Shown here piece after piece: positions 1 to 64,000 of a stretch of DNA of 64,000 bases. Source of the stretch: Bacteroidota bacterium (GTDB taxonomy: Bacteria; Bacteroidota; Ignavibacteria; Ignavibacteriales; Ignavibacteriaceae); NCBI GenBank assembly GCA_020161395.1, contig JAIUOE010000001.1:186001-250000 (forward strand), read 5' to 3'. How positions within the stretch are numbered: the stretch's first letter is position 1; each line of letters opens with the position of its first letter. A program made the position numbers and the translations under genes. The notes below the pieces were generated by a model. That model was not told the origin of the DNA, did not search any database, and worked only from the letters and a program-made list of their open reading frames with translations.

Positions 1-1
1 A

Positions 2-175
2 AAAGAAACAACCGATGACCTCCTCTTCACGCTGGAGACCGTGTCGTGTCTGGGTGCCTGCGGAATTGCCCCTGTGGTTGTGGTGAACGATGAAGTACAC
101 TCACTCATGACTCCGGGGAAAACAACGGCAATGATTCAGGAAATAATCGGTATGGAGAAATTAAACGATGAATAA
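2..175 (+). CDS. hydC: HydC/NuoE-like hydrogenase subunit, 3' end only
   Basis: The last 57 codons of a gene that begins left of the window. The reading frame gives a CLGACGIAP motif, which supplies the last two cysteine ligands of the thioredoxin-like [2Fe-2S] domain of NuoE/HydC proteins. The family is the small subunit of NADH dehydrogenases and of trimeric electron-bifurcating hydrogenases, where it passes electrons at the flavin subunit. Its stop codon overlaps the start of the next gene by 8 bases, so the two are very likely translationally coupled. Because HydB-like and HydA-like genes follow directly, HydC is more likely than complex I NuoE. The N-terminal half cannot be seen. Confidence 0.85.
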   Translation, partial: KETTDDLLFTLETVSCLGACGIAPVVVVNDEVHSLMTPGKTTAMIQEIIGMEKLNDE

Positions 176-2060
176 AAGAGAATTAAACAGAATAAAAGAG
201 GACTTCTCAAAACGGTATGCACAGGTTAGCCGGAGAATAATTATTTGTGCCGGAACAGGCTGCATGGCAAACGGCGCCCTCAAAATAAGCAACGAATTTA
301 AACAGATTTCAGCCCTCATGGGTTTGCAGATCGAAACCGAACTAAAGCAGGAGGAGAACAAATTCAACCTCCTGACAGGAAGCGGTTGTCAGGGTTTCTG
401 CCAGATGGGTCCTCTCGTTACGGTGGAACCCGAAGGCATCTTCTATGTAAAAGTCCAGCCGGAAGATGTGGCAGAGATTATTCAGGAGACTGTCCTTAAC
501 GGAAGACCGGTGGAAAGACTTCTCTATAAAGGGAAACCCTCTGATAAAATCTGCAAAACCATTAATGACATCAACTTCTACAAAAAACAGACCAGAAAAG
601 TCCTCCGTGACTGTGGTAATATTAATCCCGAGGATATAGAAGAGTACATTCACAGAGGTGGATACGCTGCTGCAGAAAAAGCACTCACTGAAATGAGCAG
701 TGAAGATGTCTGCAAAGAGATTCTCAACTCGGGACTCAGAGGCAGAGGCGGTGGCGGATTCCCGACCGGCAAAAAATGGCTCATGGCAATGGGTGAGAAA
801 AACGAAAAGAAATATATTATCTGCAACGGTGACGAAGGCGATCCCGGTGCATTTATGGACAGAAGTGTGATGGAGGGAAATCCCCACTCGGTTATCGAAG
901 GGATGATTATCGCAGCTTTTGCCATTGGTGCCGACGAGGGATATGTCTATGTGAGACTTGAGTATCCTCTCGCTGTTAAAAGAATAAAAAAAGCAGTTGA
1001 GACCGCCGAAAAATATGGCATCCTCGGAAAAAACATATTTGGGACAGATAAAAACTTCACGATTCATGTGATGGAGGGCGCAGGTGCTTTCGTCTGCGGT
1101 GAAGAAACCGCCCTTATCTCTTCCATTGAAGGAAAACGGGGGATGCCGGCTCCAAAGCCTCCATTTCCCGCTCAGTGTGGTCTTTTTGGGAAACCCACAA
1201 TTATTAATAATGTTGAAACCCTCGCTTCCGTCCCGGGAATTATCCTGAATGGTGCCGCTGAATACCGTTCTCTCGGAACCCCCGAGTCACCCGGCACAAA
1301 AACATTTGCCCTTACGGGACATGTGGTGAACACAGGCTTGATAGAAGTGCCTTTCGGTTCAACCTTGAGGCAGATAATCTTTGACATTGGTGGAGGTGTG
1401 ACAGATGATGACGGGAATCTTGATCCCGACGGATTCAAGGCTGTACAGATCGGCGGACCCTCCGGTGGATGCCTTACAAGCGAGCACCTGGACCTCCCGT
1501 TAAGTTTCGACTCGCTCCGGTCGATTGGTGCAATGGTAGGTTCAGGCGGCCTTGTTGTGATGAATAAAAATACCTGCATGGTAAAAATTGCAAAATATTT
1601 CATGCAATTCACCCAAAACGAATCGTGCGGGAAGTGTGTCCCCTGCCGTGAAGGGACGAAACAAATGCTCGCCCTCCTCGATGACATCACTGAGGGAAAA
1701 GCTGATGAGCATACTCTTGAGATTCTTGAAAATCTCGGTAGAGCAATCACGAAGGCTTCACTTTGCGGACTCGGAAAGACAGCTCCAAACCCTGTCCTCT
1801 CACTTATGACCAGTTTCAGGGAGGAAATGGAAACACATGTGATGCAGAAAAGATGCCCCGCAAAAAAATGCAAAAGTCTCCTCACTCCGGTCGTAATCGA
1901 AGAGAAGTGCAAAGGCTGTGGCCTCTGTATCAAAAAATGCCCGGTGGGTGCCATAACCGGTGAGAAGAAACAACCCCACTTTATCAATGAATCGCTTTGC
2001 ATCAAATGTGGTGCGTGCGTCGAAGCATGCCGCCTCGATGCAATTGCGGAAGGAGTGTAA
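168..2060 (+). CDS. hydB: HydB/NuoF-like NADH- and FMN-binding hydrogenase subunit
   Basis: A 630-residue flavin subunit of a trimeric hydrogenase. Visible order: an N-terminal thioredoxin-like [2Fe-2S] domain (CAGTGC near residue 27, GCQGFC near 75), the NADH/FMN-binding NuoF core (GRGGGGFPTGKKW near 190, GDEGDPGAFMDR near 222), an SLBB segment, the NuoF [4Fe-4S] motif ESCGKCVPCREGT near 485, and a C-terminal pair of ferredoxin-type clusters (CKGCGLCIKKC and CIKCGACVEAC). The extra N- and C-terminal Fe-S domains are typical of HydB of bifurcating hydrogenases rather than NuoF of complex I. The known role is to split or join electron pairs between NAD(H) and the Fe-S chain, in the cytoplasm. 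It lies between hydC (8-base overlap) and hydA (one base gap), which indicates one operon. Confidence 0.93.
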   Translation: MNKRELNRIKEDFSKRYAQVSRRIIICAGTGCMANGALKISNEFKQISALMGLQIETELKQEENKFNLLTGSGCQGFCQMGPLVTVEPEGIFYVKVQPEDVAEIIQETVLNGRPVERLLYKGKPSDKICKTINDINFYKKQTRKVLRDCGNINPEDIEEYIHRGGYAAAEKALTEMSSEDVCKEILNSGLRGRGGGGFPTGKKWLMAMGEKNEKKYIICNGDEGDPGAFMDRSVMEGNPHSVIEGMIIAAFAIGADEGYVYVRLEYPLAVKRIKKAVETAEKYGILGKNIFGTDKNFTIHVMEGAGAFVCGEETALISSIEGKRGMPAPKPPFPAQCGLFGKPTIINNVETLASVPGIILNGAAEYRSLGTPESPGTKTFALTGHVVNTGLIEVPFGSTLRQIIFDIGGGVTDDDGNLDPDGFKAVQIGGPSGGCLTSEHLDLPLSFDSLRSIGAMVGSGGLVVMNKNTCMVKIAKYFMQFTQNESCGKCVPCREGTKQMLALLDDITEGKADEHTLEILENLGRAITKASLCGLGKTAPNPVLSLMTSFREEMETHVMQKRCPAKKCKSLLTPVVIEEKCKGCGLCIKKCPVGAITGEKKQPHFINESLCIKCGACVEACRLDAIAEGV

Positions 2061-2061
2061 A

Positions 2062-4047
2062 ATGAATAACGACAATTTTGTTCATATCAATGGACGCGAA
2101 ATAAAAATAGAAGGGGAGAAAAACCTCCTCGAAGTAATAAGAAAAGCCAATATCGATCTCCCGACATTTTGCTACCATTCGGAACTGAGCGTTTATGGTG
2201 CATGCCGACTCTGTCTCATAGATGTGGAAGGAAGGGGAATCAATTCATCATGCTCGATGAAACCCGAACCGGGGATGAGGATAAAAACCCATACAAAAGA
2301 ACTGAGAGATATCCGAAAAATTAACATCGAACTTCTTCTCGCCGCCCACAAGAGAGAGTGCACTTCCTGCGTAAAAAGTGACTCGTGTAAACTGCTCGAT
2401 ATCGCCTCCCGACTCGGAGTAGAAGATGTCAGATTCAAACAGAGCACCAAAAACCTGGGAATCGACACTTCCTCTCCTGCCCTGATGAGGGACATGGACA
2501 AATGTATCCTCTGCGGTGACTGCGTGAGAGCCTGCGATGAAATTCAGGGAATAGGTGTACTCGATTTTGCTCACAGAGGAAGTGAGGCTGTAGTGGTTCC
2601 TTCTTTCGGGAAAAACCTCGGTGAAGTGGAATGTGTCGACTGCGGACAGTGTGCGCGGGTTTGTCCGACCGCTGCGATCACCCCGAAATCTGATACGGAA
2701 GAGGTGTGGAAAGCCCTCGATGACCCCGGGAAGTATGTAGTTATCCAGATAGCCCCTGCTGTAAGAGTCTCCCTTGGCGAAATGTTTGGATACAGGGAAG
2801 GTGAGAATGTAACGGGTCAAATGATCGCTTCCCTGAAACAGCTCGGATTCAAAAAGGTGTATGATACATCCTTCGGTGCAGACCTGACAGTGATGGAGGA
2901 AGCCAATGAGTTTCTTGAAAGGATCAATTCCGGTGAAAAGCTGCCTTTGATTACTTCCTGCTGCCCGGCATGGGTGAAGTATGCAGAGCAGTATCAGCCC
3001 GAGTTTTTGGCGAATTTGAGCTCATGCAAGTCACCTCAGGGAATGGTTGGTGCCCTCATAAAAAACAGAATTCACGATAAAATGAAACCGGAAAAGAAGG
3101 ACATCGTTTCAGTTTCAGTAATGCCGTGTACCGCCAAAAAGTTCGAAATCACCCGCAATTCCGGTCACGACAGGGATGTCGATTTCGTAATCACCGTCCC
3201 CGAGCTTGCAAGAATGATTCGTGAGGCAGGTATCGTGTTTGATGAACTGTCGCCTGAATCATTCGATATGCCACTCGGCTTCAAGACGGGCGCAGGTATC
3301 ATTTTCGGGAACTCGGGAGGTGTCGCTGAAGCTGTCGTAAGACACCTGAGTGCAACCATAAACGGCGAAGACGCCACCATTTCCGATGTGATTGAACTTC
3401 GCGGCAGCACAGGAATAAAAAGAAAAAAAGTAACAGTAAACGGAAAAGAATTTGCAATCGCTGTTGTAAGCGGACTTAAGAATGCCAAAGCCCTCCTCGC
3501 CAAAGTGAAAAGCGGGGAAGAGCATTACGACTTCATCGAGATTATGGCATGTCCAGCAGGTTGTGCCGGTGGTGCAGGTCAGCCTGTCACCCACAGTGAG
3601 GATACTGTGGCAAAACGGGGCAAAGGACTCTACGAGACAGATAAAATGTTGCAACTGCACAATGCTCACGAAAATCCGTATATAAAGGAACTCTACAACA
3701 ACTTCCTCGAAACTCCCGGCAGTCATGTTGCTCATGAGTTGCTGCACACTCACTACAAGAACCGAAAGCGGTTCGAGGGCGGGATAAGTCTGATTCAAAG
3801 TGGTGAAGAGAAAAAGAAAATTTCTGTTTGCGTGGGTACTTCCTGCTTTATAAAAGGATCTCAAAAGCTCCTTAACAGGATAGTAAGACATGTATCCGTT
3901 GAAGGACTGTCGGAGGAATTTGAGGTTTCTGCAACTTTCTGCGCAGAAAACTGTGACAAAGGACCCACAGTTGTTGTTGAAGGTGAGTTAATTCATCACT
4001 GTTCATTTGAAGAGATTAGGGCAAAGATCGACGGTCTTCGCTCCTGA
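2062..4047 (+). CDS. hydA: [FeFe]-hydrogenase catalytic subunit HydA (bifurcating type)
   Basis: A 661-residue group A [FeFe] hydrogenase. The start at 2062 is chosen because an AGGAG site lies at 2051 and the protein then opens directly with the plant-type [2Fe-2S] domain; a longer in-frame start at 1960 would run inside hydB. Order: [2Fe-2S] (CYHSELSVYGACRLC), His-ligated cluster (HKRECTSCVKSDSC), two [4Fe-4S] clusters (CILCGDCVRAC, CVDCGQCARVC), H-cluster motifs L1 TSCCPAWVKYAEQ, L2 MPCTAKKFEITR and L3 EIMACPAGCAGGAGQP, the small-subunit-like tail, and an extra C-terminal thioredoxin-like [2Fe-2S] domain (CVGTSC, FCAENC) of the kind found in Thermotoga HydA. It reduces protons or oxidises H2. 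L3 is slightly atypical (PAG and GGAG where PGG and GGGG are usual). Maturases HydEFG are not in the window. Confidence 0.95.
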   Translation: MNNDNFVHINGREIKIEGEKNLLEVIRKANIDLPTFCYHSELSVYGACRLCLIDVEGRGINSSCSMKPEPGMRIKTHTKELRDIRKINIELLLAAHKRECTSCVKSDSCKLLDIASRLGVEDVRFKQSTKNLGIDTSSPALMRDMDKCILCGDCVRACDEIQGIGVLDFAHRGSEAVVVPSFGKNLGEVECVDCGQCARVCPTAAITPKSDTEEVWKALDDPGKYVVIQIAPAVRVSLGEMFGYREGENVTGQMIASLKQLGFKKVYDTSFGADLTVMEEANEFLERINSGEKLPLITSCCPAWVKYAEQYQPEFLANLSSCKSPQGMVGALIKNRIHDKMKPEKKDIVSVSVMPCTAKKFEITRNSGHDRDVDFVITVPELARMIREAGIVFDELSPESFDMPLGFKTGAGIIFGNSGGVAEAVVRHLSATINGEDATISDVIELRGSTGIKRKKVTVNGKEFAIAVVSGLKNAKALLAKVKSGEEHYDFIEIMACPAGCAGGAGQPVTHSEDTVAKRGKGLYETDKMLQLHNAHENPYIKELYNNFLETPGSHVAHELLHTHYKNRKRFEGGISLIQSGEEKKKISVCVGTSCFIKGSQKLLNRIVRHVSVEGLSEEFEVSATFCAENCDKGPTVVVEGELIHHCSFEEIRAKIDGLRS

Positions 4048-4074
4048 ATGATACACGAAACGGCATTCACTCCT

Positions 4075-4098
4075 CTCCCTTTCTTCCGCGGAAGGGAG
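4075..4098. terminator. Likely hairpin between hydA and the convergent DUF1697 gene
   Basis: CTCCCTT pairs with AAGGGAG around TTCCGCGGAA, itself a palindrome. It sits in the 64-base gap between two convergent genes. No long T tract follows on the + strand, so a role as terminator is an inference from position. Confidence 0.45.
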
Positions 4099-4111
4099 CG
4101 GGGGTGGATGT

Positions 4112-4642
4112 TTATTTTGCCCTCTCGAACAATTTCACAACCGTGTTCATATTTCGAGTAGTCGCAACTGTTTTCAGTTTTTTCTCGATGAACGGGTTGG
4201 AAAGTTTTGTTATACCGTAACCCTCGGGACAGTGAAGGAACATCACACTCTCAAAAAACAGGTACACCTCTGAATCAGATTTCACTTTGTCCAGCTCTTC
4301 AAAAGGGATGTTCTGCGGTGCCTTCCGAAAAAATGAAATGTAGAGTTTATTCCCCTCCGCTTCCCGAAATGGATTAAATTCAATAATTCGCCCAAACTCC
4401 TCAAGCGTCCTTACCATCACCTCCACATCAAAATCATACTTTAGGGAGATCTCCTGCATGATAATTGATTCGAGTTGCACCGTATCAGTTTCTGCAGAAT
4501 CGAAAACCACATTTCCACTCTGGATATAAGTTGTTACATTATTGCATCCGAGAGACCGGAAAAGTTCTTTCAAATCGGTCATTTTTATAAGTTTTTGTCC
4601 GCTGACATTTATTCCGCGAAGTAAGGCGATAAAGACAGGCAT
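4112..4642 (-). CDS. DUF1697 family protein
   Basis: 176 residues that match the DUF1697 family over the whole length: the opening ALLRGINVSG and the later TYIQSGNVVFD are its hallmarks, followed by a conserved EFNPF segment near residue 90. The family is soluble, about 175-180 residues, and its function is unknown. It is the last gene of a tight leftward cluster that begins with DUF4160 at 5426; the gap to the thioredoxin-like gene upstream is 19 bases. Nothing in the sequence points to a catalytic role. Confidence 0.85.
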   Translation of the reverse strand: MPVFIALLRGINVSGQKLIKMTDLKELFRSLGCNNVTTYIQSGNVVFDSAETDTVQLESIIMQEISLKYDFDVEVMVRTLEEFGRIIEFNPFREAEGNKLYISFFRKAPQNIPFEELDKVKSDSEVYLFFESVMFLHCPEGYGITKLSNPFIEKKLKTVATTRNMNTVVKLFERAK

Positions 4643-4661
4643 GGAAAAGATACCACTTTGA

Positions 4662-4937
4662 TTAAAGATTAATAAAATTTTGTAATGATTTCCGCAAATA
4701 CTCCCTGTTCACAACACCGTGGATCACATCTACAAGTTTACCGTCATTCACAAACAGAAGTGCCGGTGTGCTTTGGATGTCCATCCGCTCACCGACTTCA
4801 GGATGCTCTGACAAATCAACGGTTGTTAATTCGAGGCTTGGGGTTGTTTCATTCAGCACGATCGACAACTCCCTCTCCATCACTTCACAAGGCAAACATC
4901 CCGGTTTCTTGAAGAGAAGAAGCTTTTTTGGGGGCAT
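4662..4937 (-). CDS. Small thioredoxin-like protein with CLPC motif
   Basis: 91 residues with one thioredoxin fold. A CxxC active-site motif (C14-L-P-C17) follows the first beta strand, and the cis-proline segment STPALLFV lies near residue 57. The size and motif suggest a reductase or thioredoxin-like redox protein of the cytoplasm, since there is no signal peptide. The start codon overlaps the stop of the DUF2442 gene (TAATG arrangement), so the two are probably translationally coupled. The CLPC motif differs from the CGPC of classical thioredoxin, so its partner is uncertain. Confidence 0.8.
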   Translation of the reverse strand: MPPKKLLLFKKPGCLPCEVMERELSIVLNETTPSLELTTVDLSEHPEVGERMDIQSTPALLFVNDGKLVDVIHGVVNREYLRKSLQNFINL

Positions 4938-5209
4938 TAAGCGGTTTTATTTAATTTCTTTGGTGATGGTGCACCCCGTAGAAATCCTTCCGTGCTCAGA
5001 TCTTCGTCAAGATCGGGCCAATGGATTCCATATCCTCCACCGGCAATTTCCCAGTTCATCAATTGCTCAGGCGTAGCGTTCATCAGCGATGGATACCAGA
5101 CCAAGGGTACGGAGATTATCCGTCCATCCATAAGATCCACAGTGATCAGATTCTCATCGATCTTTACATTTTTAATTCGCTCGTCAGCGACACTAGTTAA
5201 AGTACTCAT
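4937..5209 (-). CDS. DUF2442 family protein
   Basis: 90 residues. The middle stretch VDLMDGRIISVPLVWYP followed by a WEIAGGGYGIHWPDLDEDLS segment is the DUF2442 signature. Members are small, soluble and commonly encoded next to DUF4160 proteins, as here, where the pair overlaps by 17 bases. The association is widely treated as a putative toxin-antitoxin pair, with DUF2442 as the DNA-binding or neutralising partner; this is family-level inference and nothing in the sequence proves it. It ends at the start codon of the thioredoxin-like gene. Confidence 0.85.
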   Translation of the reverse strand: MSTLTSVADERIKNVKIDENLITVDLMDGRIISVPLVWYPSLMNATPEQLMNWEIAGGGYGIHWPDLDEDLSTEGFLRGAPSPKKLNKTA

Positions 5210-5426
5210 ACCATCGTTCCGTCATCATTTTGTGGTTATTTCTGACAATCTCCATTATTTCTCTTAATTCCCTGGCATTGAAGCCGATATTCTTTGCCAT
5301 GGATAGTTCCATTAACCAGATCTTAGCTGTACAACCACCTTTATCAACATGAATATGTGGAGGTTCAAAACTTTCATGGCTGTAAAAATAAAACCTGAAG
5401 CCATTCTCCTTGTGTACTGTTGGCAT
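5193..5426 (-). CDS. DUF4160 family protein
   Basis: 77 residues with the DUF4160 pattern: FRFYFYSHE, then EPPHIHVDKGGCTAKIWL, then a C-terminal helical part ending in a WYEYFN-like stretch. It is the first gene of the leftward cluster and overlaps DUF2442 by 17 bases. DUF4160-DUF2442 pairs are scattered among bacteria and are suspected toxin-antitoxin modules; the activity is not established. The conserved His-rich PPHIHV could be catalytic or metal-binding, which is only an inference. Confidence 0.85.
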   Translation of the reverse strand: MPTVHKENGFRFYFYSHESFEPPHIHVDKGGCTAKIWLMELSMAKNIGFNARELREIMEIVRNNHKMMTERWYEYFN

Positions 5427-5619
5427 TAGAATCTTTCCAAATTACTCCAATAAAAGTAACGGTTAATCTGAATATATCAAAATACAAATATTACTCTCCT
5501 GCATCACATTATTCAGGGGATATTTTTATATACCTGACAAAACTACCCGACTGATTATTTTTGAACGGACAATACAGGACATTACCGTAAACATATCAAC
5601 AATTCGGATTTGTAAGCCT

Positions 5620-6426
5620 ATGAATAAGAGATTCTTTTTGATATTTGCTTTTGCTCTTTTTTCCATTGCATCCCTCCCGGCACAGCCACAGCCGGAGTTC
5701 CAAAAATTCTTTGACGAGACCGGATTTAAAGGAAGCATAACCATCTACGATAAAAAGGCAGACAAGTGGATTTTCAGCGACTCCCTTGATGCAAAACTTG
5801 AATTATTGCCCGCATCTTCATCAAAAATTTTCAATTCCCTTGTGTTTCTTGAAGAGGGCATCCTAAAGGATGAAAATGAAATTGTGAAATGGGATGGAAT
5901 AAAAAGATGGGTTGACGACTGGAATCAGGATCTCGACCTGCGGAGGGCATTCAAATTTTCAGCCGCATGGGTTTATTGTAAACTCGCTCCAAAAGTTGGC
6001 AGGGAAAAATATCTCGACTACCTCGACAAATGCAACTACGGAAACAAATTCATCGGAGCACATGTAGATTCCTTTTGGCTGGATGGTTCCTTAAGAATCT
6101 CTCCAGTGCAGCAGGTCAATTTTCTCCGGAACCTTGATGCGGAGACACTTCCTTTTTCAAAAAGAACATTTTCCATTGTCAAAAACATCATGATAGAGAA
6201 TGAAGATTCTAACCATACTCTTCGTGCTAAAACAGGCTGGGGCAAAATCCCGGGAGAGGAGGATACCGGCTGGTGGGTTGGTTATCTGACACTCAAAGAT
6301 AATGTTGTCTATTTCGCTACCCGTCTGCGAAAAGGCTACGACGACGAAAACCCCGCATTCCCGTCGAGCAGAAAAACAATCACAGCCAAAATACTGAAGT
6401 ATTTGGGGTACGGGGAGATATTTTAA
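5620..6426 (+). CDS. Class D (OXA-type) beta-lactamase or penicillin-binding-like protein
   Basis: 268 residues with a signal peptide of about 21 residues (cleavage near LPAQ). Class D motifs are visible in order: S66-S-S-K69 (SxxK, nucleophile and carboxylated lysine), S114-A-A (position of SxV), Y140-G-N142 (YGN), a FWLDGSLRISP segment containing W153, and K204-T-G206 (KTG). Length and order fit OXA enzymes, which hydrolyse beta-lactams in the periplasm. The third residue of the SxV motif is Ala rather than the usual Val. There is no resistance-island context, no neighbouring regulator and no mobile element, so this appears to be a chromosomal family member. Whether it hydrolyses antibiotics cannot be told from sequence. 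Confidence 0.85.
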   Translation: MNKRFFLIFAFALFSIASLPAQPQPEFQKFFDETGFKGSITIYDKKADKWIFSDSLDAKLELLPASSSKIFNSLVFLEEGILKDENEIVKWDGIKRWVDDWNQDLDLRRAFKFSAAWVYCKLAPKVGREKYLDYLDKCNYGNKFIGAHVDSFWLDGSLRISPVQQVNFLRNLDAETLPFSKRTFSIVKNIMIENEDSNHTLRAKTGWGKIPGEEDTGWWVGYLTLKDNVVYFATRLRKGYDDENPAFPSSRKTITAKILKYLGYGEIF

Positions 6427-6554
6427 GGGTAATCGCTTTATTTTGTTACGATTTTGTACTTTAAACAGTATAAGAATGAAATAAAACACGCGAAAATCAT
6501 ATTAATCCAATAATTCAACCATAAAATCTGAATAACAGCAGGGGTTGGGATAAG

Positions 6555-6871
6555 TTAAGCAGCCCCAAACCCGCTTCCAAACTGCATAATAACTTTACCT
6601 GCAACTTCCTCGAGGAGAAGCCTGTCGTAGATGGTGTGTCTTTTTGCCTCGGTGGTAATGGTATCGTAAACCTGCCAGATGGTGTCGGCTGTTTTCGGCG
6701 ATTTGATCTATCCAAGGGTTTCAGAGGCAATAGCTATATTCTGAAATTTAATCCCGGTAATAAGCGGATAATGTGGTCATTGAGCCCCATCTGCTGAACA
6801 CCAAACTCAATGATATGCTCATAAATTTCACAATACTCAATAGTCACATGGTTTTCCCAAATTATGAACAT
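6555..6871 (-). pseudogene. Decayed gene of unknown function
   Basis: Reading leftward from an ATG at 6871, one frame encodes about 45 residues to a stop; a shifted frame then carries a protein-like stretch that includes KTADTIWQVYDTITTEAKR and EEVAGKVIMQFG, ends at 6555, and is interrupted by a TAG at 6708-6710. Neither frame alone is a normal gene, but both look protein-coding in composition. This pattern is best explained by a small gene broken by a frameshift and a nonsense change. I do not recognise the family. Confidence 0.4.
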
Positions 6872-6913
6872 ACTAAAGATATCGACTGTTTATGAAAGAA
6901 AAAAGGAATCAAA

Positions 6914-7615
6914 ATGCAAAAACACTTTGTGGTCGCCGGGTCTTCTTCCGGAATTGGAGAAGATCTTACAAAAAAACTCCTTTCTGCGGGACACAGGGTA
7001 ACAGGAATAAGCCGCAGGGAAGTGTCCGGTTTTCCCGGAAATTACACACATATTCCGGCTGATCTTGCTGATGCGAATACAGTCCTCCCCAAAATTGATA
7101 ATGCGCTTGACGGACTTGTTTACGCCCCCGGAAGCATCAATCTGAAACCTTTCAGGTCTCTCTCTTTAGCTGATTTTCAGAATGAACTGAACATCAACCT
7201 CCTTGGTGCAATTAAAACAATTCAACATTTTCTGCCAAATCTTAAACTTGCAGAATCATCATCCATCCTGCTCTTCAGCACCGTGGCAGTCTCTACCGGA
7301 ATGCCTTATCATGCATCCATTGCTTCAGCAAAAGGAGCCGTTGAGGGACTGACACGCTCACTCGCTGCGGAACTCGCTTCCAAAATCAGGGTGAATGCCA
7401 TTGCCCCGTCCCTCACGCAGACACCCCTCGCCGGAAAGCTTCTATCAACTCCCGAGAAAGTTGAAGCATCCGCTAAACGACATCCCCTTGGCAGAGTGGG
7501 AAATACCGGTGACATCGCCTCTGCCGCAGAATTTCTCCTCGGCGACACTTCAAGCTGGATAACGGGACAAATAATCCACATCGATGGTGGAATCTCTTCG
7601 GTGAAACTTATGTAA
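6914..7615 (+). CDS. SDR-family protein lacking the catalytic tyrosine
   Basis: 233 residues of a classical short-chain dehydrogenase fold. The NAD(P)-binding GSSSGIG lies at residues 9-15, the structural YAPGS-type turn (position of NNAG) near 70, FSTVAV (position of the catalytic Ser, S122) near 121, and the cofactor-binding C-terminal GQIIHIDGG near 220. In the YxxxK position the sequence is I136-A-S-A-K140, so the usual catalytic Tyr is replaced. The fold is intact, so it may bind NAD(P) and catalyse a different reaction or be non-catalytic. It stands 85 bases before the reverse transcriptase gene on the same strand, but no functional link is evident. Confidence 0.85.
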   Translation: MQKHFVVAGSSSGIGEDLTKKLLSAGHRVTGISRREVSGFPGNYTHIPADLADANTVLPKIDNALDGLVYAPGSINLKPFRSLSLADFQNELNINLLGAIKTIQHFLPNLKLAESSSILLFSTVAVSTGMPYHASIASAKGAVEGLTRSLAAELASKIRVNAIAPSLTQTPLAGKLLSTPEKVEASAKRHPLGRVGNTGDIASAAEFLLGDTSSWITGQIIHIDGGISSVKLM

Positions 7616-7699
7616 ATATTCAGGGGCTCTCTTCGGAGTTTTCCGGAAAAAGATCCTTTTCTGCACTCTATTCCTGTAACAAACAAAAACCAGGAAAAA

Positions 7700-9337
7700 A
7701 TGGACAGCAAAGAGATTTACGCAAAAATTACAGACCCGAAAAACATCGAGAGAGCTTTCGTTTATGCACGCAACGAAAGACAGAAGGATTTCTTCTTCGA
7801 CCCGACTGAAATCGATTGGGCTATAGCGAACAAGGAGGCTATTATCAGTTCGATTTTGGAAGACCTGAAAGACCCCAAAGCCTACTCCCAGAAAACTTCC
7901 TTTGCGTATTTTCCTCCAAAAACCAACATCTGCCACAGAAGAATGATCTTCATTCCTTTTAAAGACCTGGTCATCAGATACGCATTTGTTACTGTTCTTG
8001 CAGATCTTCTCGATTTTCAACTCGCCGAACACTGTTTCTCGAACCGCAGAGCCAAAGGAAAAGACGGGAAGGAAAATCTTCTGCAAAACTTCGCTGTCGA
8101 TTCCTGGCCCCGCTTCGTTGACTGGCAAAAAGAGATGTCGGCTAAACATAAATTTATGTTAAAAACTGATATTTCCTCTTTCTACGATTCCGTTTCACAC
8201 AAATATCTTGTAAAAAAGGTTGCCGATTCGATTGGCATCAAGACAAACTCGGGTGTTATAAAACTTTTCGAAAAGATACTGAAAGTCAATGTCGCCACAT
8301 ATGATCACAGACCGGATTCCCAGAGAAATCCCGAAACAATGCGACAAGGGCTCGTCATCGGTTGCGGTACCGACGGGTTTCTCGCGAACATCTACCTGAA
8401 AGAAGTGGATGAACTGATGGCGACAAAAAAGGTGGTTTTCGGCAGATATACCGATGACATGAAGATTTTTGCAAACGATAAAAAAGAACTTGATGATGCA
8501 ATCCTTCTTCTGCAAAAAGCTCTTCTCACTCTGGGACTCAATCTCAACTCAGGAAAGACAAAGCTGGCTTCAAGTGATAAAGAGAAAAATGAAATTTCTT
8601 CCAAATATGTGGACATCTACGACTACGCAGATGAAACAGACGAAGAACAAAATGACAGGTTCAGTGAATACCTCGATAATCATTTTTCAGATGTCAGGCA
8701 GTTTCAATCACTGAAAGAAATCGAAAATGACGGCGATGCCAAGGACTTCTGCAAATTTCTGTCAACTCAGTCGAATAAAAAGAAGAAAAAAGTCAAAATA
8801 ACAGGCAGAACTCTATGGCAGGTGGAGGCTTTGGGAAATATATTCATGAATTTTGCAGGCGCATCCAAACATGCGTCATGGCTGATCGTTCAATCCTCTT
8901 TCTTCGCAGGTGTGGATGAAAAAGTATCCAAACGGGCAGTCGAAATTCTTGCAGAGACACTTCTCAATCCAAAAATGAACTCCTACACCCGTTACAGAAT
9001 CCTCCATTACCTCACCAAATCTGAAAACAAAAACAACAACCACAAGCCATACATCTACAGTTTCCTCCCTCATGACCGCGACTGGTTTATCGATCTCTGC
9101 AAACAATTTCTTTCAGAACCCGCGATCGAATGTAATATTATCGCCATTCAAACATTAAAAACTCTCGGCTTTGGCAAAGATGAAATTTCACAGTTGGTCG
9201 GGAAGCATTGCATAAAACCGCTCGCTCAACCGATACAAAACGCTCTGCTACATATTTCCGAAAAAACGAAGGTTCCGGTTCCGGAAATTGTGGGTATTGA
9301 TGTAACTGAAATGGAGGACTTTTCGGGGTATTTTTGA
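7700..9337 (+). CDS. Stand-alone reverse transcriptase, possibly defence-associated
   Basis: 545 residues. Reverse transcriptase motifs: an RRMIFIPFKDLVIRYA segment near 80 (motif 1), CFSNRRAKGKD near 112 (motif 2), KTDISSFYDSV with D157 (motif 3), QGLVIGCGTDGFLANIYL near 216 (motif 4) and the catalytic Y250-T-D-D253 (motif 5). The C-terminal third (from about 370) is purely alpha-helical, with HEAT-like character. There is no maturase X domain, no HNH, and no intron boundary or retron RNA that I could see. This layout resembles the Unknown Group, Abi and DRT reverse transcriptases that protect against phage, but I cannot assign a named class. It ends inside the terminator hairpin at 9335. 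Confidence 0.8.
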   Translation: MDSKEIYAKITDPKNIERAFVYARNERQKDFFFDPTEIDWAIANKEAIISSILEDLKDPKAYSQKTSFAYFPPKTNICHRRMIFIPFKDLVIRYAFVTVLADLLDFQLAEHCFSNRRAKGKDGKENLLQNFAVDSWPRFVDWQKEMSAKHKFMLKTDISSFYDSVSHKYLVKKVADSIGIKTNSGVIKLFEKILKVNVATYDHRPDSQRNPETMRQGLVIGCGTDGFLANIYLKEVDELMATKKVVFGRYTDDMKIFANDKKELDDAILLLQKALLTLGLNLNSGKTKLASSDKEKNEISSKYVDIYDYADETDEEQNDRFSEYLDNHFSDVRQFQSLKEIENDGDAKDFCKFLSTQSNKKKKKVKITGRTLWQVEALGNIFMNFAGASKHASWLIVQSSFFAGVDEKVSKRAVEILAETLLNPKMNSYTRYRILHYLTKSENKNNNHKPYIYSFLPHDRDWFIDLCKQFLSEPAIECNIIAIQTLKTLGFGKDEISQLVGKHCIKPLAQPIQNALLHISEKTKVPVPEIVGIDVTEMEDFSGYF

Positions 9338-9362
9338 GGTACACCTTTGGAAGTGTACCTCA
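9335..9362. terminator. Bidirectional terminator between reverse transcriptase and glgP
   Basis: TGAGGTACAC pairs perfectly with GTGTACCTCA around an 8-base loop, flanked by T5 on the left and A5 on the right, so it can act on both strands. The stop codon of the upstream gene is the first part of the stem. Confidence 0.85.
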
Positions 9363-9386
9363 AAAATTATAATTAGACGGGTTGTA

Positions 9387-11858
9387 TCAATCCACCTTTA
9401 CGGTGACAGGTTTGATATTCCAGATGTTTTTGGCGTAATCTGAGATCGATCTGTCGCTGGAGAATTTTGCAATTCTCGCTGTGTTCAAGAGGGACATCTT
9501 TGTCCATCTTTCGCGGTCACGATACGCTTTTGCAACCTCTTCCTGAACTCTCACATAGTCTTCATAGTCGGCGAGCAACATATAATAGTCGCTTCCCAGA
9601 AGTGAATCGATAATCGGCTGGAATATTCCCGGTTCTGCGGGAGAGAAACTGTTTCCGGCTATCATATTGATTACACGGCGAAGTTCGGGATTTCGGTCGT
9701 AATAATCCATCGGATTGTAACCCTGTGCTCTGAGTGCCAGCACTTCGTCTGCAAGAAGACCGAAAATGAAAATGTTTTCATCTCCTACTTCTTCCCTTAT
9801 CTCAATGTTTGCACCGTCCATTGTACCAATTGTAAGAGCACCGTTCAATGCGAATTTCATGTTACCCGTTCCTGATGCCTCGAGACCTGCGGTTGAAATT
9901 TGTTCCGAGAGATCGGCAGCAGGAATAATCCGTTCAGCGAGTGAAACGCCGTAATTTGCAATAAACAAAACTTTCAACTTGTCACCCACAACAGGATCGT
10001 TATTTACAACATCACCCACAGCATGAATCAGCTTGATTATCAACTTTGCCATATGGTATGCGGGAGCAGCCTTGCCGGCAAAAATCACAGTTCTTGGAGT
10101 TGCCTCATACCTCGGATTCTCTTTGATACGGTTGTAGAGAGTAATTACATGGAGGACATTCAGCAACTGCCTCTTGTACTCGTGGAATCTTTTTATATGA
10201 ACATCAAAGATTGAATCGGTCGGAACTGAAATTCCGTATTCACTTTTGATAAATTTTGCAAGCAACTGTTTGTTGAACCACTTGATATGGCTCCAGTCGT
10301 TCAGGAATTCATGATCATCGGCAAATTTCTCGATCTCGGCAATTTTGTCGTTGTGGAGTATCCAGTCATCACTTATTCTGTCTGAAATCAGTGAAGAGAG
10401 GAGCGGATTTGCATGCCTGATCCATCTTCTGAAGGTGATACCGTTAGTTACATTTTTAAACTTGTCGGGGAAAATCCTGTGAAAATCGTTGAAAATCAGT
10501 TGTTTCAGGATGTTTGAGTGAAGTGCTGCCACACCATTCACCGAGTGACAGGAAACTATCGCAAGGTTTGCCATCCTGATCCGTTTCTCAGGTCCTTCCC
10601 TGATTATCGAAATTTTGCTTATCACTTCGTCAGGAACATTGAATTTTTCTCTCACATCGGTGAGGAAATTGTGGTTGATGTCGTAAACAATTTGAAGATG
10701 CCGTGGCAACAATTCCTCAAATATCGAGACAGACCATTCTTCGAGAGCTTCGGGAACGACAGTGTGGTTCGTGTAGGCGAATGTCCCCTGAGTGATCTTC
10801 CAGGCTTCATCCCATGACAAACCTTCTTCATCGATCAGAATTCGCATAAGTTCGGGAATCGCTATCACAGGGTGAGTGTCGTTCAACTGAATCGCTGTTT
10901 TCTCGGCAAATCTGTCAAAAGTACTATGGTTATACCTGTACTTCCTGATAATATCCTGAAGTGACGCGGAACTGAAGAAGTACTGCTGTCTTAGTCTGAG
11001 GAATTTTCCACCTGTGTAGCTGTCATTCGGATACAAAACTTTGGAGATGTTTTCGGAGATGTTCTTTCTTTCAACGGCTGCAACATAATTTCCATCGTTG
11101 AATTCTTTGAAACTGAACTCTTCGTTGGCTCTGGCAGCCCACAATCTGAGATTATTAACCGTGTCTGATTTGTAGCCCGGAACAGGTACATCATAGGCAG
11201 CGGCGAGTATTTCTTCAGTATCTATCCAGTTGTGTTTCATTTTCCCTTCCGGGGTTCTGACTGAAACCACCCTGCCGAAGTATTTGATCCTGAAAGTAAG
11301 CTCTCTCCTCGGAATCTCCCAGGGGCACCCGTATGCGAGCCAGTAGTCGGGCTGCTCCTGTTGCCTGCCATTCACAATTTCCTGCTTGAAAATACCAAAT
11401 TCATACCTGATACCATACCCAAATGCCGGAAGTTGAAGTGTCGCCATCGAATCGAGGAAACAGGCGGCAAGTCTTCCAAGGCCACCATTTCCCAAAGCCA
11501 TGTCGTGTTCAAGTTCCATGATATCTTCGAGAACATAATTGTCTTTGCGGAGTATTTGGCGGCACTCCTCGTAGTAGTCCATGTTGATGAGGGCATTTCC
11601 GAGGAGCCTTCCCATTAGAAATTCGAGAGAAAGGTAATATACTTTTTTCACATCCTGCGTGTTATATACATGCTGAGTGCGAAGCCAGTTTCTAACAAGC
11701 CTGTCACGAATCGAAAGCGACAGTGCATAATACATGTCGTTGTCGGTTACTGTCTGGCGTGTTTTAACCAGGATAAATTCGAGGTGCTCGGAAAACTGGT
11801 TTGAAAGGGTAAAACTTTCGGGCGACTCGCGGTCGGTAAAAAACAAAGAATTTTTCAT
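9387..11858 (-). CDS. glgP: Glycogen/alpha-glucan phosphorylase
   Basis: 823 residues, the usual length for the family. The PLP-binding EASGTGNMKFALNG motif is present with the Schiff-base lysine at K668, as are TIGTMDGANIEI, KRFHEYKRQLLN and the N-terminal LSLEFLMGRLLGNAL. It cleaves alpha-1,4-glucans with phosphate to glucose-1-phosphate in the cytoplasm. Upstream (on the minus strand) are rfbC, with a 2-base gap, and rfbA; glucose-1-phosphate is also the substrate of RfbA, which makes the grouping biochemically sensible. Terminator at 9335-9362. Confidence 0.97.
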   Translation of the reverse strand: MKNSLFFTDRESPESFTLSNQFSEHLEFILVKTRQTVTDNDMYYALSLSIRDRLVRNWLRTQHVYNTQDVKKVYYLSLEFLMGRLLGNALINMDYYEECRQILRKDNYVLEDIMELEHDMALGNGGLGRLAACFLDSMATLQLPAFGYGIRYEFGIFKQEIVNGRQQEQPDYWLAYGCPWEIPRRELTFRIKYFGRVVSVRTPEGKMKHNWIDTEEILAAAYDVPVPGYKSDTVNNLRLWAARANEEFSFKEFNDGNYVAAVERKNISENISKVLYPNDSYTGGKFLRLRQQYFFSSASLQDIIRKYRYNHSTFDRFAEKTAIQLNDTHPVIAIPELMRILIDEEGLSWDEAWKITQGTFAYTNHTVVPEALEEWSVSIFEELLPRHLQIVYDINHNFLTDVREKFNVPDEVISKISIIREGPEKRIRMANLAIVSCHSVNGVAALHSNILKQLIFNDFHRIFPDKFKNVTNGITFRRWIRHANPLLSSLISDRISDDWILHNDKIAEIEKFADDHEFLNDWSHIKWFNKQLLAKFIKSEYGISVPTDSIFDVHIKRFHEYKRQLLNVLHVITLYNRIKENPRYEATPRTVIFAGKAAPAYHMAKLIIKLIHAVGDVVNNDPVVGDKLKVLFIANYGVSLAERIIPAADLSEQISTAGLEASGTGNMKFALNGALTIGTMDGANIEIREEVGDENIFIFGLLADEVLALRAQGYNPMDYYDRNPELRRVINMIAGNSFSPAEPGIFQPIIDSLLGSDYYMLLADYEDYVRVQEEVAKAYRDRERWTKMSLLNTARIAKFSSDRSISDYAKNIWNIKPVTVKVD

Positions 11859-11860
11859 TT

Positions 11861-12421
11861 TTATAGTCTGGTGTTGTAAACAAATTGAGTATCAAGCTGC
11901 CCGAGGGGGACGCCCTGGACATCCTTCGGAGAAACTATCCCGGTCTCCACCTTCCAATCGATCCCAAGTTGTGGATCATTGTAGAGAAGGGTTCGCTCCG
12001 AGTCTTTATTATAAAATCCTGTACACTTGTAGTGAAAAATTGCTATGTCAGAGAGTACAGAAAATCCATGGGCAAAACCAGGCGGAATCCAGATCTGATG
12101 ATGATTTTCTTCCGAGAGGAGTGTCGAGTAATGCTTTCCAAAAGTCTGTGATCCTCTCCTGATATCCACCACCACATCGAGAACTGTACCGGAAATTACC
12201 TGGCACAATTTTCCCTGTTGAAACGGCGGTTGCTGAAAATGCAGACCGCGTATGGTTCCTTTTGAAGATTTTGAAAGGTTATCCTGAACAAATTCCATCG
12301 AAATTCCGGCTTCCGCCAGTTTTTCTTTGTGGAAACACTCAAAGAAAAAACCTCTGTGATCTTCAAAAACCACCGGTTTTAATAAAAGTATGCCATCAAG
12401 GTGGCTTTCTATAGCGTTCAA
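11861..12421 (-). CDS. rfbC: dTDP-4-dehydrorhamnose 3,5-epimerase
   Basis: 186 residues of the RmlC cupin family. RGLHFQ carries the catalytic histidine, VVVDIRRGSQTFG is the central strand with the conserved aspartate, and IPPGFAHGF is the second signature. It converts dTDP-4-keto-6-deoxyglucose to the L-rhamnose precursor in cell-surface polysaccharide synthesis. It follows rfbA with a 21-base gap and ends 2 bases before glgP. RfbB and RfbD, the other two pathway enzymes, are absent from the window. Confidence 0.95.
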   Translation of the reverse strand: MNAIESHLDGILLLKPVVFEDHRGFFFECFHKEKLAEAGISMEFVQDNLSKSSKGTIRGLHFQQPPFQQGKLCQVISGTVLDVVVDIRRGSQTFGKHYSTLLSEENHHQIWIPPGFAHGFSVLSDIAIFHYKCTGFYNKDSERTLLYNDPQLGIDWKVETGIVSPKDVQGVPLGQLDTQFVYNTRL

Positions 12422-12442
12422 TTTCTCCTCAGTTCAAATCTA

Positions 12443-13321
12443 TTATCTGTTTTCTTCATATTCCTGCAATACCCGTTCGAGATACGACCGGTACATGCTC
12501 TGCGGAATGGAGTTTATGAGCGATTTAAAGCCCTCCACATCCACAAAACCTTTGCTGAACGCTATCTCTTCGAGGCATGCAACTTTAAGACCCTGTCTCT
12601 CTTCTATTACACCAAAGAAATTGGATGCCTGAAGCAGTGCCTGAGGTGTCCCGGTATCGAGCCACGCCACACCTCTGCCGACTATCTCGACTCTGAGGTT
12701 CTCCTGCTGCAGATAAACATTGTTTACATCAGTTATCTCGAGTTCCCCTCGGGCTGACGGTTTCAAATTTTTCGATATTTCCACCACACTGTTGTCGTAA
12801 ATGTAAAGTCCGGGAACTGCATAATTCGATTTCGGTACTTTCGGTTTTTCTTCAATGCTCAAAACCTTACCCGAACGGTCAAAATTTACAATTCCGTATC
12901 TTTCAGGATCGGTCACGCGGTATCCGAAGATTTTTGCACCCGTTTTGTGTTCCGCTACGGCATCGTAGAAGAATTCAAGGTCACCGAAAAAGATGTTATC
13001 ACCGAGTATGAGGGTCACATTGTCATCACCGATAAAATCCGCCCCGAGGATAAAGGATTCGGCTATACCCCTCGGGGCATCCTGCAGTTTGTATGATATA
13101 TTCATGCCAAGATGACTGCCGTCGTCAAACAATTTCTGATAGAGAGGAATTGTCTCTTCGTTCGAAATTATCAGCACATCCTTTATTCCGGCGAGCATAA
13201 GAACCGAAAGAGGATAATAAATCAGCGGCTTGTCATAGATAACCGCAAGCTGTTTACTGTAAACTTTTGTTATTGGGTAGAGCCTTGATCCGGAACCTCC
13301 GGCAAGAATTATACCTTTCAT
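12443..13321 (-). CDS. rfbA: Glucose-1-phosphate thymidylyltransferase
   Basis: 292 residues, typical of RmlA. The N-terminal nucleotide-binding loop GGSGSRLYPIT, KQLAVIYDKPLIYYPL, the GDNIFFG metal site and GVAWLDTGT are all clear. It makes dTDP-glucose from dTTP and glucose-1-phosphate, the first step of dTDP-rhamnose synthesis. It heads the rfbA-rfbC-glgP cluster. One variation: the usual LLPVYDKP segment reads LAVIYDKP, with a glutamine before it, as in most members. Confidence 0.95.
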   Translation of the reverse strand: MKGIILAGGSGSRLYPITKVYSKQLAVIYDKPLIYYPLSVLMLAGIKDVLIISNEETIPLYQKLFDDGSHLGMNISYKLQDAPRGIAESFILGADFIGDDNVTLILGDNIFFGDLEFFYDAVAEHKTGAKIFGYRVTDPERYGIVNFDRSGKVLSIEEKPKVPKSNYAVPGLYIYDNSVVEISKNLKPSARGELEITDVNNVYLQQENLRVEIVGRGVAWLDTGTPQALLQASNFFGVIEERQGLKVACLEEIAFSKGFVDVEGFKSLINSIPQSMYRSYLERVLQEYEENR

Positions 13322-13452
13322 AGACTTCCTGTTTTAAAAATTAGAATAAATCGAAAAATAAATTTAACAGATTTTTGATTTTACCGGAAATAAATTAGTA
13401 TAAAAATGGTTCTCCGGTTTTTGAGAGGAGGAATTTGGGGGGAGTTAAATTT

Positions 13453-13484
13453 AAAACCGCAGAGGCCTCAAAGACCGCAAAGGG
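13453..13484. repeat. GCAAAG-type intergenic repeat (short copy)
   Basis: A tract with AACCGCAGAGGCCTC followed by AAAGACCGCAAAGG. It belongs to the same family as the tracts at 23606-23748, 24054-24122, 26931-27083 and 55659-55682. It lies in a 277-base gap between rfbA and the DUF1016 gene that otherwise holds nothing I recognise. Confidence 0.6.
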
Positions 13485-13598
13485 GTCATGGGAAAAGGAA
13501 TATTAGCTTCTACAGTAGTGGATTGGTTTTTTCAAGAAGAGGTTAATAAACCGGCTCCATCCTTCATTATTTTGAACCTTTTCACTTGACAAAATCAA

Positions 13599-14654
13599 TT
13601 AATCAGAACCACTCTCGTTAAATAGAAATCGTACCTGTTCAAGTTTTCGACTTATTGTCTCAGAATCAGGCAAATATTTTACGAAATCAGCAGGAAGATT
13701 CGTTCCAGTGGTATATGTAGATACTCCGATAGGATGATTGGAACTGCTTAATGAATACTCAACTACAGTTTTATCTTTGTTTTTACAAATAATAATCCCT
13801 ATTGCATCATTCTCACCTTCTTCCTTCAGGTGTCGATTTAATGCCGTCAGATAAAATTCCATTTTACCTTTATACTCCGGCAGGAAATCTCCAACTTTTA
13901 GTTCTATGGCAATTAAAGATTTTAATTTCCTGTGATACAACAACAGGTCAATATAATATTCATTCTCCCCGACCGTTAACTTGTATTGACTTCCAACAAA
14001 TGTAAACCAATGACCCATCTCCTCCAAAAACTGACGAATATTTGCCAGAAGTGCATTTTCCAACTCATATTCGCTATGTGCCTCTGATAATTCGAGGAAG
14101 TCGAAGGTATAGTTGTCTTTAATTGCCAACAAAGCCTGATTCCTGTAGTCAACTGCGATTGTTTTATCAAAATTGGTTTGGTTCAACAAATACTTTTCAA
14201 ACGATTTGTTGTCTATTTGATGAACAAGAACATTTTTTGACCACCCGAATTTTTTGGTGTGAAGAAGATAAAATTCTCTTTCAGAATCTTCCTTACACTT
14301 GGAAAAAATAATCATATTGTGCGACCAGCCAATTTCTCCAACCAGTGGTTGGAGATTTGGTTTATCTTTGTACTCAAGATAAAATTGTCGCATATACCAT
14401 AAATTCGATGCTGAAAAACCCTGAACACCCAGGTTGGATGCCTTCAGATCAGAACTCAATTTTTCAACGATCGACTTCCCCCATCCTTCATCCAGTTGCT
14501 TCTTAACAATGATTTTGCCCAAGTCCCAATATAGAGAGATCAGCTCATGATTTACAGTTTTTAAGGCCTTATATTTTGCCTCATTAATCCGCTCCTTAAT
14601 TAAAGAAAGCAACTGTTCGTATTTTAAATTTTCGTCAAAGTCATTCATCGTCAT
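13599..14654 (-). CDS. YhcG/DUF1016 family PD-(D/E)XK nuclease
   Basis: 351 residues. The N-terminal half matches the YhcG N domain (HELISLYWDLGKIIV, GWGKSIVEKLSSDL, FSASNLWYMRQFY). The C-terminal half carries the PD-(D/E)XK nuclease core EYYIDLLLYHRKLKSLIAIE followed by LKVGDF, with D and ExK-type catalytic residues. Members occur as single genes or beside restriction systems and are regarded as predicted nucleases with a possible defence role; the target is not known. It is isolated, with no partner methyltransferase, and reads as more A/T-rich than the rfb genes beside it, which is consistent with horizontal acquisition. An alternative start lies two codons in. Confidence 0.88.
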   Translation of the reverse strand: MTMNDFDENLKYEQLLSLIKERINEAKYKALKTVNHELISLYWDLGKIIVKKQLDEGWGKSIVEKLSSDLKASNLGVQGFSASNLWYMRQFYLEYKDKPNLQPLVGEIGWSHNMIIFSKCKEDSEREFYLLHTKKFGWSKNVLVHQIDNKSFEKYLLNQTNFDKTIAVDYRNQALLAIKDNYTFDFLELSEAHSEYELENALLANIRQFLEEMGHWFTFVGSQYKLTVGENEYYIDLLLYHRKLKSLIAIELKVGDFLPEYKGKMEFYLTALNRHLKEEGENDAIGIIICKNKDKTVVEYSLSSSNHPIGVSTYTTGTNLPADFVKYLPDSETISRKLEQVRFLFNESGSD

Positions 14655-14803
14655 GTTGAAATCTTAATAATTTTAACCAAAATGTTAGATTAAATTGCAA
14701 AAGCGAAAATAACTAATAACACCCGAATTTGTATTCTCTTAAAAAGATTGCATCCGGTACAACCTTTAAAAATTCAAATGGCTTTGAGCCCAGGCGGGTT
14801 CAA

Positions 14804-14838
14804 CAAAAAAAAAGGCTGCCCCTCTTCGGAACAGCCTT
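14804..14838 (-). terminator. Terminator of the ferritin gene
   Basis: On the minus strand AAGGCTGTTCC pairs with GGGGCAGCCTT (two G-U pairs) and is followed by a run of T. It lies downstream of the ferritin gene. Confidence 0.85.
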
Positions 14839-14866
14839 AAATTCAAAGTTTAAGCCTTCAAACAAT

Positions 14867-14900
14867 CAGCTCATAGCTCATACTTCATAGCTAACAGCTA
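14867..14900. repeat. CTATGA-type repeat abutting the ferritin stop codon
   Basis: Tract built of CATAGCTCATACTTCATAG-type units, the reverse orientation of the repeats at 20975 and 63434. It runs up to and includes the ferritin stop codon. Confidence 0.55.
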
Positions 14901-15392
14901 TTTAGCAGCTCTTTTTCCCATGTCTCTGTCGAAAAGATAGAGGGAATTTTTCGATTCGCCGATCATTTCGAGTTTGGTTACAACTGCGAGAGCTGATTCC
15001 TCTTCTTCGATCTGCTCTTCAACAAACCAGTTGAGGAAGGTGTTGGTCGAGTAATCCTTTAGCTCATGAGCGAGTTCAACAAGTGAGAAGATGCTTTTTG
15101 AGATATACTGTTCGTGTTCGAAAGCAGCTTTTAATCCGTCAAGTGCACCATTCCACTCGCTTTGTGGTTTTGCGATCGCTTCAAGGGTCACTTTACCGCC
15201 ACGGGTGTGTACATGATCAAAGATCTTCATTGCGTGAGCATATTCCTCACTCGCCTGTACTTTGAAGTAGGCTGCAAATCCTGAAAGATTTATCGACTCA
15301 TAGTAAGTGGCAAGGCTTAAATATAAATATGATGAGAACATCTCTTTATTGATCTGTTCATTTAATACTTTTTCCATTTTTTCGCTTAACAC
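14898..15392 (-). CDS. ftnA: Ferritin (non-haem iron storage)
   Basis: 164 residues if the GTG at 15392 is used. This start is preferred because a GAGG site lies six bases before it and ferritins begin with an LSEKM-like segment; a longer ATG start at 15425 would add 11 lysine/asparagine-rich residues. Ferroxidase ligands are visible: E in NEQINKEMFSSYLY, the EExAHA motif (SEEYAHAMKI) and the downstream EEQIEEEE segment. It oxidises Fe(II) and stores iron in a 24-mer shell in the cytoplasm. It is a single-gene transcript with its own terminator. Confidence 0.95.
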   Translation of the reverse strand: MLSEKMEKVLNEQINKEMFSSYLYLSLATYYESINLSGFAAYFKVQASEEYAHAMKIFDHVHTRGGKVTLEAIAKPQSEWNGALDGLKAAFEHEQYISKSIFSLVELAHELKDYSTNTFLNWFVEEQIEEEESALAVVTKLEMIGESKNSLYLFDRDMGKRAAK

Positions 15393-15463
15393 GGTTGCCT
15401 CATTTTTTTTGTTATTAAAATTCAAAAAATTGTTTTTTTATATATCAATATAGTAACAAAGAA

Positions 15464-17362
15464 TTATTGTTTTGTGTTCAACTCAAAAGATTCAATTTCT
15501 TCAAGGGTGTCGGGATTTATGGTTTCAACTGTAACCCTGTCACCATCCACGGTGATGAACACGAGAGCATTCCGTGTAGTGAACGACTTGCAATACTCAC
15601 TCCAGGGGAGTTTTTCCTTCGCATAGTAGGGTGCACCGGCAGCTCCGTTGTTGATCTGAAAGATTGTCCTGCTCAGCTTCACTTTTTTCTTCTCCCAGTT
15701 TTCAGGATACATCTTCATTTCAGGGTTTATAACAAGGTGGTTATAGTTGTGCTCGTCACCTGTGAAAACAGCTCTGGTTTTCTTCGACTGATTAACCATC
15801 AGATCGAGGAACAAGTCGCGTCTCTCGATAATGCCCGTCTCCACCTCCTTGCCGGCAATTCTCGCTCTCACGGAATTGTTGCCCGAGTACCACATATCAT
15901 CGCCGGAATGCCCGCCATTCGGAAACAATGGAGTGTGAACCGATACAAAAATGTGCTTAATTCTATTGTCGGCTTCATATTCGAGCAATTTCTTCGCAAA
16001 CCAGTTGTACTGATTCTCCATTATATACGCATGCGGATTTCCCGAAAGCCCCGGATTAGCCTTAACATCGGGAGAAAACCAGTAATTCGAGTTCATCACA
16101 ATCATCGCACTGTTTCCAAAAGTGTAGCTGTATGCTGTTTCACTGTATGATGGAAAGTCGGTGGTTGAAGGGTTCGGATCATATTTCGATCCGTCCTCTG
16201 AGAGCAGTTCCTCGTTAAGAGGATTCACCAGCTCATCAGCAAATACAGTCTCTGCCGAGAGTGAGTCGAAGGGGAAACGGTCAACCCGCAGATACCGGGC
16301 GGCTTTAGATTCATCAATAAATCTGATGTGCTGCCCCTCGTGGTTACCCATCGTTGTGTAAATCGGGAAGTATGCTGCGAATGGTTGTACCGCATTTTTC
16401 CAGTTTCTGAACTGCAGTCTCTGCTCCTCCGGGTTGTATGAGTAACCGTTGATCAGGTCACCCGTGAACTGCATGAAATCCACGCCTTTTTGTGCAGCGA
16501 GAGCCATTATTTTCCGCATGATGTAAACATTTGAGCCAAAAAGACTCCTCTCACCACCCCCTTGGGATGCCCTCGAATCGCTTGCATACGCGAATGTAAA
16601 TTTGGAATTGTCGCCCTTTTTAGGGGCAGTTTTAAACTTTTGCTCGAATACTGTGTTTCCGGCTCTTACAGTATAGATATATTCAGTGGAAGGCTGAAGT
16701 TCCGTCACCAAAAGTTCATGTTTTCTGCCGGACTCAAGCTCATATTCCCTCTTCCCTACCGTAACTGAGGGCTCGCAAACAAAATTCGTTCTTAATGAAA
16801 TGATGGCAGAGTTTTCGGTCACGACATTCACAAAAGGACCGTCCACTATCGTGTTTGAGACCATAAAAGGTTCGCCTGCGACAAACTCCACCCTCCCGTC
16901 ATACAACATTGCACCCGACGAACCGGTGATACGGTATCCGAGCAAACCATATCCTTTAGCCTGCCACTCGATCATGTCGTATGTGCCCGAGAGAGTCCCC
17001 TTGATATCAACGGAGCAGACTCCTTTTTCTATCGCCACACTTTTGTTAAACCAGACAGGGAGCGGATACTTCCCGTCACCCACGGGAATCAAACCGTAGT
17101 AAAGTGTCCCTTTTAGAAGTGTATCTCCAAAATTGAAGGAAAGTCCCTTTGCATCGCCCGAAATGCCAGAGATGAATTTCTCCACATCATAACGCGGATT
17201 GCCGGCTTTTTCGTATAACTTTCTTCCATCTTCCTCGAAATAATAGAGTTTTTTGCCGGTGTCATATTTGATATTTGAATACGAGGCAGGCACTTCCTGA
17301 CTGAACCCGATTGAAGAGAAAAGAGTAAAAAGAACTGCTGTTGAAAAAAGAAATTTGTGCAA
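15464..17362 (-). CDS. Secreted metallophosphoesterase with purple-acid-phosphatase-like N domain
   Basis: 632 residues with a signal peptide (about 21 residues, ending FSQEV). A fibronectin-like domain of the purple acid phosphatase type occupies roughly residues 170-250 (ELQPSTEYIYTVRAG). The metallophosphoesterase core follows, with its metal ligands in order: YASDSRA, TGDLING, MGNHEG, VSVHTPLF and TGDEHNYNH. It probably removes phosphate from organic esters in the periplasm or outside the cell. No T9SS tail or lipobox is present. It is divergent from the asparagine-synthase-like gene, with 94 bases between them. Confidence 0.88.
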   Translation of the reverse strand: MHKFLFSTAVLFTLFSSIGFSQEVPASYSNIKYDTGKKLYYFEEDGRKLYEKAGNPRYDVEKFISGISGDAKGLSFNFGDTLLKGTLYYGLIPVGDGKYPLPVWFNKSVAIEKGVCSVDIKGTLSGTYDMIEWQAKGYGLLGYRITGSSGAMLYDGRVEFVAGEPFMVSNTIVDGPFVNVVTENSAIISLRTNFVCEPSVTVGKREYELESGRKHELLVTELQPSTEYIYTVRAGNTVFEQKFKTAPKKGDNSKFTFAYASDSRASQGGGERSLFGSNVYIMRKIMALAAQKGVDFMQFTGDLINGYSYNPEEQRLQFRNWKNAVQPFAAYFPIYTTMGNHEGQHIRFIDESKAARYLRVDRFPFDSLSAETVFADELVNPLNEELLSEDGSKYDPNPSTTDFPSYSETAYSYTFGNSAMIVMNSNYWFSPDVKANPGLSGNPHAYIMENQYNWFAKKLLEYEADNRIKHIFVSVHTPLFPNGGHSGDDMWYSGNNSVRARIAGKEVETGIIERRDLFLDLMVNQSKKTRAVFTGDEHNYNHLVINPEMKMYPENWEKKKVKLSRTIFQINNGAAGAPYYAKEKLPWSEYCKSFTTRNALVFITVDGDRVTVETINPDTLEEIESFELNTKQ

Positions 17363-17456
17363 AACAGAATCCGATCAGGTTTCATTATGATGATTATCAA
17401 TCCAAATATATTAATTTTTTCCTCAATAATAAATTTTTTCTCAAAACTGAACTTTT

Positions 17457-19157
17457 ATGTCTCAATTTCATGGCAGCATCTCCCTGGAAGATGCCTCACT
17501 TACACTCTTTTCCGGTAATATTGAACTTACAAATCTCTCTTCAGGTCATGTTGCCCCAAATCTTTTTTTCTCGTTCGACGATGATAATAAAGGTTTTTGC
17601 GTTGCCGGAACAGGGATTTCGACTGACGGGAGAATTACGAGATTATTAACGACTGATGACTGGGGAAGAATTCTGGAAGCTGAAAAAATTTATGAAATCT
17701 CCGGTCATTTCGCAGGTATCCAATTCGATGAAAAAAAGATAGTTCTTTTCACCTGTCCCTTTGGCTTGCGAGACCTTTATCTCCTGAAAAAAGATAACCG
17801 TCTCCATTTCACCACAAATTACCACACTCTCTTTAAAATTGAAACCCCTGAGCTTAACCCCGAGGCTCTCGGAGGCAGATGGCTCCTCTATAACCAATTG
17901 GACAGTGATAGTCTTTTCGTCAATTACAAGCGACTCAGTTGCGGCGAAAAACTGGTAATTGACAGGAAATCCTTGTCAATCCGAAGTGAATTTCCATATC
18001 CTTTCCCGGCTTTGAACTCCGAAATTGCAGATGAGCCGGTCAGAAATTTTATTAACGCCATTAATTCCATCTGCTCGTTAAACAAAGGAACCGCTCATCC
18101 CATCGAATTGAGTCTCTCAGGCGGGTTGGATTCGAGAGTCCTGCTCAGTCTGCTCATCCGAAGCAAAACACCTTTTTCTGCTCACTCATTCGGAGAACCG
18201 GATAACCCCGATGTGGCGATGGCAAGGCAACTCTGCGAACGAACCGGAGTGAAATTTACAAATTACACACCCGATGAACTGACCATCGAGAGCGCTATAC
18301 AGGATGTACGACTCCAGGCTCGATATTCTCTCCTTAACCATCCGGCAACCTCTCCAAATAACCTTGGCTACTACAAAAAAGTAGTGGAGAACGGATCTCC
18401 TGTCATTATCGACGGCGGTTTTGGTGAATTGTGGCGGCGGCAGTTTTTCTACAAGCTCTCTCTGATGGGTGGGAAAGCATTTTTCAGAGGAAACCGTGAG
18501 AGTCTTATCCCTTTTCTTTCACATCATAGAGCTGATATTTTTCGTGCCGAAGTATTAAACGAAATGGAAAAGGGTTGCTCCAAATCTCTGGACAGAGTAT
18601 TTGCTGAAAACCCCCAACCTGAAACCATGGGAATTGACAACTGGATTGATCTCATCTCACTGCGGACACGCCTTCCGAACTATTATTCCCAGGAACAGAC
18701 AATGATAGACGGAGTTGCCATTGCCATCATGCCTTTCGTTCAAAAAAATGTGCTCGATCTGCTTTTCTCGACACCTCTCGAACTGAGGAGAAACAGCTCC
18801 ATGCTTAAGCGAATAGTAAGGAACATGGCTCCGGAACTCACTTCGTTGCCGCTTGTGAAGTCGGGAACAACTGTGCCGTTCAGCCTCGGCAGTCTTGGTT
18901 CACGGGTCTGGTCAAAAGTTTCCTCTGTTACGGGGAAAAAAATTTCTCCGGTTGAAGATGAAGGAACCAAAAAACTGGTTTTGTTAAAGGAGTTCGTCTG
19001 TGATCTTGCAGGTTCGGGGAAGGTGAGAAACAGCGGATTGCTCGATGAAACGAAAGTTGCGGGAATTCTGAAATTCTACGACGGCGACACTTCAAAAAAG
19101 GATGAACTCGCCTGGCTCATCTCTTTTATTGCTCTTCTGGATATAATGAAGCCATAA
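17457..19157 (+). CDS. Asparagine-synthase-like ATP-dependent amidase/ligase, substrate unknown
   Basis: 566 residues. The C-terminal half has the PP-loop SGGLDS at 221-226, the ATP-binding signature of asparagine synthetases, beta-lactam synthetases and lasso-peptide cyclases. The N-terminal 180 residues resemble the glutamine amidotransferase fold (FGLRDLYLLKKDNRLHF-type stretch near 102) but the protein begins MSQFHGS, so the catalytic Cys2 needed to hydrolyse glutamine is missing. It therefore probably uses ammonia, or activates a carboxylate for ring closure or transfer. No precursor peptide or other biosynthetic gene lies beside it, so the substrate is open. Confidence 0.8.
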   Translation: MSQFHGSISLEDASLTLFSGNIELTNLSSGHVAPNLFFSFDDDNKGFCVAGTGISTDGRITRLLTTDDWGRILEAEKIYEISGHFAGIQFDEKKIVLFTCPFGLRDLYLLKKDNRLHFTTNYHTLFKIETPELNPEALGGRWLLYNQLDSDSLFVNYKRLSCGEKLVIDRKSLSIRSEFPYPFPALNSEIADEPVRNFINAINSICSLNKGTAHPIELSLSGGLDSRVLLSLLIRSKTPFSAHSFGEPDNPDVAMARQLCERTGVKFTNYTPDELTIESAIQDVRLQARYSLLNHPATSPNNLGYYKKVVENGSPVIIDGGFGELWRRQFFYKLSLMGGKAFFRGNRESLIPFLSHHRADIFRAEVLNEMEKGCSKSLDRVFAENPQPETMGIDNWIDLISLRTRLPNYYSQEQTMIDGVAIAIMPFVQKNVLDLLFSTPLELRRNSSMLKRIVRNMAPELTSLPLVKSGTTVPFSLGSLGSRVWSKVSSVTGKKISPVEDEGTKKLVLLKEFVCDLAGSGKVRNSGLLDETKVAGILKFYDGDTSKKDELAWLISFIALLDIMKP

Positions 19158-19162
19158 ACAAC

Positions 19163-19186
19163 AAAGCCGCGGGTTCCCGCGGCTTT
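19163..19186. terminator. Bidirectional terminator
   Basis: AAAGCCGCGGG and CCCGCGGCTTT form a perfect hairpin with a 2-base loop between the convergent genes at 17457-19157 and 19200-20897. Confidence 0.85.
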
Positions 19187-19199
19187 GCACAATTTATTT

Positions 19200-20897
19200 T
19201 TAGTCTTTCATGCGGTTTCCTTTTTCTTCACGAATGAAGATCCAGGAAACAACCTTGCCTACATCGATTGTCTCGAAGTAGTTCCAGTATTGCTCTGTTC
19301 TCACATGCAACGAACTGGTATCATCCTTTGCAATCGCATCAGCTTCAGCAATTATTGCTTCAATTCTCGATATCCAAAGTTCCCAGTTTTTGGGTCGAAG
19401 ATCGATCCAGCCGGCTTCAGCCCATTTTTCGAGATTGTCAGGAGTAATCTCCAGCTCTGTCTCCGCTCCGAAAACGGGAATTTTCATCAGGTTTCCGCGC
19501 AGCAGATCTTTGCCGTCGTTCATCAAAACGGGAATGCCCACCGAGATCGCTTCATTTCTGAACTTTTCGTTGTCGAGAATGAACCTGGTCGAGAGAGTTG
19601 TAAGCTCTTCGGGAGTTTTCTTCACAATCTCCTTCATGTTTCCACAGGTGCGTTTCAGAATTTCGATCTCGAAAAGAAGTTTCGAGAGTCTCGGTGGTCC
19701 AAGCATCTCAAAAGCCACTGATGCCACACCATGTTGCTCTTCCAGTTTGGAAAGTTTTGCCACGGCGAGATGCTGCATGTAACCTGCTCTGTACGATGGT
19801 TGCATGTTCGCATTGTCCAGGGCGTTTATGATGTCGTGTCCGGTGTTTCCTCCCATGATTTCGAAAACGGTGTTGTTTGCAATCTCTTCGGGAGTAACAA
19901 ATTCCATCTGTTTTTGTGCAGTAATGGCTTCAAATTCGCCACGGGAGAAGATTCCGTTTTCACCTGTATCGATGTAAACCGATCTTAAAACACCCTGCCG
20001 TTCAAATTTTCTGCCGGTCTCCTTGTAAATCTTTCCTTCGAGCGGAATTGCGGAATCGAGCGGAATATCAAATATCTCCACTTCCTTCCCCTGTTTCCTG
20101 ATGGTGCCGAACTCAATTTTTTTCCATGCAATCGCAGCAGCGGGTTTTATCTCCTTTGTGATTGCACTGTCGGGGGTCCTCGCCATAAGGAACAACAGAA
20201 GTGTATGCGCACCGGCGATTGCCGACTTGCTTAAAAGCACCCTCGAAGGTCTCTCTTCGCTGTGGGTGTAGGGGATGTTCAAACCCATGCCGCCCGTACC
20301 CGAAGTACCAATCTTCAGATATACCTGTGTCTCGAAGTGGTGCATCGAATTGTAAAGCACCTGAATATGCCTGATCAACTGCGGAATGTAGAGCACTGCT
20401 ACAAGTTTTTCCGTCTCGGTAACGAGCTGATCGCGGTCTTCCGACTCATAAAGCACCTTTTTCAGATTTTTGTAAGCCGTGAAAATATCCTGATAAGCAA
20501 TACCCGTTGCGGTGTTGATACAGTCGATTATGATGTCAGGTTTGTGTTCCTCCAGCAGTTTGTAAAGCGACTGAGCCTTCAACACCTCATCGGAAAGATC
20601 ATCCATCACATCACTTATTATCGTACGCCTCATTTCAGGATCTGCAAGCATCTCCTGACGGCTTAAGTCTTTATATTCATCACGCACAAGCACATTTCCC
20701 CACCAGGGAACAAAGAAACCTTCGCCCGCTTCAGGGTATGTTTTTTTAAGATATTCAACTTCTTCTTTTGCTTCGCTCTCCTTCAGAGAGGTAATTATTA
20801 TGCCGGCAGGTTTTTCAACCATCAGACGACGGGTTATGGCTTTTCCAACCAGACCCCAGCCGCCAAGCACCAGTACTTTTTTTCCGTATATATCCAT
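19200..20897 (-). CDS. Large Rossmann-fold NAD(P)-binding protein, role unknown
   Basis: 565 residues from the ATG at 20897, which has an AAGGA site at a proper distance; a longer frame to 20939 is less likely. The N-terminus KKVLVLGGWGLVGKAITRRL is an NAD(P)-binding GxxGxxG-type motif. The rest, including GTSGTGGMGLNIPYTHSEE and EIMGGNTGHDIINALDN, is well ordered and lacks a signal peptide or membrane segment. It looks like an extended epimerase/dehydratase-like protein, but I see no diagnostic active-site set (no YxxxK), so the reaction is not assigned. Single gene, ended by the hairpin at 19163-19186. Confidence 0.7.
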   Translation of the reverse strand: MDIYGKKVLVLGGWGLVGKAITRRLMVEKPAGIIITSLKESEAKEEVEYLKKTYPEAGEGFFVPWWGNVLVRDEYKDLSRQEMLADPEMRRTIISDVMDDLSDEVLKAQSLYKLLEEHKPDIIIDCINTATGIAYQDIFTAYKNLKKVLYESEDRDQLVTETEKLVAVLYIPQLIRHIQVLYNSMHHFETQVYLKIGTSGTGGMGLNIPYTHSEERPSRVLLSKSAIAGAHTLLLFLMARTPDSAITKEIKPAAAIAWKKIEFGTIRKQGKEVEIFDIPLDSAIPLEGKIYKETGRKFERQGVLRSVYIDTGENGIFSRGEFEAITAQKQMEFVTPEEIANNTVFEIMGGNTGHDIINALDNANMQPSYRAGYMQHLAVAKLSKLEEQHGVASVAFEMLGPPRLSKLLFEIEILKRTCGNMKEIVKKTPEELTTLSTRFILDNEKFRNEAISVGIPVLMNDGKDLLRGNLMKIPVFGAETELEITPDNLEKWAEAGWIDLRPKNWELWISRIEAIIAEADAIAKDDTSSLHVRTEQYWNYFETIDVGKVVSWIFIREEKGNRMKD

Positions 20898-20974
20898 TTT
20901 TTCTATCCTTGAATAAGAAATTTTCCCATATTCAAACATACTAATAATAATATTCAGTACAAAGAAAGTAGTTT

Positions 20975-21038
20975 AGCTATTAGCTATGATCTATGATCTA
21001 TGAGCTTAATTTAATTATTAGTTGTGGGTTATGATTTA
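20975..21038. repeat. CTATGA-type repeat block
   Basis: Begins with a 32-base stretch (20975-21006, AGCTATTAGCTATGATC and two more CTATGATC-like units) that recurs identically at 63434-63465. It continues into degenerate GTTATGATTTATG units. Quasi-period about 8-12 bases. Confidence 0.75.
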
Positions 21039-21053
21039 TGTTTTTCAGCCTTC

Positions 21054-21240
21054 TTCTACCCATATGTCGCCACAAGGGCTCTTTTATATTTGGGTGCCAT
21101 TTTCTACCCATATGACACCCTTACGGGTTTTCAGCCTTCATCCTTCGCAATTCATCCTTCCGCGAAACTCTGTTTAATCTGCGTGCATCTGCGTCCCCTC
21201 TCAAACCTCTGACTTCAAACTTCAAAAATTCCGCCTTCTT
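21054..21240. repeat. Composite repeat: paired CATATG hairpin modules plus CGCAGAT-type and TTCAAACTTC-type tracts
   Basis: Two hairpin modules come first: CTACCCATATGTCGCC-ACAA-GGGCTCTTTT, then CTACCCATATGACACCC-TTAC-GGGTTTTC, with stems GCC/GGC and ACCC/GGGT. They are followed by TTCATCCTTC units, an AATCTGCGTGCATCTGCG tract and TTCAAACTTCAAAA units. The same modules recur at 29830-30080, 36391-36594 and 63434-63615. It fills the 380-base gap between the divergent Rossmann gene and corA. Confidence 0.7.
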
Positions 21241-21277
21241 TTCTTTATATTGCATTCACTAATAATTTAATATTGCC

Positions 21278-22336
21278 ATGCCTTCACGAAGAATAAGCCG
21301 GAAAGCCGGGAAACCGCCCGGAACCATCGAATATACCGGAGAAAACACCACCACAAAAACCGGAATCATTGCACTGAATTTTGACAGCGGTCATTTCGAG
21401 AAAGTGGTTATCGGGTCTTTTACCGAACTTGAGGACTATTTTAGAGAGAACCGCCATGGACTCACATGGTTTCGTGTAATCGGTTTTAATGAAAAAGATT
21501 TCCTTACCCTGTTTGCTGCAAAATTCAAAATCCACGAACTCACTCTGGAAGATATAATGAATGTCTATCAGAGACCGAAGATAGAGGAAACGGGTGATGC
21601 AGTATTTTGCGAAATTAACAGACTGAAGATCACAGGATCAAATAACTGCAAATCCGAGCAGGTAAGTCTTTTTATGAGGGGAGATACACTGATTACTTTT
21701 CAGGATTTCGATGATGATTTTCTCTCCATCATCGAGTCAAGGATTGAATCGGGCAAAAATCTGATTCGAAAAAGAATTGATTTTCTCTTTTATGCCGTAA
21801 TCGATCTGGTTGTTGATGAGTATTATGTTGCCCTCGAGCAACTGAATGATCATATCGAAAATATCGAAGCCATGTTTTTCTCCGATGATGTCTCCGACAA
21901 TTTTAAAGTTCTTCAATCGTTAAGGAGCGAACTGAGTAAAGTCCGGCAGTCAATCTGGCCCGTTCGCGACATTATGAACAAAATTCACAAGAAAGAAATC
22001 ACTCTCTTCACCAAAGAGACCTTAATCTACCTTAACGACACCTATGACCATGTAAATCAGATAATAGAAATTCTTGAGAATCTCCGTGAAAGCACCCTCT
22101 CCCTGATAGATGTCTACATGTCTTACACAAGCAACCGCCTTAATGACATCATGAAAGTGCTGACCGTCATTTCAACCATCTTCATGCCGCTCACTTTTAT
22201 TGCTGGTGTTTACGGAATGAATTTCCATTACATGCCCGAGATAAAGCAGGTTTGGGGTTATCCGGCAGCCCTCCTGCTTATGATTGTTGTAGCCCTCGGC
22301 TTCCTGAAATATTTCAGGAAAAAGAAATGGTTTTAA
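21278..22336 (+). CDS. corA: CorA-type magnesium/cobalt transporter
   Basis: 352 residues. A long cytoplasmic alpha/beta funnel is followed by two C-terminal membrane helices; the first (ISTIFMPLTFIAGVYGMNF) ends in the YGMNF selectivity motif near residues 311-315, and the second is ALLLMIVVALGFLKYF, with a basic tail RKKKWF. The pentameric inner-membrane channel takes up Mg2+ and can pass Co2+ or Ni2+. No magnesium riboswitch is visible upstream; the leader consists of repeat units. Confidence 0.95.
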   Translation: MPSRRISRKAGKPPGTIEYTGENTTTKTGIIALNFDSGHFEKVVIGSFTELEDYFRENRHGLTWFRVIGFNEKDFLTLFAAKFKIHELTLEDIMNVYQRPKIEETGDAVFCEINRLKITGSNNCKSEQVSLFMRGDTLITFQDFDDDFLSIIESRIESGKNLIRKRIDFLFYAVIDLVVDEYYVALEQLNDHIENIEAMFFSDDVSDNFKVLQSLRSELSKVRQSIWPVRDIMNKIHKKEITLFTKETLIYLNDTYDHVNQIIEILENLRESTLSLIDVYMSYTSNRLNDIMKVLTVISTIFMPLTFIAGVYGMNFHYMPEIKQVWGYPAALLLMIVVALGFLKYFRKKKWF

Positions 22337-22351
22337 TTCAGGGATTAGTTT

Positions 22352-22457
22352 TTAGTTATGAGTTATGAATTATGATTTATCAATGTCCTGGAAAGTCTAT
22401 GCCACAACTCACAGTCAAAAAAAACTCACAACTAATAAATCATAACTCATAACTGAA
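22352..22457. repeat. Imperfect inverted repeat of TTATGA units
   Basis: The left arm at 22352-22380 (TTAGTTATGAGTTATGAATT and on) is matched in inverted orientation at 22435-22457 (ATAAATCATAACTCATAACT and on), with a 7-base unit difference. It lies between convergent genes and could fold as a long stem; same word family as 20975 and 63434. Confidence 0.65.
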
Positions 22458-22458
22458 A

Positions 22459-23490
22459 TCATTCATCCTTATTATACGCTTTTCTGATGAACGCATCATA
22501 GCGGTCTTTTTTGATGATGCCGATGGGACCCGAGTAGATGCCCCCCTGCTGGAATGCGTCAAAAATTCTTACTGCAAGAATATTGGGACGGTCAGTGCGG
22601 ATTAATCCTGCCGGGATTGTATAGACACGGTTCTGCATCCACTCTTCCGACTGAATATATTCAACTTTTGCATCCTTCATGTTGCCAGTCCCCCCGATCA
22701 GTCTGCCATTCAGATACACTTCATCAAAATCATCTATTTTACCAAGAAGAAGAAGGAGTTGCGACTTCAGATCATTTTTTTTATGATCGAACGAGAGACG
22801 GTACCAGCCGTACCCTTCAAACTGTGAGAGTCCCTGATTTTCGAGATAAGACGGCACAATTACATCTTTCCAGGCAGAGTCGGTAACAACATCGTCTTTG
22901 TAGATTGAAGAGTCGCCCTGAATAAACTTCCAGTTCCCTTCAAGGTCGATATCGGGAGTAATATAAGTTTCATTCTCATAAATTCCCGGATCACCCGACA
23001 TGATACCCCCCTCAAGCTGGGCATCATATACCCTTACGGCGATGGTGTTTTTTGAAGTGAAATTTACAAGAGAGGCAGGAAGATAATAAATCCGGTAGGC
23101 GTTATACGCAGTTTTGTAGTCGGGAGGGAAACTTCCCGAAGTGCCGATCTTTACACCGTTGAACCACACTTCATCAACATCATCAATAAATCCGAGGTGA
23201 AGTGCAAGATTCTTTCCTGCAAGATCAGCAGAACCGGTGAACGAAAATCTGTACCAGGCATAACCGTTGTAACCGTGAAAACCCTGATTCTCCCACGAAG
23301 ACGGTACTATTATTTTATCCCATGCCGAATCATTAAATTCAATCTTTGACCAGGAGGAATCGTCACCAATCTGAAATTTCCACTCCCCTGCCAGATCGAC
23401 AAGCTTATCATTCCCGGGTTCAGTTAAAGCCTTCTCACAACCTGTGAAAAAAAAGAAAAAAACAACTGTTATGGCATAAATGTATCGCAT
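22459..23490 (-). CDS. Lipoprotein with two GH2-type sugar-binding-like domains
   Basis: 343 residues. A short signal ends in the lipobox FFTGC, with the lipidated Cys at residue 18. Two tandem copies of a galactose-binding-like jelly roll follow, each opening with a WKFxxGD stretch and an SAW...VPS...ENQG...GYxWYR pattern (roughly residues 30-180 and 183-335). This domain is the sugar-binding domain of glycoside hydrolase family 2, but no hydrolase domain follows. It probably sits on the outer membrane or cell surface and binds carbohydrate. Confidence 0.8.
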   Translation of the reverse strand: MRYIYAITVVFFFFFTGCEKALTEPGNDKLVDLAGEWKFQIGDDSSWSKIEFNDSAWDKIIVPSSWENQGFHGYNGYAWYRFSFTGSADLAGKNLALHLGFIDDVDEVWFNGVKIGTSGSFPPDYKTAYNAYRIYYLPASLVNFTSKNTIAVRVYDAQLEGGIMSGDPGIYENETYITPDIDLEGNWKFIQGDSSIYKDDVVTDSAWKDVIVPSYLENQGLSQFEGYGWYRLSFDHKKNDLKSQLLLLLGKIDDFDEVYLNGRLIGGTGNMKDAKVEYIQSEEWMQNRVYTIPAGLIRTDRPNILAVRIFDAFQQGGIYSGPIGIIKKDRYDAFIRKAYNKDE

Positions 23491-23605
23491 CTCGTTCTTA
23501 TCCGATTTTTAATGATCTCCTTTCCAAAGATAAATTTTTCGGATCGATTAAGTTTCATTTTGCCGTAAAAGGTTGTAAAATCTTGTCACACGGGAATCTC
23601 AAGTA

Positions 23606-23748
23606 TTAAAACCGCGAAGAACGCAAAGGACGCAAAGGAAACTATGAACTATTAGCTGTGATAATTCAAACTTAGTAATTCCCCTTGGCGATCTTAGCGG
23701 TCTTTGCGGTTAATTACTCCCTTTGCGGTTTCTCTCCTTTGCGGTTTG
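23606..23748. repeat. GCAAAG-type composite repeat, left copy
   Basis: Starts with AACCGCGAAGAACGCAAAGG, passes through an ACTATGAACTATTAGCTGTG segment and a unique-looking AATTCAAACTTAGTAATTC, and ends with CTTTGCGGTT units. It is nearly the same as 26931-27083, in the same orientation, 3.3 kb away on the other side of the propeller gene. The rest of the 23491-24145 gap (655 bases) holds another tract at 24054 and no gene that I can support. Confidence 0.8.
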
Positions 23749-24053
23749 ACAAAATAATTTTCTTACCAAACTATTGACTTTAAAGAAAATATTCCGTATT
23801 ATTACTTCAGGTTATGTGAGGTTTAATTAACTCGTTCCATTTCACAAAAAACGGAGGTAAATTCCTTTTTTAGAGATTCACTATTTTACTGAATAAACAG
23901 ACAAAATGCCCGGCACCCTGAAGAAAATCAGGTGAGACGAGGTTTGTGTACTATTGACTGCTCGAAGTCGTCGTGGTGCTATCATTTTGAAATTTATTCA
24001 CCCCCTCCAAGCATTAACCTGCTCTAAAATCCCTCTGCTAATTTCATATTTCT

Positions 24054-24122
24054 GATTCTTTGCGTCCTTTGCGGTTAAATAATTAGAGGTGCGGGTTCTC
24101 TGCGTTCTTTGCGGTTTATTAA
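24054..24122. repeat. GCAAAG-type repeat before the propeller gene
   Basis: Two CTTTGCGGTT-ending units (GATTCTTTGCGTCCTTTGCG and TCTGCGTTCTTTGCGGTT) lie just before the start codon of the next gene, with only 23 bases between. Confidence 0.65.
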
Positions 24123-24145
24123 TCAAGATAAAACATATTGAAATC

Positions 24146-26932
24146 ATGAAAAAAATGTTGATTCAAGCGGTCAAATTTCAAATTTTCCGGAGAAGAACAG
24201 CATCAATTGTTCTGTTATTCTCTGCGTACATGCTCAATACTGCATCAGCACAAAGCGCCAATCCAGATATGGCAGCAACAAATAATGCTGTATATGCAAC
24301 ACTGGTTGACGGCAACTTTACCTATATTGGCGGGGCTTTTTCAACGGTAGGGAGGTTAAGTGGCAACGGTGTAAAAATGACCACCACAAGCTCGAGTATA
24401 GACAAATTATACCCAAAAGTGAACAGCTCGATATATACATGCATCTCCGATGGAGCCGGCGGCTGGTATATTGGTGGAACTTTTACAATGGTCGGTACAA
24501 CCGGCAGGAACAGATTGGCTCACATAAATTCTGACGGAACGCTTGATGCTTCCTGGAATCCGGATGTTAATGATGTAGTCTATTCACTCCTGCTAAATGG
24601 TAACGACCTTTTCATCGGTGGAAATTTTACAACAATTGGCGGACAAGCCCGCAGTCGTATCGCCAAAATTGATGTAACTACAGGACTTCCCGATGCATCC
24701 TGGAACCCGGGTGCCGATTTAACCGTCAAGGCTATTGCCCTAGGTGGTTCATCACTCTTTATTGGCGGGGATTTTGCGACTGTCGGCGGACTCTCCCGAA
24801 GCTACATCGCTAAGCTCTCGACGACGGGAACGGGTGCAGTTGATGCATCATGGAACCCCGGTTCCAGTAACCCGGTAGTTGCTTTGGCTGTTAGTGGTAC
24901 TGATCTTTTCGCCGGTGGATATTTTACCACTATCGGGGGAGTGGCCCGAAACAGGATAGCAAAGCTCTCCATAAGCGGGACAGGAACAGTAGATGCATCA
25001 TGGAACCCCAATGCAAACAGTTATGTGTTTTCTCTTCTGATCAGTGGTGACAACATTTTTGTCGGGGGTAGTTTCACAACAATGCAGGGAGTTGCACGAA
25101 ACTGGATTGCAAAACTTTCCATTAGCGGAACCGGAATTCTTGATCCAGATTGGAACCCGAATATGAATGCAGCGGTTAATTCCCTTGCAACAGACGGGAC
25201 TTCAATATTCGCCGCAGGAAATTTTACTACCGTCTCCGGAGGAGCTGTTGAATGTTATGGTATTGCAAAACTTAATGCAACGGGGGCAGGCACACCCGAA
25301 ACAGGGTGGAATCCACACCTGTCCGGTTCAGGACTTTCAGTGGCAGTAAGTGGCACCGACATTTATGTGGGCGGTAACTTCAATCTGGTGAATGTTGTCC
25401 GAAGATATTATCTCGCCAGAATCAACAACACCACCGGTGAGGTCGATGCTGATTGGAATCCCAATCCGGGTGGAGCTGTTTATGCTCTGGCTGTAAGTGC
25501 TACGGATGTTTACGCAGGGGGCATTTTTGTGACAGCAGGCTCCCTCATAAGAAATCGCATCGCAAGATTTTCAAAAACAGGTTCAGGGACCGTGGACCCC
25601 CTTTGGGACCCTAATATCGGCAATGGAGCTGTTAATGCACTGGCTATAAACGGTACCGATATTTATGCCGGAGGAAGTTTTACAACTGTCAATGGTTCTG
25701 TCTCAAGAAACCGGCTTGCTAAATTCACTCTGGAGAGTTCTGCCGCTGTTGATGATCTTTGGAATCCAAGCATAAACAGCACAGTGAATGCTTTGGTTAT
25801 TAACGCTTCGACTATTTATGTAGGAGGGAGTTTCACCAGTGTCAATATAACAGGTGTACCGAGAAGCAACCTGGCAAGTTTTCCTCTGTCGGGTTACGGC
25901 ACCGTTGATTCCTGGAACCCGTCTATAGGTGGAGTTGTTTACGCTTTAACAATAGACGGTTCTTCTATTTATGTCGGGGGTTCATTTAATACTGTTAATT
26001 TCCCGACAGTAACAAGAAACCGCCTGGCAAGATTTCCCCTGTCAGGCACAGCAACAGTGGACACATGGAACCCGAATATTGGTGCAACTGTCTATACCCT
26101 TGCTGTAAGCGGTAGCGATATCTATGTCGGGGGGACTTTTACCACTGTCAATGGTTCCACAACAAGAAATTACCTGGCTCGAATCTCCAGCTCTTCAGGT
26201 CTGGCAGACTCGTGGAATCCTAATCCCGGTAACTCAGTAAGAAATATTTCTGTCTCAGGCAATGATGTGTATGTGGGGGGTCAGTTCGCTTCTATCGGTG
26301 GCAATCTTCAACCATACCTCGCATTGTTCACTGACCGTACCCTCCCTGTCGAGCTTGTCTCTTTTTCTGCCTCTGTAACCAAAGGTGTGGTAAACCTGAA
26401 ATGGCACACCGCCACCGAAGTGGATAACTACGGCTTTGAAGTGCAGCGGACAACTGCAGGAAGCGATGACTGGAAGAATATCGGGTTCATTCAGGGACAT
26501 CATACAACCAATTCACCTAAATATTACTCATTTACCGACCAGCCCTCAACAGAAGATGCATACAAATACAAGTACCGTCTGAAACAACTGGACAATTCGG
26601 GAAGTCATGAGTTTTCAAATATCATAGAAGTGAGTCTGGGTACGCCCGCCAACTTCCTTCTCGAACAGAATTATCCGAATCCCTTCAACCCGGCAACGGT
26701 CATCAGATATCAATTGCCTGTAGCAGGAATGGTAAGCATCGATCTCTACAACACGGCGGGTGAAAAGGTGGCATCGCTTCTGAACAAAGCAGAGGATGCG
26801 GGGGTTCATTCTCTTTCGTTTGATGCGGTCAAGTACGGACTTTCATCGGGTATCTATATTTACAGGATGACAGTTGTACCTGCTTCAGGTGAGGTTTTTT
26901 CTTCTGTAAGGAAGCTAAGTTTGATTAAATAA
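24146..26932 (+). CDS. T9SS-exported protein with 14 propeller-type repeats (DUF5122-like)
   Basis: 928 residues. The start at 24146 is chosen because the longer frame (24089) begins inside an intergenic repeat. After a long signal-type N-terminus (ending SAQSANPD) there are 14 repeats of about 45 residues of the form IYVGGSFTTVNG...RNRLAKF...WNPN, which resemble delta-60/DUF5122 beta-propeller repeats. A fibronectin-like segment (LPVELVSFSASVT on) follows, and a type A T9SS sorting domain ends the protein (NYPNPFNPATVIRYQLP ... YIYRM ... LIK). Secreted and probably attached to the cell surface. It is enclosed by GCAAAG-type repeats. Ligand unknown. Confidence 0.9.
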   Translation: MKKMLIQAVKFQIFRRRTASIVLLFSAYMLNTASAQSANPDMAATNNAVYATLVDGNFTYIGGAFSTVGRLSGNGVKMTTTSSSIDKLYPKVNSSIYTCISDGAGGWYIGGTFTMVGTTGRNRLAHINSDGTLDASWNPDVNDVVYSLLLNGNDLFIGGNFTTIGGQARSRIAKIDVTTGLPDASWNPGADLTVKAIALGGSSLFIGGDFATVGGLSRSYIAKLSTTGTGAVDASWNPGSSNPVVALAVSGTDLFAGGYFTTIGGVARNRIAKLSISGTGTVDASWNPNANSYVFSLLISGDNIFVGGSFTTMQGVARNWIAKLSISGTGILDPDWNPNMNAAVNSLATDGTSIFAAGNFTTVSGGAVECYGIAKLNATGAGTPETGWNPHLSGSGLSVAVSGTDIYVGGNFNLVNVVRRYYLARINNTTGEVDADWNPNPGGAVYALAVSATDVYAGGIFVTAGSLIRNRIARFSKTGSGTVDPLWDPNIGNGAVNALAINGTDIYAGGSFTTVNGSVSRNRLAKFTLESSAAVDDLWNPSINSTVNALVINASTIYVGGSFTSVNITGVPRSNLASFPLSGYGTVDSWNPSIGGVVYALTIDGSSIYVGGSFNTVNFPTVTRNRLARFPLSGTATVDTWNPNIGATVYTLAVSGSDIYVGGTFTTVNGSTTRNYLARISSSSGLADSWNPNPGNSVRNISVSGNDVYVGGQFASIGGNLQPYLALFTDRTLPVELVSFSASVTKGVVNLKWHTATEVDNYGFEVQRTTAGSDDWKNIGFIQGHHTTNSPKYYSFTDQPSTEDAYKYKYRLKQLDNSGSHEFSNIIEVSLGTPANFLLEQNYPNPFNPATVIRYQLPVAGMVSIDLYNTAGEKVASLLNKAEDAGVHSLSFDAVKYGLSSGIYIYRMTVVPASGEVFSSVRKLSLIK

Positions 26933-27083
26933 ACCGCAAAGAACGCAAAGGAAGCTATGAACTATTAACTATGAACTATTAGCTGTGATAATTCAAACTT
27001 AGTAATTCTCCTTTGCGATCTTTGCGGCCTTTGCGGTTAATTACTCCCTTTGCGAACTTCGCGGCCTTTGCGGTTTATTCTCA
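26931..27083. repeat. GCAAAG-type composite repeat, right copy
   Basis: Begins directly after the stop of the upstream gene with AAACCGCAAAGAACGCAAAG, then ACTATGAACTATTAACTATG units, the same TAATTCAAACTTAGTAATTC segment as at 23606-23748, and three CTTTGCGGTT-like units. It ends just before the 3' end of the convergent gene at 27088. Confidence 0.8.
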
Positions 27084-27087
27084 AATC

Positions 27088-29739
27088 TTAAAACAATCCT
27101 GCAGCATTAAACCAGTAGGTTACTTTTGCCATGAAGATATTGTTCGACTCTGAATTTATAAGGTTCGAGAAACTTTTGCCCATTTGAAATTCACCGGGAT
27201 CGTCAAAATTGGTACGGTCGTGGCTCCATACGAGGAAGAGAGTCGACCCGGGGAGGAACTCCCATCTGTAGATGATGTTCAAACGGAGCGATTTGAAATT
27301 GAAATCAGGATTACCGATTCTGAATGAATTGGCGCCTCCTCCCGGATTGATTTCATATTCACCATTCTCTTTGTCATATTTTATCGTGGTGCCTTTTGTA
27401 CCGTACACTGTAAAGTCACTCGTTCTTTCTCTTTCAAATTCCTTTATGTCGGAGTATTTTCCGATTGATATGAACGGCTGTGCGAAGAGTTGCAGCGACA
27501 TCGTGGGAGTAAATGTATAGTCCAGGCGAATTGTAGCAAAAAGGGTTTTTTGATCAAGGAATCCAAAGATGTGTCGTGTACCATAGGTGTTCACCGCAGC
27601 GGGGTCATCATAGTTTGCTATCCACTGACCTGCATCATAATTCCACTCGTAACCGGGATATATGGTGAGCCTTACCGCCTCGCTCGCTCTCCATGATCCG
27701 CCAAGCTGCAGACTGTAATTGTTACCTCCGAGTGCATCGCCACCGTAGTAGAAATCGCCGTCGATGGTGATGTCTTTTCTCTGATCAGTAGAGAAACCGA
27801 TGGCGCCGTTGTAGCCTTCGGGCAGTTTTACGGTAGGGCCGCCTCTTGTGTGACGGGTGCTGTAAGATTCAAAGTTTACACCAAAATTGAATCTCAGACG
27901 GTGAAAATTTTTCATCCAAAGATTTCCCATCGTGAAAATACCGTCCGCTTCCTTGTCGCCATCAAAGTTGTATGACCTGAAATATCCTGCATAAATGCTT
28001 TTTGATCTGCTCCACGAGTCCTCTTTATAATCCCTGTAACCTGTTACGAGGTGCCCGTTTATGTAGCTTGTACGCCATGAAAATCCGAGATCATTCGAGT
28101 TGAATCCGGGAGAAATTGCACCGAGAGCTGCATTGAAATAGAACTCCCCTTCCTGCTTGTTGAATGTTATTCTTCCTGCCCATCCATTAAGTGAAGTGGC
28201 GTTCGTATCAAGTTTTTGATATTTTGCATCCGGACGCTGGAACGAGTGAACCGGTCTTTTCTGTAATTCTGTTATGAAATCCCTCGTACCGTTGATGTTC
28301 GACATCATGAAATAACCATTCATTACATACACTTTTGCCGAGTCGAAATTGATCCACCCGTCAATTCCACCGGTAAATGAATTGCGGCTGAAGCTGTTTT
28401 CGAGACCGGGTTCATCAAATTTTCTGATGAGTGATGTACCCATGAAACCGAGACCATATCTCGAATTATCGAATTCCTTCAGTGTTCTGAAGACAGTTGC
28501 ATTTGCGAGAGGCTCCACTTCCCTTTTGGTTGTAACTCCATTGGTGTATGACTTTGCACTCATTGAATTTGTGAGGGCGTTCAGCGCATATACCGACCAT
28601 CCGTCTGAGATTTTACCCGTCAGTTTTGCGGCACCGAGTATCTGTGTATTTGTGGGATACTCAACAAAATCTCCGTCAGCAGCATCGCCGTTGGGGCTTT
28701 TACCAATTCTTCTTGAATAGAAAAGGTCGGGATTTCCCCAGTTGAAGCCCCAGTTGTTGTTCGACCCGCCGTAACCGAACTGCAAGAGGTTGCTCCCCTC
28801 GATAAAGAACGGGCGCTTCTCTTCGAAAAATGTCTCAAATGCCGAGAGGTTAAGCACTGCAGGATCCACTTCCACCTGTCCAAAATCGGGATTTACCGTC
28901 ATGTCAAGCGTCAGATTGCTGTTGATGCCCCACTTCAAATCCGCACCGAAAGAGGTGCCGTACTGGTTGCTTTTGTAAAAAGGATCGTTTTGGTCGTGAA
29001 TGAGATATTGTGCTTTCGAAAGGAGGTAGGGCAGCACTTCAATGTTTGCGTTGTTTCCAATCTCCTGAAAACCTTTCAGTTCAGCGAATTTTTCAACAAA
29101 ACCGCTCTCGTTCTTTTTCAACAGTATATAATAACTCTCCTCACCTCTCCGGGCAATATTCCTTTTGAAGTTGATGCCCCATGTCATGTCTGGTCTTTTG
29201 TTGAAACGGAGCTGCGAAAAAGGAATCCTCATTTCTACCGTCCAGCCGTCACCCGTTCTCATGGTTTTTGCTTCCCAGACGCCATTCCATGAGCTCTCGT
29301 CCCAGTCCCTGTTGAAAAGGGTTCCGTCACCTGTCGATCCGCTGGGGGTTGCATAGAAATAGTAGCCCGATCTTTTGTCGTTGTAGGGATCGAGGAAGAG
29401 CATAAAATAGTCGGATTGAACCCACTGGTCTTTTCTGGAGAGAACTGTAACAATAGAATCAGGGTCGGTGTCATAGCAGTATGCAGCCAGATAAAATGCT
29501 TCATCGTCATATGTGACTTTCAATGCAGTTTTCTGCGATGAAGGCTTCCCTTCTTCGGGGTCTCTTTGAAAAAACTCCAGTACCTGAAGGTTCTGCCACA
29601 CAGGCTCATTTAACTTTCCGTCAACCTCAATATTTCCGGAGAGCTTTGATATTTGAATTTCTTTCGAGCCTTTATTGCCACCGGCAAACGAAGTGGCTGT
29701 TGCGATTAAAGCAAAACAGAGTAGAGCTAATCTTCTCAT
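27088..29739 (-). CDS. DUF5916 outer-membrane protein with CBM9-like N domain
   Basis: 883 residues with a signal peptide (ends SFAGG). A carbohydrate-binding module family 9-like domain spans about residues 35-210 (GKLNEPVWQNL, TYDDEAFYLAAYC, EMRIPFSQLRF). The rest matches DUF5916, a predicted beta barrel with the conserved EEKRPFFIEGSNLLQFG stretch. Family members are outer-membrane proteins of Bacteroidota-like bacteria, often near peptidases or carbohydrate-use genes; the substrate is unknown. The last residues VTYWFNAAGLF fit an outer-membrane barrel ending in an aromatic residue. Confidence 0.88.
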   Translation of the reverse strand: MRRLALLCFALIATATSFAGGNKGSKEIQISKLSGNIEVDGKLNEPVWQNLQVLEFFQRDPEEGKPSSQKTALKVTYDDEAFYLAAYCYDTDPDSIVTVLSRKDQWVQSDYFMLFLDPYNDKRSGYYFYATPSGSTGDGTLFNRDWDESSWNGVWEAKTMRTGDGWTVEMRIPFSQLRFNKRPDMTWGINFKRNIARRGEESYYILLKKNESGFVEKFAELKGFQEIGNNANIEVLPYLLSKAQYLIHDQNDPFYKSNQYGTSFGADLKWGINSNLTLDMTVNPDFGQVEVDPAVLNLSAFETFFEEKRPFFIEGSNLLQFGYGGSNNNWGFNWGNPDLFYSRRIGKSPNGDAADGDFVEYPTNTQILGAAKLTGKISDGWSVYALNALTNSMSAKSYTNGVTTKREVEPLANATVFRTLKEFDNSRYGLGFMGTSLIRKFDEPGLENSFSRNSFTGGIDGWINFDSAKVYVMNGYFMMSNINGTRDFITELQKRPVHSFQRPDAKYQKLDTNATSLNGWAGRITFNKQEGEFYFNAALGAISPGFNSNDLGFSWRTSYINGHLVTGYRDYKEDSWSRSKSIYAGYFRSYNFDGDKEADGIFTMGNLWMKNFHRLRFNFGVNFESYSTRHTRGGPTVKLPEGYNGAIGFSTDQRKDITIDGDFYYGGDALGGNNYSLQLGGSWRASEAVRLTIYPGYEWNYDAGQWIANYDDPAAVNTYGTRHIFGFLDQKTLFATIRLDYTFTPTMSLQLFAQPFISIGKYSDIKEFERERTSDFTVYGTKGTTIKYDKENGEYEINPGGGANSFRIGNPDFNFKSLRLNIIYRWEFLPGSTLFLVWSHDRTNFDDPGEFQMGKSFSNLINSESNNIFMAKVTYWFNAAGLF

Positions 29740-29829
29740 ATTTGAATGATTCCTTGTTTGTTTGTCTCTTTAGACCGGGAGAGTAAAAAATAGTTGTAGC
29801 AAAATTAAGGCGAAGGCATGCCATTTTTA

Positions 29830-30080
29830 TGAATTAGTGATGAATGGCGAAAAATCAGGGATGAAGGATAAAGGATGAAGGCTGAAAATTTGAGGGATGA
29901 AGGATGAATGTTTGAGGTTTGAAGTTTGAAAACCAATAGCCTTCGATTCAGATTGTAGGGAAAGGGGACGCGGATACACGCAGATTTAACGGATTTACGC
30001 TGATGAGCCCTTGTGGCGACATATGGGTAGAATTACAGCATACTCCAACAAAAGAGCCCTTGCGGCGACATATGGGCTAA
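29830..30080. repeat. Composite repeat block with two CATATG hairpin modules (inverted orientation)
   Basis: ATGAAGGATAAAGGATGAAG units, TTTGAGGTTTGAAGTTTGAA units, then GACGCGGATACACGCAGATT, and two modules AGCCCTTGTGGCGACATATG and AGCCCTTGCGGCGACATATG, spaced about 50 bases. It is the reverse orientation of the block at 21054-21240. It fills most of the 445-base gap between two divergent genes; nothing else is seen there. Confidence 0.7.
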
Positions 30081-30184
30081 ATGCTTTAGAAGGATACCAG
30101 GTCAAAAGTTTGTAATTAAAATTCTTCTACATAAATTGAAATAGCTAATTATCAGGTTTTCTGAAATCATCAAATAGCAGAAAA

Positions 30185-31171
30185 TTGAAACATTCAATAA
30201 TCCCTTTATTATCTACACCAATCGACCCCGTTTTGAACAGGGTGGAATTGAACAGTCTAATCGAAGATTGCTTTAAACTCGCAACAGTTCAGGTCAGGTA
30301 CCAGATTTCCAAAATTCACAAACCGGGAATTATGGGAGATTTGACTGCAAAAGACATTGCGATAGATGCTATTGCGCCATTATTTACACCCGGAAACGAC
30401 GGACTCATACACCACCTAAGCAATTCATTTATTGATTGGTCACCACCGATTACAAATGAAGAACAAGCAAAGTTTATGCTCGTATCTGTGCTTGCCCACA
30501 GAGTGAAACAGCATCTGCACAATTTGATGAGGGAAAACGATCCATTTTTTGCCAGGATCCTCGACTCCCTGAATTATTATATTAAAAAAGAAAAACTTAT
30601 TAAAATCGAAAAACTCAAGGTTTGCTATATCTCAGTAGAAAACCCGGTTTTGGGTGATTTTCGTTATCTTGATTATACTCACCTTTCCTCAGCCCCTTCA
30701 GTGTTGTTCAATGCGAAAAAATTAAATATAAAAGCAATTCTCGATGAACTTACCGGAATTAATGAAGAGGCTGTTGCAATTCCACTACTGGCCCTCGCCA
30801 GGAGGATAAAAGAAGTCAACCTCAATATAGATAGGCCTGTTATTTACTGCAATGAGACTGAAACTGAGTATGATATTGATTGTTTGACTAAAACGGCATA
30901 TCACAAAGTGCTCGAAAAATTGCAAATTTCTTATGTAAGCAAGGGGAAACTTTCCAGTGATGAGGCCGGGATGATCGAAAAAGCTCTTGTGGAGATGTTA
31001 TCGGATATAAAAGACGGAGGCGTAAAGCCGGGATTATTCCATTATTTTCAAATTTTTAATGAGGATATGCCTCATGAAGTTTACAAATCAAGATATCACA
31101 ACATTCTTGAGTATCTTTTAAAGGTTCTTAAACTGGAACTGTCCCAAATGCTTGCCCCAAAGTCTAATTAA
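30185..31171 (+). CDS. Uncharacterised protein, faintly sigma-factor-like N-terminal region
   Basis: 328 residues, no signal peptide or membrane segment. Residues 55-120 hold two helices (DIAIDAIAPLF and MLVSVLAHRVKQHLHNLMRE) spaced like the two main helices of sigma-70 region 2 in ECF factors. I treat this as a weak resemblance only. A further helical part near 245-285 (AYHKVLEKLQISYV) may be DNA-binding. It is the first gene of a three-gene run on the + strand (gaps 51 and 121 bases) with 31223 and the Lon-like protein at 31887, suggesting a regulator of that cluster. I do not recognise the family. Confidence 0.6.
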   Translation: MKHSIIPLLSTPIDPVLNRVELNSLIEDCFKLATVQVRYQISKIHKPGIMGDLTAKDIAIDAIAPLFTPGNDGLIHHLSNSFIDWSPPITNEEQAKFMLVSVLAHRVKQHLHNLMRENDPFFARILDSLNYYIKKEKLIKIEKLKVCYISVENPVLGDFRYLDYTHLSSAPSVLFNAKKLNIKAILDELTGINEEAVAIPLLALARRIKEVNLNIDRPVIYCNETETEYDIDCLTKTAYHKVLEKLQISYVSKGKLSSDEAGMIEKALVEMLSDIKDGGVKPGLFHYFQIFNEDMPHEVYKSRYHNILEYLLKVLKLELSQMLAPKSN

Positions 31172-31222
31172 TCCGAATTTGGAATTTTTACATCTATTAA
31201 ACAGAAAGATCCAATCAACAAA

Positions 31223-31765
31223 ATGAAATTCGTCCCTTCAATAAATGAGTATGATGTTTTTGCGTTTGTTTTTCATCCTGAAACTCTCAGCGATGAAAAA
31301 AAAGAGTACATTGAAACCGGTGCCGTATTTCAAGAGGAGCTAAATTACTTCAACATGTTATTTAATGAAACCAATAAAGATATCACTGAAAACGACAGGC
31401 AAAATCTTGCCTCCAGGATTGCTGTGTACCAACCGTCTTCAAATATCATTTATCTTTATCCCTATACACCCATGACTCCCTCTAAGGGACAAGCCAAAGT
31501 TTTATATCGTGCTGCGTCTATGGAGGCGGACGAAACTGTCTCTTCTAAAACTTTCATGGACTCATCCAAATCTTTTCTTATTAAGGTGAACACAAGTCGC
31601 AACTCGACCAGCATATACATCTTCGATTTTTCCGGTAAAGTATTAAAAAATATTAATCTTAAAATATTCCCGTCAGAAAGCACCCACCATCTCGATGATA
31701 ATACGCAAGCTCTCGTTTTGCCGGGTAAAGTTGATGTGGATCATATCAGTTTGGAGCTGGAATAA
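31223..31765 (+). CDS. Uncharacterised small protein of the Lon-like cluster
   Basis: 180 residues with no signal peptide, no membrane segment and no motif that I know. The C-terminal half (residues 110-180, including SIYIFDFSGKVLKNINLKIF) is predicted beta-rich. It lies 51 bases after the sigma-like gene and 121 bases before the Lon-like gene on the same strand. It may serve the same system. Nothing in the sequence gives a function. Confidence 0.6.
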   Translation: MKFVPSINEYDVFAFVFHPETLSDEKKEYIETGAVFQEELNYFNMLFNETNKDITENDRQNLASRIAVYQPSSNIIYLYPYTPMTPSKGQAKVLYRAASMEADETVSSKTFMDSSKSFLIKVNTSRNSTSIYIFDFSGKVLKNINLKIFPSESTHHLDDNTQALVLPGKVDVDHISLELE

Positions 31766-31886
31766 ACACAGATTATTCGCCCGATTTCCTCGCTCCCCTT
31801 TTTCCTGTCAACATAATAATAGTCACAGTCTTTGCAGTTAAATTTCTTTTGTTTAACTTTGGCAAGAGAATAGCATTTAATAGAAG

Positions 31887-34025
31887 ATGGATATAAATAA
31901 TACCAAAAACAATCAGAATATCTTTTATGAAATCGAAGATCAGGCAGCCCGGCTTAGGGTATTTCTTGAGCAAAACTCCTCCCGTGGATTAAGCTTATAC
32001 TATATCAACAAATTCCTGTTTTCGCTGTTTTCGTACTCGAACCCGCTTTTAGTTGAAGCAAATTTTACAGAATTTTTCCCTCTTTATCTCAAATTGCTGA
32101 AATCTTTTGATCCGACAGGTCAAAAAATAGTTGCTTCCCGAATGATCCTGAAAAATGCAATAAGACTCTACAAGAGTCCCGGAAACGAGTTTAGAAGAAA
32201 AGCTCTCTGTTCATGCATTAAGGAGAAAAAACAACAAATTTCCCAAATTGAATCTACCCTTGAAGGAACAATCTCCACAGAAGTAACAAAAACGCTCCCT
32301 GTTTTCCCGGTTATTGAATCTGTTCGGGATGAGATATTGAATTTCACTTATCTTGATTCAATAACCGTTAAGCTTTCTCCTTCGAAAATCTCCATGCAAT
32401 TCAAAATACATCCTACATTTAAGGAGGAGGATGAAAAAGTGCTGGAACAGGTGAAAACCTCTTTCGAATACGCTTATAATTTTGTTTTCAAGCGGGATAA
32501 CAAGTCCACCTGTTTTTTTGATGTACAGGTATTTTTCAATTCAAGACTTGGCGTCTATTCAGGTGACTCATTTGGAGTACTGCTCACCCTTCTCTTCATT
32601 ATTGAGCTTAAGAAACTGATTACCCCTAACCTCATTTATTCAATTGCTCCGGGACTCGCTCTAACAGGTTCAATTAATGAAAAAGGAGAAATATTACGAA
32701 CAGGTAATCGCAATATCTCAAAAAAGATGGCGGCAGTATTTTATTCCGGCGTATCAAATTTCGTTGTTCCAGAGAATGATGGGCCTGCCGCTACTTTTGT
32801 TTTGGAGCAGCTAACAAAAAAGTACCCAAAGCGGAATCTAAAGGTCACTTCCGTTGAAAGCATTGAAGATATCCTTAACAGAAGGAATATCCTCATCATC
32901 TCAAAAAAACCTTACACCGCCAGAATCAAAGATTTTGCGATAAAGCATAAGTATGCATTTTTTGTTCTGATTCCCGTTTTGCTTGTTACATTTTTTGTCC
33001 TGCAATATCAGTTTGATAGTAATCCGGTTGCCTATGAATTTAAGGGAAGAGAATTACTGATTAAAAACCAGTTCGGCAATGTAATCTGGAGATGGGGTAT
33101 AACACAAAGCACGACCGACCTTCAATATCCATGGCAAAAAAACAGGTGGATTAAAATTCTTGATGTCGATGGGGATAAGAGGAATGAGGTTGCATTGGTA
33201 GAAGACCTTAAAGAGGGTATTGGTTCTGAGAATGTGGGTCAGGTAACTTGTTACAAATCAGAAAACCAAATCTTGTGGTCATTTTCTTTTAGAGACACGG
33301 TATCATCTCCAAAAGAGCAAAATATCCCCGGATATTACGGGCTGCAGTTAATCGATACCGTAACTATTGGGGGAGAAAAACTTTTATACCTGAATGCAAG
33401 TAGTATACCCACTTTTCCACAGGCAGTATATGCTCTGAGCCTGCGGACAGGAGCAAGAAAACAGGGGACGCTGTGGCATGCTGGTGGATATTCATTATTT
33501 ACCATTATTGATTTGGGAAACGATGGGAGCTATGAACTTGTCGCAATTGCCAGAGACAACGGCAACCTCGTAAACCGAATTTTTGCAGTCCCATTGGCTT
33601 TCAAAGATCAAATGGTTGAAACCCACCCCGATTACATGCTTTATAATAAACCCAAGGCAACTCTTCTGTTTGAAATAAGACCTCCGTCAAATGATTATAC
33701 CATTTTTACTGGCACCTTGAATGGTGATATCCTTGCACCTTCTGAAAGAGAAAGAGACATTTATAACAATTCGCTCCACTTTTTAGCTCGTTATTCCAGT
33801 AATCAAAGTGCTGTCGCCTACCGTGTATTACTAAATCTCAAAACTCTCGAAATGGATTATTTCATAGAGGGAGGATTCCGCGCGCTCAGAGATTCCCTCG
33901 TCAAAGCAGGCAAACTGACACCTCCTTACACCGACACAAAAGAATACACCGACAGGTTAAAAAATGGTGTAAGATATCGAAAGGATGGTAAGTGGGTAAC
34001 TTATCAGGAATATTTGAGGAAGTGA
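31887..34025 (+). CDS. Membrane protein with Lon-like (S16) protease domain and C-terminal outside domain
   Basis: 712 residues. N-terminal helical part (1-120, including NPLLVEANFTEFFPLYLKLL). A Lon/S16-like domain follows: GVYSGDSFGVLLTLLFIIEL (S228 aligns with the Lon catalytic Ser) and LALTGSINEKGEILRTGNRN, then ISKKMAAVFYSGVSNFVVPE, which aligns with Lon's GGLKEKLLAA...VLIP part; the lysine is K279 or K280 and may be displaced by one or two positions. One membrane helix at about 357-375 is preceded by basic residues, so the protease-like domain should face the cytoplasm and the C-terminal 330 residues (with DVDGDKRNEVALVEDL, FG-GAP-like) the periplasm. No AAA+ domain. A terminator follows at 34102. 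I know no named family with this build. Confidence 0.72.
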   Translation: MDINNTKNNQNIFYEIEDQAARLRVFLEQNSSRGLSLYYINKFLFSLFSYSNPLLVEANFTEFFPLYLKLLKSFDPTGQKIVASRMILKNAIRLYKSPGNEFRRKALCSCIKEKKQQISQIESTLEGTISTEVTKTLPVFPVIESVRDEILNFTYLDSITVKLSPSKISMQFKIHPTFKEEDEKVLEQVKTSFEYAYNFVFKRDNKSTCFFDVQVFFNSRLGVYSGDSFGVLLTLLFIIELKKLITPNLIYSIAPGLALTGSINEKGEILRTGNRNISKKMAAVFYSGVSNFVVPENDGPAATFVLEQLTKKYPKRNLKVTSVESIEDILNRRNILIISKKPYTARIKDFAIKHKYAFFVLIPVLLVTFFVLQYQFDSNPVAYEFKGRELLIKNQFGNVIWRWGITQSTTDLQYPWQKNRWIKILDVDGDKRNEVALVEDLKEGIGSENVGQVTCYKSENQILWSFSFRDTVSSPKEQNIPGYYGLQLIDTVTIGGEKLLYLNASSIPTFPQAVYALSLRTGARKQGTLWHAGGYSLFTIIDLGNDGSYELVAIARDNGNLVNRIFAVPLAFKDQMVETHPDYMLYNKPKATLLFEIRPPSNDYTIFTGTLNGDILAPSERERDIYNNSLHFLARYSSNQSAVAYRVLLNLKTLEMDYFIEGGFRALRDSLVKAGKLTPPYTDTKEYTDRLKNGVRYRKDGKWVTYQEYLRK

Positions 34026-34101
34026 TGTTTATAATCAGTAATGGTCTATGTAGAGCCAAAATTAGCGACTTTGGTATCGATGGTCTGTTCATAGCCGAAA
34101 A

Positions 34102-34129
34102 AAAGCCGCAGAGTGTTTCCTGCGGCTTT
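34102..34129 (+). terminator. Terminator after the Lon-like gene
   Basis: AAAGCCGCAG pairs with CTGCGGCTTT around an 8-base loop, preceded by an A tract. It ends the + strand cluster 30185-34025. Confidence 0.8.
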
Positions 34130-34383
34130 ATGTCAATACTATTTTGCTAACTCAATCCCGTTTTTGGCCACATTTGCAGTAAAAATACCCGAATACTTTT
34201 GAAATATTAGAGTCTTTGTGAAACCAAGAGGATTCAACCCCACCTACCGCCATGAAAATGATCTTTTTCAAAAAATCTGCTTACCGAAATGAAAATGGTA
34301 AATGGCAATTATTTATCTTATACACTTTATTATGCCACTTGCGGTAAACTTTCTGCTTTTAATTTCTTAGTCAACAAGTCTAA
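34130..34383. other. A/T-rich gap with no supported gene
   Basis: 254 bases between the terminator and the LamG gene. There are stray short frames only, the longest about 31 codons, and no repeat of the families described here. Confidence 0.5.
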
Positions 34384-35172
34384 TCAATTACCGGTCTCGT
34401 GAAAAAGAGCTTGTATTTCTACATCTGATAAAACACGGTTATATATTCTCAAATCATCTAAGGCCCCATCAAATCGATCATTTCCAAGAAAAGCACCGCC
34501 ACCGATGGCCACAACATGCCCACTGGTAAATTGTCCTAAAGCAGGAACATTAAAAACAGTTTTGTCTAATATTCCGTCAATAAATATTTTGACGGTGCTA
34601 CCATCAAATGTAGTCAATAGATGATGCCAAACATTATCGTTTAAAAATAGAGTCTGACTCCAATTAATTGAGGGATAGCTGTAAAATGCTACTGCTCGGG
34701 GAGGTGCAGTAGAATTAAGAAACATCCCATATTTTTCGTCACTCGTGTTAGATGGGGCAACTCCAATAATTCTTGGAAAATCTACACCTTGACCTTTTAT
34801 TTTTACCCAAGCACTTAATGTTACTTGTGATAAAGATAGAACTGGATTTGCAGTACCTGTAATTATGGATGTAGAATTGCTCCCATCAAAAGAATATGCT
34901 CGATTCAACTTACCAAATCTATCTGGGACCAAAGTACAATTTGTTACTGTACAATTGTTACCGTTTCCACTCTCATCGTTTGCATTTCCATTAAATGGAT
35001 ACCAAGCGACTAAACCTGCTTGAGATGGGCCCGTTGTCTTAAACGATATTTTCAAATCATTTGAAATCGCTTGTGAATCTACAATTGCATTGTTTTTCCA
35101 GATATAGATGTAACCTTGTCCAAATGTGCAAACCATCGAAAGTAGTATAAGATTAATTGTTAACTTCTTCAT
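34384..35172 (-). CDS. Secreted LamG/concanavalin-like protein
   Basis: 262 residues with a signal peptide (ends TFGQGY). A short module, IYIWKNNAIVDSQAISNDLKISF, resembles the surface module in the adjacent gene at 35186. A LamG-type jelly roll follows (GLVAWYPFNGNANDESGNGN, LSLSQVTLSAWVKI, DDLRIYNRVLSDVEIQALF), a carbohydrate- or protein-binding fold common in Bacteroidota surface proteins. There is no T9SS tail of its own; it follows the T9SS-tailed gene at 35186 with a 13-base gap, so the two may function together. The gene is visibly A/T-richer than the neighbouring metabolic genes. Confidence 0.85.
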   Translation of the reverse strand: MKKLTINLILLSMVCTFGQGYIYIWKNNAIVDSQAISNDLKISFKTTGPSQAGLVAWYPFNGNANDESGNGNNCTVTNCTLVPDRFGKLNRAYSFDGSNSTSIITGTANPVLSLSQVTLSAWVKIKGQGVDFPRIIGVAPSNTSDEKYGMFLNSTAPPRAVAFYSYPSINWSQTLFLNDNVWHHLLTTFDGSTVKIFIDGILDKTVFNVPALGQFTSGHVVAIGGGAFLGNDRFDGALDDLRIYNRVLSDVEIQALFHETGN

Positions 35173-35185
35173 TGTAATATTCCTT

Positions 35186-35644
35186 TTACTTTAAGTAAAT
35201 GATTTTTTTTGTCAATTTTGAATTATTGAACTGCACTGAAAACAGATATACCCCTGACGCGACTTGTGTGCTGCTTGTCCCATCCCAAGAAAAAGTATAC
35301 TCACCCTGATCCTTCTCTCCCGAAAAAATCTCCTCAACCAACCTGCCATTGATATCAAAAATTCTCACTTTCACTTTCCCGGCAGAAGGAATATAACATT
35401 GGATTTTTGTTGATGGATTAAACGGGTTAGGAAAATTTTGGCTCAGAAAGAACTCCGTTGGCAGGTTTTTGCCTTGTTCATCTTTAACACCTACTGTAAC
35501 ATCAAAGGTTATTTCATCAATTTCAGCAAGAGAGTATCGTTTAACAATCACCCCTCCGGACTCGATAAAAATTGAATCCGATTGCGCATAGCTACTCCCA
35601 TCGGTAAAAAATAGAAAAATAAAAATTAGTGCCAAGTGTCTCAT
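35186..35644 (-). CDS. Small T9SS-sorted surface protein
   Basis: 152 residues. Signal peptide (ends SYAQS), then a short module with VIVKRYSLAEIDEITFDV (the ladIdsItF-type motif of Bacteroidota surface proteins, shared with the next gene), and a type A T9SS sorting domain NFPNPFNPSTKIQCYIP ... SGVYLFSV ... KIIYLK. It should be exported and anchored on the surface. First gene of a pair with 34384. Confidence 0.85.
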   Translation of the reverse strand: MRHLALIFIFLFFTDGSSYAQSDSIFIESGGVIVKRYSLAEIDEITFDVTVGVKDEQGKNLPTEFFLSQNFPNPFNPSTKIQCYIPSAGKVKVRIFDINGRLVEEIFSGEKDQGEYTFSWDGTSSTQVASGVYLFSVQFNNSKLTKKIIYLK

Positions 35645-35944
35645 TAGACCTCCAGAAAGAAAATGAATAACAACATTCGTTGCATTAGTTATTGTAAGAG
35701 AAGTTTTTAATAATACCCTGTCCGCACTATCAGACTAATATTTTCCTTAACTAGCAACGACATTGTCCGGCTATTTGACTTAGCAGAATGCCGCTTTCAC
35801 ATATAATAGAGAAAATTTCCATCGCTTCGGAAAGTTTTTGGAATCTTAATTACTTTTTTATTTCGGTGGTTTGTTTCTGTAGGTTATTGTAAAACAATGA
35901 GAAAATAAATAGAAAATGCGTGGCATTCACTACGCATCTTGAAA

Positions 35945-36318
35945 TTAAGGTAAAAGAGTTGGTTTATCTGACGAATTTTTTCTATTGTTCGGGTATGCTG
36001 AAAGGGGGAGTTTTATAAATTCGCCGGAGGGGCGATTATAAAGTATACGGACATTTTTAAGGATCTGTTGAGTCCTGAAGGATTTTGCCCGTGGGGATGG
36101 TACCAGCCGAGCAGTTTCAGATAGAGAAGGAAAAATTCAGTGAAAGAGGATTCTATAAGAAGGGGGTTGTTCGTGGAAGCAAGCAGAGAGAGAAGATGAT
36201 CGAAACTCGAGAGGATTAAGCCACGGGAGTGGTTTAAATTTACGACATCACGAACCTTCTCAATATAACTTTCAATTTCATCGAAATTGGGAGACCTGCT
36301 GTTGCCTGCGCTTTCCAT
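35945..36318 (-). pseudogene. Frameshifted, truncated paralogue of the Lon-like protein N-terminus
   Basis: From the ATG at 36318 the frame encodes NHSRGL, NNPLLIESSFTEFFLLYLKL and HPHGQN, which clearly match residues 31-79 of the Lon-like protein (SSRGL, NPLLVEANFTEFFPLYLKLL, DPTGQK). After about 36085 the open frame stops matching, while the next frame reads LKNVRILYNRPSGEF, matching LKNAIRLYKSPGNEF at residues 88-102. So the copy has a frameshift and then ends at 35945; the remaining 600 residues are gone. The 300-base stretch 35645-35944 holds nothing recognisable. Confidence 0.72.
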
Positions 36319-36390
36319 GCCTTATTAAATTGATATTAACCTCCCCGTAATATAATAAAAAATGAATTTAATTCACAATTAATACATAAA

Positions 36391-36594
36391 TTCGTGAAAA
36401 TCTGTTAAATCAGTTTCATCCGTGTTCTGTTATTTTTCAACCTTCAAACATTCTCTATCCATATGTCGCCACAAGGGCTCTTTTGTGTTTGGGTACCGGA
36501 TTCTACCCACATGCCACCCCTGCGGGGTTTTCAAACTTCATACCTCAAACTTCAAATTTCAGCCTTCAGCCCTCAGAAATTCAGCCTTCAAATT
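36391..36594. repeat. Composite repeat block with CATATG hairpin modules
   Basis: An AATCTGTTAAATCAG tract, then CATATGTCGCC-ACAA-GGGCTCTTTT and CCCACATGCCACCCC-TGC-GGGGTTTTC (stem ACCCC/GGGGT), then TTCAAACTTC and CAGCCTTCAG units. Same orientation as the block at 21054. It runs into the stop codon of the PorV-like gene at 36595. Confidence 0.7.
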
Positions 36595-37623
36595 TCATCT
36601 CTTAAACTTCGGTTCCTCGAGTGTAAGGGTGATGGAGATTCTGTGTGAGTCGGGCAGTCTGTCGTCTTCAGCCATATTGAAACGGGCGAAGGAGTAGTCG
36701 ATATTAAGTTTTGGGAGTTTTACACCGGCACCGATTGTGAATTGTTTTACATCGTTGTAGCCGGCTCTTACCATCACCACATTTTTGAAGCTGTATTCAA
36801 ATCCGAAGTGGGGATCGATCGATACGGGACCCACATTCATCGTTGCGGCATATTTTCTGTTTTCAAATCTGACATCAAAATCGACTGCAGGAAGTAGGAC
36901 ACCACCGAGAATTTCAAGAGCATAAGCGGCACCGAGCTTCAGTGTCGGGGTAATGAGTTCATTTCGTCCGGTACTCCAGGCAACGAGTGTGGTGGTAACA
37001 TCCTGCACGGAAGCACCGAGGAAGAGTGCGTCGGTAGCTCTGTAACTTGCGCCGATATCGAAACCGATACCCGTTGCGCCGTATTCGGCAATATCTCTGC
37101 GGATTACCTTGAAATTGGCACCGAGGGAGAGTCTGTCGTCTATTCTTTTTGCAGCGGAGAGATAAAAAGCCCAGTCCTGGTTGGAGAATTCCTTTATTTT
37201 CGAATAGTCAAGCTTGTCATTCGTTCTGATATCGAGAACACCGTCGCCATTTGCATCGTAGAGAGCTTCACGGGTATCGTAAATTCCATCCACTCCGAGG
37301 CGAAGGGCACTGATTGCGAAAGTATAGTCCTTGCCAAAAGGTATGGCTACACCTCCGTAGTTGTAATTCACGAGATTTCCGTAGCGCTGGTCGTGCATCA
37401 ATGAGAGCTGTGGATAGTCCAGAGCAGCAAGTCCCGCAGGATTGTAATATGCCGCTGTAATGTCGTTAGCCACTGCGGTGAAGGCACCACCCATACCGAG
37501 GGGTCTTCCGCCGACTCCAATTGCAAGGAACTCACCGGCATACTTTCCGGCTGCGGTTTGTGAATAAACAAGGGGCGTTATTGTAAGGATAAAAAGCAGG
37601 CTTAAAAGGCTTCTTTTTGCCAT
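36595..37623 (-). CDS. PorV/PorQ-family outer-membrane protein
   Basis: 342 residues. Signal peptide (ends VYSQT), then the family hallmark FLAIGVGGRPLGMGGAFTAV, then AAYYNPAGLA, and a beta-rich barrel to the end. PorV is part of the type IX secretion system and shuttles cargo to the attachment complex; PorQ-type relatives have other roles. The genome encodes T9SS cargo on both sides, so a T9SS role is plausible, but a generic family member cannot be ruled out. Start at 37623 follows an A/T-rich leader. Confidence 0.85.
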   Translation of the reverse strand: MAKRSLLSLLFILTITPLVYSQTAAGKYAGEFLAIGVGGRPLGMGGAFTAVANDITAAYYNPAGLAALDYPQLSLMHDQRYGNLVNYNYGGVAIPFGKDYTFAISALRLGVDGIYDTREALYDANGDGVLDIRTNDKLDYSKIKEFSNQDWAFYLSAAKRIDDRLSLGANFKVIRRDIAEYGATGIGFDIGASYRATDALFLGASVQDVTTTLVAWSTGRNELITPTLKLGAAYALEILGGVLLPAVDFDVRFENRKYAATMNVGPVSIDPHFGFEYSFKNVVMVRAGYNDVKQFTIGAGVKLPKLNIDYSFARFNMAEDDRLPDSHRISITLTLEEPKFKR

Positions 37624-37755
37624 TATTGATATATCTCCGATACCTTTGAAAAACTGTTTGCCTAAAGTCGAATTTGGAAAATAGCAGATTCAAATTTATC
37701 AAATATTTTTTTATAAAAAGGGGGAAAATTTGGTTGGCTCCCCGGGGAGGAGGTT

Positions 37756-37778
37756 TTATGTGACGGCTATGTGACTGA
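37756..37778. repeat. 23-base TATGTGAC direct repeat, left copy
   Basis: TTATGTGACGGCTATGTGAC plus three bases, repeated exactly at 39340-39362 after the AlbA-type gene. Confidence 0.75.
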
Positions 37779-37863
37779 GATGAATAATCCGATTTAATAT
37801 TGATGATTCTCGTTTGAAGTTTATTAAATTTGATTGAATAAATAGAAAGTTTCGCACTGATTT

Positions 37864-39312
37864 ATGAATACGGAAAAAGTTATTAAAGAATTGATCAAAC
37901 TGCCTCGAGAAAGTGAGTGGGTAGAGTTCAAACAGAACAATGCAGACCCATCTGAAATTGGGGAATATATTTCTGCAATTTCTAACTCGGCTGCTCTGTG
38001 GAACAAGACAATGGGATTTATCTGCTGGGGAATTGAAAATTCGTCACATATGATAACGGGGACAAACTTCAAACCAACTGAAGTTAAAATGGGTAATGAA
38101 GAATTAGAAAACTGGCTGCTTCACCAATTGAACCCAAGGACCCATTTCTCAATACATACTGAGATAATTGACGATAAAATGGTTGTTATGTTTCAGATAG
38201 CTGCAGCAACGCAAGCACCGGTTACATTTAAGAATGAAGCTTATATCAGGATTGGATCGTACAAAAAGAAACTCAAAGACCACCTTGAGAAGGAACGATT
38301 ACTATGGGATATCCTTTCAAATAAGCGATATGAGGAAGAAATTGCACTTGCTGACCTTGACGAAGACAATACTATTAAACTCCTGACCTATCCTTCATTG
38401 TTTGAACTCCTGGGTCAACCGCTGCCCGATAATAAAAAAGGAATCATTGACCGTTTGGAGAAAGAGTCTTTCATAAAAAAGAATTCAAACGGTAATTATG
38501 ACATCTTAAATCTAGGTGCCATTCTTTTTGCGAAAGATTTTAATCTGTTTCCACGACTTTCACGCAAAGCTATCAGAATTGTTGTTTATAAAGGGACTTC
38601 AAGGATTGAGACTGAGCGGGAATTTACCAACAATAAAGGATATGCGACATGCTTTGGTGAGGTGGTTGAACTCGTTAACAGTCAGCTTCCGCAAAATGAG
38701 TTGATCGGGACAGCTTTCAGACAAAATATCAAGATGTATCCCGAGATTGCCATTAGAGAACTAATCGCTAACGCGTTAATCCATCAGGATTTCTTTATAG
38801 CCGGAGCCGGACCCATGGTAGAAATCTTCTCAGATCGTATCGAGATTACTAATCCGGGTAAGCCATTGATTGACACACTTCGTTTTATAGATGAACCGCC
38901 TCGATCAAGAAATGATGCCATTGCAGCCTTTATGAGAAGGATAAATATCTGTGAAGAAAGAGGTAGCGGTATTGATAAAGTCATTTTTAGCGTCGAGACA
39001 TTTCAATTGCCAGCCCCTGATTTTCAAGCGATTGGAGATAATACCAGAGCGATACTTTACCCACCCAAGGTCTTCAAAGAGATGTCTCGCGAAGAGAGAA
39101 TCAGAGCCTGTTACCAACATTGTTGCCTTCTTTATGTATCCAACAAGGAGATGACCAATAATTCTCTCCGCCTTCGATTTAGAATCGCAGAGGAAAACTA
39201 TTCGATGGTTTCAAGAGTTATTTCCGAAACAGTTAAAGCCGGATTCATTCGTCAGAAGGATTCGGAAAGCAAGTCACGCAGATTTGCAAGATATATTCCA
39301 TTCTGGTCATAA
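37864..39312 (+). CDS. AlbA_2/Schlafen-type putative transcriptional regulator (RecG-like ATP-binding family)
   Basis: 482 residues. N-terminal AlbA_2 domain with EWVEFKQNNADPSEIGEYIS and FICWGIENS; a central HATPase-like segment with REXIANALIHQDF-type motif (near 302) and GSGIDKV, the shape of the family often called RecG-like or putative DNA-binding; a C-terminal winged-helix-like part (from about 415). Role likely in DNA binding and regulation or defence; not demonstrated. Bracketed by the 23-base repeats at 37756 and 39340, which suggests it may have arrived with them. Confidence 0.85.
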   Translation: MNTEKVIKELIKLPRESEWVEFKQNNADPSEIGEYISAISNSAALWNKTMGFICWGIENSSHMITGTNFKPTEVKMGNEELENWLLHQLNPRTHFSIHTEIIDDKMVVMFQIAAATQAPVTFKNEAYIRIGSYKKKLKDHLEKERLLWDILSNKRYEEEIALADLDEDNTIKLLTYPSLFELLGQPLPDNKKGIIDRLEKESFIKKNSNGNYDILNLGAILFAKDFNLFPRLSRKAIRIVVYKGTSRIETEREFTNNKGYATCFGEVVELVNSQLPQNELIGTAFRQNIKMYPEIAIRELIANALIHQDFFIAGAGPMVEIFSDRIEITNPGKPLIDTLRFIDEPPRSRNDAIAAFMRRINICEERGSGIDKVIFSVETFQLPAPDFQAIGDNTRAILYPPKVFKEMSREERIRACYQHCCLLYVSNKEMTNNSLRLRFRIAEENYSMVSRVISETVKAGFIRQKDSESKSRRFARYIPFWS

Positions 39313-39316
39313 TATG

Positions 39317-39500
39317 TTTATGTGAAGGCCATGTGATTCTTATGTGACGGCTATGTGACTGACACGCAATATTTTGCATATTTAACATTCTGTTGCAACA
39401 GCTAAACGATTATCCTACAATGAGTTAGTTTATTCTGCTCTTGAAAGTTTTATGTGACTATCATGTGATTCTTATATGACTGTCATGCAATTCTTATGTG
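39317..39500. repeat. TATGTGAC-type degenerate repeat cluster
   Basis: Units such as TATGTGAAGGCCATGTGATTC, TATGTGACGGCTATGTGACT, TATGTGACTATCATGTGATT and TATATGACTGTCATGCAATT occur in two sub-clusters (39317-39366 and 39450-39500). 39340-39362 is an exact copy of 37756-37778. It occupies most of the 316-base gap between two genes; the remainder shows nothing. Confidence 0.65.
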
Positions 39501-39628
39501 TACCCTTCAAAAAGTTCCCCTGTTTTTGTAACTCCTGTCACCCGTTATTTGTATAAATGAATTAGTTTTCAGTAACGCTTTCGAATTATTAGGAAGTCAA
39601 TTCATACAACCAATAATACGGCACAAAA

Positions 39629-40672
39629 ATGTTAACGAGTGAACAGAAAACAAGTCCGGCGTTATTTCGCATGATCCTGGCAATTTTTTTCCTTATGACC
39701 ACACTTCCCGCACAGATTCAGGTTACACTTCCCGATATGCTGAAACTGTTTAATGCGGGCGACCACCACTATGGAACAAATTTTGACGGGCAAATAAATA
39801 TCGGGGAGCCCGGTGCAAATAAAATTTACGATTTCTCATATATCCCACTCTCAAACGAGTTCTCTCTCAATTTGCAGACTAACGACATTCCTGTTCTCGC
39901 TGCACGGTATCCCGGATGTGTAACCTTCGGGGAAACACCTCAAACAGTCGAGAAGAATCCTGTGTTTATGTTCTCGCCCGATTCGTTCTATATTGTTGGT
40001 CAGGCATCTCTCGTTCCGCAGTGGAGGTTTTTACACCGTGAACCGTTCGATGTTTTTCCTCTTCCGGTTACCTATGGAGCCAACTGGTCGCGATACATCA
40101 AACTGACAGATTCACTTTTTACTACGGGAGGGGGCTTGCAACAGGTGGATACTTCCTCGAGCGAATACCGCTCTACAGTCGACGGGTGGGGTACACTGAA
40201 GATTGGTCAGATGCAGTTTCAGTGCCTGAGGGTAAAAAGGGAATATCTGCAGTATGGTGATAAAGACTTTGTTTATCTTACAAAAGATGGTGCGTTTATT
40301 ACATTTATGACCTCTGCTCAGAATCCCGATTACGGAACAGTTACGGGAGGAGGCACTATCCTCCTCGCCGCTAATCTTGTTGGTATAAATGATGTGTCGC
40401 CACTTCCGACTGCTTTCAAACTTGACCAGAATTTCCCGAATCCTTTCAACCCTGAAACGGTAATCAGGTTTTCGTTGCCGACTGCGGACTATGCCAGACT
40501 CGAGGTGTTTAATTCCCTCGGTGAGTCAGTGGCACTCCTTGCAGAAGGTCCAACTGCAGCGGGCACGCATTCTGTACGGTTCGATGCATCAAAACTTGTC
40601 TCGGGCATCTATTTCTGCCGTCTGGCCACATCAACCGGAATTCTTACCGGTAAAATGACACTTTTGAAATGA
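39629..40672 (+). CDS. T9SS-sorted secreted protein of unknown function
   Basis: 347 residues. Signal peptide with cleavage near TLPAQIQ, a beta-rich body of about 230 residues without a known domain, then a type A T9SS sorting domain (NFPNPFNPETVIRFSLP ... SGIYFCRL ... LLK). Probably surface exposed. No neighbouring gene on the same strand suggests a role. Confidence 0.85.
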   Translation: MLTSEQKTSPALFRMILAIFFLMTTLPAQIQVTLPDMLKLFNAGDHHYGTNFDGQINIGEPGANKIYDFSYIPLSNEFSLNLQTNDIPVLAARYPGCVTFGETPQTVEKNPVFMFSPDSFYIVGQASLVPQWRFLHREPFDVFPLPVTYGANWSRYIKLTDSLFTTGGGLQQVDTSSSEYRSTVDGWGTLKIGQMQFQCLRVKREYLQYGDKDFVYLTKDGAFITFMTSAQNPDYGTVTGGGTILLAANLVGINDVSPLPTAFKLDQNFPNPFNPETVIRFSLPTADYARLEVFNSLGESVALLAEGPTAAGTHSVRFDASKLVSGIYFCRLATSTGILTGKMTLLK

Positions 40673-40690
40673 GATTTATCGCCTTAATTC

Positions 40691-42697
40691 TCAGTCGATG
40701 GTAAATTTCATCAGATTAAACCAGCCGCCACCGAAGGCTGTTTTGCTGTCGATGAATTGGAGTTGATCAATTTTGTTCACGATGTTGAACAGTGTCCAGG
40801 TTTTGCCTCTGTCTTTTGTCCGATAGATAAAACTCGGCGAGAGGGGTGCTCCGTAAGCTTTCAGCAGCCAGCCGTTCAACGGATCCTGGAATTTGATTCC
40901 CTCGGTGATATCCTGTGTGTTGGAAAGAATTGAGGATTCCCACTTTTTGCCACCGTCTGAAGTTCTCCAGATTACATTCGAAGTGTCGTTCAGCGTGCTT
41001 GTGTACCACCCGTGATTTTTGTCGATGAACTGAATGTTTACCGGGTATCCCTGATCATCCAGCCAGGTATCAGACCATGTTTCCCCGCCATCAGTGGTAC
41101 TTCTGAGGAATGAGACCATGCCGTTGTTTTTGGTTGCACCGGGTAACAGATTCACACCCGAAACCCATCCGTTGTTTTTATCAAGGAAAAAGAGATCGAA
41201 AAACTGTCCTTCGGGCGATGTGTCAATCTGCACTTCCTTCCAGGTTTTTCCACCGTCATCCGAGCGAACCACGCTTCGGCTCTTCTCTCCCATTGTGTAG
41301 GCATAAATTGTTTTCAAATCGACGAACGACAGACCTACCAGAAATGCCTCGTAATTAAGTTTCATGGAAGTCCAGTTTTCGCCCCCGTCAGTTGTTGAAT
41401 AGAGATATACATACCCCGCATCATCGTATCCGGTAGCGACTCCCTCTTTTGAATTGAAGAATTTGATGTGGTCGAACATCATTCCTTCCACTTTCTTTAT
41501 GGTGGTCCAGTTTTTCCCGCCATCAGTGGTTTTTATGAGGCTGTTTTCCCCTGACGCAAATCCGGTTTTCGTATCAAGGAAATAAAATGAGTTGAAGTGG
41601 TTCTCCTTCCCTTTTACGAGCTGGGCAAAAGTTTTACCGCCATCGGTTGTTCTGAAAATTTTTGGTTCCATAAACCAGGATCCGGGCATAAGAACCCCTG
41701 TATTCTCGTCAAAATAAGCTATTTTGTTCACACCGGTTTCATCACTGGTGTAGGTTTTTGTCCAGGTCTTGCCGCCGTCATCGGTTCTGAACACCTGATT
41801 CTCCATCGGTCCTTCCACTTCATTGGCTTTTATCACCCATCCCGTTTTGGGGGATTTGAAATAAACCACATGAGCTTCCTTATACTGATTCCCGGCAACT
41901 TCAGCAGGAAAATCAGATTGTTTCCATGATTTACCGCCGTCATTGGTGTTAAAAATCACAAGTTTGGCAGCAGGAGTTCCGGCCGTTGCTTTTGCCACTT
42001 CAGCTATTACGAAGCCGTTTTTTGCGTCAGGAAACGACATTGTGGAGAGAGTTGCACCGGCAAATTCCTTCACATCCTTCCATGTTTTGCCACCATCGAC
42101 AGTTTTAACGAATCTGTCCTTTCCCGTTTTTTCATCAGTTTTTACGATTGTATACCCCTCTTTTGCCGAAGTAAAATACATTTCCATAGGGAAAAATCCG
42201 AGGGAGGAGTTTTGCAGTTTCCAGGTCTTGCCACCGTCAGAAGTCATATACATCTGATAAATGGCTTCAGTCTGATTTTCAGAGAGAATGGCAGCTCCCG
42301 CTACAATTCCGTTTTTAGCATCAAAGAACTGAACTTTGTAGAAATATGCGATTTTGTCGATCTTTTCGCTTTTCCATGTCTTTCCGCCATCGTGAGAGGA
42401 AACAAGAAATTCGTTCGGACCTGTCACCCAAATGTGATCGTTTCCGACTACCGAAATCGAGTTAAACCAGATATCCTCACCCGTTTTAAGTGTCTGCCAG
42501 GTGAGTCCCGCATCAGTTGTTTTCAGCACCGTGCCGAGAGTGGCTGCAGCAAAAGCGGTTGTTTTATCGATTACCAGCACATCTGTAATAATGTTTGCTG
42601 TGGGTGTGGGGCTTAGTACTTCAACTCCTTTTTGTGAAAGAGTCTCTCCCGATACGATTAAAAGAGCTGTTAAAAGCAGGAAAATGTTTTTAAGCAT
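40691..42697 (-). CDS. Secreted Asp-box/YCF48-type beta-propeller protein
   Basis: 668 residues with a signal peptide (ends VSGETLSQ). More than ten repeats contain the Asp-box form TTDGGKTWK or SSDGGKTW, spaced about 45-60 residues, which is the sialidase-like or YCF48/photosystem II assembly-factor-like propeller fold. Despite the fold, no sialidase catalytic residues are apparent. The last residues (GGGWFNLMKFTID) are not a T9SS type A tail, so the export route beyond the signal peptide is unclear. Confidence 0.85.
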   Translation of the reverse strand: MLKNIFLLLTALLIVSGETLSQKGVEVLSPTPTANIITDVLVIDKTTAFAAATLGTVLKTTDAGLTWQTLKTGEDIWFNSISVVGNDHIWVTGPNEFLVSSHDGGKTWKSEKIDKIAYFYKVQFFDAKNGIVAGAAILSENQTEAIYQMYMTSDGGKTWKLQNSSLGFFPMEMYFTSAKEGYTIVKTDEKTGKDRFVKTVDGGKTWKDVKEFAGATLSTMSFPDAKNGFVIAEVAKATAGTPAAKLVIFNTNDGGKSWKQSDFPAEVAGNQYKEAHVVYFKSPKTGWVIKANEVEGPMENQVFRTDDGGKTWTKTYTSDETGVNKIAYFDENTGVLMPGSWFMEPKIFRTTDGGKTFAQLVKGKENHFNSFYFLDTKTGFASGENSLIKTTDGGKNWTTIKKVEGMMFDHIKFFNSKEGVATGYDDAGYVYLYSTTDGGENWTSMKLNYEAFLVGLSFVDLKTIYAYTMGEKSRSVVRSDDGGKTWKEVQIDTSPEGQFFDLFFLDKNNGWVSGVNLLPGATKNNGMVSFLRSTTDGGETWSDTWLDDQGYPVNIQFIDKNHGWYTSTLNDTSNVIWRTSDGGKKWESSILSNTQDITEGIKFQDPLNGWLLKAYGAPLSPSFIYRTKDRGKTWTLFNIVNKIDQLQFIDSKTAFGGGWFNLMKFTID

Positions 42698-42837
42698 TGT
42701 TTTGCCTGTAGATTAATTGTTTGTTATTGGAGGGTTTATTTTTGTTATACTTTCGGAGTATATTTGGATGTTCCGAAAAACTGTTAAAGCGAGTCGAAAA
42801 TATATATTTTTTTGTGAATTACAGAGAAATAATTTAA

Positions 42838-43016
42838 TTAAATCCTGTTTTTATGTGGACTGTTCTTCAATTCCCGCTGGAAATATTCAGCTATTTCAGA
42901 TTTTGTGACTGATTCAACACCTGCTCAATCACCACTTCCTCGGGCAAATCCTTTGACCTGTCGTAAGACCAGAATATATGCGGCGAAAACTGCGATATCT
43001 TCATTTCAAAATTCAT
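42838..43016 (-). pseudogene. Small frameshifted gene downstream of the AbiEii-like toxin
   Basis: The ATG at 43016 (or 43004) leads to 41 codons including FSPHIFWSYDRSKDLPEEVVIEQV, a pattern that resembles small proteins of the DUF6922 type found with AbiE-like genes. The frame ends at 42891, but the next frame carries on with ESVTKSEIAEYFQRELKN to 42838. That suggests a frameshifted gene of about 60 residues, or a decayed one. The family call rests on a short pattern. Confidence 0.4.
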
Positions 43017-43106
43017 TTATTGATGAGAAGTAATTTAGTGAATTATAAAGAAATTTTGGGGAATGAACAAGCAACACAGATTGATGAATGATTGAGGGGT
43101 TTTTCA

Positions 43107-43982
43107 TCATTTCGCCTCGTAAATTGACTTTATCGCAGATAAGAGCTGCAAAAACGCCGCCTTCACTACCAGGTACTCCCTTTCAAAATCCCGGAAACGA
43201 TTTTCTGCCGCAATGACAGTAATAAGATTTGATTTTTCATCCTCTTCAATGTTTTCTACGATCATAGAAATTACATTTGCCACCAAACTGGATGGAAATT
43301 GCGATGCAATGTCTTTACCCAACATAAAACATCCAACCAATAGTTCATCAAAAGAATCCGTACTCACTTTGTCAAATATCTCTTCATCGAAATACCGGTC
43401 AGCTTTTTGTGTAAAATAGTAGTTTGCCATAATCTCAAAGAGATCTATCGCATCTTTAGACCTGTCAGAACGCATTTTATGCCAAATCGTCAGTTTTATG
43501 ATAAACAACCCAACAAGTGAACATGTTTCCACAAGAACTTCCGGACTGTGATCCACTCTCACAGTAATGTTTCTTTCTTTGACTAAGTTGTAAACTTCAA
43601 TTTCCATCAAATTGCCTGACTTTGGCCATTCAATCTTCCCCATTTCCTTAAAACCATAAGGCAGAATATCCAGTTGGCGTGCATACTGTTCAAAATATAT
43701 TTTATGTTCAACTTTGTCAAATTGCACACCCCCTTTTTCGATCAACCTTTGGGTGAACCTGTTGTAATCCTGCCAATTGTTTACGGCAATACAAATATCA
43801 ATATCCTCTGTATATCGTGAAGTTCTTATTTCATGATAGTAGTTTAACAGAAGTTCTTTTGCGAAAGCACCGATTATAAAAAAAGTGATACTGGATTCTT
43901 TTGATATCTCATTTATAATTGTAAACAGTTTAACTGTGTTTGAATCTACTTTCCCGGACACATCAAATATCCTACTCCGCAT
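43107..43982 (-). CDS. AbiEii/AbiGii-like nucleotidyltransferase (putative type IV toxin)
   Basis: 291 residues. A nucleotidyltransferase core is visible: FFIIGAFAKELLL (residues 34-46, the GG-type loop) and YTEDIDICI with D60 and D62. The fold matches AbiEii-type toxins of type IV toxin-antitoxin pairs, which transfer nucleotides to RNA. The upstream gene, 43972-44934, overlaps it by 11 bases and resembles the cognate AbiEi antitoxin. The target is not known and the match is by motif and context only. Confidence 0.75.
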   Translation of the reverse strand: MRSRIFDVSGKVDSNTVKLFTIINEISKESSITFFIIGAFAKELLLNYYHEIRTSRYTEDIDICIAVNNWQDYNRFTQRLIEKGGVQFDKVEHKIYFEQYARQLDILPYGFKEMGKIEWPKSGNLMEIEVYNLVKERNITVRVDHSPEVLVETCSLVGLFIIKLTIWHKMRSDRSKDAIDLFEIMANYYFTQKADRYFDEEIFDKVSTDSFDELLVGCFMLGKDIASQFPSSLVANVISMIVENIEEDEKSNLITVIAAENRFRDFEREYLVVKAAFLQLLSAIKSIYEAK

Positions 43983-44934
43983 AAAACTCTCCAGCTGCCT
44001 CCATCAATCGGGGATTTGCGGATGTGATAAGATCGAGATAAACTATAAAATCGGGAGCTGTTTTATTCTTCATGGCATCATGTTCAAAATTCCAGTATTT
44101 CCCGAACACAATCAGATTACCGGATTGGGCAGGTATCAGACGATTAATTTTGATAAAATCCTTCGGTTCGCCTTCAAGATACAACTCTGTGGTCTTTTCC
44201 TTGAGAAATCCCGTCTTCATTTCAACTGCTTTACCTGAAGTGTAGTACACTTTGCAGGTCTCGGAATGAGAATCATTCAATTGAACAGTATCCGTCATGT
44301 TATACTTACCGATGAAAAATCTGTTCTTGATTGATGGCTGATATTCTATTTTTAGTCTTTGCAGGAGTTCATTTTTTTTAACAACATTTAAATATCCATT
44401 CTCAGATTTAACAAGATATCCCGCTCCCCTTAGTTTCTTTACAAATTTCGAAACATAACCCAGCGAACAGCCTGATAATGCGGCTATATCCCTGTAGTTT
44501 TTGTTAAGAGTATCAGGACGGGAGAAGAAGGTTATCAGCAGTTTAATTCCTGATTTTTCCAATCGAAGTTTTTCAAGAGGAAGAATATTATTCATTTTCC
44601 TTTGCTTTCTGCCCCTGACATCAATGAAAAAATCCTCTCCACGGATAAACGCATTCCCGGCAGTATCAATAAAAAACATCCCTTTCGTCCTAAGAATTTC
44701 AGAGACCTTGTTTCCGATTTGTTTCGTTATCACAATCATCCTGCCGGCACCTTCAGTAAGAAATTCTGCACTTTTCACCGATAGTGATGGAAAAACTGTC
44801 ACACCAAATTCCATCTTACTCGCACCTTTGCCGATTAAGAGAATTTGGTTTTCTTTGAACTCACACTTCAACGAATATTCGCTTTTCAGAATATCCAGCA
44901 CTAAAGATATAAGAGAGTTGTTAGCTTGTTTCAT
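43972..44934 (-). CDS. AbiEi-like antitoxin or DNA-binding partner of the AbiEii-like toxin
   Basis: 320 residues. A central winged-helix-like region (residues 150-200: YRDIAALSGCSLGYVSKFVK, LRGAGYLVKSENGYLNV) is followed by a C-terminal part characteristic of AbiEi-type antitoxins. It overlaps the nucleotidyltransferase gene by 11 bases, indicating co-expression. Antitoxins of this kind bind their promoter and repress the operon. The N-terminal 120 residues have no clear domain. Confidence 0.65.
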   Translation of the reverse strand: MKQANNSLISLVLDILKSEYSLKCEFKENQILLIGKGASKMEFGVTVFPSLSVKSAEFLTEGAGRMIVITKQIGNKVSEILRTKGMFFIDTAGNAFIRGEDFFIDVRGRKQRKMNNILPLEKLRLEKSGIKLLITFFSRPDTLNKNYRDIAALSGCSLGYVSKFVKKLRGAGYLVKSENGYLNVVKKNELLQRLKIEYQPSIKNRFFIGKYNMTDTVQLNDSHSETCKVYYTSGKAVEMKTGFLKEKTTELYLEGEPKDFIKINRLIPAQSGNLIVFGKYWNFEHDAMKNKTAPDFIVYLDLITSANPRLMEAAGEFYAE

Positions 44935-45045
44935 TTTATATAATGTTTACTGACAGGAAACAATATTTAATAGTGAACAAATATACTTTAATAATACTTG
45001 AATTGCAAATGGAATTTATGCCTTTGGGTAAGATTTGAAGAATGT

Positions 45046-45095
45046 TGTCTGAATCAGGATTTTCAGGATCTAAGGATTCACAGGATTCAATTCCT
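45046..45095. repeat. AATCAGGAT-type intergenic repeat overlapping a stop codon
   Basis: GAATCAGGATTTTCAGGATC, then TAAGGATTCACAGGATTC. The tract spans the end of the gene at 45070-45972, whose last residues NPVNP are encoded by it. Different word family from the GCAAAG and CTATGA repeats. Confidence 0.6.
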
Positions 45096-45972
45096 GATTT
45101 ATCGGGAATGCCTCAAAGTCTCTTTTCTCGAATCTGAGATAGAGTCCTCTTTTTTGTCTTTTGATCATCCCATGTGAATCGAGGCAATCAAGTCCTCCGG
45201 GTATATAGACTTGAACTTCATCGTAAATTATGTATCTTTCTTCATGCCCTGGAGCAAGAAAAGAAATTTCTACCACTGAACCTTCCTTCTTTACTTCTTC
45301 AATATAATTTAGCAGTTTTGAATATTTTTCCCTGTTCTTTCTTTGGGCTTCTTCAGTTGGGTAGTTTTCAGGGTCATTGCACTTGATAAAAACGGTTTCA
45401 TACACGGTTCTTGAAAGTATTTGATCCAAATTCCTCATGGCACCGGGATTGAAAAGATAGGGATCGATAACTGTAATCGATTTTGAACCCTTTGCAAAAG
45501 GCTTTATAAGTTCATCCAGATTGTATACTGTATCAGGTTTTAGCAGAAAAACAGATGGTAGCGGCCTGACAATTTCAAAAAGGTTGTTTCTGCCACAAAT
45601 CTTTAGTTTTTGGTTTGATGCCTGAAGGTTGGAAATCTCAGAATCCTGTTTTTCAGGAGCAATATAAATTTTGTCTTTTGATGCCTTGCAAATATTAATC
45701 TCCGAATACCCTCCTTTTATAGTTTTTGGTCGTCCTTTTTTGGTGAACAACTCCAGAAGAAAGCTTTCCAGTTGTCGTTTAACCGGTGCAGATGGATCTA
45801 TCTGATCAAACGATTCCATCAGATGATTGAAGTATTCTTTTTGATCGTCGAAACAAAGGTAGTTCATGGCGATCGAATCAATCAGTTCACGGTTTCTGTT
45901 AAAGAGATTGCCAAGATGCTCCTGATAGAGATAAACCGGTAAACCCGAGGATATGGTAAGTTCCTGATTCAT
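45070..45972 (-). CDS. PLD/MIT_C-like protein, second gene of ATPase pair
   Basis: 300 residues, no signal peptide. The C-terminal half has SITVIDPYLFNPG (D170-P-Y) and then PGHEERYIIYDEVQVYIPGG (H243 and R246 with D251), a pattern like the MIT_C/PLD-like domain with DPY...HxxR(x)I(x)D. The classical HKD motif is absent, so the nuclease activity of phospholipase D relatives is unproven. Its ATG overlaps the stop of the ATPase gene (TGATG) after a GGAGG site, which indicates tight translational coupling. Probable effector or adaptor of the ATPase. Confidence 0.6.
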   Translation of the reverse strand: MNQELTISSGLPVYLYQEHLGNLFNRNRELIDSIAMNYLCFDDQKEYFNHLMESFDQIDPSAPVKRQLESFLLELFTKKGRPKTIKGGYSEINICKASKDKIYIAPEKQDSEISNLQASNQKLKICGRNNLFEIVRPLPSVFLLKPDTVYNLDELIKPFAKGSKSITVIDPYLFNPGAMRNLDQILSRTVYETVFIKCNDPENYPTEEAQRKNREKYSKLLNYIEEVKKEGSVVEISFLAPGHEERYIIYDEVQVYIPGGLDCLDSHGMIKRQKRGLYLRFEKRDFEAFPINQELNPVNP

Positions 45973-47804
45973 CAGTTCCTCCCGAGAAGAAGCTGCCTGT
46001 TCAGTTCCAGACTTTCGTCGAAAAAGCCTTTTGGTGTCTCCGTCTTGAAAAAGCCGTTGTCGTCAAGCTCCATCTCGATGGCTTTTGTGTTGCCGTCTTT
46101 GTCTTTGGCAAAATAATAAATGGAGAGGGCATCTTTGAGTTTTACATCCTCACCGGAGCAGTATCCCTCGGGCCAAAGTTGGAGTGTCTTCCCCTGTGAG
46201 ACAAGTACCTGAAGTTTTTTAAGCAGGTGCTCCGAGTGGGTTTCAATTATGAGATGGGTGGGGACGGTAAGGAATTCAAGCCTGTTCCCTTTTTTGAAGG
46301 ACTTCTGAAAATCATAATTCTTGTCATTAAAAGCCTTGACTTTTTCTTCCAATTCATCATCAGAGACTTCAACCAACTCCCATACTGGAGCGTTTTGTCG
46401 TCTAGTAGGAGAGAGATGTTCAATGAAATAATCAACAAGGATAGAGTGAAGTCGCGGATGTAAATGTAGTTCTGGCTGTTGAACTGAGAATAACAAATTG
46501 TTTTGATTATTAATGGTGATTAGAAACAATACGGGTAATAATTGAAGAGTACCACTACTAGCTTCGGATAAGTTGATACTTTTACTTTCGCGTTGTTTAA
46601 GTAATATTCTTTGTATCTGATCGACATTCGAAGTATAAACACCTTCTCCAAAGTCAAATTTCAACACCCAATTGTGAAAAGTTTTTGTGTGGTAGTCTTT
46701 CATCGTTTGATCGATCAAGTCATCTGTATAATCGAGATGTTGATAATATTTAAACAAACCATAATAGCTATTTTCGTTTATGGTTTCTTCAAAGAATCTG
46801 GATTTTGGGATTTCTCGAGTTGTTCCCATCAAAAGCATGGCGTCAAACTCTTTTGGCAGTTTATAGTTTTCAGAGGCAATAATTTTTGATACATAAGATG
46901 TAAGAATTTGAAGATGAGCCGCCTCTATTTCTCCGAAGGAAAGGTTAAGCAGTAAACCCAGATAAACACTAAAAATAGAGTCAGTCTTTATGACAGAAGG
47001 TTCACATACAATTTCAATAAAATTATCCTTCAGGCGCTCGTTGATTTTACTCCACTCAAACTCATTATTTGAAGGTCCCCATATATTTCTTCTAAAGAAA
47101 TATTTAAATAGATTGAAAACCACTTTACCAAAAATCTCAGTGTACTTTCTATCAGAACAGCTAATATTTGAAAATTCACAATAATAACTTCTGATCTTTG
47201 AAGGATTAATTTGTCCATCAAGAATCGAGATGTTTGGTTCAAATGGTCGAACCAAGTATCTTATTGTGAATTTAATCGTATCGCTAAGGTTATAGTTAAT
47301 ATTGGAAAGTTGATCATCAGTGTATACAAACTCCCGGGAATCTCTATTCCTTGTTAACTTTGAATTTCCCTTTATAGTTTCTCTGCCCAAAGGGATAAAT
47401 CCATTCTTTACCGATCTTTGAGGTAAATCTCCCATAAACTTATCGTCCATCTTCTCCGAATACTCATCCGTCGGATTCAGCTCAAACGGGCAGTTGTCGA
47501 TATCATAGATTTCTTCCACTTCGTGGTCGTAACCCCAGGTTTCCTCTGTGATTTTGATTGAGATAGGTTTTTTAGGGTCGTTGGCGATGTGTTCCCAGCC
47601 GCCGAGATTGATGTCGTCATCGATTACATATTTGAGTTTTTTGGCAGCTTCGTGGTCGTGGTTGTGTTTGAGGAAGAGGAGAGCTTTGAAGAGGGTGCTT
47701 TTGCCGGAGCCGTTTTCACCCGTCAGAATTGTCAATGGACTGAGCGTCACCTTCACATCTTTCAGATTCCTGAAGTTTTTGATGTGAACATGATATTTCC
47801 GCAT
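45972..47804 (-). CDS. AAA/OLD-like ATPase with DUF3696 C-terminal domain
   Basis: 610 residues from the ATG at 47804, chosen because GAGG lies five bases upstream and the protein then opens directly at the ATPase core; longer frames reach 47861 and 48017. Walker A GENGSGKST lies at 29-37 and an ABC/OLD-like QPELHLHPRLH signature in the C-terminal half, followed by an IIETHSEHLL segment. The C-terminus TPKGFFDESLELNRQLL has the DUF3696 pattern. These ATPases are common in phage-defence systems. It is translationally coupled to the PLD/MIT_C-like gene and divergent from Mrr. Confidence 0.85.
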   Translation of the reverse strand: MRKYHVHIKNFRNLKDVKVTLSPLTILTGENGSGKSTLFKALLFLKHNHDHEAAKKLKYVIDDDINLGGWEHIANDPKKPISIKITEETWGYDHEVEEIYDIDNCPFELNPTDEYSEKMDDKFMGDLPQRSVKNGFIPLGRETIKGNSKLTRNRDSREFVYTDDQLSNINYNLSDTIKFTIRYLVRPFEPNISILDGQINPSKIRSYYCEFSNISCSDRKYTEIFGKVVFNLFKYFFRRNIWGPSNNEFEWSKINERLKDNFIEIVCEPSVIKTDSIFSVYLGLLLNLSFGEIEAAHLQILTSYVSKIIASENYKLPKEFDAMLLMGTTREIPKSRFFEETINENSYYGLFKYYQHLDYTDDLIDQTMKDYHTKTFHNWVLKFDFGEGVYTSNVDQIQRILLKQRESKSINLSEASSGTLQLLPVLFLITINNQNNLLFSVQQPELHLHPRLHSILVDYFIEHLSPTRRQNAPVWELVEVSDDELEEKVKAFNDKNYDFQKSFKKGNRLEFLTVPTHLIIETHSEHLLKKLQVLVSQGKTLQLWPEGYCSGEDVKLKDALSIYYFAKDKDGNTKAIEMELDDNGFFKTETPKGFFDESLELNRQLLLGRN

Positions 47805-47999
47805 GATAACCTCGCGGTCAATCACTTTTCTCGATACGGTCTTTTTTTCGCTGTTTTCCATTTTCAATTTTTGCTTTTGTTCAAAATTGTTTAATATATG
47901 ATAGAGTGCAAAATATATATTTTTTCTAAAAAACCATGTTGAAATTTTTATATTTGGACAGTTTAAGAATAATTTTTGACAAAATTTAGATACAACCCT

Positions 48000-48899
48000 A
48001 TGGTACCTGACTTTCAAAGCCTCATGCTCCCCATCTTAAAATTGTTCAACGATGGTAACGAACATTCAACTCCAGAAATTCGAAACACACTCGCGTTAAT
48101 ACTTAACCTTTCAGAAGCTGATCTCGATCAGTCACTTCCAAGTGGTACACAAAAAACATTTGTAAACCGTACCGCATGGGCGATTTCATATCTGAAGAGA
48201 GGAAATCTAATAGAGAAAACTTCAAGAGGCAAGTATGTAATTACTTCAGCGGGTAAGGAGATTGTCAACTCCTCCATAGAAAAAATAAATATAAAACTAC
48301 TTAGATCTCTTCCGGGATATCAGGAAATAATGGGCGAATCAAAGGGAATTCAAGAGGAAAATATAGAAAATAATTTGATTGCGACTCCTGAAGAGATACT
48401 TGAAAGTAACTACCTCGAGATTAGAAAGAATCTCGCCCTCAATCTACTTATCCGCATCAAAGAAAGCAGTCCAACATTTTTTGAAAATTTGGTTGTTGAA
48501 CTCTTGGTCAAAATGGGATACGGTGGTACAATCCAGGAAGCCGGCAAATCAATTGGTAAAAGTGGTGACGAAGGAATTGACGGAATAATCAAAGAGGACA
48601 GACTCGGATTGGATATTATTTATTTACAGGCAAAAAGATGGGAGTCGATTGTTGGCAGACCGGAAATACAGAAATTTGTTGGTGCCCTCGCTGGACAAGG
48701 GGCTAAAAAAGGTGTTTTCATAACGACCTCATCTTTCAGCAATGAAGCAAAGAACTATCGACCGATGAACGATACAAAAATCGTACTGATAGATGGTCAG
48801 CAACTCGCTGAACTGATGATAGATTATGACTTGGCAGTTTCGACAATCAAAAATTATTCTCTGAAAAAAATAGATAATGATTATTTCGATTCCGAATGA
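48000..48899 (+). CDS. mrr: Mrr-family restriction endonuclease
   Basis: 299 residues from the ATG at 48000; a TTG at 47976 is an alternative start. The N-terminal winged domain (MLPILKLFNDG ... LPSGTQKTFVNRTAWAISYL) is typical of Mrr. The C-terminal Mrr catalytic PD-(D/E)XK domain shows FENLVVELLVKMGYGG, GDEGIDGIIKEDRLGLDIIY, LQAKRW and GVFITTSSFS. Mrr cleaves methylated or otherwise modified DNA. It stands divergently next to the DUF3696 ATPase pair inside the defence island, so it may be an accessory or an independent type IV restriction enzyme. Confidence 0.93.
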   Translation: MVPDFQSLMLPILKLFNDGNEHSTPEIRNTLALILNLSEADLDQSLPSGTQKTFVNRTAWAISYLKRGNLIEKTSRGKYVITSAGKEIVNSSIEKINIKLLRSLPGYQEIMGESKGIQEENIENNLIATPEEILESNYLEIRKNLALNLLIRIKESSPTFFENLVVELLVKMGYGGTIQEAGKSIGKSGDEGIDGIIKEDRLGLDIIYLQAKRWESIVGRPEIQKFVGALAGQGAKKGVFITTSSFSNEAKNYRPMNDTKIVLIDGQQLAELMIDYDLAVSTIKNYSLKKIDNDYFDSE

Positions 48900-49010
48900 T
48901 TAATTCTCCAGCTTTTTTATGCTGTAAAAATTGAATTCCGTCATTGTACTGACCAAATTTGGCAAAATTTAGTCATTTGAATGACAATTTTTAGAATATT
49001 ATTTTATTTC

Positions 49011-49207
49011 TCCTCTCTACGAACATTTATCCCTCTTCGAGGGAATTATTGGCCCGGGATATTTCCTCTCTACCAACATTTATCCCTCTCCGAGGGAATT
49101 ATTGGACCGGGATATTTCCTCTCTACCAACATTTATCCCTCTTCGAGGGAATTATTGGACTGGGATTTCTCCTCTCTACCAACATTTATCCCTCTTCGAG
49201 GGAATTT
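49011..49207. repeat. Four tandem 53-bp repeats, each with a hairpin
   Basis: Copies begin at 49011, 49064, 49117 and 49170 (last one partial). Each opens with TCCTCTCTACCAACATTTAT and contains CCCTC-TTC-GAGGG, a 5-6 bp hairpin, then AATTATTGGACCGGGATATT. Differences between copies are few, and the 53-base period is not a multiple of three, which argues against coding. The repeats are contiguous with no spacers. They fill the 357-base gap between the convergent Mrr and zinc-ribbon genes. No other feature is seen in that gap. Confidence 0.85.
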
Positions 49208-49256
49208 CATATATATCCTTCTAATTCTTTTCAATCATGAATATCGTGTACAAACC

Positions 49257-50177
49257 TCACAACAACCCCCTGCCATTCTTTATTTCGAGCACGCTGGAGA
49301 GTTGTGCGGCTGATTTAATTTTCATGACATAATTGCAGCCGGTTCCGTCCCGTTTCCACATGGGACAACCGAGAAAAAACTGATCGCGAAGGCCGCCGCT
49401 TGGATCGAATTTTTCCTGCAACACAAGTTCCAGACCGTGCTCAGAACAGAAATACTTCTCAATCGTTTCAAATTTTATATCCCGCATCCTTTTCACGATA
49501 TTTTGCTGCGCGGCAGGGTGCTGAATGATTGTATCCAGTTGACCGGCAGTAATCTGAAACTCTTCCCTGCCAGTGTTGGTAAACAGGCGGGCATCCGATT
49601 TCTGAAATGGTGCCGTAGCCCGGCACGCTCCCGAGTAGTAGCCGGTACAACCCCAAAACATATCTGTAAGACTCGTGTTTTTGCTTGATCTGTTCCATTG
49701 AAGGGTCATGGGTCTTCCACAGACGGAGCATCTCTTATTTGAAACGGACTGCCCCACATGAAACTGAACGATATGAATGTTGCTGCTATCAACTTCCACA
49801 TCCTCATAGCCGGAAGAATTTTCGGTAAACTCACCTGCCGCTTCCATTTCATTGTACTGAATAGCTTCATCTATCAGAGTTTTTCTGCGGGCATAAAGTT
49901 GGTCGAGTTCATGTTTTTCATACTCCGAAAGCCTGCCGTCCCGTTTTCTTTTATCCTCGAGATCAACAATTCTCTCATTTATATCTTGACGGCTGTATCT
50001 GTTTTTGCGTTTTTCCTGATAACTGTTGCCGCTTTTATAATCGTTGTATGCCTGTTTTGCCACATGGTAGAGTTCAACAGCCTTCTCACCAACATAAGCG
50101 GCTACTGTGCCGATTGCATAAACGGCCGCCCCGATAAAGACACCTGCTTTTTTGAAAAATTCGCTAAAAATTCCCAT
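49257..50177 (-). CDS. Membrane protein with two topoisomerase-type zinc ribbons (gene 3 of an unrecognised operon)
   Basis: 306 residues. The N-terminus (residues 10-30, AGVFIGAAVYAIGTVAAYVG) is a hydrophobic segment, followed by a charged helical linker. Two topoisomerase-type zinc ribbons follow: C150-x2-C153, C177 and C185 with GCTGYYSGACRATAPF, and C244-x2-H247, C271 and C281 with GCPMWKRDGTGCNYVMKI. Such ribbons bind nucleic acid in topoisomerase I tails and in some defence and plasmid proteins. It overlaps the upstream gene by 14 bases, so a single operon is very likely. I cannot assign it to a known family. Confidence 0.7.
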   Translation of the reverse strand: MGIFSEFFKKAGVFIGAAVYAIGTVAAYVGEKAVELYHVAKQAYNDYKSGNSYQEKRKNRYSRQDINERIVDLEDKRKRDGRLSEYEKHELDQLYARRKTLIDEAIQYNEMEAAGEFTENSSGYEDVEVDSSNIHIVQFHVGQSVSNKRCSVCGRPMTLQWNRSSKNTSLTDMFWGCTGYYSGACRATAPFQKSDARLFTNTGREEFQITAGQLDTIIQHPAAQQNIVKRMRDIKFETIEKYFCSEHGLELVLQEKFDPSGGLRDQFFLGCPMWKRDGTGCNYVMKIKSAAQLSSVLEIKNGRGLL

Positions 50178-51171
50178 TTACGCTACTCCTTTTTTGTCTG
50201 TGAAATTGAAGTATTTCTTTCAATTTGTTGATATTCTCCCTCATCATCTCTGATATTTTCCTCAGATTATTGACTCTCCTGTAATACAATCCTGCCCCGA
50301 ATGCTGCGGGGAGAGCAAGAAATCCACCACCAAGAGCATATACAAAAGCACCCGTTGCGGTAGAAAAGAGTGACCTGCCAAATCTCTCCGAACCGTTTTT
50401 TATTGCCGCTTCAACCGATTGCTTTTTTGCAAACAACTTGTACCCTTCGATTGCCAGGATTATGGAAAGGGGAGCAAGCGGGTGAAAAGAGTCACCGAAT
50501 TTGTCAAAAAGCCCCTCATTACCGTGATGAATCGTCGATTCTATTGTGCTTGTGAGGTGATCGTCTTCAATTCCTGAGCCTGATACCATTGTATAACCAT
50601 CAGGCAAGTGATTTGCCGCTTCTTCGGTTGCAAGAATCTTGATATCGGGATATTTATGGAGTGCCTCAGAAATGTAGGAGAGGTTTTCCGTTGCCTTCAA
50701 CTGGAGGTGATCGGCTACATCTCCCGATGCATCCTTAATGGCAATATCCCACCCGGGTTGGGTGAGAGATTCTGCCAATTCTGCGTGATAACCGTCAGGA
50801 AGAACCAAATCGCCGACCCGTTCGCCGTTATTTAGCTTGTCTGTTACCAGCAATTCGAAATATTTCCCCTTCGCCGAGTTTATAATTCCCGTGAGCTGAT
50901 CATCAGTATAGGAACTCAGCATCGATGGATCAAAATTCGGATTGGTCATCTTAATGGCTTGGAGGGCAAGAGGGTCAGGCTCTCCATCAAAGATGTGGAG
51001 CGAAAGATTTGCAGAGGCTACAAGACTGTCGATAATCGCCATTTTTCGCTTCTTCAGATATTTTTGAAAGACCACGGAAAACGATTCGAGTGTACCTTCA
51101 TGGGGAAGGAAATACTTTTTCCTCAACCCAAGAAGCCTGATTTTTACCTCATCGGGGATAAAATTATCCAT
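50164..51171 (-). CDS. Membrane-associated protein with PD-(D/E)XK-like core (gene 2 of the operon)
   Basis: 335 residues. A nuclease-like pattern is visible: KGKYFELLVTDKL (E106), GWDIAIKD (D142) and HLQLKATE (Q157-L-K159), spaced as in PD-(D/E)XK enzymes. The C-terminal third has glycine-rich hydrophobic stretches (LAPLSIILAIEGYKLF near 235; SLFSTATGAFVYALGGGFLA near 265), suggesting membrane association. It overlaps its neighbours on both sides (14 and 8 bases). An unrelated fold with chance similarity cannot be excluded, and I do not recognise the family. Confidence 0.65.
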   Translation of the reverse strand: MDNFIPDEVKIRLLGLRKKYFLPHEGTLESFSVVFQKYLKKRKMAIIDSLVASANLSLHIFDGEPDPLALQAIKMTNPNFDPSMLSSYTDDQLTGIINSAKGKYFELLVTDKLNNGERVGDLVLPDGYHAELAESLTQPGWDIAIKDASGDVADHLQLKATENLSYISEALHKYPDIKILATEEAANHLPDGYTMVSGSGIEDDHLTSTIESTIHHGNEGLFDKFGDSFHPLAPLSIILAIEGYKLFAKKQSVEAAIKNGSERFGRSLFSTATGAFVYALGGGFLALPAAFGAGLYYRRVNNLRKISEMMRENINKLKEILQFHRQKRSSVNGNF

Positions 51172-51475
51172 CCATTCGCCTCAGGATATGGTTGAAGCCC
51201 CTTTCCGTGAACTCTTTCAATTCATCAAACTTCGCCATCAAAAGAATCACTTCATTCCTGATTATTTTCACATTTGCTTTCAGGTCAGCAAATTCCTGTG
51301 AATTTTTGGCAAATTCTGCCGATAATCCCGCAACTTTTCTCTCAAGCTCTGCACCTCCATTCTTTACGGATACAAGCTCAGTATCAAATCCGGAGAGAAT
51401 TTCAGCCACCATCAGATGGTACTCATTGATTTGATCTTTTATCTTTTCGTTGGTGATTTCTGATACATTTTTCAT
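51164..51475 (-). CDS. Small coiled-coil protein (gene 1 of the operon)
   Basis: 103 residues, highly helical, with a heptad-like stretch from about residue 35 to 95 (ELERKVAGLSAEFAKNSQEF, LKANVKIIRNEVILLMAKFD). No enzyme motif. It is the first gene of the leftward three-gene operon and overlaps the nuclease-like gene by 8 bases. It may serve as a scaffold or sensor; that is only inference. Confidence 0.65.
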   Translation of the reverse strand: MKNVSEITNEKIKDQINEYHLMVAEILSGFDTELVSVKNGGAELERKVAGLSAEFAKNSQEFADLKANVKIIRNEVILLMAKFDELKEFTERGFNHILRRMDG

Positions 51476-51536
51476 TTTCTCTCAATGGTTGTTACCTGTT
51501 AAGAGTAACAAAAAGGCGGTTTTTCCGAAATCCGAT

Positions 51537-51707
51537 ATGAACCGCCGTATTTCAAGATTTGACGAGGCTAAATGGCTGGCTCAACATGTTTTCGATAACG
51601 GAGAAGGTTTCATTCAGGAAGTTGGGAAATTAGTCATCAATCTGTGTGAAGAAAGGGACTCCGCCTGCTACAATGTTCAGGGAGAAAGGTCGGGTTATTT
51701 AGACTGA
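51537..51707 (+). CDS. Possible small gene, 56 residues
   Basis: From the ATG at 51537 the frame encodes a plausible protein (AKWLAQHVFDNGEGFIQEVG, LVINLCEERDSACY). There is no strong ribosome binding site and no known motif. It may be a real small gene, a remnant, or chance; I give it low weight. Confidence 0.25.
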   Translation: MNRRISRFDEAKWLAQHVFDNGEGFIQEVGKLVINLCEERDSACYNVQGERSGYLD

Positions 51708-51838
51708 TTTACTCAGGATTCCCGTCCGGAAGAGATGGCAACGCAGGATGTTTTACCGGCAGGAATCTGTTAACATCATGATTTTTATTATATTTAGAAT
51801 TGGGTTTTTAAAATTCCAAAAAACGGAGAAATATAATC

Positions 51839-52888
51839 ATGAGTAAAATAGTTGAATTATTAGGAAATGAAGCCGACGGTCTCTTGACCCATGTGGCTAA
51901 GGTTCCAAAAGAGAGTCTGCACTTACCCGGTCCCGATTTTGTTGACAGGATATTTATCCCTTCAGACAGAAACATTAATGTATTGAGAAGCTTACAGACC
52001 ATATTTGAGCATGGAAGACTTGCCGGCTCAGGCTACATGTCAATCCTTCCTGTTGATCAGGGTATCGAACACTCGGCTGGCGCATCATTTGCTCCAAATC
52101 CGATTTATTTCGATCCTGAAAACATCGTAAAGCTCGCAATCGAAGGCGGATGTAACGCAGTAGCTTCAACTTTCGGCGTTCTCGGTGCTGTTGCAAGAAA
52201 ATATGCACACAAAATTCCTTTCATCCTCAAACTGAACCACAACGAACTCCTTACCTACCCGAACAAATTTGATCAGGTAATGTTCGCTTCTATTGAAGAT
52301 GCCTACAACCTCGGCGCAGTTGCTGTTGGTGCCACTATCTACTTCGGTTCAGAAGAGAGCACCCGTCAGATCCAGGAAGTGTCGGCTGCATTCAAATATG
52401 CACACGAACTCGGAATGGCAACAATTCTCTGGTGCTACACAAGAAACGATGCTTTCAAAGTAAAAGGCGACAAAGATTATCATGTTTCCGCCGACCTTAC
52501 AGGACAGGCAAACCACCTCGGCGTTACCATTGAAGCTGATATCATCAAACAAAAAGCCCCTGAAAACAATGGCGGTTATAATGCAGTCAACTTTGGCAAG
52601 ACTCATCCCAAGGTTTATTCCGAACTTACAACCGACCACCCGATCGATCTTACCCGTTATCAGGTAATGAATTGTTACATGGGAAGAATGGGCTTGATTA
52701 ACTCAGGCGGCGCTTCAGGAAGCAACGACTTCGCAGAAGCAGCGCGCACAGCAGTTATCAATAAAAGAGCCGGTGGAATGGGACTTATCCTCGGAAGAAA
52801 AGCCTTCCAGAAGCCACTCGATGAAGGTATCAAGCTGGTAAATCTTGTTCAGGATGTATATCTTGATAAAACCATCACTATCGCTTAA
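51839..52888 (+). CDS. fbaB: Class I fructose-bisphosphate aldolase, DhnA type
   Basis: 349 residues. The DhnA-type pattern is visible: [20 protein letters not shown] near 75, [12 protein letters not shown] near 132, [11 protein letters not shown], and a C-terminal [15 protein letters not shown]. These aldolases use a Schiff-base lysine, cleave fructose-1,6-bisphosphate to triose phosphates, and are not metal-dependent. A CGGAG site lies ahead of the ATG, and a strong terminator follows at 52938. It fits with glgP and gpmA in a glycolytic scheme. Confidence 0.95.
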
Positions 52889-52937
52889 TCAGATATCTTT
52901 TGATGCTTTTTAGTTGATGTGATTTTTTGTTGTGTTG

Positions 52938-52970
52938 AGGCTGAGTCATTAACTTGATTCGGCCTTTTTT
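52938..52970 (+). terminator. Terminator of the aldolase gene
   Basis: AGGCTGAGTC pairs with GATTCGGCCT (two G-U pairs) around an 8-base loop and is followed by a T6 tract on the + strand. Confidence 0.9.
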
Positions 52971-53931
52971 ATTCTATATCGAACCGCAGTCCCGCCAAGA
53001 ATCTCGGCACCTCAGAGATGTACGACTCAAAAAACCAGCTCACCGCCTTCCGGGAAGTGATCGTTCCTTTCGCCTCTATGGTTACCGAGTTACCAAATTT
53101 GTAAAAATCATCTGTTAAAATTCCCCGCAAGCCAATGTTGCTGTCGGTGTGATTGAAATAGACCTTCAGATCCATGTATTTGGCGAGGTCTTCCTCAATA
53201 AATGCGAGTGGAGCTGTAGTTACTGTAAATCCAAAACTGAGACTCTCCCTCTGAGTATTGTAGAGCCCTTCGATAGCGAATTCCAGATGCTTTTTGCTCC
53301 CTTTAATCAAATCATAACGGTATTCACTCCTCAAATAGTCAGATGATGCCAGTTTCTCATATGAAAACTCAATAACAGAATTGGGGATGAAGGTTCCCGT
53401 AAACTCAAACTCAAAAAAATTGGATACAAATACCCTGTCAAAGAAATTCGGGTTGTTTATTTCGTTAATGCTGCCCCCGGCAGCTTCGAATGTACCGATA
53501 CCGGTTTTTTGGTCGATCCTTAGTCCGTCCATCCAGCCGTTGCTGCCAAGTCCTGTGGAAGAAACAAATCCCTTTATCGCAGGCAGAGCCCCAAACTGCA
53601 CCCTGAAATCATTGATCTTTTTCTCGAGATAAAACTGCCTCAGATTCAGGTTAAATCTCCGGTTCTCCTCTTTCTTTTTCAAATCTTTAAGAGTTTCCCA
53701 CCTTGACTGGAAACTGCTTCCTGAGGATGTCAGCCCGTTGACATTGAATGCCCCGGCAATATCAATCTGAAAAGGAATTCGAAGTGAAGCCTGAATACGG
53801 TTCTGCTCGGACCCGAAGTCAATCAGATCATATCGGGTTTCCCAGATCATCGAAATCTTTTCGATTTTTTGTGCGGATATGTCGAAGCAGACTGCCATAA
53901 AGAAAGTAAGAACAGCAAATATTTTACGCAT
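52969..53931 (-). CDS. Probable outer-membrane beta-barrel protein
   Basis: 320 residues. Signal peptide (ends DISAQ), then amphipathic strands of alternating pattern such as FNLNLRQFYLEKKI, DFRVQFGALPAI and LEFAIEGLYNTQRE. The C-terminal residues AGLRFDIE complete a barrel-like ending. Most likely a porin-like protein of Bacteroidota type; no specific family signature was recognised. It lies next to a porin of the phosphate-selective type on the same strand (gap 94 bases), so they might be co-expressed. Confidence 0.7.
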   Translation of the reverse strand: MRKIFAVLTFFMAVCFDISAQKIEKISMIWETRYDLIDFGSEQNRIQASLRIPFQIDIAGAFNVNGLTSSGSSFQSRWETLKDLKKKEENRRFNLNLRQFYLEKKINDFRVQFGALPAIKGFVSSTGLGSNGWMDGLRIDQKTGIGTFEAAGGSINEINNPNFFDRVFVSNFFEFEFTGTFIPNSVIEFSYEKLASSDYLRSEYRYDLIKGSKKHLEFAIEGLYNTQRESLSFGFTVTTAPLAFIEEDLAKYMDLKVYFNHTDSNIGLRGILTDDFYKFGNSVTIEAKGTITSRKAVSWFFESYISEVPRFLAGLRFDIE

Positions 53932-54025
53932 TAAAGAAGCCGAATTTAATTGGAGTTAATCTACAATTACAACCCGGGAACGGCGAATATTGTTCAACTG
54001 CAGGAACCGTACTGTCTAAATCTGA

Positions 54026-55111
54026 TCAGTTCATCGCGTAATAGAAGGTTATACGGGGAGTAATGGCTGTCTTAAGGGATGATCCATTGGGCAGGGATTC
54101 GTAGCTTTCAATCACAATGTTTGGACTGAAAATAACTCCAACAGCAGGATACCAGTTTATGGCTATCAAATATAAATTTCTGCTGTCTCCATTCTGAGAT
54201 GTGAGGGGGTCAAAATAATCATACCGGGCGGCAACTGCCACTTTTGGGGAGATATACCATGTTCCAAAAATCGATAATGCTGCAGTGTAACTGTGACCTT
54301 CCAGGTTCCTTTGCTGCTCGCCATTCTGCCTCATTCCGTAAAAAGCTTCAATTCCGGCGGACACCTTCTGCTTTTCTCGGTAACCGGCGAATATAGTAAA
54401 ATTGAAATCATCATTTGGATATTCGATGTCTGTGGGCCCGGGTGTTCTTATGAGCAATGCAGGTCTCGACACATAATCGAACGAAAATGTAAAGGTGAAG
54501 CGTTTAGCGGGAGAAAACTGAAGGTGGGAATATACTCTTTTGTGTTTGTTTGTCTCGGGTGAATTTCCATTTCCGTTACCAAACATTAACCAGTAATTCA
54601 GGATGCCATTCCCCCAAAGATTTCCACGCAATGATATTCCCAGGTCGGATGAGGGGGAAATTTTCCGCAGGTCAAGCTGAGTTTTCTCAAGAAATCTGTT
54701 CTCCCAGTATGCCTCGGAAATCCCGTAGACCGGCGGTGGTTGGAGTCCGAGGACAAGGTCACTCCCGGGGAAAATTTCACTCCACTTGATATATGCATCT
54801 TTCAGAAACAGACCAAATTTATTGTTAACAGTTGTGGCATTCTCAGCCTCTAGTCGAATTCTCCCCGAAAATTCTGCGGAAATATCATGATCATAAGTGA
54901 GATATATCCTGCGGATTTGAAAGGCATTCATCTTTTCGGCGCCGGGTAGTGCCACATTATCCATTTTCGAAACATCCGGATCCCGTTGAAGATTGTAGTA
55001 GTAGTCTCCAAAGATCAAACCGGAAAGTCTTCCCTTTCCAATATCTTCCTGTGAGTAAAGGGTGAAAGATAAAATCGAAAAAATCAGGATGGCTTTGTGC
55101 ATCCGCCTCAT
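54026..55111 (-). CDS. Phosphate-selective-porin-like outer-membrane protein
   Basis: 361 residues, with two possible starts (MRR... or three codons later). Signal peptide (ends TLYSQE), then strands of OprO/OprP-like porins: FQIRRIYLTYDHDISAEFSG, LKDAYIKWSEIFPGSDLVLG, FGNGNGNSPETN. The family forms outer-membrane channels, some selective for anions such as phosphate. Selectivity here is not established. It probably forms a pair with 52969-53931. Confidence 0.75.
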   Translation of the reverse strand: MRRMHKAILIFSILSFTLYSQEDIGKGRLSGLIFGDYYYNLQRDPDVSKMDNVALPGAEKMNAFQIRRIYLTYDHDISAEFSGRIRLEAENATTVNNKFGLFLKDAYIKWSEIFPGSDLVLGLQPPPVYGISEAYWENRFLEKTQLDLRKISPSSDLGISLRGNLWGNGILNYWLMFGNGNGNSPETNKHKRVYSHLQFSPAKRFTFTFSFDYVSRPALLIRTPGPTDIEYPNDDFNFTIFAGYREKQKVSAGIEAFYGMRQNGEQQRNLEGHSYTAALSIFGTWYISPKVAVAARYDYFDPLTSQNGDSRNLYLIAINWYPAVGVIFSPNIVIESYESLPNGSSLKTAITPRITFYYAMN

Positions 55112-55276
55112 TTTGCCTCGGATTGATTGACACAGTTAACAAATAAAAAAAACGGTATTCAATTTTAACACATTCTGTTCTCTCCACAAAAGCGGAGCAT
55201 TTAATATTTTATTAATACCTGCATAACATTTGCTTAACATTCATTTAAGAAATTTGGAGATTAAAAAAGGAAAATC

Positions 55277-55606
55277 ATGATTAAAAGTCTGCTCATCTTA
55301 ATGATGGCTTCATTTTCTCAGGAAGCCGACATTCGGGATACACTTCCCGCAAGAGAGTCATTTCTTGTGGAAGTGGTAACCCCGGCTGAAGAGATCTATG
55401 ACGACGGTGCCTGCAGGTTGAGATATGCTCCATTTACTGTGAGTGATTCGACAGGAGTGATAGTGTTGGAAGTTGCTGCAAAATATGACAGACCCGCAGT
55501 GATATCCCTTCCCAAGGGGAAATTTCTTCTGCGAACAAAATCCCCGGAGATCATCGAAAAATTTATAACCACAGGAAATTCTTCCTCCCTCAAAATCATA
55601 TTCTAA
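55277..55606 (+). CDS. Small secreted-type protein of unknown function
   Basis: 109 residues with a short hydrophobic N-terminus (LLILMMASFSQE), which may be a signal peptide. No domain or motif recognised; the rest looks beta-rich with RPAVISLPKGKFLLRTKSP. It is well placed with a GGAAA ribosome site ahead of its ATG and lies divergent from the porin gene. The 55631-55662 hairpin ends it. Confidence 0.6.
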   Translation: MIKSLLILMMASFSQEADIRDTLPARESFLVEVVTPAEEIYDDGACRLRYAPFTVSDSTGVIVLEVAAKYDRPAVISLPKGKFLLRTKSPEIIEKFITTGNSSSLKIIF

Positions 55607-55630
55607 AAAGTTTTCCCAAGCCTCCAAAAA

Positions 55631-55662
55631 AAAGAGCCGCCCCATTTCTGAGACGGCTCTTT
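55631..55662. terminator. Terminator between two convergent genes
   Basis: AAAGAGCCG pairs with CGGCTCTTT around a 14-base loop; the left side is preceded by a run of A and the right side by TTTGCG. Works for the + gene at 55277 and the minus-strand T9SS gene. Confidence 0.75.
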
Positions 55663-55682
55663 GCGTTCTTTGCGGTTTAATT
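55659..55682. repeat. GCAAAG-type repeat, short copy
   Basis: TTTGCGTTCTTTGCGGTT continues straight from the terminator stem and ends next to the T9SS gene stop codon. Confidence 0.6.
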
Positions 55683-55689
55683 TTATGCC

Positions 55690-58600
55690 TTATTTCAGCA
55701 ACAATAACTTTTTGATCTCAGAGTTTTTGCCCTGAACCAGTTTATAGAAATATGTGCCTGAAGGAAGGTTTGAAGCTTCAAACCGGACATCGTATCTTCC
55801 CGGTTGTTTCACTTCGTTAACCAGGGTAACAACTTCATTTCCGAGTATGTCGTATATCTTCAACGAAACCAGACCTGCCTCTTTAATGCTGAAGTTGATC
55901 ATGGTTGTAGGATTAAACGGATTCGGATAGTTCTGTCCGAGGTTAAAGCTGAGATTCATCAGATCATCTTCAATTCCTGTCGGAGTCGAGTTGATGATGA
56001 ATGAATATGTTCCACCGGCGGTTACATTAAATTCATACGAAGTCTGTACAAGCATATTGATACCGGATGAGATGCCGGGACCTCTGAGAACAAAATTGTA
56101 GGTGTCCCTGATTTCCTGTGGAATCTGATTGATGATATCGAGCCAGCTAATCTTGAATGTGCCTGCCTGCTTCGCGTATACTCGGAATGACCACGATTTG
56201 TTGTTGCCATTCTGCAATGGTGCCTGAATGTTTGTTGCAAATCTTGTGGCAAAGTTTGTCCAACCCGTCTGGAAGAAGTAAGATTCAATTGCGTTGGCAG
56301 CAGGTGCAATCGGTGCTTTCACATTATCGAATTTGTTATCGAATCCGTCGGTAGCCAGTTCATTGGTTCCGAATTGGAGGTAATTGTCTTTTATACCGTT
56401 CATTTCAGAAAGGATGTTCACAAACCAGTTCGAAGGTGTTACTTCTATTTCTGGGATTACCTTTGGCTCTGATGCATCACTCAAAGCATAAATATATTTC
56501 ACACTAAGGTCTGATGCAAGTGTGAAGAACCAGTGGCCGTTCCACGCATCAAGTGAAGTAACCGTGGCATACCCGGGGGTGGTGGTGTTGTTATACTTGT
56601 AGATGTTTGCCTGAACCAGATTTGCAGTAACAGCTTCATCTATTGTATATGTGGTTGACCCCTGAATAATTCTCAGGTTATTCTTTGGAGAACCACCTGC
56701 GAATGGTGAGGCTATCAGGTTCCATCCACCGGCAAGGGTCTTAGTCTGGTCGGTTAGAAGCGGAGTACCTGTCAGATTTACAGTATCTGCAGTTTCTATG
56801 CCAAGCCAGTAACCAACTGCAGGGTCGATAGTATTCGAACTCTGGTATGTACCACTTGCATACTTGTAGAGGAGGTAGGAAGGAATTCCTGCCAGCACAT
56901 CAGATGCAAGATTTGAAACAGGATTCAACGGTATCGACATCAGGTTCCAGCCCGCGGCGTAGATTTTTGATGATGCGGAAGTGGTGCCGGTGCCTTTCAA
57001 CTGAACCGTTTTTGTTGGTGTATCGGGGTCGTTGCTTGTAATTGTTATGGTGCCTGTAAACGATCCTGTGGTTGCAGGAGCAAATCTTACAGTTACCTGA
57101 TTTGAATCATTTACGGCCACTGAAAAGGAAGCGCTGCCGCTGTAACTGAATCCCGTGCCTGATGCGACAACATTTGAAACTGCAAGAGCCGTATCGCCGG
57201 TATTGGCTACATAAAATCCGATGTCAGAGGAAGTTCCTGCCACCACATCACCAAACTTGAGAGTATCGACCCAAACCGAGATGTTTGGTGAGAGTGCCTG
57301 TCCGATACCCGTCAATTTAACAGTGTCCGAGGGTGTTGTCGGGTCATTGCTCGTAATTACCAGTTGTCCGTTAAAAGTACCGGTAGCCCGGGGTGCAAAT
57401 TTAAGGGCACGGGTAGTGGACGCATTCTTTGCGAGGTATGTTGTGGTATCACCACTTATCGAATAAAAATCACCTGTAAGAGTCAGTCCTGTAAGGCGGA
57501 GTGTCTGATCCCCTGTGTTCGATATCGTGAGAGTAAACGATGAATCCTTGTCTGTTTTTATTACACCGTAATTATATGTTTTGGTGCTGAGATTGATCGT
57601 TGGGTTGGAAAGTGTTACGCCAATTATCAGTTCGAAGTTCTTCGCTGTTGCTTCACCGGCGTTCGAATATGTGTAGGTTCCTGTCCTCAGATTGGTCAGT
57701 TCATTATTCGACAAATCTTTCAGAGTGATCGCATAAGTGGATGGTACATCGGCAAATGAGGCAGCACTAATGGTAATATTACCAACCACATCGGAGTTTA
57801 CGGTAAAACTCCATGTTGAAGTGGTTGAAGAAAGATCAGTATGGAACTTAAAGTCTCTTTCATATTTTGGTCCAAGAGCGGAACCCCAGTCGTTGTGAGG
57901 GAAATAAACTTCTATAAAATTACTCGGTGAAGAAGGAGGTTTGGGCAGGTCAATACCTGCATCATATCCGTTCGTTGTGTTCAAAAACATGCCTGCGAGG
58001 GCAGTGGTATCTGATACAGTGCCGTTCATTGCTTTTAGTCGGAGTGACCAGCCAAAGTTGTTTAGATTCGCAGTCGAATTTGGTGCAATTTTATCGAGAA
58101 AATTGATATTCAGGAATTTATTGTTAAAGGTTATGTTTCCCTGTGTCTGGGTGTTTGTGAACAGTCCTTCAGGAAGACCGCCTGATATCCAGGCTGATCC
58201 ACCCGTCCAGTCTTCTTCAACATAGGCAACGATGCTGATCTGGTTCGGGTTGCCAATGCCTGACCTTGCTATTCTTAGTTCCCAATAGTTTGCTGTGGTA
58301 TTCTTCCAGTTGTCGGTGGCAAAATCGAAATTTCCCCAGCCACCGCCATTGAATTTCCTTTTAACCTGGGTATTATCACTCGTTTTAAAAACATAATGGT
58401 AATTAGCCGAGAAAGGAAGTGACGGATTCCAAAGCCAGGCATCTCCTGATGTGGTTCCTGTTCCCAGAATAGGATTCAACTGTGGATCGCTGTCGATGTA
58501 GATGTGAATCGCACGCGAATTATCAGTCAATGAACCGTTGGGTGTTGAGCCTGAAAAAGCGATATACACATAATCTTTGTCCCATGTAACGAAAGAAGTT

Positions 58601-58752
58601 ATCTGGGTTCTGGTAGTGTTGAATTTTTCATAAGAATTGTTGAAAGTGTTGTTACCGTCAATCGGTTCGGTTCGGAAAGTTGTATATGTTGATTGTGCCA
58701 TTCCCGAAATTGAGAACAGTACAAGCAGCATAAACCCGTAGAATTTTTTCAT
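55690..58752 (-). CDS. Large T9SS-sorted protein with HYDIN-like (choice-of-anchor D) repeats
   Basis: 1020 residues. Signal peptide (ends GMAQS), an N-terminal CBM9/DOMON-like domain (to about 230, with SIVAYVEEDW), a further beta-rich region, then two Ig-like repeats of the HYDIN/choice-of-anchor D type (FAPRATGTFNGQLVITSNDP and FAPATTGSFTGTITITSNDP), a YAAGWNLMSIPLNP-like domain, and a type A T9SS domain (NYPNPFNPTTMINFSIK ... SGTYFYKL ... LLLLK). Surface-exposed, probable adhesin or sugar-binding role (inferred). Confidence 0.9.
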   Translation of the reverse strand: MKKFYGFMLLVLFSISGMAQSTYTTFRTEPIDGNNTFNNSYEKFNTTRTQITSFVTWDKDYVYIAFSGSTPNGSLTDNSRAIHIYIDSDPQLNPILGTGTTSGDAWLWNPSLPFSANYHYVFKTSDNTQVKRKFNGGGWGNFDFATDNWKNTTANYWELRIARSGIGNPNQISIVAYVEEDWTGGSAWISGGLPEGLFTNTQTQGNITFNNKFLNINFLDKIAPNSTANLNNFGWSLRLKAMNGTVSDTTALAGMFLNTTNGYDAGIDLPKPPSSPSNFIEVYFPHNDWGSALGPKYERDFKFHTDLSSTTSTWSFTVNSDVVGNITISAASFADVPSTYAITLKDLSNNELTNLRTGTYTYSNAGEATAKNFELIIGVTLSNPTINLSTKTYNYGVIKTDKDSSFTLTISNTGDQTLRLTGLTLTGDFYSISGDTTTYLAKNASTTRALKFAPRATGTFNGQLVITSNDPTTPSDTVKLTGIGQALSPNISVWVDTLKFGDVVAGTSSDIGFYVANTGDTALAVSNVVASGTGFSYSGSASFSVAVNDSNQVTVRFAPATTGSFTGTITITSNDPDTPTKTVQLKGTGTTSASSKIYAAGWNLMSIPLNPVSNLASDVLAGIPSYLLYKYASGTYQSSNTIDPAVGYWLGIETADTVNLTGTPLLTDQTKTLAGGWNLIASPFAGGSPKNNLRIIQGSTTYTIDEAVTANLVQANIYKYNNTTTPGYATVTSLDAWNGHWFFTLASDLSVKYIYALSDASEPKVIPEIEVTPSNWFVNILSEMNGIKDNYLQFGTNELATDGFDNKFDNVKAPIAPAANAIESYFFQTGWTNFATRFATNIQAPLQNGNNKSWSFRVYAKQAGTFKISWLDIINQIPQEIRDTYNFVLRGPGISSGINMLVQTSYEFNVTAGGTYSFIINSTPTGIEDDLMNLSFNLGQNYPNPFNPTTMINFSIKEAGLVSLKIYDILGNEVVTLVNEVKQPGRYDVRFEASNLPSGTYFYKLVQGKNSEIKKLLLLK

Positions 58753-58834
58753 GGGGACCTCAATAATAAGTTGAATAAATCACATAAGCATGCTTCAACC
58801 CTGTATTGAACAAGCATTTAAAAATACAAAAAAA

Positions 58835-58866
58835 AAGGGATGCTAAAAAGATATTTAGCATCCCTT
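58835..58866 (-). terminator. Terminator of the rlmI-type gene
   Basis: AAGGGATGCTAAA pairs perfectly with TTTAGCATCCCTT around a 6-base loop, with a long A tract on the + strand (T tract on the minus strand). Confidence 0.9.
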
Positions 58867-58885
58867 AAACTGTATTTTTATTCTG

Positions 58886-60073
58886 TTACAGCGGTTTTTC
58901 TATATCAAAAACCCTGAAAGCACAGAATTTCAGATACGAGGTCTCAGGCATCGATGGAATTACAGGGTGATCTTTCGATGCACCGTTATAATGGATCATC
59001 TGAAGCTGTTTTTCCTCTTTGTAAGCAGACTCACGGATTATATCAAGCAGGTCTTCTTTCGTGATATGGAAAGAGCAGGAAGAAGTGATGAGGTAACCAC
59101 CGTTGTTAATCAACCTGAGGGCACTTCTGTTCAGTTTCTGGTAGCCCTGTTTTGCCGGAATGATGTTTTTCTTCTGTTTTGCAAATGCCGGGGGATCTAC
59201 TATGACCATGTCATACTTCTTCCCTTCATCAGCACAGTTTTTCAGATATTCAAACACTTCGGCAACCACAAAATTAGCTTCTGACTGGAACTTGTTGAAG
59301 CCAAAATTGATCTCTGCATGACCAATTTCTGCAGGAGATGAGTCGACGAAATCAACCGACCTTGCACCGTTCCAGGCACAGTGAAGACCAAAGCCGCCTG
59401 AATTACAGAAGGCATCCAGTACATCAAGTCCCTCGGCGAGTTCACCGGTAAATGATCTGTTGTCGCACTGGTCGAAATAGAAACCGGTCTTCTGACCTTC
59501 CTGGAAATTGACCAGATATTTTACTTTCCCGTCATCAATCTGCTGAACATCGTCAGTACCGAGTAAAATTTCATCGGTAAATTCAAGTCCCTCAAGCTGA
59601 CGGAAATAAGGGGAATTGCGGGTGAAAATATTTTCAGCACCAAGATTCCTTGAAAGCACATCAACAATAAGATCGAGATTCCTCTCCATACCGACGGTGT
59701 TAACCTGCAATACATAAGTATCATTATACTTGTCGATTATCAGACCCGGGAGGAAATCACTCTCGCTGAAAACCATTCTGTAAGACTGTCTGTTGGGATA
59801 CACTTTTTCTCTGAGACCCAAAGCCGAGAAAATTCTCTCAACAAACATCGTTCGAAGATCTGTGATCGGTTTTCTGTCGAGCAGCCTGATCGCAAACAGT
59901 GAATGTTTGTTGTAAAATCCTGTTCCAAGATACTGCCCGCCCGAATAATAGACATCTACTAAAGCGCCGTTTTCCGGGTTCCCTTCCACATCCTGGATTT
60001 CATTGCTGAAAACCCATTGATGCCCCGTCTTAAGCCGTCGCTCTTCGATTCTTCTTAATCTTACTTTCGTCAT
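58886..60073 (-). CDS. rlmI: 23S rRNA (cytosine) methyltransferase, RlmI type
   Basis: 395 residues. N-terminal PUA domain (RLKTGHQWVFSNEIQDVEGN), an EEHMT/linker part, and a class I SAM methyltransferase domain with LDAFCNSGGFGLHCAW, then VDPPAFAKQKK and SCSFHITKEDL, which carries the catalytic-type cysteine. Matches the RlmI family that modifies C1962 of 23S rRNA. Stand-alone with its own terminator. Confidence 0.92.
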   Translation of the reverse strand: MTKVRLRRIEERRLKTGHQWVFSNEIQDVEGNPENGALVDVYYSGGQYLGTGFYNKHSLFAIRLLDRKPITDLRTMFVERIFSALGLREKVYPNRQSYRMVFSESDFLPGLIIDKYNDTYVLQVNTVGMERNLDLIVDVLSRNLGAENIFTRNSPYFRQLEGLEFTDEILLGTDDVQQIDDGKVKYLVNFQEGQKTGFYFDQCDNRSFTGELAEGLDVLDAFCNSGGFGLHCAWNGARSVDFVDSSPAEIGHAEINFGFNKFQSEANFVVAEVFEYLKNCADEGKKYDMVIVDPPAFAKQKKNIIPAKQGYQKLNRSALRLINNGGYLITSSCSFHITKEDLLDIIRESAYKEEKQLQMIHYNGASKDHPVIPSMPETSYLKFCAFRVFDIEKPL

Positions 60074-60092
60074 TTTTTTATTCCTGATACGA

Positions 60093-61916
60093 TTACTTGT
60101 TGATAACGAATTTTTTGGTTATGGTTGTTGCATTAATATTGATTTCGTAGAAATAAACACCCGAACTTAAAGAAAGTCCTGCTGTTTTTGAATTAAATTT
60201 CACATCGTAATTCCCGGGCTCCTGAATTCCCTCGACAAGGGTTGCAACTTCTGCACCGAGTGCATCATAAATTCTCAATGCTACTCTTGCAGGTTCATTC
60301 CCGCCGACAGTATATCTGATAACGGTTTCGGGATTGAACGGGTTCGGGTAGTTTTGCCCAAGATCATGGGAGAGTACCAGTCCGGTGAATTCAGCGAATA
60401 TCATCATCGAGACGCTCGTCGTACCATCGAAGTCGATCTGACGGAGCCGGTATGCGTATGTCCCTTCTTTTCCCGGTTTATCGATAAATGAATATTCGTT
60501 TTTAGAAGTGGTGGTGCCCTTTCCGGCAACAAATCCGGCATTCGTCCAATCCTGCTCTTTGCTTCCTTTTCTCTCGACAACAAATCCTGAATTATTCAGT
60601 TCGGAAGCTGTTGTCCAGTTTAGCTTTACTCCACCTTCGACAGACTGAGCTGTGAAGGATTCAAGCTCAACTGGAACGATTGATGAGTCGAGGAAAGGAT
60701 TGAAAAATACCCATCCGCGTGCGGGGTCGTCAACTTTGTGAGTAATGTGGAGTTCAATTGCAGCCGAATCATAAACTGCCCAGTCGTTGTTCTGAGCATA
60801 AATGTCGTTGGTGCAGTTGTTGAAAAGGTCGTATGGCACGCCGGTCTGAAGGTTACCGTAAATTTTATTGTATCCGTTATCGGATGTATCGGCGTTTGTT
60901 ATGTTTCCGAGCGATGGAGTGGGTCCGGCTGCTATGGCAGAACCGTTATATACTGTAATACCCCAAAGGTTGCCGTAAATTTTGTTACGGGAAACGATTG
61001 GTCTGTTGGTACCGTTGCCGCTGATGCTGATTCCACTTCCTGTTGTAAGAGGATCGGGATTGATATTGTTGTTGTAGATCAGGTTGTCATGAACATAGCA
61101 AGTTATTTCAGCACCCGCAAGAGCGATACCATAGCTGTTGTTGTAGATTTCATTAAATGCAATCTCGGATGAAGACGAACTCCCCGAAAGAAGAGTTGAT
61201 ATGCTTATGCCACCCGTTCTGTTGTATGAACCGCCGTGTACTTTGTTGTATCTGATTCTGGGTGAATTGTTGTTCTGAGTACCGAAAGTTATCTGGTTTT
61301 TCGGGCTTGTGTTCTGACTGTTGTTGTTGTAAAGTTCATTGTATTCAATTACCGGAGACGAACCTGTGGTGCCGTAAATGCCATACTCATAAGCTTCTGA
61401 AATGTAGTTATACTTGATAACGGGGCTTGAGTTTGACGACATGTAAATTGGTCTTCTGCATTTGTAGAACCGGGAGTTATATACTCTCGGACTCGAATTG
61501 AGGCATCTTACCGGATAGTAACCGTGAACAAAAACTGCATATTTTATCACAGAAGTTGTGTCGGCACCTGTATCTCGGAAATAAAATCCCTCATAAACAC
61601 CCTGTGGATTTTCAGTGGTACCCTTAAAGTAAACGCTGTCACCCGGTGCACCATTTACCTCAACTGCGCCAAGAATGACAAAGCCGTTTCCGGTCGTGGA
61701 GAATGTAACAACAGAACCCTGCGGGATAATCAGTCTGTCGCCGACTGAAACCGAGCATACTGTGGCTACTGTGTAATTTGGGAACGAACCGGTTATCAAA
61801 CCACCTGATCTGGCGACCAGACTGTCCATGTTCCATGTGACCCCCGTACCCGGGGTGATGAACTGAGCGTTAATTGCAATAACGCCTAAAATGAGAATCG
61901 TAACTAATTTTTTCAT
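60093..61916 (-). CDS. T9SS-sorted parallel beta-helix protein
   Basis: 607 residues. Signal peptide (ends INAQF), then an array of right-handed beta-helix (PbH1) repeats such as NSSPRVYNSRFYKCRRPIYM, SSPVIEYNELYNNN and NRPIVSRNKIYGNLWGITVY. After it comes a fibronectin-like part (PVELESFTAQSVEGGVKLNW) and a type A T9SS domain (NYPNPFNPETVIRYTV ... SGVYFYEI ... FVINK). The fold is common in pectate-lyase-like enzymes and adhesins; I see no catalytic signature. Confidence 0.9.
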   Translation of the reverse strand: MKKLVTILILGVIAINAQFITPGTGVTWNMDSLVARSGGLITGSFPNYTVATVCSVSVGDRLIIPQGSVVTFSTTGNGFVILGAVEVNGAPGDSVYFKGTTENPQGVYEGFYFRDTGADTTSVIKYAVFVHGYYPVRCLNSSPRVYNSRFYKCRRPIYMSSNSSPVIKYNYISEAYEYGIYGTTGSSPVIEYNELYNNNSQNTSPKNQITFGTQNNNSPRIRYNKVHGGSYNRTGGISISTLLSGSSSSSEIAFNEIYNNSYGIALAGAEITCYVHDNLIYNNNINPDPLTTGSGISISGNGTNRPIVSRNKIYGNLWGITVYNGSAIAAGPTPSLGNITNADTSDNGYNKIYGNLQTGVPYDLFNNCTNDIYAQNNDWAVYDSAAIELHITHKVDDPARGWVFFNPFLDSSIVPVELESFTAQSVEGGVKLNWTTASELNNSGFVVERKGSKEQDWTNAGFVAGKGTTTSKNEYSFIDKPGKEGTYAYRLRQIDFDGTTSVSMMIFAEFTGLVLSHDLGQNYPNPFNPETVIRYTVGGNEPARVALRIYDALGAEVATLVEGIQEPGNYDVKFNSKTAGLSLSSGVYFYEININATTITKKFVINK

Positions 61917-61962
61917 AGGGAACTCCTGTATTATAATTTCGAAATTTCCCCTGCAAAATAAC

Positions 61963-61992
61963 TGCCGGAGGGAGATGCATCCCCATCCGGCA
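61963..61992 (-). terminator. Terminator of gpmA
   Basis: On the minus strand GCCGGATGGGGATG and CATCTCCCTCCGGC form a 14-base stem with one mismatch, followed by a T-rich stretch. Confidence 0.8.
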
Positions 61993-62000
61993 ATTTAAAA

Positions 62001-62612
62001 CTATTTTAAGTAATATTTATTCAATACTTTGCCATCTTCAAACTCATATACAAGCGGAACACCGGTTGGAATATTGAGTTCGAGCACTTCTTCACGGGTA
62101 AGCCCGTCGAGATGCATCACGAGTGAACGAAGAGAATTACCATGAGCAACCACCCAGATATTCTGTCCCGCTTTCACCATTGGTTCTATTTTTTCGATAT
62201 AGTAGGGAATGGTTCTTGCGGCAGTATCTTTCAGGCTTTCGCCGTTCGGAGGGTTAATGTCGTAGCTTCTTCTCCAGAGGTGCACCTGTTCGTCGCCAAA
62301 CTTTTGTGCGGTTTCGGCTTTGTTCAAGCCCTGAAGGTCACCGTAGTGGCGTTCATTCAATGCCTGGTCTCTGTCAACAGGTATTTCATCGTAACCGGCA
62401 CTTCCGGCTGCCAGCTCAGCAGTCCTGATTGCTCTTTTTAGAACGGAAGTAAATAGATGATCAAATTTTAGATTTTTAGCTTTCAAAAGTTCACCGGCTT
62501 CGGTTGCTTCTTTTTCACCAAGTTCGGTGATATCAACATCAACCCAGCCTGTAAATCTGTTCTCAAGGTTCCATTGAGACTGCCCGTGCCTTAACAGAAC
62601 TAAATAGTTCAT
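62001..62612 (-). CDS. gpmA: 2,3-bisphosphoglycerate-dependent phosphoglycerate mutase
   Basis: 203 residues, shorter than the 230-250 of E. coli GpmA, but within the range of short bacterial members. LVLLRHGQSQWN holds the catalytic His, with NERHYGDLQGLNK, PPNGESLKDTAAR and VVAHGNSLRSLV. It interconverts 3- and 2-phosphoglycerate in glycolysis. Ended by the hairpin at 61963. Confidence 0.93.
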   Translation of the reverse strand: MNYLVLLRHGQSQWNLENRFTGWVDVDITELGEKEATEAGELLKAKNLKFDHLFTSVLKRAIRTAELAAGSAGYDEIPVDRDQALNERHYGDLQGLNKAETAQKFGDEQVHLWRRSYDINPPNGESLKDTAARTIPYYIEKIEPMVKAGQNIWVVAHGNSLRSLVMHLDGLTREEVLELNIPTGVPLVYEFEDGKVLNKYYLK

Positions 62613-62809
62613 TAGTCTCCTCTTTCTGTGATTTGTGAAAAGATGAGTATCAATTTACAAAATCTTTGGGTAAATATTTGTAATCTTATTATTACAGAGA
62701 AGAAATTTCAACATTTTCAATCAATTTTGTTATGAAATGGAACAATTTTTCGATATTTTGGTAAATCATTAAGAAACTTAATTTTTATAAAAACCACCAT
62801 GGAAATCAG

Positions 62810-63430
62810 ATGCGATTCTCACTCATTCTAACAGTTACACTTCTTTCACTCCTCTGGCAAGGGTGCAGTTGCCCTGTTTGTGAAATTACCGACAACAGGT
62901 ACCCCAAAACCTTCAAACTGACAGGCGTGCCGGAACCCTTGAAGCTGAAAGTGGACTCGTATATCGCCGGAAAAACAGGCGAAACTTTCTTCACAAATTA
63001 CATCAAACTGAACGAAACCGCATCATATTTCGACTCTGTGAAATACTTCTGGGTTTACGACATCATCATTCCGGAAAAGGAATTCGTTAAGGGTAAAATC
63101 GAACTGTTCACTGATGCAAAAGGTAACATCGACCCCCTTATGGAAGTGAGCGGCATCCCCGACTGCGAGGCGAACCCTGCAGGCTGTTCATTCGACATTA
63201 CCCCGCAAAAGGCATTCGTTTTAGCAACAAAAGAGGGACTGAAACCGGGTATAAATGAGTGGAAACTAAAGTTTATATGGAGCCACAAGTTCAACCGGTA
63301 TGTCTGGCAGATTATCTCCACCCTCGAAGAATCACAGGGTAGCCAGGGCTTCCGCGGTTCCGGACAGGAACTCCTCCTCGATGCATCTACAGGTACAAAA
63401 CTTGAGCTTTCAGAGTGGAAGGTACGGTGA
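62810..63430 (+). CDS. Lipoprotein of unknown function
   Basis: 206 residues. A short signal ends in the lipobox LLWQGC, with the lipid-anchored Cys at residue 19. The mature part is beta-rich with several cysteines (CSCPVC at the front, IPDCEANPAGCSF near 120) and has no known domain. Probably an outer-membrane or periplasmic lipoprotein. Divergent from gpmA. Repeats begin three bases after its stop. Confidence 0.75.
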   Translation: MRFSLILTVTLLSLLWQGCSCPVCEITDNRYPKTFKLTGVPEPLKLKVDSYIAGKTGETFFTNYIKLNETASYFDSVKYFWVYDIIIPEKEFVKGKIELFTDAKGNIDPLMEVSGIPDCEANPAGCSFDITPQKAFVLATKEGLKPGINEWKLKFIWSHKFNRYVWQIISTLEESQGSQGFRGSGQELLLDASTGTKLELSEWKVR

Positions 63431-63433
63431 CTC

Positions 63434-63615
63434 AGCTATTAGCTATGATCTATGATCTATGAGCTGAAATGAATTAATGTGGGTGGAGGACGCAGATACA
63501 CGCAGATTTAACGAAGTTCCGCAGAGGGATGAGCCCTTTAGGGGATATATGTATGGCTAAAAAACCAATACCTGATACCTGCAAAAAAACCCGTCAGGGT
63601 GATATGTGGGTAGAT
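63434..63615. repeat. Composite repeat block with CTATGA tract and CATATG-type hairpin modules
   Basis: Begins with the 32-base copy of the 20975 repeat (63434-63465), then GGACGCAGATACACGCAGAT, then GAGCCCTTTAGGGGATATAT and ACCCGTCAGGGTGATATGTG modules (stems CCC/GGG and ACCC/GGGT). Same orientation as 29830-30080. The next 234 bases (63616-63849) hold no gene that I can support. Confidence 0.7.
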
Positions 63616-63849
63616 AATCGTGTAATTAAAAGTTACCCGACATGTCTTCGAAAATTTAGTGACCCGGATGAAAGACTTGGGATAACTGGCTAACTCCCGG
63701 ATTTCCGGAGAATTTATTTGAACTGTAACTTATTATAAATAAAACAGTTGCCATCTTTTTTTCGAATAATATGGAACTTTTCTGGAGAATTTCTGGAGAA
63801 TTTTCCAGTATCGTTCTGCATCTACTCAGGTTTGGGGACCGGAAAAACT

Positions 63850-64000
63850 CTAAAAATCAGTAGTTTCACCTAACCGTTTCATCTCTTTGAGCCCAAGCTC
63901 TACAGCACGGTCCAATATTTTTTCGTTTTTCTCTAATTTTATGCCTGCAATATAAAATGTTGACTTCCCCTCCCCAACTCTGTCAAGTAACCCCGCTTCA
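63850..64000 (-). CDS. 3' end of a gene with a winged-helix-like C-terminus
   Basis: The last 49 codons of a minus-strand gene that starts right of the window. The frame reads GLLDRVGEGKSTFYIAGIKL and ends with EMKRLGETTDF. The first part resembles the final wing of winged-helix regulators, for example those at the end of AlbA_2/RecG-like proteins. The gene identity cannot be settled from this tail. Confidence 0.6.
   Translation of the reverse strand, partial: EAGLLDRVGEGKSTFYIAGIKLEKNEKILDRAVELGLKEMKRLGETTDF

Follow-up and report, generated by a model that had tools for sequence, protein, structure and literature searches.

A three-gene operon of Ignavibacteriaceae that may hold a predicted nuclease at the membrane against incoming DNA

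Layout of the operon and its loss in a sister genome

The window (the whole 64,000-nucleotide stretch of DNA that was analysed) carries three genes on the minus strand, each overlapping the next, by 8 bases (51164-51171) and by 14 bases (50164-50177); the coordinates, sizes and overlaps given for them in the original prediction are all correct. An AAGGAG site lies inside gene 2, ahead of the gene 3 start. The genes and their features are as follows.

51164..51475, minus strand: gene 1, 103 aa, charged helical protein, probable coiled coil (from composition and sub-threshold Pfam matches)
50164..51171, minus strand: gene 2, 335 aa, matching PDC-M72B in PADLOC; a predicted nuclease of PD-(D/E)XK type that has a hydrophobic segment in its C-terminal part
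50614..50904, minus strand: predicted nuclease core of gene 2, residues 90-186 (alignment and model)
50854-50856, 50746-50748 and 50695-50703, minus strand: core motif of gene 2, E106, D142 and Q157-L-K159, respectively
50293..50370, minus strand: Gly-rich hydrophobic segment of gene 2, residues 268-293 (hydrophobicity)
49257..50177, minus strand: gene 3, 306 aa, with an N-terminal hydrophobic segment, a helical region and two zinc ribbons
50091..50147, minus strand: hydrophobic segment of gene 3, residues 11-29 (relatives have an amphipathic helix instead)
49623..49730, minus strand: zinc ribbon 1 of gene 3, C150-C153-C177-C185 (ligands aligned)
49335..49448, minus strand: zinc ribbon 2 of gene 3, C244-H247-C271-C281 (ligands aligned)
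49011..49206, no strand: 53-bp tandem repeat, 3.7 copies, just downstream of the operon

Gene 1 is probably a coiled coil, as judged from its composition and from Pfam matches below threshold, and a weak PADLOC match to ZorA (0.0025) runs along its helical stretch. A search of six genomes recovered it from the window genome alone, apart from a scar in the sister genome G184. In G549, where a relative of gene 2 is present, the gene directly 5' of the nuclease encodes a different protein, also of 103 aa, which has a hydrophobic helix at its C terminus; this gene lies 2 bases from the nuclease or, if a GTG is the start, overlaps it by 13 bases. Blastp gave no match between this protein and gene 1. 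A gene of 103 aa directly 5' of the nuclease in both the window and G549 would suit a functional module.

The genome G184 comes from the same genus and runs collinear with the window on either side of the operon, with about window positions 49048-51392 missing. At the scar, 28 codons of gene 1 (about residues 1-29) are joined to the counterpart of the downstream repeat. Ten of the 28 codons differ, nine of them synonymously (one of these nine at the junction), and this mostly synonymous change points to selection on gene 1 before the operon was lost, as far as so short a stretch can tell. No match to genes 2 and 3 was found in G184, and none to the gene 2 family profile in G296 and G297. Two further differences were seen in G184, which has a DUF4143/AAA_14 gene at the place of the Mrr gene of the window and a complete DUF2225 gene, reduced to its end in the window.

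Gene 2 as a predicted nuclease and its relatives

Gene 2 had been proposed to encode a nuclease from the spacing of E106, D142 and Q157-L-K159, and all of these occur at the residues given. In an alignment of eight sequences, 5 of 142 gap-free columns are invariant (G102, E106, G140, D142, K159), three of them among the four residues that had been named beforehand (hypergeometric P = 8.5e-5, with columns treated as equal and with an effective number of sequences smaller than eight, because two close-relative pairs, L036/L040 and L038/the Sulfitobacter protein, are among the rows). The catalytic E, D and (E/Q)xK of PD-(D/E)XK enzymes are present in order and conserved in the family, with Q157 kept in 7 of the 8 sequences and replaced by N in G156. 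When G549 and G266 were included, only G102, E106 and D142 remained invariant among 115 gap-free columns; the added rows carry QVK (G549) and SVK (G266), neither of which the aligner put in the K159 column.

The AlphaFold model of gene 2, built from a shallow alignment, is poor (pLDDT 45). It contains a helix (90-114), strands (122-132, 142-146, 152-157), a second helix (164-173) and a further strand (179-181), and at this pLDDT E106 is placed in a helix, a strand starts at D142 and a strand ends at Q157. The order of helix, strands, helix and strand (an alpha-beta-beta-beta-alpha-beta core) is that of PD-(D/E)XK enzymes, which the predicted elements of gene 2 fit at low confidence. No match was obtained with Foldseek for the model against a PDB library at E <= 0.001, in Pfam and NCBIfam up to E 1, or in sequence searches of the PDB; a profile search against the PDB returned designed proteins only, the single PHROGs match was at chance level, and hhalign of the nuclease profile against the window Mrr, a NERD domain and four other proteins gave nothing above noise. 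Because the structural and profile searches gave no match, we consider the PD-(D/E)XK fold of gene 2 likely but unproven. The proposed nuclease activity is supported by motif conservation and by the order of the predicted elements, with the fold unconfirmed at pLDDT 45 and no profile link found to a known nuclease.

In PADLOC, the nuclease region matches PDC-M72B (PDLC04784, 3.4e-19; PDLC04785, 1.6e-15). The operon had been thought to correspond to no named system; this holds for the three-gene set, which forms no recognisable PADLOC system, and not for gene 2, which matches this catalogued candidate family. The PDC label presumably derives from defence-neighbourhood mining and is therefore not independent evidence for defence. 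PDC stands for phage defence candidate (PMC11514479), and no paper naming PDC-M72 candidates was found in the literature surveyed, which stopped short of most subscription papers. The likeness to PDC-M72 lies in component B; the component A model (PDLC04783) has no match in the window genome (G000), G156, G004 or the two plasmids described below, and genes 1 and 3 match no PDC-M72 model in PADLOC. In G278, PDLC04783 gave 16 matches of a repeat-like kind and in G471 it gave 19, and its matches in 5 of 14 control genomes mark the model as unspecific.

The gene 2 family is sparsely distributed. A single-protein search found it in 2 of 296 phylum genomes (window, G004), and the PDC-M72B profile in 2 of 116 relatives (window, G156), in 5 of 395 phylum genomes (window, G004, G156, G549, G266) and in 0 of 14 control genomes. 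Relatives were also found on two plasmids (Yoonia, Sulfitobacter) and on five viral contigs (L036-L040; L041 is the same contig as L038 and was counted with it). A phage search with gene 2 and viral-contig searches with P0002 and with the G156/G004 alignment returned no relatives.

Hydrophobic segments accompany the nuclease in several layouts. In gene 2 the segment follows the nuclease region (peak Kyte-Doolittle 1.59) and the C-terminal tail is basic, while in G004, G156, G549 and G266 such segments flank the nuclease on both sides. The Yoonia protein has the hydrophobic part fused ahead of the nuclease, the Sulfitobacter plasmid has it on a separate gene overlapping the nuclease gene, and the phage contigs have it on a separate gene adjoining or overlapping the nuclease, whose start is ambiguous there. 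The plasmid and viral cassettes (L003, L004, L036-L040) resemble the operon in that their nuclease is homologous and is accompanied, in cis or in trans, by a membrane partner. They differ from it in the nature of this partner, a membrane protein or domain rich in Gly, matching PDC-M09A where scanned (Yoonia, Sulfitobacter and L036; that is, cassettes L003, L004 and L036), and not a zinc ribbon.

Gene 3 and its relatives beside another nuclease type

Gene 3 was described in the original prediction as carrying two topoisomerase-type zinc ribbons. Both Cys/His quartets (C150, C153, C177, C185; C244, H247, C271, C281) are kept in 3 of 3 members found, but the Pfam scores stay below the curated cut-offs (Zn_ribbon_recom, 18 vs 25.3 bits for gene 3; Zn_ribbon_Top1, 13.8 vs 32 for the G278 relative). 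A short stretch across ribbon 1 matches phrog_16932 (1.6e-5), a family of phage proteins to which no function is assigned. The AlphaFold model, again from a shallow alignment (pLDDT 54), contains helices at 32-80 and 85-114 and two beta ribbons.

The known members are those of the window, of G278 (Rhodothermales MAG, JAJEDR010000033.1) and of G471 (Rhodothermaceae MAG, MPNB01000114.1), the latter two 29-32% identical to the window protein in alignments. A search of 296 phylum genomes with gene 3 gave 10 matches, of which the window and G278 were retained; the other eight were dropped, with only 33-48 residues of zinc ribbon aligned. Two members were found among 244 genomes of the G278 class. 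Among 245 genomes of the window's class there were two matches, one of them false (G120, in an ORF that by eye looks like chorismate synthase), and 144 genomes of the G549 class returned the same two matches; GTDB contigs, searched with two narrow patterns only, gave two. Neither a viral-contig search with the gene 3 alignment nor a plasmid search with the G278 relative returned any, and the 15 plasmid records matched with gene 3 itself were all annotated as topoisomerase III zinc ribbons and set aside.

In G471, the gene 3 relative is directly preceded by a gene whose product carries a T5orf172 domain (22.5 bits, cut-off 20), which we take to be a member of the GIY-YIG clan, as well as a C-terminal hydrophobic segment and a basic tail; the gene 3 relative there is frameshifted. 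In G278, a contig end splits the T5orf172 gene, leaving its last part ahead of gene 3 and its first part on a different contig. Within the 244 genomes the T5orf172 protein was found in G278 and G471 only; searches of viral contigs and plasmids gave no relatives of it, and neither it nor the Rhodothermales gene 3 relatives match a PADLOC model at 1e-4. Counting the two loci as independent pairings was rejected, as both adjoin the same Sua5-like and ion-channel-like genes (by eye); the loci are orthologous and therefore provide one independent pairing of gene 3 with T5orf172. Gene 3 was thus found with gene 2 once, and with T5orf172 at one orthologous locus in two species.

A CCDC90-like coil upstream in G471 was rejected as a counterpart of gene 1, since it lies ~550 bases away and none was recognised in G278. 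In G278, an FRG/pentapeptide protein (Pfam) adjoins the gene 3 relative. No known system was recognised at the Rhodothermales locus, with neighbours judged mostly by eye and PADLOC run on the coil only.

The proposed membrane location of the products of genes 2 and 3 is upheld only in part: their hydrophobicity peaks are 1.59 and 1.84, respectively, but the relatives of gene 3 in G278 and G471 have an amphipathic N-terminal helix (peaks 0.97 and 0.89) and no hydrophobic one. Given this amphipathic helix, and with gene 2 and the T5orf172 protein both ending in basic tails, peripheral or re-entrant attachment would also suit.

Defence context, mode of action and alternatives

Several genes around the operon and around the relatives of gene 2 match defence models. 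In the window these are Mrr (PADLOC mREase_IV, 2.5e-78) and an AAA ATPase with NsnB as its best match (7.6e-37), whose partner has weak matches only (MIT_C, 6e-4; BrxL, 5e-5); an AbiEi/AbiEii-type pair was recognised by Pfam, not by PADLOC. The G004 relative has NERD+UvrD (3e-52), Ppl-like (1.3e-23) and MTase_II (1.8e-57) neighbours, that of G266 follows the type I restriction genes hsdM, hsdS and hsdR with a 26-base gap, and in G156 the next gene before the relative matches the C-terminal part of Dsr1 (5.2e-33). Members on the Sulfitobacter plasmid, the Yoonia plasmid and viral contig L038 lie beside HEC-05 (4e-218), UzuA (3.4e-58) and QatC (7.1e-52), respectively. In L036, L039 and L040 a tail terminator gene (phrog_4204) adjoins the cassette and is read from the opposite strand; phrog_6367 flanks the other side in L039. 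L037 contains ORFs that resemble these by look only. For the G549 member, no PADLOC match at 1e-15 was found among the four neighbours scanned.

A control was made for the window and the four chromosomal loci, taking genes of at least 150 aa within 5 kb, with plasmid and viral members outside the comparison. Of the 25 neighbours, 21 were scanned with PADLOC and nine match at 1e-15, the four left unscanned being counted as non-matching. For comparison, five stretches chosen arbitrarily from these genomes contain 32 genes, of which at most 7 and probably 5 match. In this small test the trend is in the right direction and not significant (P = 0.07 with 5/32, 0.19 with 7/32). The suggestion of a defence device finds support in the frequent location of gene 2 relatives beside defence genes or in phage tail-gene regions, and is tempered by the control and by G549. 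We regard a defence role as likely and the cutting of DNA at entry as plausible.

On the present analysis, the operon may be a membrane-held nuclease defence module against incoming DNA, SNIPE-like in action, a tentative reading to which we give slightly less than an even chance. We infer that gene 2 would be a metal-dependent DNA cutter of PD-(D/E)XK type, acting through E106, D142 and K159 with Q157, and that the hydrophobic, Gly-rich segment in its C-terminal part would anchor it in the membrane. Gene 3 would be placed at the same membrane, grip nucleic acid with its two topoisomerase-type zinc ribbons and hand entering DNA to the nuclease, the ribbons filling the DNA-binding role that DUF4041 has in SNIPE. 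Gene 1, small and helical, could act as an adaptor in the assembly or restraint of gene 2. The position at the membrane would limit cutting to entering DNA and spare the chromosome, as in SNIPE.

SNIPE reportedly came out of an earlier screen. Published in 2026 and also called PD-lambda-1, it is one protein with an N-terminal TM segment, DUF4041 (which promotes DNA binding) and a GIY-YIG nuclease that is confined by membrane anchoring and cuts phage DNA at injection (PMC13190303), which made cutting at the membrane one means of distinguishing phage from self. Plasmid transformation is not blocked by SNIPE (PMC13190303), so the precedent covers phage only. The operon would resemble it in holding a nuclease at the inner membrane together with a DNA-binding part, as a system that works alike and not as a member. 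It differs in having the predicted nuclease and the zinc ribbons on separate genes, and in a nuclease of PD-(D/E)XK and not GIY-YIG type. The hydrophobic segment that would place gene 2 in the membrane is of moderate strength. No GIY-YIG domain was found in the window proteins (Pfam, PADLOC); a further likeness lies in the Rhodothermales partner of gene 3, which alone carries T5orf172 (of the GIY-YIG clan). Pfam gave no DUF4041 match in genes 1-3 or in the T5orf172 protein, and PADLOC, whose library may or may not include a SNIPE model, gave no SNIPE-type name.

Other systems share single traits with the operon. Kiwa and Zorya are membrane-associated and act at or near genome entry (PMC13190303), whereas the operon has no Kiwa match (PADLOC, E <= 0.1) and only the weak ZorA match of gene 1. 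CoCoNuTs combine coiled coils, PD-(D/E)XK domains and zinc ribbons with McrB-type GTPases (PMC11090510); the latter are absent from the operon. Literature on the three-part combination yielded, among the matches listed, SNIPE and papers that seemed unrelated by title or start of abstract, with most subscription papers outside the survey.

Defence might also be exerted elsewhere than at entry: once triggered, the nuclease would break down nucleic acid of phage or host in the cytoplasm, in the manner of restriction or of abortive infection, and the hydrophobic segments would serve assembly and not location. The G266 member behind a type I restriction operon, the G156 member adjoining a Dsr1 match and the moderate hydrophobicity of the segments would agree with this, but no ATPase, nucleotide-signal or other sensor domain is significant in the three proteins, and hydrophobic segments recur in every layout examined; we consider it rather unlikely. 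Housekeeping handling of DNA at the envelope (uptake, transfer, repair) is improbable. The G549 member and the Rhodothermales locus do lie among ordinary-looking genes, and the Rhodothermales pair is retained at one site in two species, but the distribution is patchy (5 of 395 phylum genomes for the gene 2 family, 2 of 244 class genomes for gene 3), the operon was lost in a sister species, and family members occur on plasmids and in phages.

We find still less to recommend an addiction or toxin-antitoxin unit kept on plasmids, phages and islands, in which gene 2 would be a toxic nuclease and gene 1 or 3 its antidote. Tight overlaps, locations on plasmids and viral contigs, and a small upstream gene in the window and G549 would be expected of such a unit, but the partners are not one conserved protein family, and the sister genome G184, where genes 2 and 3 are without a match and gene 1 is cut down to residues 1-29, retains no antidote. 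That gene 3 is an unrelated neighbour of a unit formed by genes 1 and 2, as the small gene and nuclease of G549 with no gene 3 match and the pairing of gene 3 relatives with another protein might suggest, is the least probable of all, in view of the 14-base overlap, the AAGGAG site for gene 3 within gene 2 and the position of its relatives, which likewise lie directly 3' of a gene encoding a nuclease-type domain and a hydrophobic segment.

Within the reading as a membrane-held module, the partner of gene 3 can be of PD-(D/E)XK or of GIY-YIG type, which suits an adaptor role for gene 3. It is conceivable, though on balance doubtful, that gene 3 represents an adaptor family of membrane-associated proteins whose double zinc ribbon keeps hold of incoming DNA, while the membrane nucleases they work with, unrelated in fold, are exchangeable. 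If so, it would provide a second, modular means of location-based self/non-self discrimination, independent of the DUF4041 of SNIPE.

The candidate nuclease family was already catalogued; what is new is the combination of genes and the change of nuclease beside gene 3. If the operon works like SNIPE with unrelated parts, the strategy of cutting at the membrane would have arisen more than once and would be modular, with the DNA-holding partner constant while the nuclease is swapped, and the PDC-M72B family would gain a testable mechanism.

Edges of the operon deletion

In the sister genome of the same genus that has lost the operon (G184), one end of the deletion falls within the counterpart of the window's 53-bp tandem repeat. 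This repeat (window 49011-49206) comprises 3.7 copies and contains hairpins of the TCCCTC-TTC-GAGGGA type. The DUF2225 gene is whole in G184 (L047 7878-8618), whereas only its leftover 3' end is found in the window (51531-51707).

Other gene pairs in the window

At window 45070-48017, a gene for an AAA ATPase is accompanied by a partner gene with weak MIT_C/BrxL matches. Compared with G184, the ATPase gene showed DNA identity of 87% and 93% over two end stretches, and its middle part gave no DNA match at the threshold applied. Pfam identified a pair of AbiEi/AbiEii-type genes at window 43107-44934, for which PADLOC returned no AbiE match.

Relatives of genes 3 and 2

The gene 3 relative in a Rhodothermales MAG (G278) is adjoined by an FRG-domain protein with pentapeptide repeats (L017 1766-3256).

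For gene 2, the phylum genome G266 encodes a PDC-M72B-type protein of 586 aa (L061 5976-7736), strongly hydrophobic at both ends; its gene directly follows hsdM-hsdS-hsdR, with a gap of 26 bases to hsdR. Among viral contigs, L036 carries a cassette of two genes, a membrane protein and a nuclease (5021-6633), with equivalents at matching sites in L039 and L040 and look-alike ORFs, a probable equivalent, in L037. The cassette lies on the strand opposite to phage tail genes, and it is likely superinfection or defence cargo.
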